A DNA stretch of 64,000 nt from Halobacteriales archaeon YIM A00010. GTDB lineage: Archaea; Halobacteriota; Halobacteria; Halobacteriales; Haloarculaceae. Made by a program: the position numbers and the translations under genes. The notes beneath the pieces are model-generated. The model did no database searches. It had not been told where the DNA came from and was given only the letters and a program-made list of their open reading frames with translations. Shown here piece after piece: positions 1 through 64,000 of this stretch. The DNA lies in NCBI GenBank assembly GCA_025041175.1, contig JAKCFJ010000004.1, positions 62,001 to 126,000 of the forward strand. Direction: 5' to 3'. Position 1 is the stretch's first letter. The number at the start of each line of letters is the position of its first letter.

Positions 1-714
1 TTCATGTTCTACGGCGAAGTTCGCGATGTCTACGTCACGATCCTTACCCTCGTGGTGACGCTCGTGTTGTACACCTTCATGGGCCAGACCGCGGGCAGCG
101 AGTGGACGATCGGGTCGGTCGCGCTGGGCGGATTCAACGGAATGCCCGCGATCCCGAACCTCACTCTCGGCGTCGACGAGAGCGCACTGCGGCTCTCGGG
201 GGCGACGTTCTACTGGTTCACCCTGCTCTCGCTTGCAGTGATCTATCTCGGTCTCCGCGCGCTGGTGAACGGCCGATTCGGCTATACGATGGTCGCGGTT
301 CGGGAAGACGAGGACCGCACGCAGATGCTCGGTTACGACGTGCGGCGGGTCAAACTCCTCGTGTTCGTCATCGGTGGCGCGCTGGCCGGTTTCGCGGGCG
401 TCCTCTACGCGACGTGGGGTAACTACATCAACCCGGATGTGTTCGGGATCACCTTCGCCTCGATCCCCGTGGTCTGGGTCACCGTGGGCGGACGGCGCTC
501 ACTGCTGGGTGCGATCGTCGCTACGGTCGCCATTGAGTGGTTCCGCCAGCAACTCGCCGTGACGGGTAGCCAGTACGCCATCGTGGTCGTGGGCGCGTTG
601 TTGCTGGCGGTCGTGCTCGTGCTTCCGGAAGGGGTCGTGCCATGGATGCGCGCCCGGCTTCGAAACCGCTCGGAGCACCCCCAGTCGACCGACAGCACGG
701 GGGTGGTCGAATGA
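1..714 (+). CDS. urtC: Urea-type ABC transporter permease, C-terminal part (UrtC-like)
   Basis: Membrane permease of a branched-chain-amino-acid/urea class ABC importer. The reading frame is open from base 1, so the true start lies left of the window and about 237 residues are visible. Several hydrophobic spans are seen, with a permease signature around AVREDEDRTQMLGYDVRRVK, the usual contact loop for the ATPases, followed by LAGFAGVLYATW. GGFNGMP resembles the GGTNG segment of UrtC more than LivM (recalled, not searched). The TGA stop overlaps the next ATG (ATGA at 711-714), so translation is coupled to the ATPase gene. Substrate could instead be branched-chain amino acids or amides; the urea call rests mainly on the two ATPases downstream. 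Confidence 0.72.
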   Translation, partial: FMFYGEVRDVYVTILTLVVTLVLYTFMGQTAGSEWTIGSVALGGFNGMPAIPNLTLGVDESALRLSGATFYWFTLLSLAVIYLGLRALVNGRFGYTMVAVREDEDRTQMLGYDVRRVKLLVFVIGGALAGFAGVLYATWGNYINPDVFGITFASIPVVWVTVGGRRSLLGAIVATVAIEWFRQQLAVTGSQYAIVVVGALLLAVVLVLPEGVVPWMRARLRNRSEHPQSTDSTGVVE

Positions 715-1487
715 GCGGGACACGGGATCCCGCAGTCAGGCAATCACCAGCGGTGCGGGCCACCGGGTCCGATACAGACACCCTTCTCCAGACCGACGGC
801 GTCACCAAGCGCTTTGGCGGGTTCACCGCGATCGACGGCATCGATTTCGGGGTCAATACTGCCGAGCTCCGGTGTTTGATTGGGCCGAATGGTGCTGGCA
901 AGTCCACGCTGTTGAAGCTGATCACCGGCCAGCACTCGGTCACCGACGGGGAGGTCTACTATCGCGGTGAGGGGATAACCGATCTGTTGCCCCACGAGCG
1001 AGTAGACCGTGGTATTGGCATGAAGTTCCAAGTACCGAGTGTCTTCGACGACCTCACCGCCGCAGGGAACCTGCGGCTTCCGCTCCAGCGTGTGGTGACC
1101 AACGGCGACCTCGCGGCGCGTGTACAGGAGGCGCTCGATCGGGTCGGTCTGTCGGACCGAGCCGATACGCACGCCTCGGAACTGTCCCACGGCGAACAAC
1201 AGCACCTCGAGATCGGCATGGCGGTGGCGCTCGATCCCGACCTCCTGTTGCTCGACGAACCGGTTGCGGGACTCTCCATGGAAGAACGCAACGACATCGC
1301 CGACCTCGTGACAGCACTCAACGGCGACGGGATCGCGTTCGTCGTCATCGAGCACGACATCGACTTTGTCGCGCGAATTGCCGACGAGGTCACCGTGCTT
1401 CACCAGGGCGCGGTCTTCCGCGAGGGGCCCATCGAGCAGATCCGCACCGACGAGAAAGTCCGTCGTATTTACCTGGGGGGTGACTGA
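711..1487 (+). CDS. urtD: Urea-type ABC transporter ATP-binding protein (UrtD-like)
   Basis: Cytoplasmic ATPase of 258 residues that powers the importer. Walker A GPNGAGKST is at residues 58-66, the signature is LSHGEQQHLEIG, and Walker B LLLLDEPVAGL is followed by the H-loop in VIEHDIDF. The DEPVAG wording and MKFQVPSVFDDLT are typical of UrtD rather than LivG (family knowledge). An in-frame ATG at 642 would lie inside the permease gene; the ATG at 711 overlaps the permease stop and is preferred. The residues before about 25 are a loose extension. It forms an operon with the permease upstream and UrtE-like ATPase downstream. Confidence 0.78.
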   Translation: MSGTRDPAVRQSPAVRATGSDTDTLLQTDGVTKRFGGFTAIDGIDFGVNTAELRCLIGPNGAGKSTLLKLITGQHSVTDGEVYYRGEGITDLLPHERVDRGIGMKFQVPSVFDDLTAAGNLRLPLQRVVTNGDLAARVQEALDRVGLSDRADTHASELSHGEQQHLEIGMAVALDPDLLLLDEPVAGLSMEERNDIADLVTALNGDGIAFVVIEHDIDFVARIADEVTVLHQGAVFREGPIEQIRTDEKVRRIYLGGD

Positions 1488-1488
1488 G

Positions 1489-2187
1489 ATGCTGACCTGC
1501 GAGTCACTGACCGTCGCCTACGATACGACGCCGATCCTCAGAAACGTCGATCTGACCGTCGAAGACGGCGAAATCGTCGGCATCATGGGGAAAAACGGTG
1601 CCGGAAAGACCACCCTGATGAAGGCGCTGATCGGTTTACTCGATCTTCGGGAGGGAACAATCACCTACGAGGGAACCGATGTCACTGGTGTCGCGTCCAA
1701 CGAGCGCGCCCGCCTCGGAATAGGATACATTCCACAGGGACGTGACGTGTTCCCGGATTTGACCGTCGAACAGAACCTGCTGATAGGCGAATCGATCAAC
1801 GCGGACGACGACGATCCCAGCTATGACCTCGTCTACGAATATTTCCCAATCCTCAAAGAGCGGGCCAGCCAGACCGCTGGCACCCTCAGCGGGGGCCAAC
1901 AACAGATGCTCGCCATCGGGCGCGCGCTGGTTGGGAATCCTGATCTTCTTCTGCTTGATGAGCCTTCTGAGGGCATCCAGCCCTCGATCGTCGACCGCAT
2001 CAGCGAGGACATGCGGACCATCAACCGGGAACTGGGCACGACAATCCTCTTCGTGGAACAGAATCTCGGCGTGATCCGTGGAATGGCTAACCGGTGTTAC
2101 GCGATGAAACGCGGTGAGATCGTCGACGAACTCACCGGTTCCATGCTGGATAACGAGAACCAGATCGCCAATTACCTGGCCGTCTGA
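1489..2187 (+). CDS. urtE: Urea-type ABC transporter ATP-binding protein (UrtE-like)
   Basis: Second ATPase of the importer, 232 residues. Walker A GKNGAGKTT is at 34-42, the signature LSGGQQQMLAIG is followed by Walker B LLLLDEPSEGIQPSIV, then the H-loop region ILFVEQ. EGIQPSI is the wording of UrtE, where LivF usually reads LGLAP (family knowledge). The start ATG at 1489 follows the stop of the previous gene by one base and has a GGGGGGTGA Shine-Dalgarno-like run just upstream. It is the last gene of the visible operon. Confidence 0.78.
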   Translation: MLTCESLTVAYDTTPILRNVDLTVEDGEIVGIMGKNGAGKTTLMKALIGLLDLREGTITYEGTDVTGVASNERARLGIGYIPQGRDVFPDLTVEQNLLIGESINADDDDPSYDLVYEYFPILKERASQTAGTLSGGQQQMLAIGRALVGNPDLLLLDEPSEGIQPSIVDRISEDMRTINRELGTTILFVEQNLGVIRGMANRCYAMKRGEIVDELTGSMLDNENQIANYLAV

Positions 2188-3237
2188 GACCACGATCGAC
2201 AAATCGTCTCCGCTCTCGGTGATTGGGAAACCGGTTCGATACGGAGCCATGGAACCGACCGGACTTCGCGCCTCAAGGTTCGTGCCAGCCCTGGCTCCAC
2301 CGCTAGTTTTAGCGTCTGTTTTTGGACTGCTCTAGGTATTAGACTACAATACCGTTTGCGAGGATATCCTCAACGAAATTCACTGTAGCTGTCGTTTGAG
2401 TGATGAGGAGGTCACCGACTGTCTCGACTTCCTCCTTCAGTAGTTCTGTGAGATTAACTGGCTCGTCACTTTCCGCCGTAGCGTCGACTCTATCAGCCGC
2501 AGCGAGGTTGACACCGCTACTGGCACCGGCCAAGAGCACTGCAACTATAATGACTATTCGTATAGAATCTTTCTGTTTGATGTAGTCTGTCTTATTATTC
2601 TCTCGAACCTAACTCATACATTCATTAATTTTCATTAAAGAAATGATTTAGAATAAAAGATGACTAAGTGGGATATTAAGGGAGATAGAAAGAGTTTGAT
2701 CCATAACTAATAATTTCCATACACCAAAATAATGTCTATATGAAGCATAAAATCCGTATCGTAGCTTAGTAGACTGTTATGGAAATGGATCCTGAACGAT
2801 CATCGATCGTTTCTATCCTAATATAGAAATGCCAGAGTCGTGACGGCACTCGGCTGGAGGCACAAGCATATTCGAGTGGAATCGGGTCAGTCACCAAACT
2901 AGCTGATGACATTAGAAAATCATCTGGTACTATCACGAACAACACTTCGTTTTATATACTCTCCCTATTACGAATGTAAGAATGTAATGTCTAATATATG
3001 CTATTGATATTCCTAATATGCATCCACTAGTACAAACCCACACCGACGAATACTACAACAGAATAGTTCAAGTAATCTATATTTTTATGTGAATAAAATC
3101 ATATCGATTCTGGACTATTCGATGACCTCCGTTTCATACAGTAATAATCGATAAAAATATCGCATTTTGTTTTAATTCTAGGCAGCATCATCCGTATAGG
3201 GACAAATTTATAACAATTGCTGTGATTCATCAATCGT
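2188..3237. other. Gene-poor AT-rich stretch with one possible remnant
   Basis: About 1 kb with no convincing gene. On the minus strand at 2339-2590 a frame encodes a short hydrophobic run (RIVIIVAVLLAGASS) followed by an acidic segment. This looks like the signal peptide of a small exported protein, but no ATG precedes the hydrophobic run; only a GTG at 2539 inside it is available. It may be a remnant. A TATA-like TTTATAA at 3208-3214 lies about 25-30 bases before the stress-protein ATG and probably serves a near-leaderless transcript. Confidence 0.35.
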
Positions 3238-3702
3238 ATGCAGCGTGCACTCGTCGTCATCGATTCGACTGACCAGAGCCGAGCACTTCTCCAGCAGGCA
3301 GGGGATCTAGCTGCAGGAGTAGACGCACACCTCATTGTTCTCTCGACACTTACTAAAGAAGAATACAAGCACTATCGAGATGTTCTGGGGATTATCGCTC
3401 ACGAGGAACACACCAGTTACAAAATCAAGTCGATAGAAGATTATGCCGACCAAATCGCTACTAAAATCGCTAACGAGACACTCAATTCCCATAACGTCGA
3501 GTATGAAGCCAGGGGAATCAGTCTCGATGGACAGGATCGAGGGACAACCATCGTACGTATAGCCGAGAAACTGAACTGTGACCATATTTTCCTCACCGGT
3601 ATCAAGCGATCACCGACTGGGAAGGCAGTGTTCGGTGACACAACGCAGTCGGTCATCCTCAATTTCAACGGTCTAACAACGGTCATGCTTGACGAGAGCT
3701 AA
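3238..3702 (+). CDS. Universal stress protein (UspA family)
   Basis: Small cytoplasmic nucleotide-binding protein, 154 residues, a single Usp domain. The N-terminal strand RALVVIDST opens the fold. The C-terminal ATP-binding signature G-x2-G-x9-G(S/T) is represented by GIKRSPTGKAVFGDTTQSV at about 121-139, with GK and GD present. Length matches a one-domain Usp. It is monocistronic, with a TATA-like element about 28 bases upstream of the ATG. The partner or stress cannot be told from sequence. Confidence 0.85.
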   Translation: MQRALVVIDSTDQSRALLQQAGDLAAGVDAHLIVLSTLTKEEYKHYRDVLGIIAHEEHTSYKIKSIEDYADQIATKIANETLNSHNVEYEARGISLDGQDRGTTIVRIAEKLNCDHIFLTGIKRSPTGKAVFGDTTQSVILNFNGLTTVMLDES

Positions 3703-4204
3703 ACTATCTTTCTCCCTGACAATACGGATCGATCAAACAACGTCGCCCAAGTCGATTTGTATGAGGTTGCCCTTGAAATTCCAAGATGATTCCTTTGACA
3801 ACTCCGAGAAGTGACTTCCGTCAGCTAAGACTTATTCGGATCACAGGATGATTACAAAGATCAAAAAGAACACGCGGAACCGATAGGATATCTGTACGTG
3901 CCATAGAGAACACACTTAGCCCGGTAAGAAGCTCCGTTGAGAGATGATATACTGAGTTTGACTTACGACTATGGTAGCCAAATCCCTAGGAGTCTTCGTC
4001 CTCATAGGTGATCTCCATGTATTTGAGAGTCGTCCAGTAAGCACTTTTCATCAGTGATATTAATCGTCGTAATTGGGTAGCCATTTCATATGGTTGCCCA
4101 CTTTCATCCTTTAAAACCATTCATATTAGGATATATGGATGCTATCTATTAAACTAGAGGCAAATTTTATCACATATGATTGAGATTCGTTAACTAGGAC
4201 AATC
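3703..4204. other. Intergenic, no feature recognised
   Basis: About 500 bases between the stress protein and the next small gene. Both strands were read and no coding pattern, repeat or RNA gene was recognised. Composition is AT-rich. Confidence 0.5.
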
Positions 4205-4501
4205 ATGGGCGACGAATACATGAGTGGAATCTCGAGAAGTCAAAATATAATCGTCAGCAAACACGCTCTTAAACGCTGGTTTCAACGCTCGGCGACGCCC
4301 GAGATGGATCCGGCTCTCGCTTGGGCGGAGGCGACAGAGATTCGTGGTCACGGTCTTGAAGGTGATGAAGTCCGCTATCACACGCTCAGTGAAACAGTCA
4401 TCATTCGCAAAGGCGATACTCTCGTCACAGTGATTGCCGTTGAAAACGCCATGCCGACCGTTCGTACAGCCGTCACTCACGTAGATAGGCAAACCGGATA
4501 A
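4205..4501 (+). CDS. Small hypothetical protein
   Basis: A 98-residue protein with a coding-like composition. The core reads SKHALKRWFQRS, then WAEATEIRGHG, then ETVIIRKGDTLVTVIAV, a pattern of one basic helix followed by beta strands. That layout would suit a toxin-like (RelE/ParE) or small nuclease-like fold, but no catalytic motif was recognised and no function is claimed. A second ATG six residues in (MSGISRSQ) could be the true start. No partner antitoxin gene is visible nearby. Confidence 0.6.
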   Translation: MGDEYMSGISRSQNIIVSKHALKRWFQRSATPEMDPALAWAEATEIRGHGLEGDEVRYHTLSETVIIRKGDTLVTVIAVENAMPTVRTAVTHVDRQTG

Positions 4502-4628
4502 TTTAAAAATCATTTTTATAATAATATCTATAATAAAACTACAATAGTGAAGTATTAGAGATATAGGTTAATCCTATAAACCAATATAAGGATAATAGTT
4601 AACATTGTCGCGTTGTTGAGTGTCTCTG

Positions 4629-4775
4629 ATGCTCCGATCAGACCCTTATACCCCGCCAGAGAATCGCTTATACGAATGCCAACAATGCCTGAATAGGCAC
4701 GTGACCGTCGATCACGTAGATATCTGCTCAGAATGCGAAGGTCATGTTCAAAACCTCTCTGTTTCCCGGGAGTAA
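4629..4775 (+). CDS. 48-residue zinc-finger protein (rubrerythrin-like domain type)
   Basis: A very short gene, found by reading the sequence. It starts at ATG 4629 and ends at TAA 4773-4775. The protein has two CxxC pairs (YECQQC and ICSEC) spaced by about 12 residues and ends NLSVSRE. This is the layout of the haloarchaeal micro-proteins annotated as rubrerythrin-like domain or DUF7129 proteins (family knowledge): a single zinc ribbon with an N-terminal SPYEC-like segment and a short charged tail. One cysteine of each pair is followed by non-standard residues, but all four are present. Role unknown. Confidence 0.72.
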   Translation: MLRSDPYTPPENRLYECQQCLNRHVTVDHVDICSECEGHVQNLSVSRE

Positions 4776-5161
4776 GTTTTCAAGGAAACTCAGACGCCTA
4801 CTGGACGCAGAGACATCGTCACAATTGATGGGGAGACTTCAGACCAACGATTGCAGTTGAGTCTCCCATTGCTGCATAGTGGCGAGACTGTCTCAATGGT
4901 ATCCCGATAGAGTTGCTCCCACGATCGTAGTTATAGCCAACACCGACCGCTTATAATGTGTCTGATGAATCGCCATGCTATCTGAAGTTGGCTAGGTAGA
5001 TTTCTAATACACGGTTTGTCTCGGAATCCACCTCAACAGCCTACGTTCACAGATGATAGTGACGAAATGGAGGCCACTGGGTTGGGTTTTGTCTATTTCA
5101 GATATGAACCGTCCCATCATTGATTTTAGCTGCTAAAATCCCTTCATCAGACGTCTTCAAG
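4776..5161. other. Intergenic, degenerate
   Basis: No gene recognised on either strand. It lies directly downstream of the relic ABC-2 permease in its own reading direction and may hold unrecognisable decay of that operon. Confidence 0.35.
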
Positions 5162-5410
5162 CTATTTAAAGAGAGTACCAGTGATCATCGCGATCGCAGC
5201 AGTCACAAGAATGCTTACGTAGAAGAACAGCGAATACGTCATCAGCCAGACCATTACTCCACGAAGAGTATCGATGCCATAGGTGAGCAGATTGAGGAGG
5301 GCAAGATCCTGCAGCGGTCCCGGCAAGTTCTTGATCGGATCAAGCGCACTGGAGAGGAAAAAGAGTAGGAAGACGGTGAGATTGATGGACAGCCCGAACT
5401 CGTGGCTATT
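5162..5410 (-). pseudogene. Relic of an ABC-2 type transporter permease, C-terminal end
   Basis: Reading the minus strand from about 5405 to the TAG at 5162-5164 gives FGLSINLTVFLLFFLSSALD, then a PIKNLPGPLQ segment, then LALLNLLTYGIDTLRG and a final hydrophobic span. This is the diagnostic C-terminal part of ABC-2 (DrrB/NodJ-like) permeases, where a membrane span ends in a P-x-NLP loop and LNPLTYGVDALRG follows (family knowledge). A stop codon precedes it in frame, no start is visible and the ATPase gene is missing, so only about 75 residues remain. Confidence 0.72.
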
Positions 5411-5619
5411 CTAGAACTGGGAAGCGAGTGCCAGCCGATGGTCCAGTAGAATCTGATGATGGGTGGCGAGATTTCTAATTCATGGATAATTGTGAAATTT
5501 AGACCGATTGGATATATTTCGAAATAGATTACACATGAAAAATAACACCTAGCCGACTTCAGAGTAGAATCGAGAAAAGGATGATTAGCGTACTCTCAGT
5601 ACATCACAAAGCCGGTTAG

Positions 5620-6861
5620 TTGAGACGTCTGCTTGCTGAAGGTGTGTCCAATACCCAACAAGCAGACGGTTCAATCCACGAAGACCAACTTCTTAACTTC
5701 CTCGTTAACTCCCTTGACGAGGAAGTTGCTCTCACTCTCGCTGAAAACGCCCAACTTGATGCTGAAGACATCTACGAGGTCCTCGTCGGCGCCTGCGCCG
5801 ACGGGACCTCGGTCTCGACGCTCTGTGAGAACAGCGAAGATGCACCTCACGAAAACTCGGTTCTCTACCATCTCCGCACCAAATTCGACCTGGAAACGCT
5901 CGAACAAGTTGGCAACGTCTTGCTCCAGAAGGACGTCCTCGGCGTCCTACCCAAGCAGGTGGAGGTCGTTGCGGACCTCCACCTGCGGCCCTACTATGGA
6001 GACGAAGACGACACGAACGGACTCTATCACTCGGAAGCGAAGCGTGGAACGACTGCGTTCCACGCCTACGCCACACTCTACGCGCGTGTGAAGAACAAAC
6101 GCTACACGCTGGCGGTGCGCCGTCTTGTTGACGGCGATACCGCCAGCAATGTCCTTGCAGAGTTTCTCGGCATTCTCGACGGCCTTGACTTCGGTGTCAA
6201 GGCCGTCTATCTTGACCGCGAATTCTACGACAGCAAGTGTTTGACACTACTTCAAGTGCACAACCACGCCTACGTCATGCCGATCGTCCGCTGGGGAGAG
6301 ACGATCAAGCAAGAACTCTCGGACGGCTGGAGTCGCGTGATTCAGCACGATATGACGGCGACACTCGACGGTCACAGCTGGACCGTCGAGTTTCCCGTCT
6401 ACGTCGACTGTACCTACCAGAATGGACGGTACGACGAACATAGAGTGGCGCGTCACGGCTACGCCGCTGACGCGCCGTTCATCGACACACCAAGAGACGC
6501 TCGATACCACTACGCGAAACGCTTCGGTATCGAGACCAGCTATCGGCTCTCCGAGCAAAGTATTGCAACAACCTCGACACAGAATCCAGTCGTACGGCTG
6601 CTGTACGTCGTGGTGAGCCTACTGTTACAGAACGTCTGGCGGTATCTGCACTGGGAGTACGTGGCGACGTCAAGCAAATCGAAGATTTGCGGACCATCGT
6701 GAATCGGCAGATTCACGAGACCCCGCCGTGGCGGGCGTCGCCTCTGGCAGTGGCCGTTCAAGGAGTTCATCAACATGGTCCGTCGGGCAGCGTGGACGGC
6801 CCTCGCGGTGCGTCGGGTCGTTCCCGCGAACCGACCACCAGACGACCGGTTCATCCGGTAA
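5620..6861 (+). pseudogene. ISH3-family transposase, interrupted by a hairpin insertion
   Basis: DDE transposase of the haloarchaeal ISH3 family, recognised by QADGSIHEDQLLNFLVNSLD and LVGACADGTSVSTLCE near the N-terminus and by VYLDREFYDSK in the catalytic core. The frame runs from a TTG/upstream start near 5620 to a TGA at 6700-6702. Past that stop the same frame resumes the normal C-terminus (RPRRGGRRLWQWPFKEFIN to a TAA at 6859-6861). The stop is inside a 51-bp insert at 6670-6720; removing it would restore an uninterrupted protein. Terminal repeats of the element could not be fixed by eye. Confidence 0.82.
6670..6720. repeat. Two-hairpin triloop insert inside the ISH3 transposase
   Basis: A 51-bp insert made of two perfect short hairpins. 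The first is at 6674-6690, with 7-bp arms GCAAATC/GATTTGC and loop GAA. The second is at 6699-6716, with arms GTGAATC/GATTCAC and loop GGCA. The spacer is 8 bp. The left edge GTCAAG and right edge GAGACCCC match the edges of a similar insert at 26962-27016. It keeps the reading frame but brings in a TGA. Confidence 0.75.
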
Positions 6862-7100
6862 CCGCCGACCGGGCTAGCCTTCGGCGAGAGTGGCGACGCT
6901 ATCGCGTCGGCGGCTGACCGCCGCCGACAGCGACGGCTCTCCGTCGATTCGTCCATGGTTTCCACGTCCAGACCGTCAGTACAACCGCTTCGACACAGAA
7001 CTTAGACTTCAGAATCAGTTAGCCAAGGATACTTCGTGAGGTACTGACTCTGGTAATTACATTGCCCGAACGTAACGTGGTGTCAATCATCGGAAGCCGT
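6862..7100. other. Tail of the ISH3 element, non-coding
   Basis: No gene recognised. It probably holds the right end of the damaged ISH3 copy; inverted ends were looked for and not found with confidence. Confidence 0.4.
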
Positions 7101-7340
7101 TTATCGGAGCCGATTGGCGGTTTCCCGGATCACCTCTTGGGGAAGGAGATATGTTCGCTCCCCACCCATAGATGATATTCTTTTGATGAGAACGATATCA
7201 TCATCAATATTCCGCTTCGAGATGTCCGTGACAGCCTTCGCCTCATATCTCGATTGATCTCCTCTTGGTTCGTCTCCTTGGGGGTCTCGGATAACGGTCC
7301 ATTCGTCGTCGTTTAGTGGTGGAAATTCAACTGTGTTCAT
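7101..7340 (-). CDS. Hypothetical protein
   Basis: A 79-residue charged, soluble protein. MNTVEFPPLNDDEWTVIRD is followed by a helix-forming segment and a C-terminal YLLPQEVIRETANRLR. Family not recognised. The start ATG overlaps the stop of the frame upstream by four bases (ATGA), as in a translationally coupled pair. The acidic, hydrophilic composition fits a haloarchaeal gene. Possible role unknown. Confidence 0.45.
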   Translation of the reverse strand: MNTVEFPPLNDDEWTVIRDPQGDEPRGDQSRYEAKAVTDISKRNIDDDIVLIKRISSMGGERTYLLPQEVIRETANRLR

Positions 7341-7567
7341 GAAATGCTCCTTGAATTGGAATCGCTAACACTAATTGCTGTGAAGTGATTGGTTGACCTT
7401 TTCTTTCCCTGTGCCAATGGTTGTATGAGGCCTATTTCTCGGTTAAGAATGTTTTGATTGCTTGTTACCTCGTTAGATTCGCGATTTATGCTACCGTCCC
7501 AGAAGACCGTTCCTTCTAGAGAGGACAGCCATGGGCAAAATTGATACCTTGTATTGATAGTATTCAT
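7337..7567 (-). CDS. Possible small hypothetical protein
   Basis: A 76-residue frame ending in an ATGA overlap with the next gene, which is the main support. The protein is polar and Asn/Ser-rich (LEGTVFWDGSINRESNEV) with no motif recognised. It could be the degenerate first half of one longer gene or a chance frame. Confidence 0.3.
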   Translation of the reverse strand: MNTINTRYQFCPWLSSLEGTVFWDGSINRESNEVTSNQNILNREIGLIQPLAQGKKRSTNHFTAISVSDSNSRSIS

Positions 7568-7815
7568 AATCGCCTCAGTTTACGAATGGCCAGCAGATAT
7601 GATAAATCTTTCCTATAATCGAAGAATAGTGATTTTATGTCCTAGGATGGCTACCTTTAAGGAGTAATACTGGATAGGTGGAGCAAGAGTGGAGTTAGTA
7701 ACCGCTGATGATCGGTGACACTAACTAGGGTACATTAAATATTAATCAACTATACTAGGGAAATATTAGTAATATCTAATATTATGTTTTTTCGTTACGA
7801 AGAATAGATGTTAGG

Positions 7816-8560
7816 GGCACTGTCTAGTTGAGGTGGCTTGAGGAATGAGCAGGTCGTAGCGAGAACTGATCATGGAACTCGGAGACCTGCTCAGAGAGAC
7901 GTTGAATGTGGATTGTGATGAGGTTTGGGACAACGAGCGCACCCCGACACCCGTCAGGGTGTACGGGGTGCGTCTCCATTCGATGGGGCTGTCGCTGCGC
8001 GAGGTCGTCGCGGTATTCGATTGGCTTGGCATCGACCGTTCCCACGGCGCGGTCTGGGACTGGACGCACACGCTCTCGGAAGCCCAAGAAGACCCGCCGA
8101 CGGCGGAGCCGTCGCGGGTCGCTGTCGACGAGAAACAGATTACCGTCGATGGCGAGAAAAAGTGGCTCTACGCTGCCGACGACACTGACTCGAAGCTGCT
8201 GCTCGATATCGAGGTGTTCAGCCGACGCGGGACCGATCCCGCGTCGGCGTTCCTCCATCGACTCACCACCAATCATGACGTCTCAGATACCGAGTTTCTC
8301 GTCGACGCCGGTGGGTATCTGACCGCTCTCGCTCGGCGTGAGTTGAGCGGTCACCTCGACTACAGCGAGCGCAACCTCGTCGAGAAACTGTTCCAGACTG
8401 TGGCGATGCGAATCAACCGTTTTCACTCGTTCTGGCGGGGGAGTCCAGCCAGCGCGCGGCGCTGGCTGCGACGGTTCAAGCATCACTATAACCATGATCG
8501 GCCGAATCAGGCGCTCGATGGACGAACGCCCGTCGAGGAGGTTCTCAACTAGACAGTGCC
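7816..8560 (+). mobile_element. Complete IS6-family element with 8-bp target duplication
   Basis: A 745-bp element. The terminal inverted repeats read GGCACTGTCTAGTTGAG at the left and its exact complement at the right. The flanking 8 bases ATGTTAGG occur at 7808-7815 and again at 8561-8568, the 8-bp target duplication normal for IS6 (family knowledge). It carries one intact transposase gene. This looks like a recent insertion. A sister copy of identical length lies at 42107-42851 and decayed relatives at 18795-19434 and 38140-38430. Confidence 0.95.
7872..8552 (+). CDS. IS6-family transposase
   Basis: DDE transposase of 226 residues that cuts and joins the ends of its own element. The catalytic residues can be placed in VAVDEK (first Asp), FLVDAGGY (second Asp) and RNLVEKLFQ (Glu). 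An N-terminal helix-turn-helix is formed by VRLHSMGLSLREVVAVF. The C-terminal YNHDRPNQALDGRTPVEEVLN is the usual IS6 ending and its stop lies within the right inverted repeat. A near-palindrome with loop GGA at 8098-8114 sits in the coding region. Confidence 0.93.
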   Translation: MELGDLLRETLNVDCDEVWDNERTPTPVRVYGVRLHSMGLSLREVVAVFDWLGIDRSHGAVWDWTHTLSEAQEDPPTAEPSRVAVDEKQITVDGEKKWLYAADDTDSKLLLDIEVFSRRGTDPASAFLHRLTTNHDVSDTEFLVDAGGYLTALARRELSGHLDYSERNLVEKLFQTVAMRINRFHSFWRGSPASARRWLRRFKHHYNHDRPNQALDGRTPVEEVLN

Positions 8561-8818
8561 ATGTTAGGGGTTATATCATTATATTTTCTAATAATGTATA
8601 CATAATCAGAAGAGTGTTAAATAATAATCGGCGAAATACCCTGCTGTACGGTACGATCAGTACAGACTGGTAACTCGATATGCAGACGACCCGATTTACC
8701 GTGGCTTGCGGGTTCGGTTGCGGCCAACGACGAGAGAGATCACCATCAATTGACCAGTCAAGATGAATCATGAGTGACCACTGCAGACCCTCCCCGCCCA
8801 CCTTAATCGACACGACAC

Positions 8819-9643
8819 CTACAGTGGGTCGGGGGCTGGCGGCATCTGCCGCTTATGGCAACTCTCCTCATACAGCTCGACAACGCGGTCAACAACTGTC
8901 CCATCCACGTTGAGTGACCGTATTGTGGCTGCCCGCGAAAGCGGCCCATCAATATGGAGCGCGAGCACCATATCAAGTGTCTCGTAAGCCAGGCCAAGTT
9001 CATCTTCATCTGTCTGCCCGATCCACATCTCAGCACTCGGTGGCTTCTCCACGATCCGATCTGGGACACCAACGTGCTGCGACAACTGTCGGACGTGCTG
9101 CTTGTAGAGTGTACCGATTGGGTTACAATCGACTGCCTGATCTCCATACTTTGTAAAGTATCCGGTTAGTGCCTCAGATCGGTTGCCAGTTCCCAGCACC
9201 AGCCTAGTCTCGTGGTTGGCGACGAAATAGGTCAAGACACCACGGATTCGGACACGAACGTTTCCCACTGCCACTGTATCATCTCTTCCCTCTGGATACG
9301 CATCCTGGAACATATCTACAATCGGCGCAATCGCAATCGTGTCGTACTCAATCCCGAGTTCTTCGGCAACACGTTCTGCATCGCTCATATTCTCCTCTCG
9401 ATTAACCTCGCTCGGCAATATGAGTCCGCGCACCTGATCCGAGCCGAGCGCCTCAACGGTGAGAAAGGCGGTCAGCGAGCTATCGACACCGCCAGACAGG
9501 CCGATAACCGCTCCGTCGACACCTGCCGCCTCCACCTGCTCCTTGATGAAGCCGATAATGTGCTCACGGACCGCATCAAGTTCGTCAGTTGATAACTGGA
9601 GATCGATCGGTATTTTGTTGTCGTACTGGCTTTCCCCACACAT
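8819..9643 (-). CDS. nadE: NAD+ synthetase
   Basis: Converts nicotinic acid adenine dinucleotide to NAD+ with ATP and ammonia, the last step of NAD synthesis; cytoplasmic. 274 residues, the usual length for an ammonia-dependent NadE. The ATP pyrophosphatase P-loop SGGVDS is at 50-55, and LGTGNRSEALTGYFTKYGD and EKPPSAEMWIGQTDEDELG are the conserved downstream signatures. It has no N-terminal glutaminase domain, so it takes free ammonia. It stands alone; the preceding region is AT-rich and intergenic. It is the standard copy, compared with the divergent paralogues at 27949-29302. Confidence 0.93.
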   Translation of the reverse strand: MCGESQYDNKIPIDLQLSTDELDAVREHIIGFIKEQVEAAGVDGAVIGLSGGVDSSLTAFLTVEALGSDQVRGLILPSEVNREENMSDAERVAEELGIEYDTIAIAPIVDMFQDAYPEGRDDTVAVGNVRVRIRGVLTYFVANHETRLVLGTGNRSEALTGYFTKYGDQAVDCNPIGTLYKQHVRQLSQHVGVPDRIVEKPPSAEMWIGQTDEDELGLAYETLDMVLALHIDGPLSRAATIRSLNVDGTVVDRVVELYEESCHKRQMPPAPDPL

Positions 9644-10216
9644 GTCTAACCATACCAGTCAAACGAGTAAATATGTGACTGTCATTCCATCCATCCTTAC
9701 CGGGGTCCATCTCTACGCTAGTCGAAGCACCCTACCTCGACTGTGCTCAAAATATAATATCAGTGCTACTACAGTATGATTTCAATTTTAAAATAGAGCA
9801 ATTATAAATCAGTAATAGTTAATAATATATCTACTATAATTATAAATAATATTAAACTTACTACTGTAGCTTTTACTGACGGTAGTACTGTTCATGGCGC
9901 TTATCGGTTGCTCGTCGTTTGGGAGCGTTTGTACGTTACTCGTAGTGGTAGGATGGTCTACCGACGCGAATAGCTACTCGGAAATAGTCTCTTCGTAGAA
10001 ATGTAGTGATGAATACAACATATTCCTCCAGCCCCGAACATTCCTCTGAATTGTTAAATATTCATACCCGCCCGAAATCGAATGTCTGCATCCTGGACGT
10101 CAGTGTATTTGGCTCCCAAATCGTTTCTGTGGTTCCTCCACACATCGGACGGGAGACTACTCCGTCGGAGCGTCTACCTACGTGACTCATTCACTCCCGC
10201 ACGGGACTGTCGCACG
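9644..10216. other. Intergenic, AT-rich, nothing recognised
   Basis: About 570 bases, very AT-rich around 9780-9870. It should hold the nadE promoter. No gene, repeat or RNA was recognised on either strand. Confidence 0.5.
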
Positions 10217-11251
10217 TTATGAGATCGTGGTGTATGGCGACTCACCAGTGAGCGTAAGGTTCATCCCGATTTCTGCATTGCGGGCCGCCTCCTCGGCGGT
10301 CTTGCGAAGGTGAACAAGTACCTCATGCACGCGGAGAAGATCCTCGTTCGGCAGCTCGTCGATAGCAGTGAGGATCTCCGTCTCGCGGTCCTCAATCTGG
10401 GCAAATTTCCGGCGGACATCGAGGGCTTGCTCGTATTCAGGTGCGACGACACACTGGACTCCCTGCTCGGTGATCTCATGCACCTGCTCGGTGAACGCTT
10501 GGATGTGTTGCAGTGTTGTGTCGTCCACGTTCTGCCCGGGGTTCTCGGTGTCGAGTGCGAATTCGGCGATGGTCAGTGCGTTATCCGCAGTGAGTTCGAG
10601 GTTCTTCGAGGTCGACCGGTAGCCGATGAGCGCGCCCTCATCGTCGACTCCAAGCGCATCCGTCTGGGTCGGATCACGGTGAGCGATAACAATGAACCGC
10701 AATAGGAGGAGAAAGATCTTGTTCGCCTGGCGTTCTCGGTTGAGCACGCGTTGGGCAAGATCAGGGGTGCCATGAGTAAATGCTCGGACCGCCTCGTCAC
10801 GCATGGTCCGACCCGTTGATTCGAGCCGTTCGAGGAGGTCAGTCAGAGTGAAATCGTCTGGGTCGACCGAACAGCGAATCGTGATCCGCCCCGGGGCCTC
10901 CTCAATGACGCCGAGGCCCATGAGCTGAGGTTCAGCATCATAGACGGCTGTAATGGTTGTATTTTCGAGAGGCTCATCTTTTCGCGTCTTGACCTGGATG
11001 ACGCGTCGGCCGAGAACGTACTGGGCAATGAGAGCACGCTTGACTGCGGCTGCATCGAGAATCTCGGGATGGATGATCGCTTCCGTGGCCGGCTGCTGGG
11101 CGGCTTTGGAGAGAACCTTCAGCATTCCCCGGCTGCCGCCCTGGAGCATGACCTCATCACCCTTGGTCACATCGTACTCGCTCGTCCATGCTGCCGGCAG
11201 CGTCACTGCCAGTGTGGCCGGGCCGAATGCCTGGACCGTGCGCCTCTCCAT
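10217..11251 (-). CDS. AbrB/PhoU-type phosphate uptake regulator
   Basis: 344 residues. An N-terminal AbrB/SpoVT-like swapped-hairpin DNA-binding domain (ERRTVQAFGPATLAVTLPAAW to KGDEVML, about 2-40) is followed by two PhoU-like helical repeats. This architecture is the haloarchaeal phosphate-uptake regulator family, which usually sits with pst genes (family knowledge); no pst genes are adjacent here. It is probably cytoplasmic and acts on phosphate transport genes elsewhere. Start at the ATG of MERRTVQ; the upstream region is non-coding. Confidence 0.85.
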   Translation of the reverse strand: MERRTVQAFGPATLAVTLPAAWTSEYDVTKGDEVMLQGGSRGMLKVLSKAAQQPATEAIIHPEILDAAAVKRALIAQYVLGRRVIQVKTRKDEPLENTTITAVYDAEPQLMGLGVIEEAPGRITIRCSVDPDDFTLTDLLERLESTGRTMRDEAVRAFTHGTPDLAQRVLNRERQANKIFLLLLRFIVIAHRDPTQTDALGVDDEGALIGYRSTSKNLELTADNALTIAEFALDTENPGQNVDDTTLQHIQAFTEQVHEITEQGVQCVVAPEYEQALDVRRKFAQIEDRETEILTAIDELPNEDLLRVHEVLVHLRKTAEEAARNAEIGMNLTLTGESPYTTIS

Positions 11252-11926
11252 ATGTTATTCTCCCGTTATAGCGTCAAGAATGTTTGACGCCACTAAGATA
11301 TCTTGGTAGCCCCAATATTTGGTTAGGATTAAATTGCCATGAAAAACCCATATAGCCGACTTCAGCTGTAACAGTAGCTGCTGCGTAGCGCGGTGTCGTT
11401 CGTAAACCGCTCCGCTGACGAATCGTCTTCACGATTACCAGGCCAAACTCAGAGACAGCCATGTTGACATGTGGATCGTAGTATACAAAATGGGTATATA
11501 GGCACGCGAGTATCCCAGAGTCTGCGCAGAGACGGTGCGGTCCGGCGGCCACGATTACGCATCCTCTGTCCATCATTAATCGCCACTTGTGTGTGAAAGT
11601 TTCTATAATTTCTAAATCACAGATGGAGATGTAGAGTGTATCGATGAAAGTGGTGGGCGACAGTTGTTGGATTATTCCGTCTGCTACTGTACTGAACACA
11701 GCTTGTGCACCGATTCTAAGTCTCCGATCTAGGACCCATTTGAGAGATAGGATCTTTATCTGATTTATGTTGATATGATATTATAATAAGTACTATATCT
11801 GGGAAAATGTCGGCATCTATTTGCTTACAGTAATATATCTCATATTATTCTTTATTAATATATAAGACTCTTATATAATAAAAGGAATAACAACTGCCCC
11901 TGGGCGAATTCGGAAGAGGTAGCCAA
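11252..11926. other. Intergenic, nothing firmly recognised
   Basis: About 675 bases. A 141-codon minus-strand frame at 11274-11699 has no recognisable family, contains many codons atypical of its neighbours and is not called as a gene. From 11750 to 11890 the sequence is extremely AT-rich. Confidence 0.4.
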
Positions 11927-12175
11927 CTAGCCTACTGGCACAATCATACGATCAAGGAGGTTCAGGTATTGAGTGACCATCAGTCGCGGGGAACGTTGCT
12001 CACAGCCGAGTGCTTTCTTCACCAGCAGGTCCGTCAGCAGCCAGACATCGGTACAGCAGCACTGCGAACGCGAAATGCAAGAACCGAACACAGTAGTTCT
12101 TTGAGGTAGTCCTCTCGAGAAAGTCCTTGATTTATATAATTTCTCGGCCGTCAATTTCGTGGATTGCTGTATTCA
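11927..12175 (-). pseudogene. ISH8/IS4-type transposase, C-terminal relic
   Basis: Minus-strand reading gives IKDFLERTTSKNYCVRF, HFAFAVLLY in one frame and DVWLLTDLLVKKALG to MIVPVG plus stop in the next. This is the end of an IS4-type haloarchaeal transposase, where E-x6-K is followed by the membrane-like AVLLYNMWLLTDLLV segment (compare SIKDLMPKTSSTDYRLRL in the intact copy at 61238). A frameshift lies near 12060, and everything before the IKDF segment is lost. Confidence 0.72.
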
Positions 12176-12387
12176 TGGTTTCCTAGCAGTGGGACGGACA
12201 ATCTGGTAGATCCCCCGGTACGACTGGATGAATCTGCTGTCACCATTCACACCTACCAGCTGTATAAGCGGCTCGATGTCACGTTTAATCGTGATCTCAT
12301 TGAGTGACGGCCGTCGGTGCATCAACAAAGATCTCTCGAATCATCAGCTAATATGCGCGGCATGCTATCTGTCGGTTGGGATCATGA
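12176..12387. other. Intergenic downstream of nirA
   Basis: About 210 bases; a short minus-strand coding-like segment near 12190-12310 cannot be assigned. No terminator was firmly recognised. Confidence 0.3.
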
Positions 12388-14154
12388 TCAGTCATCCACC
12401 GAGATGGGCTGGCCGTCGGCGTCGGTCGGTGCGGGACTCTCACCATCGTCGAACGGATACCATGACTGCTTACCATCGGTCAGGCACGGATCCTCGTATC
12501 CCTCTACCTCCTCCGGTTTGGCCAATTCGACGATAGTTTCGTGCCCAGTCGCGTCGATCCACTCACGGAATGGCTGGCCTTCAGAGCGGAGCGCTGCATA
12601 CGCCTCGATCAGATTTCGGAGCATTCCTGGTACCTCGTCGGCAGGCACGCGTTGCCGGACCCATTCGATAAAGCTAGGATCCTCACCGATACCACCCCCG
12701 ACGCCGACATCCATCGCCTCGACCATCTGACCGTCCTTTCGGGCACGCATCCCCTGAAGTCCGATATCGGCGGTCATCGCCTGCCCACAGTCAGCCGTAC
12801 AGCCCGAGAAGTGAAGCTTGATGCGGTCGACATCCTCCGGCACCTCGACGTTGCCACCGAGCCACCGCAACAGCCGAGCCATCCGGGCCTTGGTTTCGGT
12901 AAGCGCCAGCGAGCAAAACTCTGTTCCGGTGCAGGCCATCGCACCCTGGGTGAATGGATTCGGTGTCGGAGAATACGTTTCCAGGAGAGGCTCGTCAAGC
13001 AGGGCGTCCAGCTTCCCATCGGGAACGTCCATGATAAGCGGGTTCTGCCGCCGAGTCAGCCGTATCTCGCCGGAGCCATATTCGTCAGCGAGGCCAGCAA
13101 GTTCGATGGCGCCCTCGGCCGGAAGTCGTCCGACTGGGACCGAGAGGCCAACGTAGTTATTCCCATCCATCTGATCGTAGACACCAACGTGATCATGAGC
13201 ACCCTGCTCACTGGGACTGCCTGCATTGTATGTGTACTCGCCACGGAAGCCGGTCCCCGCAGACTCGAACTCGAAGTCCAGTCGTTCATCCAGTGCGTCG
13301 CGAATCTTCTCGGGGCCCCACCCATCAACGAAAAAGCGGGTCCGGTTTTTCGAGCGATTCTGCCGGTTACCCTCCTCGTGATACAGCTCAACGAAGGCCC
13401 GGACCGTCTGGACGGCGTGTTCTGGCCGAATGAACAGATCCAGTGAGCGTGCTTTACGGGGATTGCGACCGCCGAGACCGCCGCCAACACGGACGTTAAA
13501 TCCTTTTGTATCATCGTCACCAATGAATTTGTGAGCGGGTTCGAGACCGATGTCGTTGATGCTATCCTGGGCACACCCCTGCCGACAGCCTGTCACAGAG
13601 ATGTTGAACTTTCGAGGCAGGTTACAGAGCTCGTCGTCGTTGCGAATGGTCTCTTGAACTTCGTCGAGAAGGGGACGAGATTCGAGATACTCATCAGCCT
13701 TTCCCGCGACCGGACAGCCGGAGATATTTCGCATCGTATCCCCACCTGCTGATCGGGAGGAGACACCGACTGCCTCCAATCTGTCCCATATCTCGGGGAT
13801 GTCTTCTAACTTGATCCAGTGCAACTGGATTGACTGCCGGGTCGTAAGGTCGATCCATCCATTGCCGAATTCAGGATTTGCAGCCGGACCCTGAGCGTAG
13901 TCGCGAGCCACCTCACCGATAGCGTGTAGTTGACCCGGCTCCAGTATGCCCCCACAGTTGGTCAATCGCAGCATAAAATACGATTCCTGGCCACCGCGGT
14001 GGTGAAACACGCCCCAGAACTTGAACCGTGAAAACCACTCTTCGCGTTCGTCTTGGGGAATAGTCTTCCAGCCTCGCTCAGCAAACTCCTCGAGTTTCGC
14101 CCGGACCGCGTCACCATACAGCTCGTCTTTGATCTTCTCTTTCTTATGTACCAT
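12388..14154 (-). CDS. nirA: Assimilatory ferredoxin-nitrite reductase
   Basis: Six-electron reduction of nitrite to ammonium using ferredoxin, sirohaem and a [4Fe-4S] cluster; cytoplasmic. 588 residues with the duplicated nitrite/sulfite reductase half-domains. Cluster/sirohaem ligands are C408, C414, C452 and C456 (CTGTEFC and CTADC). The sirohaem arginine-rich regions LTTRQSIQLHWI and RLTRRQNPL are both present. A sulfite reductase is the alternative, but the neighbouring nitrate transporter and nitrate reductase on the same strand fit nitrite. In Haloferax mediterranei the equivalent gene is called nasD (recalled). Its own upstream palindrome at 14171-14186 suggests separate regulation. 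Confidence 0.9.
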   Translation of the reverse strand: MVHKKEKIKDELYGDAVRAKLEEFAERGWKTIPQDEREEWFSRFKFWGVFHHRGGQESYFMLRLTNCGGILEPGQLHAIGEVARDYAQGPAANPEFGNGWIDLTTRQSIQLHWIKLEDIPEIWDRLEAVGVSSRSAGGDTMRNISGCPVAGKADEYLESRPLLDEVQETIRNDDELCNLPRKFNISVTGCRQGCAQDSINDIGLEPAHKFIGDDDTKGFNVRVGGGLGGRNPRKARSLDLFIRPEHAVQTVRAFVELYHEEGNRQNRSKNRTRFFVDGWGPEKIRDALDERLDFEFESAGTGFRGEYTYNAGSPSEQGAHDHVGVYDQMDGNNYVGLSVPVGRLPAEGAIELAGLADEYGSGEIRLTRRQNPLIMDVPDGKLDALLDEPLLETYSPTPNPFTQGAMACTGTEFCSLALTETKARMARLLRWLGGNVEVPEDVDRIKLHFSGCTADCGQAMTADIGLQGMRARKDGQMVEAMDVGVGGGIGEDPSFIEWVRQRVPADEVPGMLRNLIEAYAALRSEGQPFREWIDATGHETIVELAKPEEVEGYEDPCLTDGKQSWYPFDDGESPAPTDADGQPISVDD

Positions 14155-14170
14155 GGTTAGACCACCACAG

Positions 14171-14186
14171 ATACGGACGTTCGTAT
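14171..14186. promoter_or_regulatory. Palindrome just upstream of nirA (candidate operator)
   Basis: ATACGGACGTTCGTAT is palindromic at 14 of 16 positions and lies 17 bases before the nirA ATG. That places it between the expected TATA element and the start, a position suited to repression. A related but less symmetric sequence (CG..CGTTCGT) occurs upstream of narK at 15931-15946. The regulator is unknown. Confidence 0.4.
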
Positions 14187-14566
14187 TCTTATCCCAGTCA
14201 TATATGGTTGAACACCACTTAATCTACGTTTATACTCGTTGTCTGTATGAGTATAACTCTATCTATTGAATGAATAAACAATATTGGGGGTGAGCCATGC
14301 GTCTGTCCAAAATAATACCGGCTAGTAAGTGTATTATGTGTTTAGTTGATCCAATGTCGGTTAGATCAACCACAAGACGAGACGTGATCGGCTCACATCG
14401 ACCCGCTGGGAAAGAGGTTCTGTTACTCGCGTCTGGGTTCCCTAGAGACCGCCATAACCGTCGTCGTTATCCGTTGCTACAGGTACTGTTCCGCTGTTCA
14501 GTTCCGCGTTACCGTGTCGTGCCCACTGGATGAAACTCATTCATGATGATAACCACTGGGACTCTG
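14187..14566. other. Intergenic between narK and nirA
   Basis: About 380 bases holding the nirA promoter region, with AT-rich sequence around 14190-14290. Short frames here do not look coding. Confidence 0.4.
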
Positions 14567-15895
14567 TCAGTCATTCCTACTCGATACTGGTTCCGTCTCT
14601 GGCTGCCCGCCTTCGCCGACAAAGCCGGCTTCGGTAGCGACGCGCGCAACCGACGGCTGGAACACCCACGCCGTCAGCAACACGATCGGTACCATCGAGA
14701 CAGCAACGATGGAGTATCCCACGTGCAGGTTCGGAAGGATTGATGCCGAATACACCAGCGGATAGATGATACCACCGACAGTCCCAACGCCACCAACGAC
14801 ACCAGCGACGGCACCGGAGCTATTGGGGAACAGTGCAGGCACCTGCGCAAAGATGGACCCTTCGGCCATAGCGCACCCCATGCCGACGAGAAAGCCAGCA
14901 CCAACCGCGAGCAATACATTACCAGTAAGACCTGCGAGCGTCATCCCAACCATCATCAGGACGATAAAGCACAGCGAGACGAACGTCCACTGTTCGCGGT
15001 AGCGGCCGGTAAATACTGGGAGGATGTTGCGCTGCTCGCGGGCGAGATAGTCGCTGATGTAGCCACCGATTGGCCGGAGCAGTCCAGCCGCGATGGAGAA
15101 CATCGCCGCGAAGGTGCTCGCAAGCACGAGGTTGTTGGTGTTAAATCCCTCGCGGTAGTAGGTGGCCAGCCACCCGTTCATCGACAGCTCCAGACCGAAG
15201 CTCATCACGTAGGCCAGCGCAAGGACGACAGTCCCGTACCGCGTCGCAGTGTAGACCCAGCCCTTGAAACTCGTACTCTCTTTCGTCGCCTGACGCTTCT
15301 CCTCGCTCTTTGCGGCCTCGCCGAGCGTATAATACGCGACGGCGAGGATGGTGGAGATGACACCAGTATAGAAGAAGGCGGCTCGCCAATTTGTCTGGAA
15401 CAACGGCCCACTCCAGCTCGTTGGGAAGACACGCGGCAGGATGAGCGCCCCCGCAGCGGCTCCGGCGTTTCCGATACCGGCGTAGATTCCCTCAACGGTC
15501 CCCAGCTGTTCTTCTTCGAACCACTCGGAGACGTGCTGAATCCCGATAACGAAGGTGATACCGGCCGTCGCCACGATAAGCCGTTCAACGAAAAAGACAG
15601 TGTACGTCTGGGCGAACGCGCTCGCCATCGAGAACAGCCCGACGTAGGCCAACACGATAGCGAACACCGTGGGAGCGCCGAACTTGTCCGCGAGCCAGCC
15701 GGTCAGAACGCGTCCAAACGGGGCAAGCCAGATCGCCGCGCTCGCAAGAATACCGATGTCCGCCAGCGACAGTCCAAACGCATCGGCAATCGGATCGGTG
15801 AACGGAGCGAACGAGAACCAGATGAGAAACGAGAAGTTGAAGCTGACGGTTGCCAGCACCAACGTCCGGTACTTGGTCATTTTAACCAAACTCAT
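14567..15895 (-). CDS. narK: Nitrate/nitrite transporter (NarK type, MFS)
   Basis: Polytopic membrane protein of 442 residues with about 12 hydrophobic spans; imports nitrate or exchanges it with nitrite. It keeps the MFS loop GWLADKFG after the second span and the glycine-rich nitrate signatures [18 protein letters not shown] and [11 protein letters not shown] characteristic of NarK/NasA-type porters. The start at 15895 ([10 protein letters not shown]) is preferred because a GGTGGA motif lies 8 bases before it; an upstream ATG at 15916 adds seven residues. It sits between nasA and nirA on the same strand, matching the nasB position described in Haloferax mediterranei (recalled). Confidence 0.9.
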
Positions 15896-16251
15896 GAGAG
15901 TTCCACCATTTCCCACATATGATTGATGTGTATCGACCGTTCGTCTACTGATTCTCTATCAGTATGGATATTCCACAACTCTATCACAGATAATACGATT
16001 GTACTGGCACATAATAACGGTACTTGTTCACAAAATAGTATAGATGTGTATATTAAATGGGTATATGGCCAATTTCAAACTATGAACTATCTACCCGCTC
16101 GTCGAACGTCCAGCTAGCAGAGTGGTAACTGGTTGTATTTGCATAATCCGTGCGTAACGCGACGCTAAGTATGCATCAGTAGCTTGTGGGGGCTATGCGT
16201 ACTTCACCACGATTTCCAACACTACACCATGAAGATAAGTAGTCGTTGCCG
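15896..16251. other. Intergenic between nasA and narK
   Basis: About 355 bases. It should contain the narK promoter; a partly symmetric CGACCGTTCGT element is at 15934-15944. The gap makes a single nasA-narK transcript uncertain. Nothing else was recognised. Confidence 0.4.
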
Positions 16252-18294
16252 TCAGTCGGCAGTCACCGGCGATACCTCTGCCTCTGGTGCGGCCAACCGG
16301 ACGGCACACTGCTTGAAATGCGGTTCATTGGATTGGGGGTCTCGGTCGGAGAGCGTCAGTCGATTGGTGGCTGGGTGGTGGATAGGGAGCCAAACCATTC
16401 CTCGTGGGACGCTCTCGTCACGATCGACACGGACCGTCACCGATCCGCGCCGAGAGACAACAGTGACGCGGTCGTTGTCGAGTGTGACGGTGTCCGGGTG
16501 GATTCGGGCGACCAATTCGCCACTCGTACTGCCGCGAGAACGGACACCAGTATTGTACCCGTCGGCCTCACGGGCCGTCGTCAGCACCAGCGAATACTCG
16601 TCGTCGGTCGGTTCCGGGAGCGGCTTTTGCTGGCCAGTCGAGAATCGGGCGTTGCTCGAGGCAGTTGGAAACGACCACGATTCGTCGTCGTAGTAGCGGT
16701 AACCACCGGCACTCTCTTCATCAGGCGCGGGCCAGCGGACGGCGTGTGCCACCTCCAGACGCTCGTAGGTGATCCCTGAGCAGTCAGCGACAGTTCCCTC
16801 GGTCAGCGCGGTGAATTCATTGAAGACTGCCGATGGATTCGGTGACGGATTCTCGATGAGATCTGGGAACAGATGCGTGCCGATTGTCGCAATAAGGTCG
16901 AGATCCGAGCGTACACCAGTTGGAAGATCAGTAGCCGCCCGCACCCGTGAGATGGTCCGCTCCATGTTCGTCGTCGTACCCTCTGATTCTCCCCACGTTG
17001 CTGCTGGGAGAACCACGTCGGCAATAGCGGTCGTCTCCGTGTGGAACGCGTCCTGTGCGACGACGAACGCGTCTCCAAGCGCTTCACGCGCAGTGTCCAC
17101 GTCTGGCATTCCGGCGGCGGGATTGGTCGCAACTGTCCAGATGGCGTCGGGCTTGGCCTCGAGAATACCGACCGGGCCTGGGCCGGAGTCGTCAGGGAGT
17201 CGATCGACTGGAATCCCCCAGTGGTCGGCGACAGTCCGTCGGTGAGTAGGGGATTCGAACGCTCGCTGGCCAGGCCAGGTTCCCTTCGAGGAACAGATTC
17301 GCGTTCCCATCGAATTGGCTTGTCCAGTCAGCGAGAATGGCCCTCCGCCAGGCTGGAGATTCCCCGTTGCCAGTGTCAGATCGATCAGTGCTCGTGCCGT
17401 CTCGGTCCCCTGAACGTGTTGGTTGATGCCCATCCCCCAGTAGATGAGCGCCCGGTGGTCGAGTATGGTGGCAAGCAGGTCCACATCGGCCATTGTGACA
17501 CCAGCGTCGCTGGCGGCTGTCTCCGCCTTTGGAAGCGCGTCACGGAGCGCGTCGAACCCGTCGGTCGCTGCCTCGACGAATGCCGTATCGACGCGGTCGG
17601 TCTCGACGATGTGAGCGAGCACTGCTCGCGCTAATGCGAGATCCTTACCGGGTATGGGTGAGACATGGTGATCGGCGTTCTCTGCGGTCTCAGAATGCAC
17701 CGGATCCACAACAACGAGTTCACCGTTCTCGCTAGCGGCCTGCCGAATCCAACGGAATAACACTGGGTGAGCGACCGCGGGGTTCGCTCCCCAAACGATG
17801 TGGCCGTCAGCTATGTCGATATCGGCGTAGGTACAGGGCGGGGCGTCACTGCCGAAGGCTTGGTAGTACGCTGTCACCGCGCTGGCCATGCAGAGCGTTG
17901 TGTTCGCGTCGTAATTGCGGGTCCCGAAGCCACCACGGGCGACCTTTCCAAGCATGTAGGCGGCTTCGTTGGTCTGCTGGCCGCTTCCAAGGACGGCAAC
18001 GTTATCTGGGTCCTGGCTCTGGGCCTCGCGCAACTCCGCAACTGTGCGGGCAAGCGCCACATCCCAGGTTGTTTGCTGCAACTCACCGTCGCTGCGGACT
18101 AAAGGACGAGTGAGCCACTCACCGTTGGGATTCTTACTCTCGCGGATGCCTCGTGCACACGCTAGCCCCTGGTTGACTGGGTGAGCGGGATCTCCCCGGA
18201 CGACATCAATGCCGTACCCGATATCAGTGACTTGGTGCATGTGGCCACAGCCGACAGCACACCGCATACACGTCGTCGGAACCCAGTCGCTCAT
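16252..18294 (-). CDS. nasA: Assimilatory nitrate reductase, molybdopterin catalytic subunit
   Basis: Reduces nitrate to nitrite in the cytoplasm using Mo-bis-MGD and one [4Fe-4S] cluster. 680 residues. N-terminal cluster ligands are C9, C12, C16 and C46 (CMRCAVGC and LACARG). The molybdopterin oxidoreductase core runs to about 520 (WGANPAVAHP, GMGINQHVQGTETARA, SLTGQANSMG), and the C-terminal dinucleotide-binding domain includes TTAREADGYNTG. No Tat signal is present, in keeping with an assimilatory enzyme. It is the first gene of the nasA-narK-nirA series. A formate dehydrogenase alpha subunit is the main alternative, less likely given the neighbours. Confidence 0.9.
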   Translation of the reverse strand: MSDWVPTTCMRCAVGCGHMHQVTDIGYGIDVVRGDPAHPVNQGLACARGIRESKNPNGEWLTRPLVRSDGELQQTTWDVALARTVAELREAQSQDPDNVAVLGSGQQTNEAAYMLGKVARGGFGTRNYDANTTLCMASAVTAYYQAFGSDAPPCTYADIDIADGHIVWGANPAVAHPVLFRWIRQAASENGELVVVDPVHSETAENADHHVSPIPGKDLALARAVLAHIVETDRVDTAFVEAATDGFDALRDALPKAETAASDAGVTMADVDLLATILDHRALIYWGMGINQHVQGTETARALIDLTLATGNLQPGGGPFSLTGQANSMGTRICSSKGTWPGQRAFESPTHRRTVADHWGIPVDRLPDDSGPGPVGILEAKPDAIWTVATNPAAGMPDVDTAREALGDAFVVAQDAFHTETTAIADVVLPAATWGESEGTTTNMERTISRVRAATDLPTGVRSDLDLIATIGTHLFPDLIENPSPNPSAVFNEFTALTEGTVADCSGITYERLEVAHAVRWPAPDEESAGGYRYYDDESWSFPTASSNARFSTGQQKPLPEPTDDEYSLVLTTAREADGYNTGVRSRGSTSGELVARIHPDTVTLDNDRVTVVSRRGSVTVRVDRDESVPRGMVWLPIHHPATNRLTLSDRDPQSNEPHFKQCAVRLAAPEAEVSPVTAD

Positions 18295-18794
18295 ACGACA
18301 TCACACACCATGTGAGAGCCCATATGTTCACGTATACGCATTTCATACACATGTTCAAACACTATTCCCATATCTATACACACGAACAGATATCATAAAA
18401 CAATATCTCTTTATAAAATCGGATTTTATATTGTCTCAGATTGTATCTGTCCACTCCTTACTCAGCACTGCTGGCGAGCTCCACTACCTTGTTTTCTGGA
18501 TAGATATCAAGCGGGTCAATTCCCGTGAACGCCATACCGATTCACGAGAATCCTATAGACGTGTAGTCGCGGTCGATGGATGGTCGTAGTCTGCGGATAG
18601 TAAGGTTTGTACTCGAACAGGGTTAGAAATAGAATAATTGTTAACTACTTCCGGAGAAATTCATTGGTTATTGACCTACATCGTGGTCTCTTAGGAGTAG
18701 TGGGCAATAATAGGTCTATGGATGGCCTTTACGACAATACTACTGTAACGCCCCCTATGACAACGAGTACTATCGCGGTCCATTCCTCTATTCA
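18295..18794. other. Intergenic upstream of nasA
   Basis: About 500 bases with the nasA promoter at its left end. A CGTATACG palindrome lies near 18333-18340, about 40 bases before the ATG, and is a possible regulator site. No gene was recognised in the rest. Confidence 0.4.
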
Positions 18795-19434
18795 GGCAGT
18801 GTCTAGTTGAGGATCTCCTCCGTAGGAGTTAGTCCATTGAGCGTTGATTCGGTCGATCATGGTGCATCACCACAGTCTGGAATTACTTCTCGATGAATCT
18901 CACTCACCGTAGTTGAGTCTACCACGAAGATTGAGGCGGGTCAGAGTAGTCAAATACCCCACTGCGTCGATGAGAAGTTCAGTATCTGAAACGTCGTGTT
19001 TCTCGGTGAGACGAGTCCATCCTGCGGCGGTTGAACACGTCGATGTCAAACAGGAGCTTAGTGTCGGTATCGATAGCCACGGGAAACCCCTTCTTCCGCC
19101 ATCAACCTCAATCTATTTCTCATCGATCGCGACCCACGACGGCTCTGCCGCCGGCGGGTCAGCTTGATCGCCGAGAACGTATGCGTCCAGTTCCAGACCG
19201 CGTCGTGGGAACGGACAACGCCGAGCTATTCGAACACCGTAACGACCTCGCGCAGCGACAGCCCCATCGAATGGAGACGCACCCGAATACCCGCACAGGT
19301 GTCGGGAGCCGTTCGCTCTCCCAGACCTCATCACAATCCACGTTCATCGTTTTTCTGAGCAGGATTCCGAGTTTCATGAGCAACACTCGTTACGACTCTG
19401 CTCGCTTCTCAAGCTCGCTAAACTAGACACTGCT
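18795..19434 (-). mobile_element. Decayed IS6-family element
   Basis: Both ends survive: GGCAGTGTCTAGTTGAG at the left and the complement of AGCAGTGTCTAGTT at the right, each with one change from the intact element at 7816. The transposase, on the minus strand, survives only in pieces (for example VDCDEVWESERLPTPVRVFG and SRLGSRST-like segments), with frameshifts and deletions that shorten the element to about 640 bp. No target duplication is visible. It lies between nasA and glnA. Confidence 0.85.
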
Positions 19435-19513
19435 GATCAACCGATGTAATAGATAGTTATGAAACATATCGATTCTATTTCGAGCCTGCTAAACCACCAT
19501 ATATTAGATGGCG

Positions 19514-20884
19514 TTAGAAGGTTTCGAGGTAGTGGTCGAGTTCCCACTCGGAGACCGCCGCACGGTATTTATCGAATTCGGCACGTTTTGCCTCGATGAA
19601 CTTCGCTGCGATGTGCTCACCGAGTGCGTCGAGGATGACCTCATCGGTTTCGAGAACATCGATCGCTCCACCGAGATTGGCTGGCAGTGTGTCGATACCA
19701 TACTCCTCGCGTGTTGATTCATCGAACTCGTAGATGTTCTCCCGGACAGGATCAGGGGCAGTGAGTCTGCGCTCGATTCCGTCGAGTCCAGCCTGGAGCA
19801 TGACCGCAAGCGCGAGATACGGGTTGCACGACGGATCCGGTGAGCGCAGTTCGATTCGCGAGGCAGCTGGGGTGCGCGCGGCGGGTTTGCGGACGAGCGC
19901 GGACCGGTTCACGTCGCTCCACGCGACGTAAACGGGAGCCTCATAGCCGGGCACGAGCCGTTTGTAGGAATTCACCGTGGGGTTACAGACCGCCGTGATG
20001 GCCGGTGCGTGCTCCAGAATCCCGGCAAGGAACTGGTCTGCTGTTTCGGAAAGATCGAATTCGTCGTCCGCATCGTGGAAGGCGTTCTCCCCATCCTCGG
20101 TGAACAGCGAGAGATGCGTGTGCATCCCGCTGCCGTTGATGCCCGCGATGGGCTTTGGCATGAACGTCGAGTGGAGATCGTGTTTGGCAGCGATCGCGCG
20201 CACCACCGCCCGGAATGTGGCGATATTATCCGCCGTAGTGAGTCCGTCATCGTATTTGAAGTCAATCTCGTGTTGGCCTTCTGCAACCTCATGGTGGCTT
20301 GCCTCAACCTCGAAGCCCATCTGCTCGAGCCCGTAAATGATGTCTCTGCGCACGTCGCTTGCGAGGTCCTTCGGCGCGAGATCGAAATATCCGCCCGCGT
20401 CATGAGTGATCGTCGTCGCCTGCCCGTTTTCCTCTTCAAAGAGGAAAAACTCTGGTTCCGGCCCGGCGTTGAGCGTATACCCCATATCCCCGGCACGCTT
20501 CAGCGCGCGCTTGAGTACGTGACGGGGGTCACCAGCGAAGTTGTTCCCGGACGTATCCATCACGTCGGCGATCAACCGGGCGCTCGCAGTGCCGTCCTCA
20601 CGGGTCTTCCACGGCAATATCGCGAACGTGTTTGGGTCGGGCTTGAGCCGCATATCGCTCTCCTGGATCCGGACGAATCCTTCGATGGATGAGCCGTCGA
20701 AATAGATCCCTTCAGTAAACGCTTTCTCGGCTTGACTCGCTGGGATGGAGACGTTCTTCACTGTCCCGAGGATGTCCGTGAACTGGATACGGAGGAAATC
20801 CACGTTGTTCTCTTCGATTGCATCGAGAACACTCTGTGCTTCGGCATCGAGACCACCATCAGTGGTAATACCTTCGCATTCCAT
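19514..20884 (-). CDS. glnA: Glutamine synthetase, type I
   Basis: Joins ammonium to glutamate with ATP, the main entry of ammonium into organic nitrogen; cytoplasmic dodecamer. 456 residues, the usual GSI length. The beta-grasp N-domain ([17 protein letters not shown]) is followed by catalytic [29 protein letters not shown], and [20 protein letters not shown] with [14 protein letters not shown]. The adenylylation tyrosine loop of the beta subtype is not obvious. It is divergent from an Lrp gene (127-bp gap), and an 8-2-8 palindrome at 20912-20929 lies about 30-45 bases before the ATG, so Lrp control is likely. Confidence 0.96.
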
Positions 20885-20911
20885 TGCTCTTCGCGTTCTA
20901 CTCGACGATCT

Positions 20912-20929
20912 ATACGGTTAAAACCGTAT
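20912..20929. promoter_or_regulatory. Palindrome in the glnA-lrp intergenic region
   Basis: ATACGGTT-AA-AACCGTAT, perfect 8-bp arms, 28-45 bases upstream of the glnA ATG. The GGTT...AACC core recurs upstream of amt (GGTTATATATAAACC, 23991-24005). It is a candidate operator for the divergent Lrp-type regulator and overlaps the likely glnA core promoter. Confidence 0.6.
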
Positions 20930-20980
20930 TGGTTCATGTAAGATCGACATTTCGGAGCGAATAACTGGATATTCGTGAAC

Positions 20981-20986
20981 TTATAA
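20981..20986 (+). promoter_or_regulatory. TATA-like element of the lrp gene
   Basis: TTATAA centred about 28 bases before the ATG at 21012, the spacing expected for a leaderless haloarchaeal transcript (general knowledge of the group). Confidence 0.5.
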
Positions 20987-21011
20987 TGGGTCGGTTGAGT
21001 AGTGGGGTGTA

Positions 21012-21422
21012 ATGACGTATGAAAACTTGGACGAGAAATTGGTGAACGCACTTCTTGACGACAGTCAAGCGAGTCTCCGACCTCTCGCGGAGGAGTTCGA
21101 CGTTTCGGTCACGACCACCTCGAATCATTTGAGCGATCTCAACGACCAAGGCGTGATCGAGGGCTATACGCTGACAGTCGAGTACGACACGCTCGGCTAC
21201 GACGTGACAGCGATCATCCAACTCAAAGTCAAAGGCAGCGCCATCACCACCGTCGCCGATACCCTACGTGACGCGAATCAGATGGTCTCCGTCTATGAAG
21301 TGATAGGCGACAACGACGTGATCGTTATCGCCAAGCTCGTGGATACTGATGGAATGAATAATCTGATCAAGAATATGTTAAATAATAAAACTATAATAAG
21401 GCGAATACGAGAGCTGTCTTGA
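21012..21422 (+). CDS. Lrp/AsnC-family regulator next to glnA
   Basis: 136 residues: an N-terminal winged helix-turn-helix ([22 protein letters not shown], about 22-43) followed by a RAM ligand-binding domain ([30 protein letters not shown]). Binds amino acids such as glutamine and controls nearby genes as a dimer or octamer (family knowledge). Divergent orientation with glnA and the palindrome between them indicate that glnA is a target. Confidence 0.9.
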
Positions 21423-21697
21423 ACGCTGTCTGTGAACACGAGCAATTCCCACTCGATGCGTGATACGCTGTCGATTTACTCTACCGGGACAAACTATATT
21501 ACATATTTCTTATAGATTAAAATATAATAGTTGTATGACTTGCGACTTGCATCGATTGAACCAACACCGTATTCGACTATGTACAGCGACAACAGTCGAT
21601 CAACCCCGGCCGATTCTGCTGACGACCGTATCAACAATTGACTGCAGAGGAGCGAAGCTAGTTTGATATTCCATGAATGAGTCGACTCGCCATCCCA
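21423..21697. other. Convergent intergenic region between the two lrp genes
   Basis: About 275 bases between two converging genes. AT-rich around 21490-21530; no terminator hairpin was clearly recognised. Confidence 0.35.
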
Positions 21698-22171
21698 TTA
21701 CGTCTTGCTCTGCTCAGCAACAAGCTCGATTGGGTCGTTCTCTACGACCGTATCAAGCACAACACTGGTATTGCCCGCCTGGATAGTGGAATCTGTTAGG
21801 ATAGATTTGATTTGTTCGTTCATCGAAGTCACGTCAGTATATTTTCCGACCGCAAACACATCAAAATCGCCGGTGACTTCATAGATACTCATGATATGGG
21901 GTTCGCTCCGGAGCCAGGACATGAATTGCTCAATCGCATCATCGTTCAGATCAAGCTGAAAGATTGCAGTCAGCTCATATCCGAACTGTGTATACTCAAT
22001 TTGAGGTTCATACCCTGCAATGATATCGGATTCATGGATGTGTTTCAGTCGCTTCTGGACAGTCGTTGCCGGAGCATCTATCTGCTCTGCGATATCGATG
22101 ATCGTCGCCCGGCCATCGCGTTGTAACGCATCGATAATACGTCTATCAAGCGTGTCAGCGTCGTTTGTCAT
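21698..22171 (-). CDS. Lrp/AsnC-family regulator downstream of amt
   Basis: 157 residues: helix-turn-helix (DIAEQIDAPATTVQKRLKHI, about 25-44) and RAM domain (GYELTAIFQLDLN, YEVTGDFDVFAVGKY). It starts only 26 bases after the amt-PII stop on the same strand and is probably co-transcribed with it. A regulator in the operon of the ammonium transporter and convergent with the glnA-linked Lrp suggests a two-Lrp nitrogen circuit (inference). Confidence 0.88.
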   Translation of the reverse strand: MTNDADTLDRRIIDALQRDGRATIIDIAEQIDAPATTVQKRLKHIHESDIIAGYEPQIEYTQFGYELTAIFQLDLNDDAIEQFMSWLRSEPHIMSIYEVTGDFDVFAVGKYTDVTSMNEQIKSILTDSTIQAGNTSVVLDTVVENDPIELVAEQSKT

Positions 22172-22197
22172 GGATTGATGGAACGATGTATTGTCAT

Positions 22198-23886
22198 TCA
22201 GACCGCGTCACGGCCGGTCTTGCCAGTTCGGATCTGATAGGCCGCCTCAACAGGGAGGATGAATACCTTCCCGTCGCCGGGATCGCCTGTTTGAGCGGCC
22301 TCACAGATCGCCTCGGCAACCGTTTCGGCCGGAATATCAGCAACGATACACTCGATTTTCACTTTTTGGTGGAGATCGACGGTGTACTCTTCTCCTCGCC
22401 ACTGGCCCTTCTTGGCGGGTTGGGACCCGCGTCCGGACACGTTTGTCACAGTCAGCGAGGGGGCACCCGTTTCAGCAAGTGCCCGCTTGATCTCGGCGAG
22501 TTTGTCTGGACGGACATAGGCCATGACGAGTTTGATCTCGCCCTCGTTGGCGAGGCCACCGTCGGTCCGGAGCGGCTCCTCGTCCGACGGAGAGACACTC
22601 CCTCCGTCGGTTGCTGTCGTCTCGTCTGGTCCGAACTCCGGATAGGTCTCGACGCCGTGCTCGCTGATGTCCAGCCCGTCGAACTCATGGTCGCGAGACA
22701 CACGAATCTGTCCGAGGGCTTTCAGCGTCCCAAAGATAGCCGCCGTCGCGAGGACTGTCCACCCGGCGATGACGACGACGCCGATCAGTTGGCCCGTGAA
22801 GCTCACGCCCGCCCCCGGAACGGTGAGCACTGGAACGCCGACCAAGAGCGCACCGATAACGCCCGCACTACCGTGAACCGAAAAGACTGCGCACACGTCA
22901 TCGATCCGCAGTCGTTTTTCGATCGCCTCGAACACGATAGGCAGCTGTGCGCCTGCGATAAGACCGATGAACAGCGCTCCATACCATGTGATGAGATCCG
23001 TATTACTCGTGACGCCGACGAGGCCAGCGAGCATCCCGTTCGCGACGTACAGCGTATCGACCTTCGCCGTCTTTATGAGGGAGATAACGCTGGCCCCGAT
23101 GGCCCCCGCAGCCATCCCAAGCGTTGTCGTCAATGCGACCCGCCCAACGTCTTGAAAGTCCGCGAGCGCCGTAGCACCCTCCGCTAACGGTGCGGCGGCC
23201 GTTCCAACGTTAAAGCCATACCAGCCAAAGCAGAGGATGAGCGTCCCCAACACCGCAAAGGTGATCGAGTGGCCTGGAATAACATTTGCAGTGCCATCGC
23301 TGTTGTATCGATCAAGCCGCGGACCGACGATCCATGCCGCAGTGAGTCCTGCAATGCCGCCCATCCCGTGGACGATCATCCCACCTGCGAAATCGGTGAA
23401 GCCAACGGTCGCGAGCCAGCCGCCAGCCCACGTGAGTCCCGTCACCACCGGATAGATCACCGCCGCCAGCAGGATGGTGTACGAGACGTACGCCCGGAGT
23501 TTCATGCGCCCCGCGACCGCACCGCTGACGATCGTCGCCGCAGTCATTGCGAACACCGCCCCGAACAGCCAGTCAACCCATGCTAACGTCCGCTCGGGAG
23601 CGAGTATGGCGAAGAAGCTGCCAGATTCACTCCCCGAGGTCAGGGCAGCAACGAACGCTTCGACGCCCGAGCCGACGAGGAAGAACACGATGACACCCAC
23701 GCTCCATGTGAGCATATTCTTCGTGAGCTGGTTGGCAACGTTCTTTGAGCGCACCTGGCCCGCTTCCAGCATTGCAAAGCCAGCGTGCATGAAGAAAATG
23801 AGAAACGTCACCACGAGTACCCACACGTAGTTGATCGCCTCCGTCACTGCCGTGGGATCTATCTGTAAGAAGACCGGTCCACTCAT
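22198..23886 (-). CDS. amt: Ammonium transporter fused to a PII (GlnK) regulatory domain
   Basis: One 562-residue frame. Residues 1 to about 410 are an Amt channel with 11 likely membrane spans; the twin pore histidines are H173 (GMIVHGMGG) and H338 (FSVHGSAGV), with D165 in FTDFAGG. An acidic linker (412-450) leads into a full PII domain (451-562): [21 protein letters not shown]-loop RGEEY with Y501 at the uridylylation position, B-loop [14 protein letters not shown]. GlnK normally is a separate protein that plugs Amt from the cytoplasm when nitrogen is plentiful. The start is the ATG at 23886; 44 upstream in-frame codons look non-coding. No stop or start divides the halves, though PII could have an internal start. 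Confidence 0.93.
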
Positions 23887-23990
23887 GGAATCCCCGTGAA
23901 ATCGTCTCTCAATAGATTCTGATGTTTGTCCACTGTTTTCTCGATTTGCTGTATTTCTAGATAGCGCTTCACGACAAAATAGAATGGAAC

Positions 23991-24005
23991 GGTTATATAT
24001 AAACC
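23991..24005. promoter_or_regulatory. GGTT...AACC element and TATA upstream of amt
   Basis: GGTTATATATAAACC, about 105-120 bases before the amt ATG. It contains the most TATA-like sequence in the region and shares the GGTT/AACC arms of the glnA palindrome. If it is the promoter, the transcript has a leader of roughly 75-80 bases, unusual for a leaderless-rich group. Confidence 0.5.
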
Positions 24006-24221
24006 TTGGAGTTAACAATGTATATTTTCTACCAGTAGAAGTTATCGAGTGTGGTATTTACCATAGAATAGAGACAATATAAGGTTGTATTTTGTCCAAA
24101 AATAGGATGTTCAGTCAGACAATTTTGGACGGTTGGTAAGCAGCAGACGTACCGAAACACTTCGTGTCGCTCGCGCGCGGATAGCGTGTAGCTAAATATC
24201 GGCGGTAATCCCCCTTCCTCA

Positions 24222-24244
24222 ACGCCCGAACGGAGTGAGGGCGT
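24222..24244. repeat. Hairpin at the presumed left end of the IS200/IS605-type relic
   Basis: ACGCCC and GGGCGT arms around an 11-base loop, about 235 bases before the tnpB start. IS200/IS605-type elements carry subterminal hairpins recognised by TnpA (family knowledge). No tnpA gene is present here. Confidence 0.4.
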
Positions 24245-24349
24245 AGGGAGGAGAGACCCTGCCATCTTCATCGGTCTGGCATCTTCTATTTCTGTCCCCA
24301 CTGGTTCACCCAATTCAAAAGTTTTATCCCATAAATTATATAAAGTATA

Positions 24350-24477
24350 ATGCAGCAACGCGCAAGACCATCTCTATCCGTGACGACCAAGAAGAGTGGA
24401 TCCAGGAGCATTACCTGAGTCTCTCCTGGTTCATCCAGGAGAAACTGGACGAATTCATCGAGGAACGAGATTCGTAG
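24350..24477 (+). pseudogene. Small gene usually preceding tnpB, frameshifted at its start
   Basis: ATRKTISIRDDQEEWIQEHY, then LSWFIQEKLDEFIEERDS and a TAG three bases before the tnpB ATG. It resembles the roughly 40-residue ribbon-helix-helix-like protein often found before haloarchaeal IS1341-type tnpB (recalled). The only ATG (24350) is one base out of frame, so the gene is broken at its start. Confidence 0.5.
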
Positions 24478-24555
24478 CCTATGAACTACAACTACAGGTA
24501 TCGGCTCAAACCGTCCGAACGCCAGCGTGAAACGTTTGACTATCACCGTGATACC

Positions 24556-25250
24556 GGCGGTGTTCAGATAAGGATGAAGTGTGAGGCGGTTCGTTTTCTG
24601 AGTGCTCTATGCCCAAAAACGACCGCCTCAACGGATGTTTGGACGACATTGACTTGGATTTTATGGAGCGAGAAGCAACACCGCAGTTGTTTATGAAGCT
24701 CGGTATTCAGCCCCACCTTGCTGGTCTATCGCTTTCGAATACCGTTACTACTCTTGAGGTATTCGGTGTTGAACGGGCTCGTTCGACCGTCCACAATTGG
24801 GTTCACAAGGCCGATCTACAGCCAGAGGATGGACGAAGCCCGGATCACATTGCGGTTGACGAGACCGTGATCCGACTGAACGACGAGCAGTATTGGCTGT
24901 ACGCAGCTGTTGATCCCAAAACAAACGAATTGCTTCACACAATGCTTGAGCCGACGACAAACACAGTTCTTGCTCAGTCACTTCTCACCGAACTTGCCGA
25001 GAAACATGATGTTGAGGAGGCTGTGATTCTCGTTGATGGGTCACATTCATTACAACACGCGTGTCGTCGACACGGCTTCGATTTCAGATATGAACGCCAC
25101 GGAAATCGGAACAGCGTCGAACGTATCTTTCGTGAGGTAAAACGACGCACTTCTTCGTTCTCAAACTGTTTCAGCAATGCCAAAGCAGAAACTGCAAACG
25201 AGTGGCTCAGATCGTTCGCCTTTGCATGGAATCAGCTTATCTGAACACTA
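24556..25250 (+). mobile_element. IS6-like element inserted in tnpB
   Basis: About 695 bp. The shared inverted ends are GTGTTCAGATAAG (from 24560) and its complement (to 25248). CCGTGATACC occurs at 24546-24555 and again at 25251-25260; TnpB reading joins correctly if one copy plus the element are removed, so this is the target duplication (8-10 bp, edges ambiguous). It contains one intact transposase gene. Confidence 0.88.
24609..25244 (+). CDS. IS6-like transposase (short form)
   Basis: 211-residue DDE transposase. The N-terminal part contains the helix-turn-helix region LAGLSLSNTVTTLEVFGVER. The catalytic core has HIAVDETVIRL (Asp), AVILVDGSHSL (Asp) and RNSVERIFREVKRRTSSFSN (Glu). It differs clearly from the 226-residue IS6 type at 7872 and 42136 and ends FAFAWNQLI, with the stop inside the right inverted repeat. 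It appears intact and could still be active. Confidence 0.88.
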   Translation: MPKNDRLNGCLDDIDLDFMEREATPQLFMKLGIQPHLAGLSLSNTVTTLEVFGVERARSTVHNWVHKADLQPEDGRSPDHIAVDETVIRLNDEQYWLYAAVDPKTNELLHTMLEPTTNTVLAQSLLTELAEKHDVEEAVILVDGSHSLQHACRRHGFDFRYERHGNRNSVERIFREVKRRTSSFSNCFSNAKAETANEWLRSFAFAWNQLI

Positions 25251-26002
25251 CCGTGATACCTGTGGACAACTTTATAACCATGCCCTCTGCCGCTTCAACC
25301 AGATTCTTGACGACGAGGGCATGGTCAAACAGCGCGTCCGACATATCCGTGATGAACTGCCCGCCCTCAAAGACTGGTGAGACAAGTTGACTGACATCTA
25401 CGCGAAGGTGCTCCAACCCACCGTGATGCGGATTGCCCACAACGTCACAGCGCTCGGGAAGCTCAAAGATCGAGGGTGCAACGTTGGCGAGCTCAAGTAG
25501 AAACCGCCACGGGAATTCCGCAGTTCAACCTACAACCAGTCTGGTTTCGAACTCGACAAGAAGGGTGGCCAGCCTATACTGGTGTTGACAAAACGGCGAA
25601 TATTCTACTTCGAATGCACCGAGAGATCCCTGACGAAGCGACGATCAAAGAGGTCTCGCTCAAGAAAGAACCGACAAATGAGTGGTTCGGTATCGAATTC
25701 GACCGAAACTCACCCGAGCCCCCGACAAGATAACCGCTACAGTGGGTATCGACGTGGGCATTCTGAACTGCGCCCACGACACCGAGGGAACAATGATTGG
25801 AGTGCTCGATCTCACGGAGGAGCGTGACCGATTGAAACGCGAACAACGCACACTCTCGGGGAAGAAACACGGCTCGCCAAACTAGGAGAAACAATGCCTT
25901 GTTGAACGCAAGATTGCGTCGGGGTGGGAACAAATGCTTGCGCTTTCAGGGTGTCAGAGACGGATTGACGAGATCGGAAGATGCAGTAGCTGTCACTAAC
26001 GG

Positions 26003-26472
26003 TGCTTGTTGAAGGATCAGAACTATGGTATTTGAGCCGCCCTGTTTAGGTGACGACAGCGATGTCTCTCCTGGGTACGTCCGGAGAAGGGGAGCAGGCT
26101 GCGAAGCTCACGCATGTCGAACTTCCGGTTCCACCGACTGAGTGTCGTGTAGTCGGGCGATTTGTCGAGGCTCAGTTCCTCACGGACGGCGCGAGAGTCG
26201 TTAAACCACGCTTCAGTCTCGCGGAAGCTTTTGTCGAGTTCGGTGTGCAAGAGAGTCAGTGCGATCTGCACCCACTCGGCGAACCCGCTAGCGCCGGACG
26301 GCGCAGCGGGTTCGTCCGGGTTGTCAACATCCTGTTTGCCAAGATGCTTACACTGCTTCACCGGCGGCCGTTTCGACCTCATACCGCAAGAAGCCGTTCA
26401 ATTCACCCATCAATTTCACGAAAATCGCTCAGAGAAGGACTGAACGGCCTGCTGATCGGACCTGCAACAAGG
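26003..26472 (-). mobile_element. IS5-family relic (non-autonomous) inside tnpB
   Basis: Minus-strand reading at 26090-26382 gives EPAAPSGASGFAEW, QIALTLLHTELDKSFRETEA and YTTLSRWNRKFDMRELRSLL, the N-terminal part of an IS5-type haloarchaeal transposase; the catalytic half is gone. Related ends CTTGTTGAAGG (left) and the complement of CTTGTTGCAGG (right) bracket about 470 bp. No target duplication was recognised. Confidence 0.68.
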
Positions 26473-26792
26473 CAAGAAACAATGCCGCCGGATTGCGGAG
26501 TGTCACGCCGTCTGTAGCACAAACGCCGTGGCTTCTTATACAAACCCTTAGCGTACTACGCCCCAGCGTACGACCTTGTGGCGGTCGAAAACCTTGACAC
26601 AAAGCGTTTGATCGAACTCGATGGCGACTCACAGAACCGAGCTGGAGCCGCGTGGGGTACGTTCCGCCGCGTGCTCGAATACAAGTGCGAGTGCGGAGGT
26701 ACACACTTCGTCGCCGTTGAGCCAGACGGAACAACAAAAGAGTGTGCAGCCAGCAAACAGCTAGGAGCGGGATGCTCCGAATCAACGTCGTC

Positions 26793-26887
26793 CGAGAGAC
26801 GAAGTCTCTCGTGACTGAGCGGAGGAGACCTCCGCGAGGTCCGCAAGAGCGCAGCTCTTGCGAGATCACGAAAATCTTCGATTTTCG
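26793..26887. repeat. Array of four triloop hairpins in the tnpB zinc-finger region
   Basis: Four perfect short hairpins in a row: 26793-26811 (arms CGAGAGAC, loop GAA), 26819-26835 (GCGGAGG, loop AGA), 26842-26862 (CGCAAGAGC, loop GCA), 26869-26887 (CGAAAATC, loop TTC). Spacers are 7, 6 and 6 bases. All have a three-base loop and arm sequences differ completely. They occupy the place of the second half of the TnpB zinc finger. Confidence 0.82.
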
Positions 26888-26964
26888 AACAACCTGTGGA
26901 GACTGCGCTCCCTACGGGTACCACGGCGGTTCCTGCAAAGCGTGTCGTGGAAACAGGAAGTCAA

Positions 26965-27011
26965 GGGAAATCGAAGATTTCCCGTATCCAGCAAATCGCT
27001 CCGCGATTTGC
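26965..27011. repeat. Two triloop hairpins near the tnpB 3' end
   Basis: 26965-26983 (arms GGGAAATC, loop GAA) and 26991-27011 (arms GCAAATCGC, loop TCC), spacer 7 bases. The insert runs from about 26962 to 27016 and separates the codons for ETGS from those for PILKERAQASE. Its edges (GTCAAG and GCGACCCC) match those of the insert in the ISH3 gene at 6670-6720. Confidence 0.8.
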
Positions 27012-27063
27012 GCGACCCCATCCTCAAGGAGCGAGCGCAAGCGAGCGAGTAGAGTAAGGTAGT

Positions 27064-27819
27064 TCACAGATTGGTACAGACTTGTTCGCCACTCACGACT
27101 TCTGGAATGATGACCTCGTCAGCACCAGCTCTCCGAGCAAGGACTTCATCTCGCCGATCGCCAGCCCGTACGACGAGGGTGACTGTGGGGGCGAGCTGAC
27201 TCGCTGTAATAGCAATTTGAATGTTTGCGTTGGCATCATCGATTGCTCCAACAATCGTAAACGCCCGCTTGACGCTAGCATCAGAGAGAGCTTCTTCATC
27301 GCGGGCATCACCTCGAACCGCGAGCAGGCCGTCATCGAGTGCTTGTTGGTACTGTGCCTCCTGCTGCTCAACGACAACTACTGGGCAATCTTTTTCACAA
27401 AGGCGGGCTGCGATAGTCTGTCCGAACGTTCCGTACCCACAGACAATGACATGCTCTTCCAATTCGCTAATGGTTTGTTCGATGTGCATCTGTTTGAATT
27501 CGTTCTGTATTTGACCACCGAATGCGGCCGACAATAGTGTCTCACCGATCCACAGACCAGCCACGACGAGTCCAGATAGGATCACGATAGCATAGGCCTT
27601 GACAACCATGGCTGGGCCATCATGATTCTGAAAATGAAGTTCAATGCTGGTCGGATCGAGCAACCAGAATAATGCCTCTACAATATGAATGCCACTGAGC
27701 GTGCTGAATCCAGCCGCGCCTGCAAGCACGATCAGCGCGAATACCGCAACTGGGCGCAATAGTCGGCGTAGCAGGGGGCGATGAGCGATGGTTCGAATAC
27801 CAATGCTCGGTCCGTTCAT
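27064..27819 (-). CDS. Membrane-anchored TrkA-N (RCK) NAD-binding protein
   Basis: 251 residues. Two hydrophobic spans (VAVFALIVLAGAAGFSTL, about 25-45, and AYAIVILSGLVVAGLWIGET, about 75-95) are followed by a Rossmann-type TrkA-N domain with GYGTFGQTIAARL at about 128-140 and VEQQEAQ at the end of beta-2. The segment between the spans (EALFWLLDPTSIELHF) stands where a potassium channel has its filter, but no TxGYG motif is present. It is probably an ion-channel or transport regulator; substrate unknown. Its last codons abut the tnpB relic, so the original C-terminus may be trimmed. Confidence 0.75.
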   Translation of the reverse strand: MNGPSIGIRTIAHRPLLRRLLRPVAVFALIVLAGAAGFSTLSGIHIVEALFWLLDPTSIELHFQNHDGPAMVVKAYAIVILSGLVVAGLWIGETLLSAAFGGQIQNEFKQMHIEQTISELEEHVIVCGYGTFGQTIAARLCEKDCPVVVVEQQEAQYQQALDDGLLAVRGDARDEEALSDASVKRAFTIVGAIDDANANIQIAITASQLAPTVTLVVRAGDRRDEVLARRAGADEVIIPEVVSGEQVCTNL

Positions 27820-27948
27820 ATTATCCTCATATGATGTGTGTTGTGTGTCTGCTGACTGTGGTGGAAGGGAGATCCCAGCACAGTATATCTATCTCTACTG
27901 CCAGTCGAAGTACCGTCGAATAGCCGGGAATTGAAGTCATAGTGCTGA

Positions 27949-28386
27949 TCAAACAGCAGAATGACTACCACACACTATTCGTAGTCGGGCTGCGATCGCC
28001 AACGTCGCAGCCCGATTACCATGGGACAAGATCTTGGACGCCAGACTGTCCTCAAACAAATTGAGAACTGGTTGGAGACGAATCGTGTCATACGCAGCGC
28101 CCAGATCGGTCGCAACCATCTGAGCATCGTGCATGTTTGCATCCGTACTAGCGAGTGTCGGAGGGCACAATCCGTAGACGTTGTCAGCACCGACGGCCTC
28201 GACAGCGAACGTAGCCGTCGTCAAGGAGTCGATCCCACCGCTTAAGTTCACGACGACTCCCTCTGCACCGGCTGTTTCGACCATTTCCTGAATGAGCGAG
28301 CATCCGTGCTCGCAGTGCTCAGCAGGAGTTGTGTCAGTGTCATAGGGCACTGTCGGGTCCGTGACCGACAAGTCTGAAGACGCCAT
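27949..28386 (-). pseudogene. Truncated NadE-like protein
   Basis: 145 residues from ATG 28386, two bases after the stop of the full-length paralogue upstream. It keeps the P-loop SGGIDS (49-54) and AVGADNVYGL, then degrades after RLRIVCGSHSAV. The NAD+ binding half (LGTGNRSE and EKPP motifs) is missing. It is best seen as a broken tandem copy. ATP pyrophosphatase activity alone is conceivable but unproven. Confidence 0.72.
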
Positions 28387-28387
28387 T

Positions 28388-29302
28388 TTAGTGATCCTCC
28401 GGTGAATACGTCGCTGGTGTCGGCGCGAGCGAGCACTTGTGTCCCGTCGTTTCGTACAGTTGTGCGAACGTCGCCACGAGTTCAACATCGACCGAAAGCT
28501 TCGTCGCCGTTTCCTCAACACTCCTCCCTTCATCCACCACATTCCGAAGAATGGCGTCGATCATTTCGTAGGGAGCTCCCAGTTCGGTTCGGTCAATGTG
28601 CTCGTCCCACTGTCTAGCTGTCGGCGGTTTCTCGAGAATGTATTCGGGTACGCCCAAATAACGTGCAAGCTGATACACTTCTGTATTATATAAATCACCA
28701 ATCGGCAATAGATCCACACCACTATCCGTGGTGACATTGCCCAAGTAATGTTCGACTCGGTTACTCGTACCGAGTACGATTCGATTGGTCGTATTCGCTT
28801 CGAAGGAGGCGGCTATCATCCGTAAGCGTCTGCCGACGGTATTGATCGCTTTCGTGTATCCCGCACGCTCATCAATTGAGGTAGACAGCAGTTCGACAAA
28901 TCCAACTGACGACCTAACACCATTCTCGACCTTCGTTCGCTTTCCGGTGGATAATGACATCGCATCAATGTAGTGGTTGATCAATGATTGGATATCGATC
29001 GTTCGGAACGGGATACCGAGGTCGAACGCGAAGTTCTGTGCGGCGATGGTCTCTATTTTGGGTGTTGATGCGGTTGGCAGCACCAATCCATACACGCAAT
29101 CTGAACCAAGGGCATTCACTGCGAGTGTGACTGCAGTCGCCGAATCGACTCCCCCAGACAACGTGACCACGACGCCATCTGCATCGGCCACATCGACGAT
29201 CTTCCTAATGAACACCGTACATTTCTGTTCGATTGTGTCTATTTCTGATCCCAACGGATTGGTATCTGCTGGAATTTCATATTCATTAGTTGTTGATATC
29301 AT
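28388..29302 (-). CDS. Divergent NAD synthetase-like (NadE family) protein
   Basis: 304 residues. P-loop SGGVDS at 49-54; downstream NRIVLGTSNRVEHYLGNVTTDSGVDLLPIGDLY and EKPPTARQWDEHIDRTELG correspond to the NadE signatures, but GTGNRSE has become GTSNRVE and an extra segment (about 110-155) replaces the region where the standard copy reads EGRDD. It may be an NAD synthetase or an amidating relative working on another adenylated acid. It is followed immediately by a truncated copy, with a broken isochorismatase further down-window. The standard nadE is at 8819. Confidence 0.72.
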   Translation of the reverse strand: MISTTNEYEIPADTNPLGSEIDTIEQKCTVFIRKIVDVADADGVVVTLSGGVDSATAVTLAVNALGSDCVYGLVLPTASTPKIETIAAQNFAFDLGIPFRTIDIQSLINHYIDAMSLSTGKRTKVENGVRSSVGFVELLSTSIDERAGYTKAINTVGRRLRMIAASFEANTTNRIVLGTSNRVEHYLGNVTTDSGVDLLPIGDLYNTEVYQLARYLGVPEYILEKPPTARQWDEHIDRTELGAPYEMIDAILRNVVDEGRSVEETATKLSVDVELVATFAQLYETTGHKCSLAPTPATYSPEDH

Positions 29303-29625
29303 AGGATATGTTCATAATCTGAGGTAGTTATCATCCATATCGATAATCTATATACTATTCGTTCATCTTTTCGAGGATATCTACTGTATTTCACCACCTA
29401 TACGATGAAGAGCCATGAATTTATACATTACTCTTCCATATTAAGCAGTATTTGGGGAATTTATTGTGTGGTCGGTCAGTCCTTATCGACCGACAGACCA
29501 TCTCTAGGCAGCGATAGGACTGAAGGCATCAGTGTCTTCACCAATACAGCCACTCAATCTGGGTGATTCAACGAAAGGCAGTGAGTAAACAGACCGTCGT
29601 CTGCAGGGGCTACGATCTCCGTAAT

Positions 29626-30200
29626 TCACCCGTCATCGGATGCGATGGCGGCCACAATTTCTTCCGTTGTGTGAATGGTAGCAAACTCTCCAGCAAGCTG
29701 CGCCAATGCTGTGGTGTGTATTACCGATGCATCGAGTTGTTCACCGTCGAACATCCGATCGAATGTAGCGGTCCCTGTTCTGTCGACAATTACTTCGAAT
29801 CCACGGTTTTCGGCCATTCGTGCGGTTGTCGAGACGCAGTGGTCAGTGGTTAATCCACACATGATGAGTGATTCGTACCCTCGATTGCGGAGCCACGATG
29901 CTAACTGCGTCCCGATGAATGCTCCGTTGACCTGTTTGACGAATACCGGTTCGTCGTCACAGGGACGTAGTTCTCGCTTGAACTGGAATCCCGGTTGGTC
30001 AGCTCGAAGTGATGATTCTGACTCCGTTGAGTCGTGGCGAACGTGGACTACAGGCAATCTCTCTGTCCGCCACATCGAAAGGAGCCGAGTAGCGTTTACG
30101 ACACTTATCTCGAAGCGAGCGTCGACATAACAAGTAAGTATCCATCGCTGCGGCCGATCTATGTCTCTTTCTGGACGAGGAACACGAGATTTTCATGAAT
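29626..30200 (-). pseudogene. Isochorismatase/nicotinamidase-like hydrolase, N-terminus lost
   Basis: The intact C-terminal 150 residues read [35 protein letters not shown] (the family lysine) and [22 protein letters not shown] (the catalytic cysteine). Coding sense continues upstream in the same frame ([15 protein letters not shown]) without any start codon, and the first strand carrying the catalytic aspartate is scrambled across frames around 30130-30200. Two of the triad residues survive. The family hydrolyses isochorismate, nicotinamide or similar amides. Confidence 0.72.
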
Positions 30201-30306
30201 CCTGCAGACACGGCATAGCAGAATATCGCCTCAGAGGAAGGAATGGATCTCGTCAAGATGGGAGGAAACCACTGGGCTTTATCATGTTGGGATAGGTGGA
30301 AGTTGT

Positions 30307-32883
30307 ATGGTTGACGATAGCAAACACCAGTTTCAAGATCCAGATAGCGAGTATATCGAAACTATGAGTTCTAGTGACGGGATCCCTCGACGGTCGGTTC
30401 TGCGGGCCGTCGGGCTTTGTGCCGGGACAGGGATTGTTGGATCTGGACTAACGGCTTCGTCACAAGCAGCGACAGCAGAGACAGTATCGAACAACAGCAG
30501 ATCAGTGCAGTCCGCACCCGGACCGGATGTCCTCTATGAGTCGCCTGCAAGTGCTCCCCAACTGGAAAACGCGGATGGGTGGGAAGCAGAGCCGCTCATG
30601 GTTTCGGGCGCTGACGCATACATTGACGGTGAGTATCTCTATCAGGACTTCGTGTATGACGATTACGGGGCAAATACGACGGCTCTTCCGCTCTCTCCGA
30701 CCCCGGAGCCAAATGGTGAGATTCAATCCGAATTGCTTCCGTCCGCGCTCAACGAGCCTATTCCACAATTAACTCCGATTGAGGAATACGTCGGGATGAT
30801 ATACGGCGCGGCCACGGGCGACATCGTCTATCCGACAGATGACTCAACCTACCGGAGCAATGCAGCGGATCTCCTCGAATTCAGGACACGTCTTGTCCGC
30901 GACGGTGGCGAGCAGAACGTCACCTATCGAATCACGCTCAACACGATGACTGAAGCTGGTGTCGCCGCAGCCGCTATCGGTATCAACAAGGGCGGCTTCG
31001 AAGAAACCGATACCGGCAACAGTGACAGTCTCCCACTTGACGATCTCACCGACACACTCGACGAGAACACAACTATCGATGAGGTACTTGGGATCAGTGG
31101 ATCTTCCGGAAGCGATTGGGGCTACGGGATCGGTGAACTCGGTGTCGATCTCGATCATGTACTTGTCACGTGGGGCACTGGGGCGGAACTTGACGGACGT
31201 AGCGAGGATGTCGATGTCTCCGTCAGCGAGCGCCGCAACCAGATCGACGTGACTGTCCCGCTCGCACCGGGGACCGAAACATGGCGTCATTACCTCGTCG
31301 TCGGAGTATTCGACGATGACGCAAAGGAGTTCACAGCGATTCAACAATCTCCCGACAAAACACGTCCAGGTGGCGCGCACCTCGGGAGTCCACCACCGGT
31401 ATTCAACGTCGGGTTCCGATCGAGCGATCAGGAACCGATGGGAGCACCCAATATCGAGCCGGAAGAGCTTTCCCAGGAACTGGAACAAACCCTTTCGGGC
31501 ATCGGTGCGGGGGGGAGTCCCCTGTTCGGGTACGGCCACTGGCGTGAACACGCTCAGGCGAAGGCACTCGCCGCACGGGATATCTCCCCGTTTTACGCCG
31601 ATATTGATTTCGAGAAACTCAGTGCAGGAACAACAGAATACAACATCCCCGAAACGGGCTACATCAGTCGGTTGTACGCCTCTCGGTACGACTTCAGTGA
31701 CGCAGATGTCGAATTTGAGCCGGGCGAAGGTATCGATGATAAAGCAAACGTGATTTCTGGACGTATCCAACCATACGCGATTTATGTTCCCGAGAGTTAC
31801 GATCCAGACGAGCCGACCCCGTTCCTCCTGAATCTCCACTCACTGTTCAGCACGTATAACGAGTACGCGGTGCTCATGCCAGACCAGCTCAAGCAACTGG
31901 GTGAACAGCGTGATTCGATCGTTATGATACCCGAAGGACGCGGAGGAGAGGGGTGGTGGCGAGGCGAAGCCGAACTTGACGCATTCGAGGCGTGGTCGGA
32001 TGCGATAGCACGGTACAACATCGACTTCGATCGGACAAGCATCACCGGCTACTCAATGGGAGGCTACGGTACTGAAAAGCTAGCGGCCCAGTATCCAGAT
32101 CTCTTCGCTAAAGGCTTTCCTATCGTGGGTCCCCAAGACGAGAAAGCCTTTGCTGGGACCCTCGGAGAGAACGTTGGGACTGGGTATAACGCGTTGCGGC
32201 TCACTGACAACTTCCGTAATGTGCCGCTATTGCTGTGGAACGGAGTGAACGACGAACTGGTTCCTGTATCCGGTGTTCTCAGATACGAACAACACCTCCA
32301 CAACCACGGCTACCGCCACGAACTCGATCTGTTCCCTGGCTACGATCACTTCGCCTTCGGACTAATGGACGAGTGGGGTCCCGGACGCGACTTCCTCGAC
32401 AACGCTACCGTTGAACGTACTCCTCCACGAGTTACCTACCGCGCGATACCGGCAACGGACGACGAGGAGTTGGGGCTGGTCCATGATGGAGCTTACTGGG
32501 TGTCTGACATCACAGTCGCGGACGGAGCCGATAGTGGACTCGTCGATGTGCGCTCTGCTGCGTTCGGCGAAGCACCACCTATCGATACTGACTACCGTGG
32601 TCAGGGGACCCAACCGACTCCCCACATCAAACGGGGGACACAATGGAACACGAATATACAAGACCCTGCTCCACGCAACGCGCTCAATATTGACCTCAAA
32701 GCGGTGCGTACCGTCACGATTTGGACCGAAGATGCTCATCTCTCTTCCGACGAGCCGATCAAGATGGACATTGATTCGACTACACCTGCCACGATCACAC
32801 TAGCGAATTCAGATGGAACGACAGATGTAAACGTGCCTCGGGGGCACTCCGAACAAACAATCCAGATCGAAGCGAAAAGCTAG
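30307..32883 (+). CDS. Large Tat-exported esterase (alpha/beta hydrolase)
   Basis: 858 residues. A twin-arginine signal (IPRRSVLRAVG, then a hydrophobic run ending SSQAATAE) exports the folded protein. Residues about 70-420 form a beta-rich region (TYRSNAADLLEFRTRLVRDG) that resembles a carbohydrate-binding or glucodextranase-like module (weak inference). Residues about 480-710 form an alpha/beta hydrolase like feruloyl-esterase or PHB-depolymerase types: YVPESYDPDEPTPFLLNLHS, nucleophile elbow GYSMGG with S583, acid in NGVNDELVP, histidine in GYDHFAF. The tail is beta-rich. Upstream GGTGGA favours ATG 30307; ATG 30364 (MSSSDGIPRRS) is a good alternative. Substrate unknown. Confidence 0.82.
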   Translation: MVDDSKHQFQDPDSEYIETMSSSDGIPRRSVLRAVGLCAGTGIVGSGLTASSQAATAETVSNNSRSVQSAPGPDVLYESPASAPQLENADGWEAEPLMVSGADAYIDGEYLYQDFVYDDYGANTTALPLSPTPEPNGEIQSELLPSALNEPIPQLTPIEEYVGMIYGAATGDIVYPTDDSTYRSNAADLLEFRTRLVRDGGEQNVTYRITLNTMTEAGVAAAAIGINKGGFEETDTGNSDSLPLDDLTDTLDENTTIDEVLGISGSSGSDWGYGIGELGVDLDHVLVTWGTGAELDGRSEDVDVSVSERRNQIDVTVPLAPGTETWRHYLVVGVFDDDAKEFTAIQQSPDKTRPGGAHLGSPPPVFNVGFRSSDQEPMGAPNIEPEELSQELEQTLSGIGAGGSPLFGYGHWREHAQAKALAARDISPFYADIDFEKLSAGTTEYNIPETGYISRLYASRYDFSDADVEFEPGEGIDDKANVISGRIQPYAIYVPESYDPDEPTPFLLNLHSLFSTYNEYAVLMPDQLKQLGEQRDSIVMIPEGRGGEGWWRGEAELDAFEAWSDAIARYNIDFDRTSITGYSMGGYGTEKLAAQYPDLFAKGFPIVGPQDEKAFAGTLGENVGTGYNALRLTDNFRNVPLLLWNGVNDELVPVSGVLRYEQHLHNHGYRHELDLFPGYDHFAFGLMDEWGPGRDFLDNATVERTPPRVTYRAIPATDDEELGLVHDGAYWVSDITVADGADSGLVDVRSAAFGEAPPIDTDYRGQGTQPTPHIKRGTQWNTNIQDPAPRNALNIDLKAVRTVTIWTEDAHLSSDEPIKMDIDSTTPATITLANSDGTTDVNVPRGHSEQTIQIEAKS

Positions 32884-33190
32884 TCTCCTGAGATGAACAC
32901 ATACTCGAATACCCGGTCATCGAGCGACACCGGGAGGTACGGGTGCGTCTTGTACGAGTAGAAATCGAACTCTTCCCGCTCATAGTACTCAACGAGATCG
33001 TCAGCCACCTGCTCATGAACGAACAGCGGTTGTCTCGTCACGAGATCGAGTGCGATCGAGCCAGCCTCACAGCTCGCGATCAAGATCCTCGACAGCCGAT
33101 TGGACCTCCCGAGTCGGCCGTGCATGCGCGCAGCTGGTCGGCTTGAGTTCAGTGAGATGCTGCTCAAAGCTACTGCTCCAATCTTCGCAG
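32880..33190 (-). pseudogene. Frameshifted haloarchaeal hypothetical protein
   Basis: The C-terminal frame reads SIALDLVTRQPLFVHEQVAD then YYEREEFDFYSYKTHPYLP and VFEYVFISGD, highly protein-like. The preceding sequence is coding in a different frame (LFCEDWSSSFEQHLTELKPT, then VQSAVEDLDREL). One indel near 33085 and an upstream stop break the gene. Its stop overlaps the esterase stop in convergent orientation. Family not named with confidence. Confidence 0.6.
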
Positions 33191-33314
33191 AACAGTCAGA
33201 ATGCGGTAGAATCAACTGTACTGTAATGATTTCTGTTTGCTGAATCAGTGTGTAAAAACGTCAAAATCAACCACGTCTAGCGGTCCTACAGCGCAGAAAT
33301 TTCGACCCATATCC

Positions 33315-33665
33315 ATGTATACCAGTCAACCGCTGACCGATGTCTACCGGGCGAATACGTCGCCATTCTCTGACTGCACATTACTCGGCCGTCATCTCGG
33401 GGCGGGCCAACGACTCTCGATGATCTGGCAAGCGATCAACTACCCGAAGGAACACCAACTCACGTTCGAGGCCTACTGGCTCCGGTATCAGCGCCAAGCA
33501 CTCGCCATTGGCGTCTGTGCTGTTCCCCCTCTTTGTCCATCTTCGTCACGTGCTGGGATGGCTTCAGTGGGTACCAAAGATGTGGACGGTACTGGAGCCG
33601 ATAATGGTGTTCTTAATGTGGATTGGAGGGCTTGCGTGGGTATTCCTGCATATCCACGGTGAGTC
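33315..33665 (+). pseudogene. Frameshifted small membrane-protein gene
   Basis: Frame 1 from ATG 33315 gives a soluble start and AINYPKEHQLTFEAYWLRYQ. At about 33505 the coding sense moves one frame to ASVLFPLFVHLRHVLGWLQW and VLEPIMVFLMWIGGLAWVF, two hydrophobic stretches. Together they look like one protein of about 115 residues with one indel. Family not recognised. Confidence 0.5.
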
Positions 33666-33750
33666 ACAGAGGATACAGTGGAGATGTCCGCCAATCCACC
33701 CGAAGTGGAGTGCCTTCTTTCGGTTGGCTCCGCTCGTTGGAGTCCTCGTC

Positions 33751-34524
33751 TCATGTGGTCGTCCAGCCTCCGTCGACCGTGAATACACTCCCTGTGCAGT
33801 ACGCCGAAGCATCGCTCGCGAGAAAGAGCGCGATTCCCTTCAAATCGTCCGGTTCACCGAGTCGACCGAGCAGCGTCTCCTCGGCCATCTGCTCGTGCAT
33901 CGCATCCATGCCCGAATCCTTGCGGAATGCGCCGCCACCGATGCCGGTATGTGTCCACCCGGGTGCGATCGCGTTGACTCGAATCCCTCGTCTCCCGAGA
34001 TCGGCGGCAGCCTGTTTGGTGAGTTGAGCGACGCCACCCTTCGAGGCGACGTAGGCGGCGACGCCGGGATATTCAGAGGCAACCGAACTGAGCACCGACG
34101 CCGTCGTGACTATCCTTCCACCTTCCTCCATTACCCTAGAAGCTTCCCGGATGGTGTAGAAGACTCCATCGAGATTGACATCCATTACGTCATCCCACTC
34201 CTCGATGGAGTACTCATTGACTGGCGAACTCAGTCGGCCGATACCGGCGTTGGCGAAAGCGACGTCGAGACCACCGAATGCTGCCGTAACTCGTTCGACC
34301 ATCTCGGCGACCGCTTCATGGTCGGTGACGTCGACCTCCATGGCGAGCGTCTCGGCGTCGAGTTCGTCGGCAACCGCCTCGACGCCCTCGGCATCGATGT
34401 CCGCGAGTGCGAGCGTTGCGCCTGTGTCGGCACACGCCTCGGAGTAGGCCTTTCCGATCCCCGAGGCAGCGCCTGTAATCAATACTACGTCGTCATCCAG
34501 TCTGAATCTATCAAGCGTGCTCAT
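33751..34524 (-). CDS. Short-chain dehydrogenase/reductase
   Basis: 257 residues, classical SDR length. Cofactor loop TGAASGIG (17-24), NAG at 92-94, catalytic S142 or S143, Y158 and K162 in YVASK, and the closing VDGGWT. An acidic residue after the second strand (ADID) favours NAD(H). It starts inside the stop codon of the acyl-CoA dehydrogenase gene (ATGA overlap), so the two are one operon. Likely a 3-hydroxyacyl-CoA or related alcohol dehydrogenase in the same acid degradation route (inference). Confidence 0.88.
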   Translation of the reverse strand: MSTLDRFRLDDDVVLITGAASGIGKAYSEACADTGATLALADIDAEGVEAVADELDAETLAMEVDVTDHEAVAEMVERVTAAFGGLDVAFANAGIGRLSSPVNEYSIEEWDDVMDVNLDGVFYTIREASRVMEEGGRIVTTASVLSSVASEYPGVAAYVASKGGVAQLTKQAAADLGRRGIRVNAIAPGWTHTGIGGGAFRKDSGMDAMHEQMAEETLLGRLGEPDDLKGIALFLASDASAYCTGSVFTVDGGWTTT

Positions 34525-35804
34525 GATGCATCCTCCTCTCCACTGGTCAAATCGGTATCAGCACGGAATCGCGTGACGTGTTCGACCTCTTCGGGTTTGA
34601 TTTCCTCGTCGTCGAACGCGCGCTTTGCGACCGAGCGCAAGTGTGCTTCGTCGGCCCCATCGATGATGCGGAAACACCGCACGTTCTCGTAGAAATCAGC
34701 GAGCGGGAGATCCTTCCCGATGCCGTTGCCGCCGCAGGCCTGTACACAGGTGTCGATAACCTCCTGTACGGTTTCAGCGGCGAACACCTTCGACATCGCA
34801 CACTCAGTGCTCGCATCACCCGTTTCGGCGTAGGTTCGGGCGGCGTGACGCACCATCGTCCGGGCGGAATGTAGGCGCATCTCTGCGTCGGCGATCTCAA
34901 ATCGGGCGTTCTGTTTCTCGCTGAGACGCTCGCCGTAGGCGGTGCGCTCGTCCATATAGGCCTTCGCGACGTCAAGCGAGCGGTCTGCCATCCCCATGAA
35001 ACGCATACAATGGGTGAGTCGGGCGGGAACGAGGCGCTGCTGGGCGATGGCAAGCCCGCCATTTTCGGCTCCGAGCAGGTTCTCCTCGGGGACTCGGACA
35101 CCATCGTAGATGATTTCGGAGTGGGCAATCCCAGCCTCACCCATGTGAGGGATGTCCCGAGCCACGTCCACGCCGTCGGCGTCGCCCGGCACGACGAACA
35201 GCGAGGTACCGACGTAGGGGTGGGCGTCGAGGTCGGTGCGGGCGGCAACGATCAGGAAGTCAGCATCGCTGCCCTGTGTCGTCCACCACTTGTGGCCGTC
35301 GATGACCCACTCGTCGCCGTCCTTTTTCGCCGTAGTCTTGATCTTCTTCGCATCCGACCCCGCCCCGTTCATCGGTTCAGTCATGGAGAACCCGGACGTG
35401 ACTTCGCAGTTCGCCAACGGCCGGAGGAATTCTTCCTTCTGTTTTTCTGTGCCCGCCTCCTCCAAGATATGCATATTCCCCTCGTCAGGCGCCGCGACAT
35501 GCATCGCTGACATGGCGAAGATGCTCCGGCCGGCCTGCTCGAACACCGGCAACAGGTCGCCGAAGTCGAGACCGAGGCCACCGTACTTCTCGGGAATCTG
35601 TGGACCGAACACGTCGTGCTTGCGCGCCTCTTCGCGCAGTTCCTCAACCAATCGCTCGCCCTCCGCGTGACGGTCGGCGTCGCTGCGCTCGTCGCGCTGG
35701 CCGAGCAGTTCCCGCTCCTGTGGGAGCACTACTTCATCGATGAACCGTCGAGTTCGGTCGCTGGCCTCTCGTGCACGCTCGGAGTCTTGATATCTGATAT
35801 CCAC
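34521..35804 (-). CDS. Acyl-CoA dehydrogenase family protein (ACAD10/11-like)
   Basis: FAD enzyme of about 427 residues with the three ACAD domains: N-terminal helices with GPQIPEKYGGLGLDF, middle barrel SGFSMTEPMNGAGSDAKKIK and WWTTQGSDAD, C-terminal helices with QACGGNGIGKDLPLADFY and RIIDGADEAHLRSVAKR. The ending without the usual catalytic YEG-type glutamate region resembles ACAD10/11 and LvaC types (recalled). The start is set at a GTG (35804) that begins VDIRYQDSERAREASD; a longer frame reaches further upstream but the added residues look unrelated. Operon with the SDR; divergent from an APH-type kinase. Confidence 0.85.
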   Translation of the reverse strand: MDIRYQDSERAREASDRTRRFIDEVVLPQERELLGQRDERSDADRHAEGERLVEELREEARKHDVFGPQIPEKYGGLGLDFGDLLPVFEQAGRSIFAMSAMHVAAPDEGNMHILEEAGTEKQKEEFLRPLANCEVTSGFSMTEPMNGAGSDAKKIKTTAKKDGDEWVIDGHKWWTTQGSDADFLIVAARTDLDAHPYVGTSLFVVPGDADGVDVARDIPHMGEAGIAHSEIIYDGVRVPEENLLGAENGGLAIAQQRLVPARLTHCMRFMGMADRSLDVAKAYMDERTAYGERLSEKQNARFEIADAEMRLHSARTMVRHAARTYAETGDASTECAMSKVFAAETVQEVIDTCVQACGGNGIGKDLPLADFYENVRCFRIIDGADEAHLRSVAKRAFDDEEIKPEEVEHVTRFRADTDLTSGEEDAS

Positions 35805-36349
35805 ACTGGCTTCATCGAGAGAACTGGTAGTTAATGTTGAGCCTTCGATACGAGGGAGCCCGTAAGGGTCGTGAATACGGACTTGGATTTCAGTGCTCAC
35901 TGTAACGATGAAAGGTGGTGACGCAAACGCTGCACGTCGCATAGAACCTGACGGAAAACTTGCCCCACATCTGAGGAAAAACCGTGATAATGGTTGCTTT
36001 CCCCTCCCCAGAGAGGATGGGCGTCCCGAACCGATTTTCGATTCGAGGATGAGACCGCGTTCGTCAAGCGATTCCACGATGCTGGGTACGCATACATCGT
36101 GTTTGATTATTGTTGTTTTGGTGATAGCGATGGTGAGCCGCGCGAGTTGCTGGATATTGATAGTTAGCTCGGGGACTGACGCGCCGCAGTTGCCTTCTCT
36201 CGAGAGCTACGTTCACTCGTCCGGGATTGCTCATCCAGACAACGACCTCGTATAGAAGGCCCAACACTAACCTTCGATTCTTTCAATAAAGTCTGTGTGA
36301 ACATCACCTATCAGAACTCCGAGTACGCACGGGGGACGTCTGAGTTGCA
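35805..36349. other. Divergent promoter region between the two acid-degradation operons
   Basis: About 545 bases between the dehydrogenase and the phosphotransferase starts. It should hold both promoters. No gene or clear operator was recognised. GTG codons at 35900 and others keep open a longer dehydrogenase N-terminus. Confidence 0.45.
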
Positions 36350-37408
36350 ATGACAGAAGTAACCGACCTCGTTGACCGTGACGGTTTGCGGGAGTTCCTC
36401 GCAAGCGAACTAGGCGAGACCGAGACGTTCGACGTGAAACGCCACGAGGAGGGCTTCTCGAACGAGACCCTGTTCGTGACGTGGGGCGACCGAGAACTGG
36501 TCGTCCGTCGTCCGCCGCCGGGCGAAACCGCCGACACCGCCCACGACATCCTTCGGGAGTACACTCCCATCGACGCACTCCAAGGTACCGACGTTCCGGT
36601 GCCGCGGACGGTCGCGGCCTGCGAGGATACGTCGGTCATTGAGAGCGTCTTCTACGTGATGGAGCGCGTCGACGGCGATGTGCTACGATTTTCGGCACCC
36701 GGTCGATTCAACGACCCGGACCACCAGCGTCGTATCGGTGAGGAAATGGTCGACACACTCGCTGCCATTCACACCGTCGACTACGAGTCAGTCGGTTTGG
36801 ACGACTTCGGTGACCCAGAGGGGTTCACCGAACGGCAGGTCAAGCGCTGGACCGAACAGATCGAGTGGGCGTTTGAGGAGACGACTGCCAAACGGGAAGT
36901 CCCAGAAATCGGACGAGTTGGAGACTGGCTCACCGAAAACGTTCCCACCAATCCGCCAGCCGCGCTGGTTCACGGTGACTACAAACTCGACAACGTGATT
37001 TTCGGACCGGAAACACCTCCCGAAATCGCCGGCGTGCTCGACTGGGAAATGAGTACGCTGGGCGATCCCCTCTGTGACCTCGGCTGGCTGTTGTTTTTCT
37101 GGCCAGAAGAGAAGGACCCGCTTCCACCCATCATGCAGACCATCTCTCCGCCATTCCTGACCACCGGCGAGTATCCCACGCGTGCTGCTCTCACTGAACG
37201 GTACGAGGAAAAAACCGGGTTTACGGTCGACAACCACCGATTCTACCGAACTCTTGCTGTCTACAAAATGGTCGCTCTCGGGGAGATGTTCTACGCACGG
37301 TATCTAATGGACAACAGTGACAACCGGTTTTACGAGATGATGGACGACGGTGTGCCGGCGATGGCCGAACAGGCAGTCAGCATCATCGAGGGAGACCAGC
37401 CCCTATGA
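36350..37408 (+). CDS. APH-type phosphotransferase (ACAD10/LvaA-like)
   Basis: 352 residues. Kinase-like fold of the aminoglycoside phosphotransferase family: N-lobe ELVVRRPPPGE, Brenner motif HGDYKLDNVIF (H208, D210, N215), metal site VLDWEMSTLGDPLCDLG. This subgroup is found as the N-terminal domain of ACAD10/11 and as LvaA, where it phosphorylates the hydroxyl of 4-hydroxyacyl-CoA (family knowledge). Its position beside an acyl-CoA dehydrogenase and SDR supports that role over antibiotic resistance. Its stop overlaps the start of the next gene (ATGA). Confidence 0.85.
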   Translation: MTEVTDLVDRDGLREFLASELGETETFDVKRHEEGFSNETLFVTWGDRELVVRRPPPGETADTAHDILREYTPIDALQGTDVPVPRTVAACEDTSVIESVFYVMERVDGDVLRFSAPGRFNDPDHQRRIGEEMVDTLAAIHTVDYESVGLDDFGDPEGFTERQVKRWTEQIEWAFEETTAKREVPEIGRVGDWLTENVPTNPPAALVHGDYKLDNVIFGPETPPEIAGVLDWEMSTLGDPLCDLGWLLFFWPEEKDPLPPIMQTISPPFLTTGEYPTRAALTERYEEKTGFTVDNHRFYRTLAVYKMVALGEMFYARYLMDNSDNRFYEMMDDGVPAMAEQAVSIIEGDQPL

Positions 37409-38106
37409 GCCACGAGCGAACGGAGGTAAACACCGACGAGCCCGTAGTACACACACTTGACCGGCTCGAAGACATTCCCGAACCGACACCCGTCGGGGAC
37501 TTCGTGGTCATCGACGTTATCATCTCTTCGACGAGCATTGTGCAGCTGTTCGAGGCGGATGCAGCCTACGTCAAGCCCTTTGCCAATGTCGACAACGCGC
37601 TCGCCTTTGCGGAGACCACTAACGACGCGTTCCTTGTTGGCGAGCAAGAGGGGCGGGCAATCGACGGGTTCGATTCAGGACCGCTGCCATCGGTACTTGA
37701 CACCCACAACATTGAGGAACGGCCAGTCGGTATCCTGACCTCGAATGGAACGCGGGCGGTCGAGCGGATCGGCTATGATCGTGAGATATTCGTTGCGAGT
37801 ACGGTCAACGCTGCGGCAATCGCGTCAGCTCTCGAAGGCCGCGGTCGTGACGTGTGGTTGGTCGCCGCTGGCCGTCGCGGGAATCCAACACCGGAGGACA
37901 GTGCCGGGGTCGAACTCGTCAAGCGTCATTTTTCGGGTAACCTCACGGAAACTGCAGAAGAAACGATAAAAACGGATATCCGCACTAGCGGTACGGCACG
38001 GTGGCTCACTGAACTCGGATTTGAACACGAAGTTGAACAGCTTCTCCAGTTCAACTCAAGTGATATCGTTCCACGAATGAAAAACGGTGTCTTCGGTACT
38101 GTCTAG
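37405..38106 (+). CDS. ComB-family (2-phosphosulfolactate phosphatase-like) protein
   Basis: 233 residues. It keeps the ComB landmarks VVIDVIISSTSIVQLF (usual DVLRATTT), GEQEGRAIDGFDSG, LTSNGTRAVE, ASTVNAAAIA and VAAGRRGNPTPEDSAG. The family removes phosphate from 2-phosphosulfolactate in coenzyme M synthesis, which haloarchaea do not need (established knowledge), so a different substrate is likely. Translational coupling to a kinase gene suggests that it acts on a phosphorylated product of that enzyme (inference). The arginine of DVLRAT is replaced by Ile/Ser. Confidence 0.82.
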   Translation: MSHERTEVNTDEPVVHTLDRLEDIPEPTPVGDFVVIDVIISSTSIVQLFEADAAYVKPFANVDNALAFAETTNDAFLVGEQEGRAIDGFDSGPLPSVLDTHNIEERPVGILTSNGTRAVERIGYDREIFVASTVNAAAIASALEGRGRDVWLVAAGRRGNPTPEDSAGVELVKRHFSGNLTETAEETIKTDIRTSGTARWLTELGFEHEVEQLLQFNSSDIVPRMKNGVFGTV

Positions 38107-38139
38107 GCAATATATGAGCAGTTCTTGGACTGGCTGGGT

Positions 38140-38430
38140 GAACCTCCAAAAACAGCTCACAGAGACCATCGAGACGCCCTTTATTGAGTATTGAGACAAC
38201 GAGAGCACCGCGAGCATCCTGAGAACGATCGTAGTGCGGCTCCATTCAATGGGTGTTTCACTTCGGGAGATGGCTGCGACGCTCGAAATCTTCAGCGTCT
38301 TCCGCTCGCATCAAGCGGCGTTTCAGTGGGTTCACCGTGTCGGTGAGAAGACTTCAGACCCGCCGACGGCTTCGGCGGCGCAGCTCGTGGTCAACGAGAT
38401 CGCGGTAGATTGCTCATGCGCAGCTGAACT
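38140..38430 (+). pseudogene. IS6-family transposase fragment
   Basis: VVRLHSMGVSLREMAATLEI, then WVHRVGEKTSDPPTASAAQL and VVNEIAV before a stop match the N-terminal helix-turn-helix and first catalytic segment of the IS6 transposases at 7872 and 42136. The rest of the gene and both ends are missing, and the first catalytic Asp is changed to Asn (VVNEIAV against VAIDET). Confidence 0.78.
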
Positions 38431-38551
38431 CGGGATCTATACTTCGCAGATAGCTATGCATTACGAATCTACTGAGCCAACTTCTGACAAACAGAGGTGA
38501 TCGCGCGCTAGTCAGGGGCTTTCAGGGAGTCTTGCCACAGTATCACAGATC

Positions 38552-38665
38552 GAATAGCATACCGATAGAAGCCTTTTTGTGGCATAATATTGCAAATTCC
38601 ACTTCAGCATGCGTAAGTAAAAGCCGTTTACAGAAATCTATTCTCCGAAGTTAGGAACTATTGGA
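38552..38665. repeat. Diverged repeat shared with 50631-50740
   Basis: Shares a run of matching blocks with 50631-50740: ATCGA(A/G)TAGCAT(A/T)CCGA, a GGCA-rich block with CAAAT(T)CC, and CCGTTTACAGAAA followed by CTCCGAAGT. Both copies lie next to transposase relics, so this may be the end of an unrecognised element. Confidence 0.45.
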
Positions 38666-38750
38666 ATCTAGACTTGCTTACGAGTGAACCGCCTCAAGTT
38701 CAAGCTCTGAGGTACTCGCTTTACTCATCAATAGAGAGAAGCGATGTCAC

Positions 38751-41489
38751 TCAGTCAGTAGAGAGGGTGACGTTGATCGCGGTTGTGTCTTCTCCAATTA
38801 CCTTCGCTTCCGGAACGTCAATCGTAGTGGCCGCCGTCGTGGATTCGTTCGTTGTGTTCGTGAGACTGAAGCTATACGGGCCTGTCGCCTGAACACTGAC
38901 GTTGGTGTATCCTGCGTCAACGCCCCAATTCTCATATCCTGTGGTAGAGTAGGGGAGTGTCATTGTGAACTCGCCATCCGCTCCAGTTTCCGCTTGCTGG
39001 GTATACGTGAATGTTGAGTTCTGGTTCGGGATTGATAGCTGAATCGAGGCAGTAACCGTTGAATTAGCCGGTGCTCGCCCGTCGATCTCTGCGCCCGGCA
39101 CGCGTTCGAATGTCTTCACCCACGACCCTTGAGATATTCCTGTGAGAGTAGACACGCTGTACTGTGAGTCGCTGGCGTGAACTAACCGGTAGTGTTCCAG
39201 TGCTGGAATTCGGTCGGAGGGCAGCCCGGAAGCACCGCCAATCTGTGAGGTTCTGTCACTCTGAACGTATGCTTCGGCAGCAGTCATATTTTCGAACTGC
39301 TTGATGAACTGGCCGTCAGACGGGGTTGTAGCGATAGTAGTGATGTCGCCACTCGATGTCTGTACCTGTTGAGTTTCCCAGTCAACGACGGTTGGTTGCG
39401 TATCAACCGCACTTCCGTGGTATTGGTACAGACGGACACGAAGACTGTCATAGTGTTGCTGTTGTTTGATGTACCCGGCAAACTGTATGCTAGTATTCGT
39501 TGACTGGTACACTGGTTCGACAAGATCTGTTGAGGTCAGGTTTTCATCGGTCGTAAAGGCCGTCGGTGCGGTATATTTTTCCGATCCGGGGGTAGTCAGT
39601 TTCCAGTCAAGCATCACGTACTGCGCTTGCTCGTCGTCCCAAGTGACGAAGTCGTTTGCTGCGGTTTCATTACTGGACAGGAGGAAATCCGCAGCGGTCG
39701 TCGAGCCTTGTTGGAACGGATTTGCAACCGGGATCCGTTCGCCGAGGGTTGTGATGAAGTGGCCGTAATCCCACCACGATACCACCCCGTACGCTCCTGA
39801 TGGGTATTTGTAATCCGCAGTTGGTGAAACCGTCGCTTGGCGCGACAATGCTGTTGCATTCGGGTTTCCGTAGGTTCCTTCCGAAGGAGTGTTCGACTGA
39901 ATCCAGGCAAGACTGCCTTCCCAAGCCGTGACTTCACCTGGCTGGTTGCTCTCTGCGACAGCCGTTGAGTCAAGAGTCACTCCACTCGCACCAATTGACG
40001 AGACGAATGGACCAACTAGAAGAGAGACGATCAGCACTCCTATAATTACTTGATATGCACTGATGTTCCGGACGTTATCGAGCTTCTGTAGCCCTGTTTT
40101 TCGACTGACCCAGGCGATACAAACACCCGTCAACACGGCGACTGGGATGATGAGGTAGTAGTCGAAGCGGACCTGGGTTAGAGTCGCCATCGTCATTAAC
40201 GCGAACCAGACTACGAGGGCGACATTCGATCCCCGTGAATCTTGGGCGCGAAGATACTTCGTAATGAGAAGTACAGCTCCTGCAACTGCAGCGAGGAAAG
40301 CAAGCCCGTACGACTCCAGCATGAATGTCCCGACGGAGTCGAGTGGAATTGGCTGTGCTTCCCCGATTGTTCGAGCACTGGCACTCGCATCATACCCGAA
40401 AATACGATAGAATTGACTGACGAAGTACTCGAACTGTGTTGGGGCGATCACTCGAACAAGTAATGCAAGGGCAATCGTCCCTCCACCGAGAATGCCAGGA
40501 TAGTATTTTGTCGGGAGTGAGCGCGATTCGATGAAGCGAGCTAAGGTAGCCAAAATCGTGAGCCCAACTGCAACGAGAACGAATAGTAATGGCTGGAGGA
40601 GTGAGAAATCCGTCGAGCTGAGTCCCAGTGTGGACATCGGAACAAGCAAGATGAGTGCAGTGACCAGTGACGAGATGATCCCCTGAAGCGCGACGTGTTC
40701 CGGGCTTCGGTTACGAATGAACTCTGCGGTCAGGTGTAAGCCATAGAATACGGCAAGGATGAACGCAATAACGACACCAGGTGGCCAAACGGACACGTAC
40801 AGTGCTACAGCAATTCCAGCAAGGATCGAGCGAACGAATGGTTTTTTGACTGCTTGGAACTCTCGCGCTTGAATCACCTCAAAGACGGGTTTTTCACGTT
40901 CAGCCGTTTGGACGGCAAGCATTACAGCCAGCATTCCAAACGCCTGGAACAATGTTTCAGCGGCGTGATGATCGGAGAAGCCGACCATGGTCCGTTGAAG
41001 GAATGCACCGGGAGTCAATGCTAAGACGACGACAGCGCAGATACCGGCAAGTCGGCCACCGAAGTGTCGTCCAAGTAGATACGTGGGGATAATCACGAGC
41101 GTCCCCAGAACTGCCGGGGTGAATAGGAGCGTGAGACCGATAGTTTGTTCCGTGGGACTTCCAGCACCGAGTACGAGTGCCACGGTTGCAACGATCTGGT
41201 CGTAAAGTGTTCCAAATTGACCAGCGGCGGTTCCTGTTGGGAATGACGTCCACGGATCAAACGGTATTGTTTGCGGGAAGTTTGCTACGGTATACGTAAC
41301 CTGCCGGTAATGATACCATGCGTCATTGCCGCTGAATAGCACTTGGTCGCTGCTTACGAATGTGGACCAGCCGTGCAAACGGGTCCATAACATGTAGCTT
41401 GCCAAGAGTAGGAGAGCTGGGATCTGGTATTGGTCTTTGAGCCATGCAGTCGCGGTGTCGGAGTTGAGTTGATCGGACCACTGAGTCAT
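38751..41489 (-). CDS. aglB: Oligosaccharyltransferase (AglB, STT3 family)
   Basis: Moves the lipid-linked glycan onto Asn in N-x-S/T of exported proteins; membrane enzyme with its C-terminal half outside the cell. 912 residues with about 13 N-terminal spans. First metal-binding loop GNDAWYHYR (54-62), SDHH at 172-175, the external-loop glutamate in ARTIGEAQP (E377), and acceptor-recognition WWDYG (572-576). The C-terminal outer part is Thr/Ser/Asn-rich and beta-like. It heads the glycosylation region; a DUF7123 gene lies 72 bases upstream on the same strand. Confidence 0.96.
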   Translation of the reverse strand: MTQWSDQLNSDTATAWLKDQYQIPALLLLASYMLWTRLHGWSTFVSSDQVLFSGNDAWYHYRQVTYTVANFPQTIPFDPWTSFPTGTAAGQFGTLYDQIVATVALVLGAGSPTEQTIGLTLLFTPAVLGTLVIIPTYLLGRHFGGRLAGICAVVVLALTPGAFLQRTMVGFSDHHAAETLFQAFGMLAVMLAVQTAEREKPVFEVIQAREFQAVKKPFVRSILAGIAVALYVSVWPPGVVIAFILAVFYGLHLTAEFIRNRSPEHVALQGIISSLVTALILLVPMSTLGLSSTDFSLLQPLLFVLVAVGLTILATLARFIESRSLPTKYYPGILGGGTIALALLVRVIAPTQFEYFVSQFYRIFGYDASASARTIGEAQPIPLDSVGTFMLESYGLAFLAAVAGAVLLITKYLRAQDSRGSNVALVVWFALMTMATLTQVRFDYYLIIPVAVLTGVCIAWVSRKTGLQKLDNVRNISAYQVIIGVLIVSLLVGPFVSSIGASGVTLDSTAVAESNQPGEVTAWEGSLAWIQSNTPSEGTYGNPNATALSRQATVSPTADYKYPSGAYGVVSWWDYGHFITTLGERIPVANPFQQGSTTAADFLLSSNETAANDFVTWDDEQAQYVMLDWKLTTPGSEKYTAPTAFTTDENLTSTDLVEPVYQSTNTSIQFAGYIKQQQHYDSLRVRLYQYHGSAVDTQPTVVDWETQQVQTSSGDITTIATTPSDGQFIKQFENMTAAEAYVQSDRTSQIGGASGLPSDRIPALEHYRLVHASDSQYSVSTLTGISQGSWVKTFERVPGAEIDGRAPANSTVTASIQLSIPNQNSTFTYTQQAETGADGEFTMTLPYSTTGYENWGVDAGYTNVSVQATGPYSFSLTNTTNESTTAATTIDVPEAKVIGEDTTAINVTLSTD

Positions 41490-41561
41490 GCGTGGGAAGG
41501 ATCTCTGGAAATATGGGGTGAGTCGGTTTGTTGAGACTAGGGAACTGCGGGCTATTTCGGG

Positions 41562-41813
41562 TCACTCGGAATTCCGTTCGATGTACCACGTCGTCCCACC
41601 GATGTAACCCCATTTAGTAACGGAAAACTCGGACGCTGAACCTTGGAGTTGGAAGAGCAAAGCACCAATTTCTTTCGAGGACAGGTCTGTCTCTGCGGCT
41701 ATTTTCCTTCTTTTGAAGTAGTGATGTCCGTCTGCGATTTTTCGACGAAGATAGGCTTCTAGCGCCTTGCGTTTCACGTTGCCCTTCGGTTGGGTCTCGG
41801 ATCGCGCGTCCAT
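41562..41813 (-). CDS. DUF7123-type winged-helix protein
   Basis: 83 residues. RRKIADGHHYFKRRKIAAET, DLSSKEIGALLFQLQ and KWGYIGGTTWYIE match the compact haloarchaeal DUF7123 family (recalled), a winged helix with a helix-turn-helix DLSSKEIGALL. Probably a DNA-binding or regulatory protein. Same strand as aglB, 72 bases upstream, and commonly near it (recalled). Confidence 0.8.
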   Translation of the reverse strand: MDARSETQPKGNVKRKALEAYLRRKIADGHHYFKRRKIAAETDLSSKEIGALLFQLQGSASEFSVTKWGYIGGTTWYIERNSE

Positions 41814-41982
41814 ATCAGGGAAGAAGCGTACGTACGCTTATCAGCAATTTCCGAATTTACGCACTGATCCCACAAGAGTCGGGCACAAATTAGCCCGAAA
41901 TGGCCAGAGCATCTCTAATTCCCGAAAGCGGCTGAGTAGAAAGACAAACCTATATACGCAGAGTAGTCTCTAATGTTATTAA

Positions 41983-42106
41983 ATGCGACAGTTGCTATGG
42001 TGGCTCATTGGGGCTCCCGTTGTGGGCGAAACCGGTTACGGATCGTCCGCACGCTAGAAGAGCGTCCAATGAACACCAATCAGCTGTCGAATGAATTGGA
42101 CCTGAA
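41983..42106 (+). pseudogene. Winged-helix regulator gene cut by an IS6 element
   Basis: MRQLLWWLIG at the ATG, then an indel after about 15 codons, then RLRIVRTLEERPMNTNQLSN and ELDL just before the element at 42107. It is a close paralogue of the intact regulator at 48700 (MRQLLWWLIGGTQGGKNRLR, NQLSNELDL). The continuation expected (NYKTVQHH) is not found on the far side of the element, so the 3' part was deleted. Confidence 0.85.
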
Positions 42107-42851
42107 GGCACTGTCTAGTTGAGCCAGTTTGAGAGGTGAGCAGGCCGTTGAGTTTGTTGGATCAAATGCTCGCAGACCTGCTCAGCGAGAGCTACGATAC
42201 AGATTTAGAAGAATCTTGGGAGAATGAGCGGACGACGACGCCCGTCAGGGCGTTCGCCGTCCGTCTCCATGCAACCGGTTGTTCACTTCGGGAGATAACA
42301 ACTATTCTTTCAGAACTCGGCGTCGAACGCTCTCACGGAGCGGTTTGGAACTGGGTACACCGGCTGACTGACAGCGTTTCTGACCCGCCGACGGCTTCGC
42401 CGTCGCGGGTCGCGATTGATGAGACTGCTGTCAAGATTAACGGTGAATGGTCTTGGTTGTACGCTGCAATAGACTTCGACACGAAGTTGATTCTCGACGC
42501 CCAGTTGTTCGGACGCCACGGCACCGATCCGGCAGCTGCGTTCCTGCATGGACTCCGCGAGAAACACGATCTCTCCGAGGCGGTGTTTCTCGTCGATCAG
42601 TTCGGCTACCGGACTGCCCTTGCTCGATTGGGGTTGAACGGACGGGTCGACTACACCGACCGAAACCTCATCGAGAAGTGGTATCACACCTTCGAAATGC
42701 GAGTTGACCGTTTCCATAACTCGTGGGTGGGCAGTCGGCGGAGTGCCCGCAGATGGATTGAACAATTTGTGCACTACTACAATCATCAGAGACCGCATCA
42801 ATCGCTCGATGGACGAACGCCAGCCGACGAAGTGCTAAACTAGACAGTGCC
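42107..42851 (+). mobile_element. IS6-family element, second copy
   Basis: 745 bp, same length as the copy at 7816. Ends GGCACTGTCTAGTTGAG and a matching complement (CTAGACAGTGCC) at the right. The flanks are GACCTGAA at the left and GTGTTTTT at the right: no target duplication, which points to a deletion or replicative rearrangement after insertion. The transposase frame is intact, and the sequence differs well beyond recent duplication from the other copy. Confidence 0.92.
42136..42843 (+). CDS. IS6-family transposase
   Basis: 235 codons from a GTG, or 225 from the ATG at 42166 (MLADLLSESY), the better match to its relative at 7872. DDE residues lie in VAIDETAVKI, VFLVDQFGY and RNLIEKWYH. 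N-terminal helix-turn-helix VRLHATGCSLREITTIL. C-terminal YNHQRPHQSLDGRTPADEVLN. A perfect 7-bp hairpin with loop TTC at 42389-42405 occupies the same codons as the loop-GGA hairpin of the other copy. Confidence 0.92.
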   Translation: MSRPLSLLDQMLADLLSESYDTDLEESWENERTTTPVRAFAVRLHATGCSLREITTILSELGVERSHGAVWNWVHRLTDSVSDPPTASPSRVAIDETAVKINGEWSWLYAAIDFDTKLILDAQLFGRHGTDPAAAFLHGLREKHDLSEAVFLVDQFGYRTALARLGLNGRVDYTDRNLIEKWYHTFEMRVDRFHNSWVGSRRSARRWIEQFVHYYNHQRPHQSLDGRTPADEVLN

Positions 42852-43524
42852 GTGTTTTTGGCTAAATATCCCTATTATTAGTGAAGATATAAATAAGCCA
42901 GTTTATAACCAGTGAACGATCTGTTCGTAAGGACTCTAGGGATTTCCAAAGGCATGAGGTCAATTGCCGTGGGCTGGAGAATTGTGTGGTGACCATACAC
43001 CAAGCGCTATGAAACGATCGGTGGTAATCGTTTACTAATTCGGACATGAATCATTTTCAAATAATTTTCACATTGCCTCCCATGACCGATAGCATCCCGA
43101 GGGCTGTTTCCGGGAGCGATCTCGAGAAGCGCTGGCGATTTTGGCCACATTTGTGCCTCAGTCCCCGGTTAATTATGTGGAATTTCGGACAAGAGATAAC
43201 CCAATGCAGGGTGGCAATACACGTGGAGACACACCCGAAACGATAGTTAGCTTTCGATGGGCACTTCGAAGCGACCGTCATTTTGGGGTGGCTCTACGCC
43301 CGACGTGTGCGACGAACGGCAGAATCTGTGTTTGTCGGGACCTGCTCACTGCCATTCGAAGCGTACACGAACGACACTGCTACTATGAAACGACACGCAC
43401 GTACGAAACCGGAATTTGGAGAAGTGACTACTAGACGAGAAGCGTCCGATGGATCAACCACCGGCGTTGTCATTGTGAGCAACGCGAACGACTGCTTTGG
43501 CGCCACACGTTGTGAGGGAACTAC
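42852..43524. other. Intergenic, no gene recognised
   Basis: About 670 bases between the IS6 element and the nucleotidyltransferase. Parts of 43260-43480 have coding-like composition but no consistent frame or family was recognised. It may include decayed glycan-synthesis sequence. Confidence 0.4.
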
Positions 43525-44502
43525 ATGAAAGCTGTCGTCCTCGCGGGGGGCTACGCCACGCGGCTCTGGCCGATTACGAAACATCGACCGAAGATGTTCC
43601 TTCCGGTCGGCGAAGCGACGGTCATCGATCACATCCTGCGGGAACTGGAGATTGAGGATCGAATCGAGATGGTATATGTCAGCACCAACGAGCGATTCGG
43701 TGCCGAATTCAGCACGTATCTCCGTGACAGTGAGTTCGAGAAACCCCAGCTGTCGATCGAACGATCGAGTGCCGAACGGGAGAAATTCGGCGTCGTCGGT
43801 GCACTCACCCGGCTCGTTGAACGAGAAGACATCGAGGACGATATGGTTGTGATCGGGGGTGATAACCTGTTTAGCTTCGATATCGCCGATTTTATCGATG
43901 CATTCGAGATGTGGGCAGCTCCCACGATCGCAGCCTACGACGTGGGCACACCCGAGAACGCAACGCCTTACGGCGTGCTGGAACTCGACGATAGGTGTGT
44001 CGTCGGCTTTTCGGAGAAACCCGATGATCCAACCAGCTCACTCGTTTCGGTTGCCTGCTATGGATTCCCACGAGAGACGTTATCGCTGCTCGATTGCTAT
44101 CTCGCCGAAGGCAACAATCCAGACGAACCGGGGTGGTTCGTCCAGTGGCTTCAGGAACGAAAGTCAACCCACGCCTACACATTCGATGGAGCATGGTTCG
44201 ACATCGGAACGCAGGAGAGCTACCTCGAAGCCCTCGCCTGGCAGCTCGACGGTGAGTCATACGTCGCTGAGAGTGCGACGCTCGAGAACGTAACCATCAG
44301 CGACGACGTGTACGTGATGGACGACGCGACACTCGTCGATTCGACCATCGAACGGACAGTGGTCTTTCCCGGAACGACGATCGAATCGGCAACCGTTCGC
44401 CGATCGATCGTGGATACGGATGCACGTATCGTCGATCTATCCATCCACGATGGATTGATCGGCGCCCACACGCAGCTCTCGAACAGACAGGGTCGACCAT
44501 AG
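43525..44502 (+). CDS. Sugar-1-phosphate nucleotidyltransferase (AglF/GlmU-like)
   Basis: Makes an NDP-sugar from sugar-1-phosphate and NTP for glycan assembly; cytoplasmic. 325 residues. Signature VVLAGGYATRLWPITKHRPK at the N-terminus, metal site VVIGGDNLFSFD, product region YGVLELDD and FSEKP. The C-terminal part (about 245-315) has hexapeptide-like repeats (ATLENVTISDDVYVMDDATL), a left-handed beta helix. It lies within the aglB region and is divergent from the damaged glycosyltransferases. The sugar cannot be told. Confidence 0.88.
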   Translation: MKAVVLAGGYATRLWPITKHRPKMFLPVGEATVIDHILRELEIEDRIEMVYVSTNERFGAEFSTYLRDSEFEKPQLSIERSSAEREKFGVVGALTRLVEREDIEDDMVVIGGDNLFSFDIADFIDAFEMWAAPTIAAYDVGTPENATPYGVLELDDRCVVGFSEKPDDPTSSLVSVACYGFPRETLSLLDCYLAEGNNPDEPGWFVQWLQERKSTHAYTFDGAWFDIGTQESYLEALAWQLDGESYVAESATLENVTISDDVYVMDDATLVDSTIERTVVFPGTTIESATVRRSIVDTDARIVDLSIHDGLIGAHTQLSNRQGRP

Positions 44503-44629
44503 CTTAGCTTGATCACCGGTCGGGCCACTCCCGATGACGATGCTTTCTACTGATGGATGGCTCATTACCAAGAGTCATCGGAGAAACCCGCTCGATTTCG
44601 ATTGGCCAGCCGAATTGTGGGGATTCGTA

Positions 44630-45033
44630 CTACTGGACGAATTGGACCGCCAGTCGAAACACGTGATAGCCCATATATCCCCCATCCCGAACGATCTCGA
44701 CGCTCGTATCCTCACCGGGGTTCCACACGACAGGGAACTCGTGGATCCGGAACCCCATTCGCTGGGCCCGGACTAAAATCTCGGTGTCCCAGAACCAATG
44801 GTGATCCTCTACCGTCGGTAGAACCGCTTCGAGGAGCTCCCGATCGAATACCTTGAAGCCACACTGATGGTCGTGAATCGTCGAGGACAGACACGTTCTA
44901 ACTAGGCCGTTGTAAATGCGACTGGCGACATAACGTTTCACAGATCGATTCGCGTTGCTTTCGGGGAGCAGCCGTGAGTCGATGCCTCGTTGTATGCGGG
45001 CAATACGATGCTGACGCCGACTGGTTCGTTCAT
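44630..45033 (-). pseudogene. Family 2 glycosyltransferase with an internal deletion (AglD-like)
   Basis: Starts MNEPVGVSIVLPAYNEA, the hallmark of a GT2 N-terminus, then jumps without the nucleotide- and metal-binding middle to SNANRSVKRYVASRIYNGLV, DHQCGFKVFDRELLEAVLP and WFWDTEILVRAQRMGFRIHE in another frame. About 120 codons are missing, along with the DxD motif. The stop at 44630 is in the C-terminal frame. It directly follows the flippase-like gene on the same strand, as if a split AglD pair. Confidence 0.8.
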
Positions 45034-45044
45034 AATGATCTAAA

Positions 45045-46073
45045 TTACAATTGATCTGTACTTCTCGTCAGACGATTCACCGACAGGGAGATGGGATACC
45101 ATAAGCCGATCGCGTAGACCGTTACACCGACGCCGACTACGCTCCAGTAGCTGATCAGCCGGTAGCAGATGGTGACAGCGGCGACCGCTGTCGGATCCAG
45201 TCCAACCCATCCGAGGACGAGCGCGATCCCGGCCTCGGTAACGCCGAGTCCACCTGGGGTGATCGGAATCGTCGAGAGCAACACGCCGACGAGTGCCGCG
45301 ACGAACGCACCCCCAAACGACAGGTCGACACCGAGTGCGACCCCGACGAGATACATAGTCATCCCTTCGAACAGCCAGCCGATCGCGGTGTAGCCGACGA
45401 GCTGGGGATACCGATCGAGCGAATCGACCGTTCCACGCCGCACCCGGCGATAGATCCTCTGTACACGACCTGGAAGCCATCTATCGAACGACCTTCCGGC
45501 CCGATCGATCACGAGGAGTCCACTGATGACAACGATGAGTAGCCCAGTACCGATCATCGTCGTCTGAAGAACAGCTGGTGGAACGTCGCCCCAGAAGACG
45601 ACGATGACCGCAGCGACGAGTGCTACCACCAGGATGGCTATGTCGACGATCCGTTCAGTGAGGACGGTACCAGCGGTGACGCTGATATCGGCGTCTGTCG
45701 AGCGGTGGAGCACCGAACAGCGATAGACGTCGCCGAGGCGGGCAACTGTCACACAGTTTGCGAACCATCCGAGATAGATGATCCGAGTGAGTTCGGTGAG
45801 GGAACCGATTCGACTATCGCCATGCACTGTGTATCCGACATTCTCTAGCAGGAGCTGCCAGCGTAGCGAGCGGACGATTCCGAGACCCTGGAACAGACAG
45901 AGTGCAGCCACGAACCAGAGTGGATCGGCCTCTTGGAGCGACGTCAGCGCGGCGTCTACGTCGACAGTGGTCACACTCCGCACGGTGAGTACCAACAACC
46001 CCAGGCCGAGGAGAAACGAGATAACGTTTCTTGGGCTGCAAACGTGGTTCCGAATCGACGGCCGATCTGTCAT
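45045..46073 (-). CDS. Flippase-like membrane protein (UPF0104/LPG synthase TM type)
   Basis: 342 residues, about 8 hydrophobic spans. The central GWFANCVTVARLGDVYRCSV and late LLSTIPITPGGLGVTEAGIAL are the standard signatures of this lipid-handling family. In Haloferax AglD an equivalent domain follows a GT2 domain in one protein (recalled); here the GT2 is a separate, broken gene directly downstream. The start ATG overlaps the stop of the glycosyltransferase upstream (ATGA). Probably handles a dolichol-linked sugar. Confidence 0.82.
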   Translation of the reverse strand: MTDRPSIRNHVCSPRNVISFLLGLGLLVLTVRSVTTVDVDAALTSLQEADPLWFVAALCLFQGLGIVRSLRWQLLLENVGYTVHGDSRIGSLTELTRIIYLGWFANCVTVARLGDVYRCSVLHRSTDADISVTAGTVLTERIVDIAILVVALVAAVIVVFWGDVPPAVLQTTMIGTGLLIVVISGLLVIDRAGRSFDRWLPGRVQRIYRRVRRGTVDSLDRYPQLVGYTAIGWLFEGMTMYLVGVALGVDLSFGGAFVAALVGVLLSTIPITPGGLGVTEAGIALVLGWVGLDPTAVAAVTICYRLISYWSVVGVGVTVYAIGLWYPISLSVNRLTRSTDQL

Positions 46074-46643
46074 CAGCTACTCACCGCAGTGGTGCAGTCG
46101 TAGAGATTGAGGTTCGTGGTCGTCGATCCATTCGAGGTGGATGACTGCCAACGATCGCTTGAGACGGATCGACAGCTGTTCTCGACCCACTCTGTGGTTT
46201 CGCTCTGCTGGCCACCGTCGAACATTGAGCCCATTCCGCCCGATGGCGGCGAGCTCCCCGTTCGGTTCGCCACGGAGTCGTTCGTCCCACCAGAAAGGCC
46301 TCCCATCGGTCCCTCACTGGTGATGACGTACCGGACGTCCCCCTGCGCTACGAGTGTGGCCAGTTCGCTCGAATTCATCACCGGATCGCTCCCGCTGAAG
46401 CCGCCGAGCGAAACGACGGGTTCGTCGGTGGCGAGCATTATCGGTGCGGCCGTCGTCGCGCTGCCATCGACAGCCGCGACATACGTCGCATTCCCTTGAT
46501 TAGCTTCCAGATACGACGTGAGTGCGTCACTCGTCTGGGTGTCCGACGTCGCTGGTCCAGCGCCGGACATCCCACCGGCCATCGCCGGAACCGACGACGA
46601 AGCCCCACCGCTCCCGCGCTGCCCGACACCGAGACATGGGATT

Positions 46644-46722
46644 ACTGGTATCCATCGTCATCGGACCCGCAGACGGGATCATGACGTTTGATCCGGAGAC
46701 GATCGAGAACGCTCCCCAGATC
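46644..46722. repeat. 79-bp direct repeat, copy 1
   Basis: Identical to 46827-46905; period 183 bp (61 codons). It encodes IWGAFSIVSGSNVMIPSAGP and the following TMDTS, in the minus-strand glycosyltransferase. Confidence 0.9.
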
Positions 46723-46826
46723 GTTGGCGCACGCCGGAATGAGCCCCACGACCCACCGCTCCCATTGAGCTGTGGAGCGCCCCCACCGAACTGTCCGGAG
46801 GATGGTCCACCCGACGGGGCCGATCC

Positions 46827-46905
46827 ACTGGTATCCATCGTCATCGGACCCGCAGACGGGATCATGACGTTTGATCCGGAGACGATCGAGAACGCTCCCC
46901 AGATC
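46827..46905. repeat. 79-bp direct repeat, copy 2
   Basis: Identical to 46644-46722, separated from it by 104 bp. The intervening sequence encodes a Gly/Ser/Pro-rich linker (GGPSSGQFGGGAPQLNGSGG) on the minus strand. Confidence 0.9.
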
Positions 46906-48277
46906 CGCAGCGCCACGACCGGTTGCAGCGATTCGAACGCACGACGAGAACGGCTGTTGCGAGGATCGTTCCACCCAGCACGACCGGTTGCAGCACGCCA
47001 GCAAAGGTGGGATAATCGAGCAGAATGTACGCCTGCACGCTAGCCGTCACGAGCAACGCACCGGGGAGTAACCATCCCTGTGGTCCAGACGTTCGGTACG
47101 CGGCCCACAGCTCCGTCATCCCGATCCCCACAAGGGCTGCGACGGCTGGGGCCAGCATGACCAGATAGTAGCGATGGAAGAATCCGGCGACGCTGAAGAA
47201 CGTTGCCGCGGTGAGAAACCACGTTCCCCACAGCACGACGGATCGACTCTGCGCGTCGAGTGGCCACCGATCCCGATACCGATATCCTGCAATGAGGAGA
47301 CCGATCAATGCGAGTGGGATGAGCCAGCTGATCTGTCCGGCGAGCTGTTGATTGAACAGCCGCAACGGACCCGCTGCACCGTGTGAGAACCCACCGCCAG
47401 CCATTCCGCCGCCACCACTGCCTCCACTGGTCATCCCTCCGGGATTGATGCCAAGGAGGCGCTGGATGCCGTTGTAGCCGACGATCAAGCTGAAGATGGA
47501 GTTCGTGTCTGTCGATCCGATGAACGGACGCTGGGCGGCTGGTATCAACGCGACGATCGTCGCCCATGCAAACGAGATGACCGACAGCACGCCGGTTGCG
47601 AGGACGAGATCCGTAAAGCGACGTCGTACCGACATCCGTGATGCGAACAGGTAGACGAGATAGAACGCCGGCAAGACGAGATAGGCCTGCATCATCTTGA
47701 TGTTGAATCCCAGCCCTACCGCAGTCATGGAGGCGAACAGCCACCGGCGACGACCAGTTTCGGCCGCCCGAAGCAGGAAGTATGCCCCGGCGAGCACGGC
47801 CAGTACCACCAGCATGTCGGTCGTGTTGTTCCGACTTGTGGGAATCACGATTGGCGTCAGAGCCATCGTCAGCGCCGCTACAACCCCTGCCCACGATCCG
47901 AATGTCCGCCCCACCAGCACATACACCAGTGCCACCGACAGCACGCACGCGATAGCTTGGGGGAGAATCATACTCCAGCCGTTGAACCCGAACAGCCCCG
48001 CACTAGCTGTCTGTATCCACAGCCCGAGCGGTGGTTTGTCGACCGTGACGTAGCCCGCATCGAACGCCACAAAGAAGAAATTCTCCGAGCTCCGGAGCAT
48101 GTTTTTGACCGCCGCCGCATAATAGAGGTTACCGTATCCCTCACTGGGAAGTCTGAACAACGTCAAGATCGCCGACAGACAGAGGATCCCTCCGAGTACG
48201 AGTCGTTCTAAAAACGACTCCTCGAAGAGAGACGACACGCTATCGAACGGCGAGTGGATCGGCGAACTATCGCTCAT

Positions 48278-48699
48278 CTGTGCGTACTGTCCCCCCTACC
48301 AACCGACCGACAGCAGACAGTGAGACGATAGCAACCATTACGACAGTGAATCGACGTTCCGCTATGAACTGATGTACAACTCATACGTAGTTACGAATCG
48401 TGCTGGCCCTCGAACGACCATAACCTATTGCCAAAAAGACAGGTATATTCTGCAGAAATTAGGCACAAATTCGACCCACAATGCGTCGATGCAGCAGGGT
48501 TCTACGCCGATCGCTGGATGATCTCTCTCCCTCTTGTTGGAAGGCTATCACGAACGCCCGAGAGTGGGGTGGTTGATTGGACGGTCCCACATCGAAAGGT
48601 AAGAGGGAAGTAGATGATTGCGGTAGGTCGGATAGGGTTCTAGTATCTACTACCGATGCAACGCACGCATACCACGAGTGTTGAAATCCAAGCGAGTCG
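48278..48699. other. Intergenic, nothing firmly recognised
   Basis: About 420 bases between divergent genes. It should hold promoters for the glycosyltransferase and the winged-helix gene. A 61-codon plus-strand frame at 48428 does not look coding. Confidence 0.4.
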
Positions 48700-48990
48700 A
48701 TGAGGCAGCTACTGTGGTGGCTAATTGGTGGAACACAGGGTGGAAAGAACCGATTGCGAATCATTCGAACGTTGAACCGGCGACCGATGAACCGAAATCA
48801 GCTCTCGAACGAGTTGGATCTGAACTACAAAACCGTTCAACACCATCTTGAAATGTTAGAGGAAAATAACATACTTACCACGGCAGGAGATGAGTACGGA
48901 AAGATGTATTTCCTTACCGACTGGATGGAATCCAATCTCGATTTGCTCGACGAAATAGCCAAAGAGGCCTCTCTCACCGACGATGAGTGA
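48700..48990 (+). CDS. Winged-helix DNA-binding protein
   Basis: 96 residues. RLRIIRTLNRRPMNRNQLSN, then ELDLNYKTVQHHLEMLEENN, is a textbook ArsR-like helix-turn-helix; the wing is ILTTAGDEYGKMYFLT. It overlaps the following membrane-protein gene by eight bases, and the pair likely forms a regulator/membrane unit seen widely in haloarchaea (recalled). A paralogue at 41983 was destroyed by an IS6 element. Confidence 0.87.
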   Translation: MRQLLWWLIGGTQGGKNRLRIIRTLNRRPMNRNQLSNELDLNYKTVQHHLEMLEENNILTTAGDEYGKMYFLTDWMESNLDLLDEIAKEASLTDDE

Positions 48991-49405
48991 CGAACGATCG
49001 GTCGTCCGGCCGCTAACGTACGTTACTGGAGCACTCGTTATCGCTCTCTTCGTTTCGGTGGTCCTCCCTCGATACCTCTTCCCTGCACCGGTTCCGCCAC
49101 GGCCGCCACGGCCGCCACTCGCTGATCTATTGATCGTGAAGACATTCTTCTCGACATTCACCACTGTCCTGCTCATTATGTTGCTATTGACGTACGCTCG
49201 AATCTATCGTGGATTGCCGAATCGATTCACGTTGGGCCTCCTCGGATTCATCGTCTCGCTAATGTTATACGCACTGACGGCGAATCCGTTGATCGCTTTG
49301 TTGTTTGGCTTTCACCAGCCAGTGACACCGGGACCATTCACGTTCCTCCCCGATCTGTTCGCCAGTGTCTCGGTGATCATCCTCCTACAGCAGAGTTACA
49401 AATGA
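48983..49405 (+). CDS. Small four-span membrane protein (DUF7521-like)
   Basis: 140 residues with about four hydrophobic segments (VTGALVIALFVSVVLPRYLF; TFFSTFTTVLLIMLLLTYA; LGLLGFIVSLMLYALTAN; LPDLFASVSVIILLQQS) and a proline-rich loop PPRPPRPP. The layout resembles DUF7521 haloarchaeal proteins, which are paired with winged-helix regulators (recalled). Function unknown; possibly a membrane sensor for the partner. Confidence 0.75.
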   Translation: MSDERSVVRPLTYVTGALVIALFVSVVLPRYLFPAPVPPRPPRPPLADLLIVKTFFSTFTTVLLIMLLLTYARIYRGLPNRFTLGLLGFIVSLMLYALTANPLIALLFGFHQPVTPGPFTFLPDLFASVSVIILLQQSYK

Positions 49406-49876
49406 CACTACGTTCGATTGCATGTAGATGATCCAGGCGGGGCCGTACTGTCGAGCCCTACTTCGGAGGATGGATTTCTGGGTCCTGGTGAATCACCATA
49501 TAGCGGTGGATTCACGGTGTTACCTCTTGATTGATGTTGTAAATAGCACACATCATCGAAGTTTCACGGGAGTCACGATACCAGGTCCGCGCACGCTCGG
49601 CCCTAATGATCCAGACGCGATCTGCGAGCTATCATAGAAAACGGTGGTAGAAGCGATCTACTGCCGGTTCACAGACAGAGTAAGTCGGCAAGCGGAGCTT
49701 TATATAATCCACCTCAAAACCATCGTATTCGAGTGTGTATTGGGTGAATTCGAGCGCCACTGACTCAATCGAGATAAATCACAGTGAATCTACAGTAAAC
49801 GGTAGACTTTCTTAGAACGACGTGTATCAGGTGTACGGCCCCCTCGTCGAGTTATCTCATTTTTGTGGACTGACTT
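49406..49876. other. Intergenic, nothing recognised
   Basis: About 470 bases; short frames lack coding character. Confidence 0.4.
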
Positions 49877-50600
49877 TCAAACCTTTTCCCACTCATTACC
49901 GCCGAGCGTGCGCTTGACTGAGGAGAAGACGGTCTCACAGATCACTCGCTGGCGATACCGAGGCCCGTCGATCACGCGCATAACGTGCGGATCGACGGGC
50001 TGGAAGAAGTGATACTTGATCAGCGGTCTCACGCCCTTCTCACGCAGATTCTCGCGGAAGGCCATCCAATCATAGCCTTCGCCGGCGGCGAGGTTGTGCA
50101 GGTCGACCGCGTTCCGCCGGTGACTTGCCAGCCGAGGTGGTATCGTGGCACTTCGTCGTCGTACAATGAATGCCGAGAATCGCCTGGCTTCCTGTGTCGA
50201 CGAGTGCTGTCGTTTTCAGTGTCTGCACGCGATAATTCGTCCAGTGACAGTGGTGGGTACTCGCGTTCTCGCGGTCGAAAAACGTCGAATCGATCCTGCA
50301 TGGCCCGCTGGCTCGTGCACCTATGGAAACGCTGCTGCCTACACAAACCACCGAAGTCGATAAAATACTTGTACTGTACTGATATCTGCTGTTCTCCAGC
50401 CGAGAGGCAGTCGGAACGTGTTCTGCGCGGTGGTTGCTGTCTGGCGACAGTAGTCGCTCACGGAAGGCCTCGGCCAGCCACTGAGGGCCGCCTATGGCGG
50501 CCTTCAGATCCCTCGACTACGCACTCACACCAGGTGGATCATACACTTCACCCCATCCCATCGCTGCCTACGTCTGGATCACTCTCCAGATCTAGCGAGC
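49877..50600 (-). pseudogene. IS5-family transposase, frameshifted
   Basis: The minus strand gives RIDSTFFDRENASTHHCHWT, VQTLKTTALVDTGSQAILGI and CTTTKCHDTTSA in one frame, then MAFRENLREKGVRPLIKYHF and QRVICETVFSSVKRTLGGNE in another. These are the first Asp region, the second region and the catalytic Glu region of a haloarchaeal IS5 transposase. The N-terminus beyond about 50350 is unrecognisable. Confidence 0.8.
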
Positions 50601-50630
50601 ATTCTGGGAGAAACTGAGCCGAGTGTTCTG

Positions 50631-50740
50631 GATCGAGTAGCATTCCGAACGAAGCCCTCTATCGACGCTACACGGCAAATCCCAGACCAATTCTAGTGAA
50701 AAATACCGTTTACAGAAAACCATCCTCCGAAGTAGGGTCT
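50631..50740. repeat. Diverged repeat shared with 38552-38665
   Basis: Second copy of the blocks GATCGAGTAGCATTCCGA, CGGCAAATCCCA and CCGTTTACAGAAA...CTCCGAAGT. It lies between the IS5 relic and the recombinase gene. Confidence 0.45.
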
Positions 50741-50828
50741 TCACGCCGACTGGGAAGTCGATATAGCGGTATTATGTTTATGTCCAGCTCCCTCAGTGCC
50801 AGCAGGCACTGTGCGTACAAAGAGAGCT

Positions 50829-52058
50829 CTATGCAGACTCTCCAAGCACGGTGGTCAACGCCTCGTGCATGGCCTGGCGTCGATGGGTCCGTCGCTCGCT
50901 CTCAGAGAGATAATTGTCGAGGACGACGCCCGGATCGGCACTACCCTGGTCGTCGGCGATCGGTGCATAACGCTCGGCGAGCTGACGAACGGCATCCCCA
51001 TACAACGTATACCAGAAGCGTCGGCCCATCTTTGGCGTGGGAGCCTCGCCGTCGACGGTGACGCCAGCGCGCTCGGCGAGCATCCCAAACCGATTGCGAA
51101 CGGTGTCGGTCACGATGTGCCCACTCGCCGCCGTCGGTGAGGGGAACAGATAGCCGTCCCAGTCCGATCGGTCGGCTAGCGTCTCGAGACGGGTTTCGAG
51201 CACGTCGACACCGACGAGGAGGGCCACAGTCCCGGGCCCGTTCTTGCGCTCACCGTCAGCGAATGCGATGTAGGGCTGATCGTCGTCCTCGGGATCCAAG
51301 ACGAACTGGTCGGCCCGGAGCGCACAGAGTTCGGCCGGTCGCACTCCCCAGCCCGCAAGGCCAAGCACGAGCAATCGCTCCTCGGTCGTTGCAGCGGCCC
51401 GATAGAGCGCGGTAACCCCATCCCGATCGAGGGCTGGATTGTCCCAGTCCGGGCGATCCCAGCCAAAGCGGGTGGCCATGCGCTCGAGCGGATTGTAGAC
51501 GGCCCGTCCAGCGTCGATGAGATACCCATAGAAGCGGCGCGTATCCTCGAGATATTTGAACTTCGAGGCGGGCGTCCCGAGCACTTCGTCGAGCACGTCG
51601 AAGACGGCGAGTGCCCGGTCGATCTCGGCGGGCCGGATCGTCTGCTCCCGGAGCGGATCGAGCAGGTTCGCCGTCTCGTTCACGTCCGCGTAGAGCTGGA
51701 CGTACTTTTTCAGTCGGGACCGGATGGGGCGGACGGTCGTTTCTGGATGGCCTCGTCGAGAGCGTAGCTCCTCAATGTAGCTCTCAAGCACGGTGCGCGT
51801 CGGTTCGTGATCGATCGCCCAGTATCCTGGCTCTTCTTCCGGGCCAATGTCAAGACGATCGTAGAACTCGGTGGGGGTGAGGTTGTGATCCCGACGAAGA
51901 GCTTTGATGAACCCCCCGAAGCCGTGCTCGCACAGCCACGCGTACGGTGGCTGGTCGCGTTCGGGATCACGCCCGTCGGCCTCCATCGCACGGGCGATCT
52001 CCGTCCAGTAGAACTGTTCGAGGTCGTCGAGATTCTTCGTCGTCCACTGGTACGTCAT
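50829..52058 (-). CDS. Tyrosine recombinase / site-specific integrase
   Basis: 409 residues from ATG 52058 (MTYQWTTKNL; an ATG five codons earlier is possible). N-terminal SAM-like domain with helices (VLESYIEELRSRRGHPETTV) and a catalytic domain: first Arg in GLAGWGVRPAELCALRADQF, Lys in GERKNGPGTVAL, the GRRFWYTLY stretch where most enzymes have HxLRHT, and the nucleophile Tyr in VVLDNYLSESERR. This variant is widespread in haloarchaea as a stand-alone gene (recalled). No att sites were recognised; the diverged repeat at 50631 is just downstream. Confidence 0.85.
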   Translation of the reverse strand: MTYQWTTKNLDDLEQFYWTEIARAMEADGRDPERDQPPYAWLCEHGFGGFIKALRRDHNLTPTEFYDRLDIGPEEEPGYWAIDHEPTRTVLESYIEELRSRRGHPETTVRPIRSRLKKYVQLYADVNETANLLDPLREQTIRPAEIDRALAVFDVLDEVLGTPASKFKYLEDTRRFYGYLIDAGRAVYNPLERMATRFGWDRPDWDNPALDRDGVTALYRAAATTEERLLVLGLAGWGVRPAELCALRADQFVLDPEDDDQPYIAFADGERKNGPGTVALLVGVDVLETRLETLADRSDWDGYLFPSPTAASGHIVTDTVRNRFGMLAERAGVTVDGEAPTPKMGRRFWYTLYGDAVRQLAERYAPIADDQGSADPGVVLDNYLSESERRTHRRQAMHEALTTVLGESA

Positions 52059-52073
52059 GGGAGCAGGAAACAC

Positions 52074-52613
52074 TGGAAGTGGTAGTGTGTGCTCAGAACG
52101 CCTCGAAGAAGGGCGCTCGCTGTCGATGGGGTGGTATAGATGCGTGCCATTTTCGGTGAGTAGAGCAAAACAGTCTGGATACTTAGTAGTTAGTATGATC
52201 GGTTGTCCTATATCGACAACACAACAAACCGCCGTTGGGGCTCAAATATGCACTAAAGGAATAAAGTATATATCGCTATATCAAATCAGCCAATCCAAGA
52301 GACCACAGATTCGGCGTTTGGATTTCTACAAACCACCAATTGAACATCACTTCTCGTAAGATCTGCTCGACACCCCACACTCAAGAGTAAACCGAGTGAA
52401 TATCGGACTCCGACCGTTTTGTAGCGGATAAATTCTGAATCGAGTGTTCTCCTGAGCCATCATCACGATCGGTCGTTGGCCATTTATCTGAAGTCGGGCA
52501 AATAATTCTTCATACAGGGCGGGGAGAGAAAACAACCCCACCAGACTAAATTTCGATGGTGGCTATGTATGACGAATCAAGCTAGCCGACCTCTGATAAG
52601 AGCGTAGATTTCG
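52074..52613. other. Intergenic, nothing recognised
   Basis: About 540 bases upstream of the recombinase and downstream of the HxlR gene. AT-rich; no gene recognised on either strand. Confidence 0.4.
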
Positions 52614-52988
52614 TTAGTGATTGTACTGCTCTGCCCAATCCGAGAGGTGTTGAAACACCGGTCTGAGGTCTGTGAGTTTCTCCGTTGCTCGATATTCGAC
52701 CCGTGGTGGGATTTCATCGTACGACTGGCGCGTCAGAAGGTCCACTTCGTTGAGTTCACTGAGTCGTGCTGACAGCGTGTTCTGCGACACGTCTAAGACT
52801 TCACGGAGTTCATTGAACCGCCACGGACCGGGTTCGTAGCAGAACACGTGGAGGATATCCATCGCGTGGGAACTGCTGAGTAGGGCGAACAGTTCTTGTT
52901 TCGCCTGCACTCCGAGATATTTCTCCTCTGGCGAGTCAACCAGCGTCTCAGATTTCACTTCTTCGACATCGTGGATGGGGTCCGTCAT
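52614..52988 (-). CDS. HxlR-family winged-helix regulator
   Basis: 124 residues. MDILHVFCYEPGPWRFNELR, then EVLDVSQNTLSARLSELNEV, is the HxlR helix-turn-helix. It is followed by the wing and the family motif RVEYRATEKLTDLRPVFQHL. Upstream on the other strand, 320 bases away, lies a collapsed MFS gene that may have been its target; HxlR genes are often divergent from redox or efflux genes. Confidence 0.87.
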   Translation of the reverse strand: MTDPIHDVEEVKSETLVDSPEEKYLGVQAKQELFALLSSSHAMDILHVFCYEPGPWRFNELREVLDVSQNTLSARLSELNEVDLLTRQSYDEIPPRVEYRATEKLTDLRPVFQHLSDWAEQYNH

Positions 52989-53311
52989 GCCCGTTAGTGC
53001 GATTTTCGCACTCTAAAGGATATCGGTAGGGGTAGAGCTCCAGACGATAATCTGGGGCGCGGCGATATTTGTTCTGAACTACTGGCTTCGCTGGGACGAA
53101 TTAGTGTGACCGTCGGCACCCAGTGCGCCCGCTCGCACTTGGTACTATGTCACGAACTTGACTTCTTATGCCCACGACCGTTGTAGCCGCACCTGCCGAT
53201 GTCAGATCCAATCGAATCTCGACGCAAACGCATGAACGGCCGACTTTGGCCACTTATACGGCCAGTCCCGAATGGTGTTCCGAAACATCACCAGATTACG
53301 GGAGGACATCG
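52989..53311. other. Divergent intergenic region, HxlR to MFS
   Basis: About 320 bases with the promoters of the regulator and the damaged transporter. A longer in-frame start at 53168 exists for the transporter but lacks MFS character. Confidence 0.4.
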
Positions 53312-54054
53312 ATGAGCGTGCGTACCCGGTTTGGTGTGGTGACGACGGTTGCAATCCTCGGCCTGACCGGGCTCGTCGTGGTCTCGGAGCTGTACGTCTC
53401 GATTCCGTTGGTCCCGACGATGCAACAGCTCTTCGGCGTCTCGCAGGCCCAAGCGTCGTGGCTTGGAACCGCCTTCGGTCTCGCCTTCGCCGGAGGATTT
53501 CTCGTCTTCGGCCCGCTCTCCGACCGATACGGCCGGAAGCCGATCCTGGTTCCCGGTCTGTTCGCGCTCGCGCTTTCGACACTCGCGGTCGGGTTCAGTC
53601 CCTCGTATGAGGTCTTCATTGGACTTCGTGTCGTGCAAGGAATCGCTGCCGCTACGTTCGGTCCTGCTGCCATCGCCTATCTCGGCGAGGTCCTTCCGGC
53701 GTCGATTCGCACCACCGGGATCGCCGTGGTGACGACGGGCTTTCTCGTCGCCGGGATCGGCGGACAGGTCTACGCTGACGCTGTGACCCTCGCGGCTGGA
53801 TCGACTATGGCATTGCGAGAGACGGCGGCCTCTCCTGCGGTGCAGCGGTATCTCGCGGCCTGTCACACTCGTGTCATCTGTTCATCGGAGCGAGCCTCGG
53901 CCCGCTCATCACGACTGGGCTTCAATCGGTGGGGTTTGTTGGTCTCTGTGGCGTACTCGCACTCATCCTGCTACTCGTAGCAGGCGTGTTCGCTCTGGGT
54001 CGGAACGGACCCGCACCGCAGTTGTCTGACGACGCTACGCCGGGAAACGCATAG
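53312..54054 (+). pseudogene. MFS transporter with the middle missing
   Basis: Starts MSVRTRFGVVTTVAILGLTG after a GGAGG site; the first six spans follow with the loop GPLSDRYGRKPILVPG. After about 165 codons the frame breaks (near 53800). In another frame the last span resumes at 53880: LFIGASLGPLITTGLQSVGF, then LCGVLALILLLVAGVFALGR, ending at TAG 54052. Roughly 170 codons (spans 7-11) are gone. DHA-type efflux family. Confidence 0.82.
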
Positions 54055-54078
54055 AGGACACGAAATAGTCCAACAATC

Positions 54079-54267
54079 ATGACACCACAAACATCGAGCG
54101 ACACTAAACTACTCGACATACCAACCACCTCTGACTCGGTGCCGCCGGATTATTCCCTCGTAGACGTCAGCCGGGTGACGCGGGACGAGCGTCCCGTCCG
54201 GGTATTCAGATACGAACGAACGGACGGTGGCAAGCTTGACGTCGACGGTGGATTAGCACAGGTCTGA
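54079..54267 (+). CDS. Small hypothetical protein
   Basis: 62 residues, acidic, with PPDYSLVDVSRVTRDERPVR and VFRYERTDGGKLD. Family not recognised. It ends five bases before the next gene's ATG, so the two are probably one transcript. It might be a truncated copy of a longer family member. Confidence 0.45.
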   Translation: MTPQTSSDTKLLDIPTTSDSVPPDYSLVDVSRVTRDERPVRVFRYERTDGGKLDVDGGLAQV

Positions 54268-54271
54268 ATAC

Positions 54272-54589
54272 ATGAACCAAGCAAATGTGCCGGAGACGAA
54301 TTGGCGGTCGGCAATCGCACAGGGAGCGGCGGTATGGATGGCCCTCATCGTCGGATTTGCCGTGCTCCCGGCGGGCCATCCACTGTTGGACGGTATTGCA
54401 GCGAGTACACTCCTCGGAGCACCACTGCTTCCTGTAGCGCTTTTCATGGACCTGCGACAGGCGCGGAGGGCAAGTAACTGTCCACCAACCATCGGCGTCT
54501 ATTTCAGCAACCTCCTCGCTGATGTTGCCGACAGTATCGTGAATCGAACGGCGTTCGGTACAGGACGAGTAGCGTTATACGTTTGCTGA
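54272..54589 (+). CDS. Small membrane protein
   Basis: 105 residues with two hydrophobic spans (AVWMALIVGFAVLPAGHPLL, then LGAPLLPVALFMDLRQAR). This matches a type of haloarchaeal hypothetical membrane protein with a LGAPLLP loop (recalled). The C-terminal part (YFSNLLADVADSIVNRTAFG) is less hydrophobic than expected and may be frameshifted. Confidence 0.5.
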   Translation: MNQANVPETNWRSAIAQGAAVWMALIVGFAVLPAGHPLLDGIAASTLLGAPLLPVALFMDLRQARRASNCPPTIGVYFSNLLADVADSIVNRTAFGTGRVALYVC

Positions 54590-55008
54590 CTGCGTTAGCA
54601 ACGATAGTAGGCTCCATCGTCTGCGTATCGAGGGGTACCTAGCGAGAGTGACTTAGATGCATTGGGGACATATTCTGAGCTAGAGTCGGATTCACCCACA
54701 CGGACGCACGTATCGACGCGACCGCAGATCGATCGACCCATACCGCAAAATCAGGCGCACTGATTCCCGCTGACAGCAGCAACGGTTCCTCCGCCCCTCT
54801 CCGTTTGTTCGGGTCCGAAGCCGAAGCGTACGGTGACAACACAGACGAACGGCTTGGCCTGCTACCGTACCTCGTCGGTCTTCTCGGCGACGAGCTGGTG
54901 TTCGGGACGGCTGTCAGCATCCGATTCAGCAACTGCGTCAGTGTCGAATCGATGGGGAAGCAGCCGAGGACTGGAAGGAACTGAGGGAAAGTTGGCGCTC
55001 GTGAGCGC
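54590..55008. other. Intergenic with a possible coding remnant
   Basis: About 420 bases. A plus-strand segment near 54800-54930 reads DERLGLLPYLVGLLGDELVF without start or stop support and cannot be assigned. No other feature was recognised. Confidence 0.3.
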
Positions 55009-55866
55009 TCAGGTATCGGCCTCCACCTCACTCAGTTGCTTGACGAATTCCGGATCCCGGTGGTCAGGGAACAGCGACTCAGATTCGTTTAGTTCAGAGA
55101 TTGTATCCATATCTTCTCTACTCAGTTCGAAATCGAAGACGTCGAAGTTCTCGACGATCCGCTCCTCGTGGACTGATTTGGGAATCGCAACGATTCCTCG
55201 CTGTATCAGCCATCGAAGCACCACCTGTGCAGCCGATTTGCCGTACTGCTCGCCGATCGAACCCAGCACGTCGTTCTCGAAGAGGTCGTTCCGTCCTTCG
55301 GCGAACGGCCCCCAGGACTCGTGTTGAATCTCGTGCCTGCTCAGGAACTCGGCGTCTTCGGTCCGCTGGTAGAAGGGGTGAGTCTCGATCTGATTGACTG
55401 CGGGGACGACCTCGTTGTGAACGATCAGGTCCATCAAGCGATCCGGGTGGAAGTTACTCACACCGATGGCTCGAATCTTGTCTTCGTCGTACAGGTCCTC
55501 CATTGCCCGCCAGGAGCCGTGAACGTCGCCGAAGGGCTGGTGGATCAGATACAGGTCCAGATAGTCCAGTCCCAGTCGATCGAGTGACCGTTCGAACGCC
55601 CGCTTCGTGCGTTCGTAGCCAGCGTCCTGTATCCAGAGCTTCGTGGTGACGAACACGTCCTCTCTCGCCACATCGCTCGTCTCGATCGCTCTCCCGACGG
55701 CCTCTTCGTTCTCGTACCCGGCCGCCGTATCGATGAGACGATACCCGGTACGGAGCGCTTCGGAGACGCTTCGTTCACAGACTGCGAGATCGTCGATCTG
55801 GTACGTACCGAATCCGAGGATCGGCATTTCCACGTCGTTGTGTAGCGTGACGGTTTCCATTTCCAC
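55009..55866 (-). CDS. Aldo/keto reductase
   Basis: NAD(P)H-dependent carbonyl reductase, TIM barrel, 285 residues. Catalytic tetrad in family positions: Asp in LIDTAAGY, Tyr in [11 protein letters not shown], Lys in VFVTTKLW, His in LYLIHQPFG. Cofactor-binding C-terminus [20 protein letters not shown]. Closest in wording to 2,5-diketo-D-gluconate reductase types. It is single and convergent with the small membrane-protein gene. The substrate is not predictable. Confidence 0.93.
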
Positions 55867-55999
55867 ATTTGAATGTAGACCGCACGCCAGTTGGATTCGA
55901 TGCTATTCTAAAACCCCATTTAAGCCCCTTCGCCGAGTCCGAACACTCCCTATGGTGCGTACTGGATAGCACTATCCGAGTAGAGACTCAGTGAGTGGT

Positions 56000-56674
56000 T
56001 CACGTATGGAACATCTGCTGTGGCTGTGTGCCGATCGTCGACGTGAGTAACTGGCGCTCCCCTCGGCGAAGAAGGTCCGACATCGAGGGTTGAGAAATAC
56101 CCATCTCATCTGCCAGGTCGCCGGCTGTAGCCTGTCGGGGATTTTCGTAGTATCCGCGAGAGATAGCGAGCGCCAGTGCCTCGTGTTGCCGGGCAGTTAG
56201 CCCGTACGGTGCGTGTTCATCTGGGGACTGAGAGTCCTGCGTGATCGAGAGAAGATCGACCCGGATGCCATGCTCATCGCAATGCTTCCGCATAGTATTG
56301 AACGATTCATAATCCCGAAAAATCTTCGTTTCGTACCATCCCTCCGGGATGATGGTCGTCGGTTCTGTTTGAGCCTTGGCGAACCGTCCGGGAACGAACG
56401 CTTCCGAAACAGTATCCTCCAGTTCGACATTGAGCTGATAGACGTCCCTGCCGCTCTCGCGTCCAAGGGGGGTCGTCCCGACTACTTCATGGAGAGCCAT
56501 GAGATCGTCTTCGGTAACGCCATCAGCTGGGTCGAGATGGACGACGAACACCTGAGAGTCCCCGCCGAGACACAGGCCGTGTTCACACTCGAGTCGATTG
56601 GACGGTAACGATTCTGCGAAACTAACGAACGGAAGCGAGGGTGAACTGACGAGGAGTTCCGCAGTCACTGTCAT
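56000..56674 (-). CDS. HTH-10 (bacterio-opsin activator type) regulator, copy 1
   Basis: 224 residues. An N-terminal sensor-like domain (residues 1 to about 150) is followed by HTH-10: LTARQHEALALAISRGYYEN, then ATAGDLADEMGISQPSMSDL and LRRGERQLL. A relative of equal length and layout lies at 59558, with the SDR and MFS genes between them. The pair may cross-control that operon (inference). Confidence 0.9.
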   Translation of the reverse strand: MTVTAELLVSSPSLPFVSFAESLPSNRLECEHGLCLGGDSQVFVVHLDPADGVTEDDLMALHEVVGTTPLGRESGRDVYQLNVELEDTVSEAFVPGRFAKAQTEPTTIIPEGWYETKIFRDYESFNTMRKHCDEHGIRVDLLSITQDSQSPDEHAPYGLTARQHEALALAISRGYYENPRQATAGDLADEMGISQPSMSDLLRRGERQLLTSTIGTQPQQMFHT

Positions 56675-56833
56675 AGGACGTAGGAGACGCTACTCAGACT
56701 TAATCCTCTAGATCGCTACAGCCGGTGCCGACTCATATTCATCCGTATCCTGTTGTGCCTCCACGAGAGTGTATTTAAATGTGCTTCTATATTAGCACAG
56801 CGCTCAGGACCGTAGACTCACTTTAATCAGAGG

Positions 56834-57817
56834 ATGGAAACGTCGACACAATCGGATGACTGGACTGCAAAGGATATGCCCGACCAATCTGGCCGCACAG
56901 TCGTCGTGACTGGCGCGAACAGTGGGCTAGGATTCGAAGCGACCAAGGCATTCACGCAGAGGGGTGCGCACGTCGTCATGGCATGCCGGAGTCTTGAGCG
57001 GGCAAACCGTGCACGACGAGAAATCGAATCGATGGTCACCGGTGCATCACTGACGGTGCTGAAACTCGACCTTGGAAGCAAAGCAGCGATTCGACAGTTC
57101 GCTACTGATTTCGATTCCGAGTTCGACCGACTCGATGTACTTCTCAACAACGCTGGTGTGCATATGACGCCGTACTCGACAACAGAAGATGGATTCGAAC
57201 TCCAATTCGGCGTTAACCATCTCGGACACTTCGCACTCACTGGACTCCTCGTTGATCACCTCATAGAGACGGACGGCGAGACGCGTATCGTCATGCAGAG
57301 CAGTGTAGCCCACAGAAATGGGACTGGCGAAATCGATTTCGACGATCTCAACGGAAGACAGTCATACGGCCGATTCGAGGCGTACGCGCAGAGCAAACTC
57401 GCAAATCTGCTGTTCACGTACGAACTGGACCGGCGACTTCGCGCAATTGGGACCGATACGATTGCTGTCGCCGCTCATCCTGGCTTGTCGGCAACCGAAC
57501 TCCCAGACGGCGACTCCGAGATGGAGACATCTACTATACAAAAAATATATTCGAAATTTGTAAACACCTTCCTCACACAATCCGCCGCGACCGGCGCGCT
57601 TCCAGCGCTCTATGCTGCGACAGCGACAAATGTTGACGGCGGTCACTACATTGGCCCGGACGGGTTCTTGGAAATACGAGGGAAACCGACCCACGTCGCC
57701 TCGAACGCAACATCGTACGACCACGCTACTGCACGCCGCCTTTGGGATATCTCTGAAGAGTTGACCGGAGTCACGTTTGAACTGTATGATTGTGTTAGAA
57801 GAACCGAAAATGATTGA
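56834..57817 (+). CDS. SDR oxidoreductase (retinol dehydrogenase-like)
   Basis: 327 residues, longer than a classical SDR, as in the retinol-dehydrogenase/protochlorophyllide-reductase-like group. NADP-type cofactor loop TGANSGLGFEA with MACRSLERA after strand 2, NNAG at about 107, FGVNHLGHF, catalytic Tyr and Lys in YAQSK. It is divergent from HTH-10 copy 1 (160-base gap) and 60 bases upstream of an MFS gene on the same strand, suggesting an operon that modifies and exports or imports a compound. Confidence 0.9.
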   Translation: METSTQSDDWTAKDMPDQSGRTVVVTGANSGLGFEATKAFTQRGAHVVMACRSLERANRARREIESMVTGASLTVLKLDLGSKAAIRQFATDFDSEFDRLDVLLNNAGVHMTPYSTTEDGFELQFGVNHLGHFALTGLLVDHLIETDGETRIVMQSSVAHRNGTGEIDFDDLNGRQSYGRFEAYAQSKLANLLFTYELDRRLRAIGTDTIAVAAHPGLSATELPDGDSEMETSTIQKIYSKFVNTFLTQSAATGALPALYAATATNVDGGHYIGPDGFLEIRGKPTHVASNATSYDHATARRLWDISEELTGVTFELYDCVRRTEND

Positions 57818-57877
57818 TTCAATCAGCACTGACGGGTCCAAACGCCAGTTCACCATAATTGAGTTCAAGAAATACAA

Positions 57878-59140
57878 ATGGTGATGGGTACCGATAATCG
57901 TGTTATCGTACTGGGCATCGCCCGGATGGCCGACGCACTCGGTAACTCGTTTCTCATCGTCGTCCTCCCACTCTATATCGCTAGCGCAAACGTCACTGGC
58001 AGTGGTTTCGGGCTGACAGAATCGTTGATCACAGGCCTCGTACTTGCACTGTTCGGATTAGCCAGTAGCGCTGCGCAACCGATCACCGGTCGACTTTCCG
58101 ATCGTGCGGGACAGCGCAAAGCGTTTGTCATCGCTGGATTGGTCCTTCTTGCAGCTTCAAACTTTGCGTTCTCGCTCACCGGGGATTATGTGGGACTGCT
58201 TGTGGTTCGAGTGTTTCAGGGAATCGGTGGTGCGCTCACTATCACGGCCTCGATCGCGCTCGTCAACGAACTCAGTGCTAACGAGAACCGCGGCGGAAAC
58301 ATGGGAACGTACAATTCGCTTCGGCTGATCGGGTTCGGCGCAGGCCCGCTCGCTGCTGGTGCCGTCGTGACCGCAGGTCCGTATATGCTCCCGGTCGTTG
58401 GCAAATTGAGCGGGTTCGATACAGCGTTTTACATCGCGACTCTCTCAGCGCTCATCAGTATTGTACTCGTGAGTGTTTTCGTTCACGATCCAGCAGAAAC
58501 GGTTCCGACATCCGACGAATTGGCTCTCGCGATCAGGGCACGCGACGATCACGTGCTTGATCCAGTCTTTACGCTCGGGGTAGCGACGCTATTCATGTCG
58601 ATGTGTATTGCACTGATCGCACCGATCGAGCCCCAGCTCAACGCACGTCTCGATCAGGGAGCAACCTTATTCGGGGTCGAATTCGCAGCGCTGATCGTTA
58701 CCCTCTCACTCGTCCAACCATTGATCGGCCGAGTCAGTGATCGCTACGGGAGACGGGTGTTCATCATTATTGGACTCGCACTGCTGGTCCCAACAACACT
58801 CGTACAAGGTCTAGTTGTTGCTCCATGGCAGATGATCGTCGTACGACTTCTCCTAGGCGGGTCCGCTGCTATGGTGTACGCGCCTGCGCTCGCATTAGCG
58901 GGTGACCTCGCGAAGTCAGGCCAATCCGGCTCTCAGTTGTCGATGCTTACGGTCGCGTTCGGACTCGGCCTTTCGTTCGGGCAGCTCACAACGGGCTTTC
59001 TGGTTCGCTATGGGTTCGTCGCTCCCTTTGCCTTCGGTGCGGCATTAGCCGGTGTCGGACTCATACTTGTGTACACACAGGTTGAGGAGACGACAGCCTC
59101 CCCTCAGGACAATGAGTCTCCTGCTACTCCGACTGACTAA
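57878..59140 (+). CDS. MFS transporter
   Basis: 420 residues (or 418 from MGTDNR at 57884), 12 hydrophobic spans. MFS loop-2 motif GRLSDRAGQRK and its repeat GRVSDRYGRRVF between spans 8 and 9; VFQGIGGALTITASIALVNE in span 5 carries the motif typical of drug/H+ antiporters. Follows the SDR with a 60-base gap. Probably efflux; substrate unknown. The tail is acidic and Thr/Pro-rich. Confidence 0.9.
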   Translation: MVMGTDNRVIVLGIARMADALGNSFLIVVLPLYIASANVTGSGFGLTESLITGLVLALFGLASSAAQPITGRLSDRAGQRKAFVIAGLVLLAASNFAFSLTGDYVGLLVVRVFQGIGGALTITASIALVNELSANENRGGNMGTYNSLRLIGFGAGPLAAGAVVTAGPYMLPVVGKLSGFDTAFYIATLSALISIVLVSVFVHDPAETVPTSDELALAIRARDDHVLDPVFTLGVATLFMSMCIALIAPIEPQLNARLDQGATLFGVEFAALIVTLSLVQPLIGRVSDRYGRRVFIIIGLALLVPTTLVQGLVVAPWQMIVVRLLLGGSAAMVYAPALALAGDLAKSGQSGSQLSMLTVAFGLGLSFGQLTTGFLVRYGFVAPFAFGAALAGVGLILVYTQVEETTASPQDNESPATPTD

Positions 59141-59293
59141 CGATGTGCGGAACTCTCCCGTTTAAATCATCATAAGTCGACACTAGCACCTTCGAGAAGG
59201 CAAATAACACGCCGTCTGGCTGGTCCCTTAGAAACTCGTCGTTAGCCTTCGACGTATCCTACGTTCGCCGCTCCCGCAATTCTGATTTCTCCT

Positions 59294-59411
59294 GAAATGT
59301 CCCATCTACTTCTTTAGGCTCCTCATCCGATGATCTTGCGGTAACAAAACCACCTAATTTAAGGCAGATTTCGAATTATCAATCAAATCAACTCGGAACA
59401 TGGGACATTTC
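59294..59411. repeat. 12-bp inverted repeat enclosing about 94 bp
   Basis: GAAATGTCCCAT at 59294-59305 and its exact complement ATGGGACATTTC at 59400-59411. The enclosed sequence is AT-rich and non-coding. It lies between the MFS gene and HTH-10 copy 2. Candidates are a miniature inverted-repeat element, a terminator-like fold or paired regulator sites. No target duplication is visible. Confidence 0.6.
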
Positions 59412-59557
59412 GACCAGTAGGATCGACCTCAGTACAGAACACACACTCTATCCTGCCATCGACCAAAACAGTGTGTTCTCGAAACAACCCCTGTGAGAAT
59501 CCCGCTGTGAGAGCCTTCACCGATATAACTTAAGCATCCCGGTTCCAGTTATCCGCT

Positions 59558-60235
59558 ATGGCAATCGTTGCAGAAATTCTCCTCGCAGACCGAACGCTCC
59601 CGTTAGTTGATCTGGCGAGTTCACTGCCAAGTAACAATGTGCCCATCTCCTATATAATCCCGCTCGAAGATGGACGATTTCTTGTTGAAGTGACTGTAGC
59701 CGACAACTGGCGAAAGGCGTTCGAGCAGAATGTCGATACCCAACCTGAAATCGTTGACGCGATAGAAATCGGACGGACAGCAGAAGGATGGTTCTATCGA
59801 TTGACCATCGACGACGAATCTGGATTCGTTGCCGCTCACGATCACGAGATGTTTAGAGGCGCATTGATGAACGCGACGGTTACCGACGAAGGGCTACACC
59901 ATCAGAAGGTGTTCTCCAACTACGATGCGCTTGACACGTACCGAGATCTCTGCGCGGCCCATGACATCTCATTCGACTTACTGAATATCGCACCGGACCC
60001 CGAAAACCCTGGAGAACCAGATCAGTTTGAACTCACAGAGAAACAGTATCAGGCGATTTCAATCGCATTCGCCCAGGGGTATTACGATTCGCCACGTACT
60101 CTGTCAACGCAGGAACTCGCTACCGAACTTGGGATCTCTGGTCCATCTGCGTCTGATCTCCTCCGCCGAGCCGAGAAGCAACTCATCAGTCAGACCCTCG
60201 GTCCGATGTTTGCGGTAAATCCACGTGCCCAGTAG
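59558..60235 (+). CDS. HTH-10 (bacterio-opsin activator type) regulator, copy 2
   Basis: 225 residues. N-terminal sensor-like domain with MAIVAEILLADRTLPLVDLA, then HTH-10: LTEKQYQAISIAFAQGYYDS, then TQELATELGISGPSASDLLR and RAEKQLI. Clear paralogue of copy 1 at 56000 (SISRGYYENPR against AFAQGYYDSPR). A TATA-like GATATAACTTAAG is about 30 bases upstream of the ATG. Confidence 0.9.
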   Translation: MAIVAEILLADRTLPLVDLASSLPSNNVPISYIIPLEDGRFLVEVTVADNWRKAFEQNVDTQPEIVDAIEIGRTAEGWFYRLTIDDESGFVAAHDHEMFRGALMNATVTDEGLHHQKVFSNYDALDTYRDLCAAHDISFDLLNIAPDPENPGEPDQFELTEKQYQAISIAFAQGYYDSPRTLSTQELATELGISGPSASDLLRRAEKQLISQTLGPMFAVNPRAQ

Positions 60236-60392
60236 CTATGCGGGCTGTGGTTTTTCAAGTTCAAACGTGACTCCGGTCAACGATGGTGGAAGGCCAGTTT
60301 GGTGAACTTCCCGTTCCGAACGGCCAACTGATATAGTCTCAGTTGTAGCTGAAGGTTTCACAAGAGTAACCGATCCGCCATAGGCAGTTTTC

Positions 60393-60941
60393 TTAGTCGC
60401 TGTTCTCTCCTGCCCTATCGGTGTCTTCAACTTTTTCGACTGGCTTGAGGTCCGCTTCCATACGTTCATATTTAGCTTGACGAAGTTCCTCTTCTGATGC
60501 CATCTTCGGCACTAAAGACGCCCCTTCGGGAAGGTCAACCTCCTGGTCCTCCACGCGTTCCGAATCGGCGACCATCTTGCGGAGTTCCATATCACGATTG
60601 ATCTTCCCAACCATCCGCTCGAATGCCGTCTCACGCTCGTGCTGAACCCGCCGAAGCTCGCGGACCTTCCGTTCGAATTCCGTCTGCGCTGCCCAATCGT
60701 AGATACGACGTCCAAGAATCGTGAGCGCATACCGCTTCTCTGTCCCATGCTCGGTCGGCCTATGGCTGACCGTGAAGACTTCGTGCTCAACGCCTTCTGA
60801 GAGTCGTGAAGACACCGTCGATCCACTTACCGCAACCGCGTCAACGAGCGCGTTGAATGTCGCTGTTTCCGTCCCGATCTCCGTAATGAGTTCCGCCGCT
60901 CCCTTCTTCCGAAGAAACGCCTCGAGTTCGTCCAAACCCAT
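60393..60941 (-). CDS. Winged-helix regulator with a long coiled C-terminus
   Basis: About 182 residues from ATG 60941 (MGLDELEAFLRKKGAAELIT; an ATG seven codons earlier is possible). A wing-type helix-turn-helix is formed by TFNALVDAVAVSGSTVSSRL and the wing HRPTEHGTEKRYALTILGRR. Then comes a charged helix-rich segment (ELRRVQHERETAFERMVGKI) and an acidic tail. PadR/HxlR-like in haloarchaea. Convergent with HTH-10 copy 2. Confidence 0.8.
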   Translation of the reverse strand: MGLDELEAFLRKKGAAELITEIGTETATFNALVDAVAVSGSTVSSRLSEGVEHEVFTVSHRPTEHGTEKRYALTILGRRIYDWAAQTEFERKVRELRRVQHERETAFERMVGKINRDMELRKMVADSERVEDQEVDLPEGASLVPKMASEEELRQAKYERMEADLKPVEKVEDTDRAGENSD

Positions 60942-60962
60942 CGTACTCCCTGTTCTCCCCAC

Positions 60963-61237
60963 ATCACTATAAACCCAATCGGAATTTGATTCAAACTGAT
61001 TCTTGACCTATATCGAATCGTGGCTACAACCAATTCTCTAAGTACAGCGCGCATACCCCTTGATATGTCTCTCGCTACAAGCTTAGAGCAGATAATCGAC
61101 GACAATGCTCAACTATATTTTTACTCTACTCTATACTGTTCCTTGCTCCTACTCAGCAGATACGTCTATACAGAATCACTCCAGTATTGGGTCGACCACG
61201 GCTCAGAAGCGGAGTGGTTCGCCCTGGAGGTGGCTCA
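60963..61237. other. Upstream region of the IS4-type transposase
   Basis: About 275 bases with the winged-helix promoter and, presumably, the left end of the transposon. Inverted ends could not be fixed by eye. Confidence 0.4.
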
Positions 61238-62968
61238 ATGCCGATTGACCTATCGGCTGTCGCTGACTCAATCATTGTCCACGCGGAGACGCTCTGTGAG
61301 CGTGAAGACCACCTCTGGGACGTTATTCGTCAGCTATCGATCCCCGTCGCCAACCTCGAGGATGCCCGCGATCAGAACCGCGTAACCTTTGGAACTGACG
61401 AGATGTTCCGCACGCTCCTGTTCAAAGGAATTCGAGGCATCTCACAGAACGAATTAGCGCAACGACTCGGACGGGAGCCGAGCCTCGTCAAGAGCTTCCA
61501 CCTCGACATTACCGACCTTGAGGATACGCCGACCCAACAGCAACTCTCATACACGCACGCGCAATTCAGCGAGGACACCCAAGAAACCCTTAATCGGACG
61601 GTTACTGGCGTCAGGCAAGTTGCTCTCGACAACGATGTCCTCACAGAAGGCCTCGTTCCGTCAGTCCCAGCCGAAACCAAAGAAGAGTCACAAAGCGCGA
61701 ATGAGTACAAGAAGGAGAAGGCCCAGAAGACGCTGACGCTCGCTCGAAAACACGTCATCCCTGAGTTCGATACGCACCGCGCAGCTCACAAGACGTACTC
61801 TGACGAGGTAATGCTGGATATGTTCGCGAGTATCTGCGCGAACAACGGCAGTGCCCATTCAGAAGCCGAGTACGGCTGGCTCACCGACGACGACCTCATC
61901 TGCGACGACTCAACCTTCCTGCACGCGATCAAGAAGATTGCAACACCTGAGGGGTCCGATGGGCAGCTGACGTTCGAGGATTTCGAGAACGATGATTCGA
62001 TGCCTGAAATCGATCAAATTCGGGACGCGATTATGACGGCGTTCAACGCCGCCACGGAGAACATCATAAACTCGATTCGTGGCGATGACCCCTTCGATTC
62101 TCGTGAGACCGTTGCGGCGATCGACATCACCCATGAGCAGTTTCACGTTTGGCCGTGGGAAGACAAAGAGGCGGGCATCGCGAAACCCGACTACCCGAAG
62201 ATGGTGAGCGGGTACAAGAAAGACGGCGAGTACAAACGAGGGTACAAGTACGCCACTATCACGTTGGTCGGCGATCATGCACCGATTGTTCTCGGTATCG
62301 AGCCGGTCAAAGAGGACTCCGCGTGGGAACCCGACGACTCGCCATCGTACTCGAAGGTTGACCTGGTGAGTCGGCTGCTGGATAGTGCTGAACGGTTCGT
62401 CGACCTGGACATGGTGATGTTCGACCGTGGATTCTACGTCAATCGAGTCTACGCAGACGTCCACGAGCGCGGGCTCACGTATCTCTCTCCAGTGCCGACA
62501 TACGAGGATGACTTGGCAGCAATCCAGGATATTCAGGAGCATCCGACGGCGGACGCAGCTGTCAAGCACGACGTTCCATTCGGAATCGATGGGGAGGTAC
62601 ATCACGATGCTGAATTCTTGTACGCGCCGAGCACGAGTGACGATGCCGAGGGGAAGTATGCGGTGTTCGTGACGAATCAGGATTGCGTTGAGCCCGAGGA
62701 GATCCGGAGTATTGTGAACGGGTACAGTCGGCGCTGGGATATCGAGAACCAGTACAAGTCGATCAAGGACCTCATGCCGAAGACGTCGTCGACGGACTAC
62801 CGACTTCGACTATGCAACTTTGCGCTGTCGACGTTGATCTATAACCTGTGGCGACTGACTGACTATCTAATCAAGGTCGCGCTCAATGAGCCGATCCGGT
62901 CACCGCCAGTGATCACGGCGAAGACGTTCGTGCGAGCGTTAGGCGACTTCCTACGGGAGTTCGGGTAA
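61238..62968 (+). CDS. IS4-type transposase (haloarchaeal)
   Basis: 576 residues, intact. The start at 61238 (MPIDLSAVAD) has GGAGGTGG just before it. DDE residues: Asp in VAAIDITHEQFHVW, Asp in MVMFDRGFYVNRVY, and the IS4 signature Y-2-R-3-E-6-K in YSRRWDIENQYKSIKDL. The C-terminal membrane-like ALSTLIYNLWRLTDYLIK follows. The same C-terminal pattern survives in relics at 11927 and 63378. A GTG upstream at 61187 is less likely as start. Confidence 0.9.
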   Translation: MPIDLSAVADSIIVHAETLCEREDHLWDVIRQLSIPVANLEDARDQNRVTFGTDEMFRTLLFKGIRGISQNELAQRLGREPSLVKSFHLDITDLEDTPTQQQLSYTHAQFSEDTQETLNRTVTGVRQVALDNDVLTEGLVPSVPAETKEESQSANEYKKEKAQKTLTLARKHVIPEFDTHRAAHKTYSDEVMLDMFASICANNGSAHSEAEYGWLTDDDLICDDSTFLHAIKKIATPEGSDGQLTFEDFENDDSMPEIDQIRDAIMTAFNAATENIINSIRGDDPFDSRETVAAIDITHEQFHVWPWEDKEAGIAKPDYPKMVSGYKKDGEYKRGYKYATITLVGDHAPIVLGIEPVKEDSAWEPDDSPSYSKVDLVSRLLDSAERFVDLDMVMFDRGFYVNRVYADVHERGLTYLSPVPTYEDDLAAIQDIQEHPTADAAVKHDVPFGIDGEVHHDAEFLYAPSTSDDAEGKYAVFVTNQDCVEPEEIRSIVNGYSRRWDIENQYKSIKDLMPKTSSTDYRLRLCNFALSTLIYNLWRLTDYLIKVALNEPIRSPPVITAKTFVRALGDFLREFG

Positions 62969-63377
62969 CGCTTTTCTCACTCCGGGTTCACCGATTCGGT
63001 AGCGACTGCTCTGTCGATTTTTTCGTCTTTTCGGACTATGTATCACATAGAATACTAATTGAGAGTCGGTAATTCGATCGCGCCCGGTTTTCGCACCGGA
63101 ATTTGAGTCACTAACTCGGGAATTTTCTAGTTTCATTTGTAAGCTTATAAGCACGCTAAGAATGTGGAGACCAGACTTTCGGAGGATGACTGATTTGACA
63201 AACGAATCTAGCGATCGGGGACTCGTCTCGCGGATAATGGAACGATTTCGCTGAATGTGACGCACCACTCGATGCGAACTTGATATCTGAATGAGGATAA
63301 CTGACAGGAACAAGGAGCGCGACTGGGTACAGCGGCTATCGAGAATGCGGTGAATACGGGAACGAACACGGCCCGCC
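62969..63377. other. Between the two IS4-type copies, nothing recognised
   Basis: About 410 bases. It probably includes the right end of the intact element and the right end of the broken one. No gene recognised. Confidence 0.4.
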
Positions 63378-64000
63378 TCAGCCGCCTGGCACGAGGCAGA
63401 ATGCAAGGATCTCGATGAACTCACCAGCCGGGATCGGTGGCTGCTCACCGAGATGCACGTCCACAGCGTCCCGGAACAATAGATTCGTCACCCGCTATAC
63501 GTTGTACATGACGACACCGATCGCGAAATATAGAAACCGTACCCGATAGTCCATCGACGCAACCGTTGGCAGGAAATGTTCCTTGATTGTTTTGTATTCA
63601 TTCTCGATCTGCCACCGCTGCGTATATTGGCCAGTGAATCCCTGTCCAATGGGACATCGCGATTCGTCGTGAACACTGCATAGGCCCCGTCTTCTTTCGT
63701 TGAGGGGACGTACATGATGCTCCCTGTATGCACGCGGCCATCAAACCCGTGTGGCACCTTTCGCACAACGCCCACTCCGGTTACGGACTCCCGTTCCAGC
63801 TCCTCGATGTCCTTAATTTCGGTTTTGTACTTTCGTTTCGGGATGAGGTAGGTCATCTCGTGACGGTCGATTGCATCCCGAACACCGTTCGCGTCAAACG
63901 CACGGTCACAAAACACCTTATGGATGTCAACGTGCTGCTCGGCCTGCGCTACTAATCGCTCGACAATACGCTCCTGTGACGTGTCGCCTGCATCATCGGT
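63378..64000 (-). pseudogene. IS4-type transposase, broken and cut by the window edge
   Basis: The minus strand reads MFCDRAFDANGVRDAIDRHE, LIPKRKYKTEIKDIEELERE and GAYAVFTTNRDVPLDRDSLA in one frame, then GQYTQRWQIENEYKTIKEHF, LYFAIGVVMYNV in another, with a stop after YNV and again at 63378-63380. The second Asp, the glutamate of Y-2-R-3-E-6-K and the C-terminus are recognisable; at least one frameshift (near 63640) and one nonsense change kill it. The N-terminal part lies beyond base 64000. Confidence 0.82.

Follow-up and report, generated by a model that had tools for sequence, protein, structure and literature searches.

The question raised by this locus is whether an ammonium transporter (Amt) and the PII protein GlnK, the channel's own regulator, are made here as one polypeptide, and what such a tied-on regulator would still be able to do. 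The window analysed, a stretch of 64,000 nucleotides from Halobacteriales archaeon YIM A00010, contains at 22198..23886 on the minus strand a single open frame of 562 aa, which begins with ATG at 23886, ends with the stop codon at 22198-22200 and has no internal stops. Pfam Ammonium_transp (PF00909) matches residues 21-415 over profile positions 1-399 of 399 (E 3.6e-99), and P-II (PF00543) matches residues 452-556 over profile positions 2-102 of 102 (E 1.5e-24). The preliminary description, which proposed one polypeptide with an Amt and a complete PII, was thus correct on this point.

The Amt part (22642..23886, minus strand, residues 1-415), delimited by Pfam, the AlphaFold model and a residue alignment, is followed by an acidic linker with TDGG motifs that is predicted to be disordered (22534..22641, minus strand, residues 416-451), and by the PII (GlnK) domain with a canonical free C-terminus (22201..22533, minus strand, residues 452-562), whose T-loop (22378..22431, minus strand, residues 486-503) contains R497 and Y501. 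An acidic linker had been expected and is present, but the gap between the Pfam domains measures 36 residues (416-451), close to the 39 first given. The AlphaFold model, which is of the monomer, consists of 11 long helices, predicted to be transmembrane, the disordered linker and a PII fold whose helices and strands follow the order of the ferredoxin-like type, with pLDDT below 50 over residues 422-444 of the linker and low confidence also for the T-loop at 486-502. Foldseek searches with this model returned Amt structures at a TM-score of 0.8-0.87 (by target length) and, for the PII part, GlnK2 of Haloferax mediterranei. Past the linker Pfam found PII and nothing else; a kinase or other output enzyme at the C-terminus is absent.

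A first explanation to be considered is that a sequencing or assembly error fused two genes. The same genome carries a second Amt-PII fusion on another contig (contig 1, 2001269-2002873), 85% identical to the first, and the linkers of the two copies are only 56% identical over the aligned positions. Across 562 aa the fusion shares 88% identity with that of Halocatena marina, the nearest named relative. Each of the seven genomes sampled from the genus (Halocatena, judged by its named relatives) has PII only in the fused form, in frames of 552-619 aa. No interruption of the frame occurs at the junction in H. marina or the second copy, nor in 129 distinct linkers of fused genes, so the stop codon in the linker that the preliminary description wished to see excluded is absent from the gene itself, from its second copy and from its relatives. 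The differences between copies in the Amt and PII parts lie mostly at third codon positions, with a dN/dS of about 0.03-0.1 where computable; the linker diverges faster than either part and yet stays open and in frame. An error is ruled out by the second copy, by the members of the genus and by independent assemblies across many genera, and it retains practically no probability.

The twin histidines, the Phe gate and the filter Trp of the pore are kept in the Amt part. Aligned with the residues named for Ks-Amt5 in PMC5764959, the histidines H173 and H338, together with F112 and F225 of the gate and W153 of the filter, correspond to H171, H326, F103, F223 and W144. The positions first given for H173, H338 and, in the PII part, Y501 agree with the alignment. 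The serine found in the filter of other Amt proteins (S227 in Ks-Amt5) is Thr229 here, and T229 is invariant across the haloarchaeal fused set. The Amt C-terminal region (22633..22677, minus strand, residues 404-418) is strongly conserved in both fused and separate haloarchaeal Amts, and 151 of the 152 fused ones retain it; according to work cited in PMC3831643, this region is required for GlnK binding by E. coli AmtB. By sequence the Amt part belongs with the Amt/MEP/Rh proteins, and it presumably forms an ammonium-conducting trimer.

The PII part would likewise be expected to sense its ligands. Residues Q489, R497, Y501, K508, K540 and R553 are the counterparts of Q39, R47, Y51, K58, K90 and R103 of E. 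coli GlnK, whose sequence served only for numbering. The suggestion that a tethered PII could retain the residues for ATP/2-oxoglutarate (2OG) sensing is borne out, as Q489, R497, K508, K540 and R553 are all present, and Y501 too. The T-loop is the same in the 126 distinct fused and 82 distinct free haloarchaeal PII domains compared, with R47 in 100/100% of fused/free domains, Y51 in 98/100% and Q39 in 99/100%, while K58, K90 and R103 are found in 100% of both. In this comparison neither the T-loop nor the ligand residues show loss or relaxation in the fused domains. In many PII structures, although not universally, R101 contacts the ATP phosphates; position 101 is Gln in all of the fused domains and in 96% of the free ones. 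Since Gln also stands at this position in free haloarchaeal PII, comparison of these sequences indicates that Gln101 is a trait of the lineage and not a loss in the fusion.

Among solved structures, the nearest to the PII part is that of H. mediterranei GlnK2 (4ozj, E 1.8e-58; also 4ozl and 4ozn), which has the same T-loop and the same Gln101 but, unlike the fused PII, is a separate protein; the entry 4ozn, deposited as complexed with ATP, is 77% identical to the PII part. None of the 126 fused PIIs carries residues past the domain; each stops at the natural C-terminus. The free C-terminal carboxyl is important for 2OG binding, and an N-terminal tag seems less consequential (PMC8395244). Because 2OG binding needs the free C-terminus, N-terminal tethering lies on the tolerated side, and the order Amt-PII should spare sensing. 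No match to PF08335, which would indicate a GlnD uridylyltransferase, was found in the genome, and uridylylation of Haloferax GlnK has been reported according to a citation in PMC3831643.

In the genome (99.7% complete) two matches to Amt and two to PII were found, no more, and these are the two fusions; by this profile-match test it has no soluble PII. The expectation that the tethered PII cannot leave the membrane is supported, as it shares its frame with Amt; the lack of any other PII gene in the genome was beyond the reach of the preliminary description. Since the protein is a single chain with PII at 1:1, bound to the membrane and with its sensing residues kept, the best reading is a built-in gate: an ordinary T-loop plug controlled by 2OG, ATP and ADP, now tethered, so that the protein would be a single-chain Amt-GlnK in which the standard gate has its regulator tied on. 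We place the probability of this reading at roughly three in four. On the observed side it starts from the single frame, the two complete domains, the pore, T-loop and ligand residues, the free C-terminus and the lack of another PII gene. Separate GlnK blocks Amt by inserting its T-loops into the pores with ADP bound, and the loops are out with Mg-ATP and 2-oxoglutarate (PMC3198391; PMC8395244); in H. mediterranei, ammonium shock leads to reversible binding of separate GlnK to AmtB1 (PMC3831643).

By extension from this known Amt-GlnK mechanism and from H. mediterranei GlnK, which would supply trimer assembly, ligand binding and gating, three chains would form an Amt trimer in the membrane, and the three tethered PII domains would assemble beneath it on the cytoplasmic side. 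With ample nitrogen (low 2-oxoglutarate, ADP bound), the T-loops would enter the three pores, R497 being among the inserted residues, and ammonium entry would stop. With scarce nitrogen (Mg-ATP and 2-oxoglutarate bound), the T-loops would withdraw and the channel would open, while PII would still be held by the flexible acidic linkers.

The AmtB-GlnK pairs (E. coli 2NUU/2NS1; AmtB1 with GlnK1/2 in H. mediterranei) are of the same families, gene order and 3:3 stoichiometry, and share the pore, T-loop and ligand residues with the fusion, which differs from them in being one polypeptide, with PII tied to the membrane and no separate PII in the genome. The 1:1 stoichiometry proposed at the outset holds for a single chain but is not new, as separate GlnK and Amt bind 3:3 (PMC8395244). 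The tether thus leaves the stoichiometry of the bound state, 3:3 in E. coli, unchanged, whereas PII loses the ability to act at other sites. Another comparison is offered by Ks-Amt5 of Kuenenia stuttgartiensis, an Amt-histidine kinase that likewise has an Amt with a C-terminal cytoplasmic signalling domain, but there the effector is a kinase and Amt has been turned into a receptor, whereas in the haloarchaeal fusion the partner is the regulator of the channel itself (PMC5764959).

The confinement of PII to the membrane would be lifted if linker cleavage or an internal start supplied soluble PII and the fusion served only to equalise amounts. For this gene an internal start was rejected, as its linker has zero ATG, GTG or TTG codons before the PII core and a pattern scan found no TATA-like stretch within 200 nt before the PII part. 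Among the 129 distinct fused linkers, an in-frame ATG occurs in 13 and a GTG in 35, which would allow such a start elsewhere, but 82 have no start codon. As to cleavage, the linker is exposed and disordered in the model, proteolysis there could free PII in the cell, and H. mediterranei yielded a 20-kDa C-terminal AmtB1-Flag fragment, although there the cut lay inside the membrane part (PMC3831643). Against both routes, D442-G443 of the linker is invariant among 48 diverse fused proteins despite the predicted disorder. We judge a supply of soluble PII by either route to be very unlikely. Haloarchaeal linkers and Amt tails are made of repeated (R)TDGG units whose number varies (residues 427-444 here; also loci L018 and L020).

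The fusion has a TATA-like box of the archaeal type, TTTATATATA, at 23994..24003 on the minus strand, 117 nt upstream of the start codon, identified by pattern only. A gene of the Lrp/AsnC family (21698..22171, minus strand) starts 26 nt past the stop codon of the fusion and probably shares its transcript; a similar Lrp-family gene lies directly downstream of the fusion in the four closest loci (L082-L085). The nitrogen genes around the fusion comprise glutamine synthetase (GS), two Lrp-family regulators, NasA (assimilatory nitrate reductase) and a nitrite/sulfite reductase, and there is also an MFS transporter. The two Lrp-family regulators (21012-21422, plus strand, and 21698-22171, minus strand) are convergent, lie between the fusion and glnA, and are candidates for nitrogen control of the cluster. 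An IS240/IS6-like transposase with a DDE domain (24609-25244, plus strand) is located about 0.7 kb upstream of the fusion start.

The glutamine synthetase gene glnA (19514..20884, minus strand) lies outside the fusion, 1.3 kb beyond its end, and its product is a possible partner of PII. This neighbour brings in the idea that the tethered PII is both gate and scaffold, and that at high 2-oxoglutarate its T-loops, once out of the pore, bring another target to the membrane, for instance glutamine synthetase, thereby coupling ammonium entry to assimilation. Such a role is in line with the long linker predicted to be disordered, with the equal T-loop conservation in fused and free PII, and with the activation of GS in vitro by PII of H. 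mediterranei (PMC3831643) and of Methanosarcina mazei, where the T-loops bind GS directly (PMC10651883). On the other hand, the GS-contact residues Ile48 and Tyr49 of M. mazei GlnK1 appear, by residue matching, as Gln-Trp in the fusion, and GlnK2 of M. mazei, a protein without GS binding, likewise has Gln-Trp (PMC10651883); Haloferax GlnK has the same Gln-Trp in its T-loop, though it is reported to activate GS in vitro. Moreover, none of the 40 related loci listed had a glnA match next to the fusion. We consider a scaffold function of this kind unlikely.

The preliminary description treated the fusion as an exception and left open whether other haloarchaea share it. In a class-wide haloarchaeal sample, PII was found in 373 of 391 genomes, and in a tally of one genome per genus, covering 81 genera with the present genome included, PII was only fused in 48, fused and free in 5 and only free in 28. 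Fused forms thus occur in 53 of the 81 sampled genera (and in 9 of 11 sampled family codes), as well as in Bacillota, and for haloarchaea the view of an exception does not stand. One genome counted among the 28 with free PII only (G123) in fact has a fused gene broken by frameshifts, through either decay or assembly error; the frameshifts affect the Amt part and the stretch immediately ahead of the T-loop (L211/L221), and this is the sole PII match in that genome. Some fused frames are longer, up to 917 aa, and additional domains in them were considered and rejected, as these are stop-to-stop frames whose upstream part looks non-coding. Of the top-scoring PII matches listed for the phylum, those from outside the class all lie in frames too short for a fusion.

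On a tree of 105 Amt domains, built by a quick method and without an outgroup and therefore approximate, the fused or separate label requires 20 changes, of which at least 11 are forced by supported branches, compared to 33.6 for shuffled labels. A single change of state in haloarchaea is rejected by these counts. Two old Amt clades are recognised, one mostly separate and the other mostly fused. Where amt and glnK are separate, most of the gene pairs overlap by 4-10 nt, usually by 4 or 8 nt, and the acidic TDGG-rich stretch known as the linker of fused proteins is found as the tail of separate Amts. Because the genes overlap and the tails are common to both forms, a small indel at the junction can switch the state. 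At two loci, free PII copies beside a fused Amt-PII keep RTDGG...PNDGG before the PII core (L215, where the ORF frames measure 198 and 152 aa, and L139, with the copy at 7879). As this linker motif still precedes the core, the extra free PII in some genomes with both forms is suggested to derive from the 3' end of a duplicated fused gene.

These observations would also fit a neutral fusion, in which a small indel joined two overlapping, translationally coupled genes and regulation stayed as it was, the result being tolerated as the complex is already 3:3. The 4-10 nt overlaps, the shared TDGG tails, the frequent changes on the tree and the identical T-loop in both states favour this explanation, while the fact that the fused-only state is the commonest, and that it is constant within the genus studied, speaks against it. 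We hold it to be possible, if somewhat doubtful; it is compatible with the built-in gate and disputes no more than selection for the tether itself.

The two domains are well known, as is their partnership, and a 2013 paper reported that haloarchaea have an amt-glnK gene pair (PMC3831643). No paper describing an Amt-PII fusion was found in the open literature, and an earlier mention in subscription journals is possible. What seems most worth following is that most haloarchaeal genera apparently have only membrane-tied PII, together with the frequent flips of state. The customary picture of PII is that of a soluble hub in contact with many targets, and by sequence matches soluble PII appears absent from most of the haloarchaeal genera (48 of 81). 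In the fused-only genomes, roles of free PII such as the activation of glutamine synthetase would be carried out at the membrane, lost or taken over by something else. A stronger form, which we consider unlikely, is that in most haloarchaeal genera PII exists only tethered to Amt with no free messenger, so that all signalling, including any to glutamine synthetase, would occur at the membrane, PII alternating between plugging of the pore and recruitment of a second target. The fusion offers a natural test of whether the control of Amt needs PII off the membrane and of which PII functions are dispensable, and since close relatives differ in whether the two proteins are fused or separate, nature provides the comparison ready-made.

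In bacteria, where plasmid sequences were searched by tblastn, one-piece Amt-PII proteins were found in Bacillota, and in the three that were checked, from Ruminococcus albus 7 (WP_013483901), Monoglobus pectinilyticus (WP_320691151) and Enterococcus raffinosus (WP_222227351), both Pfam domains lie within a single CDS. Like the haloarchaeal fusion, they have Amt followed by a C-terminal PII, but their linkers are longer and unrelated, their T-loops lack tyrosine 51 and their C-terminal tails are short. Because the T-loops without tyrosine and the tails differ, the Bacillota proteins probably represent an independent fusion. Their second domain has escaped annotation, as the single-chain proteins examined are labelled simply "ammonium transporter".
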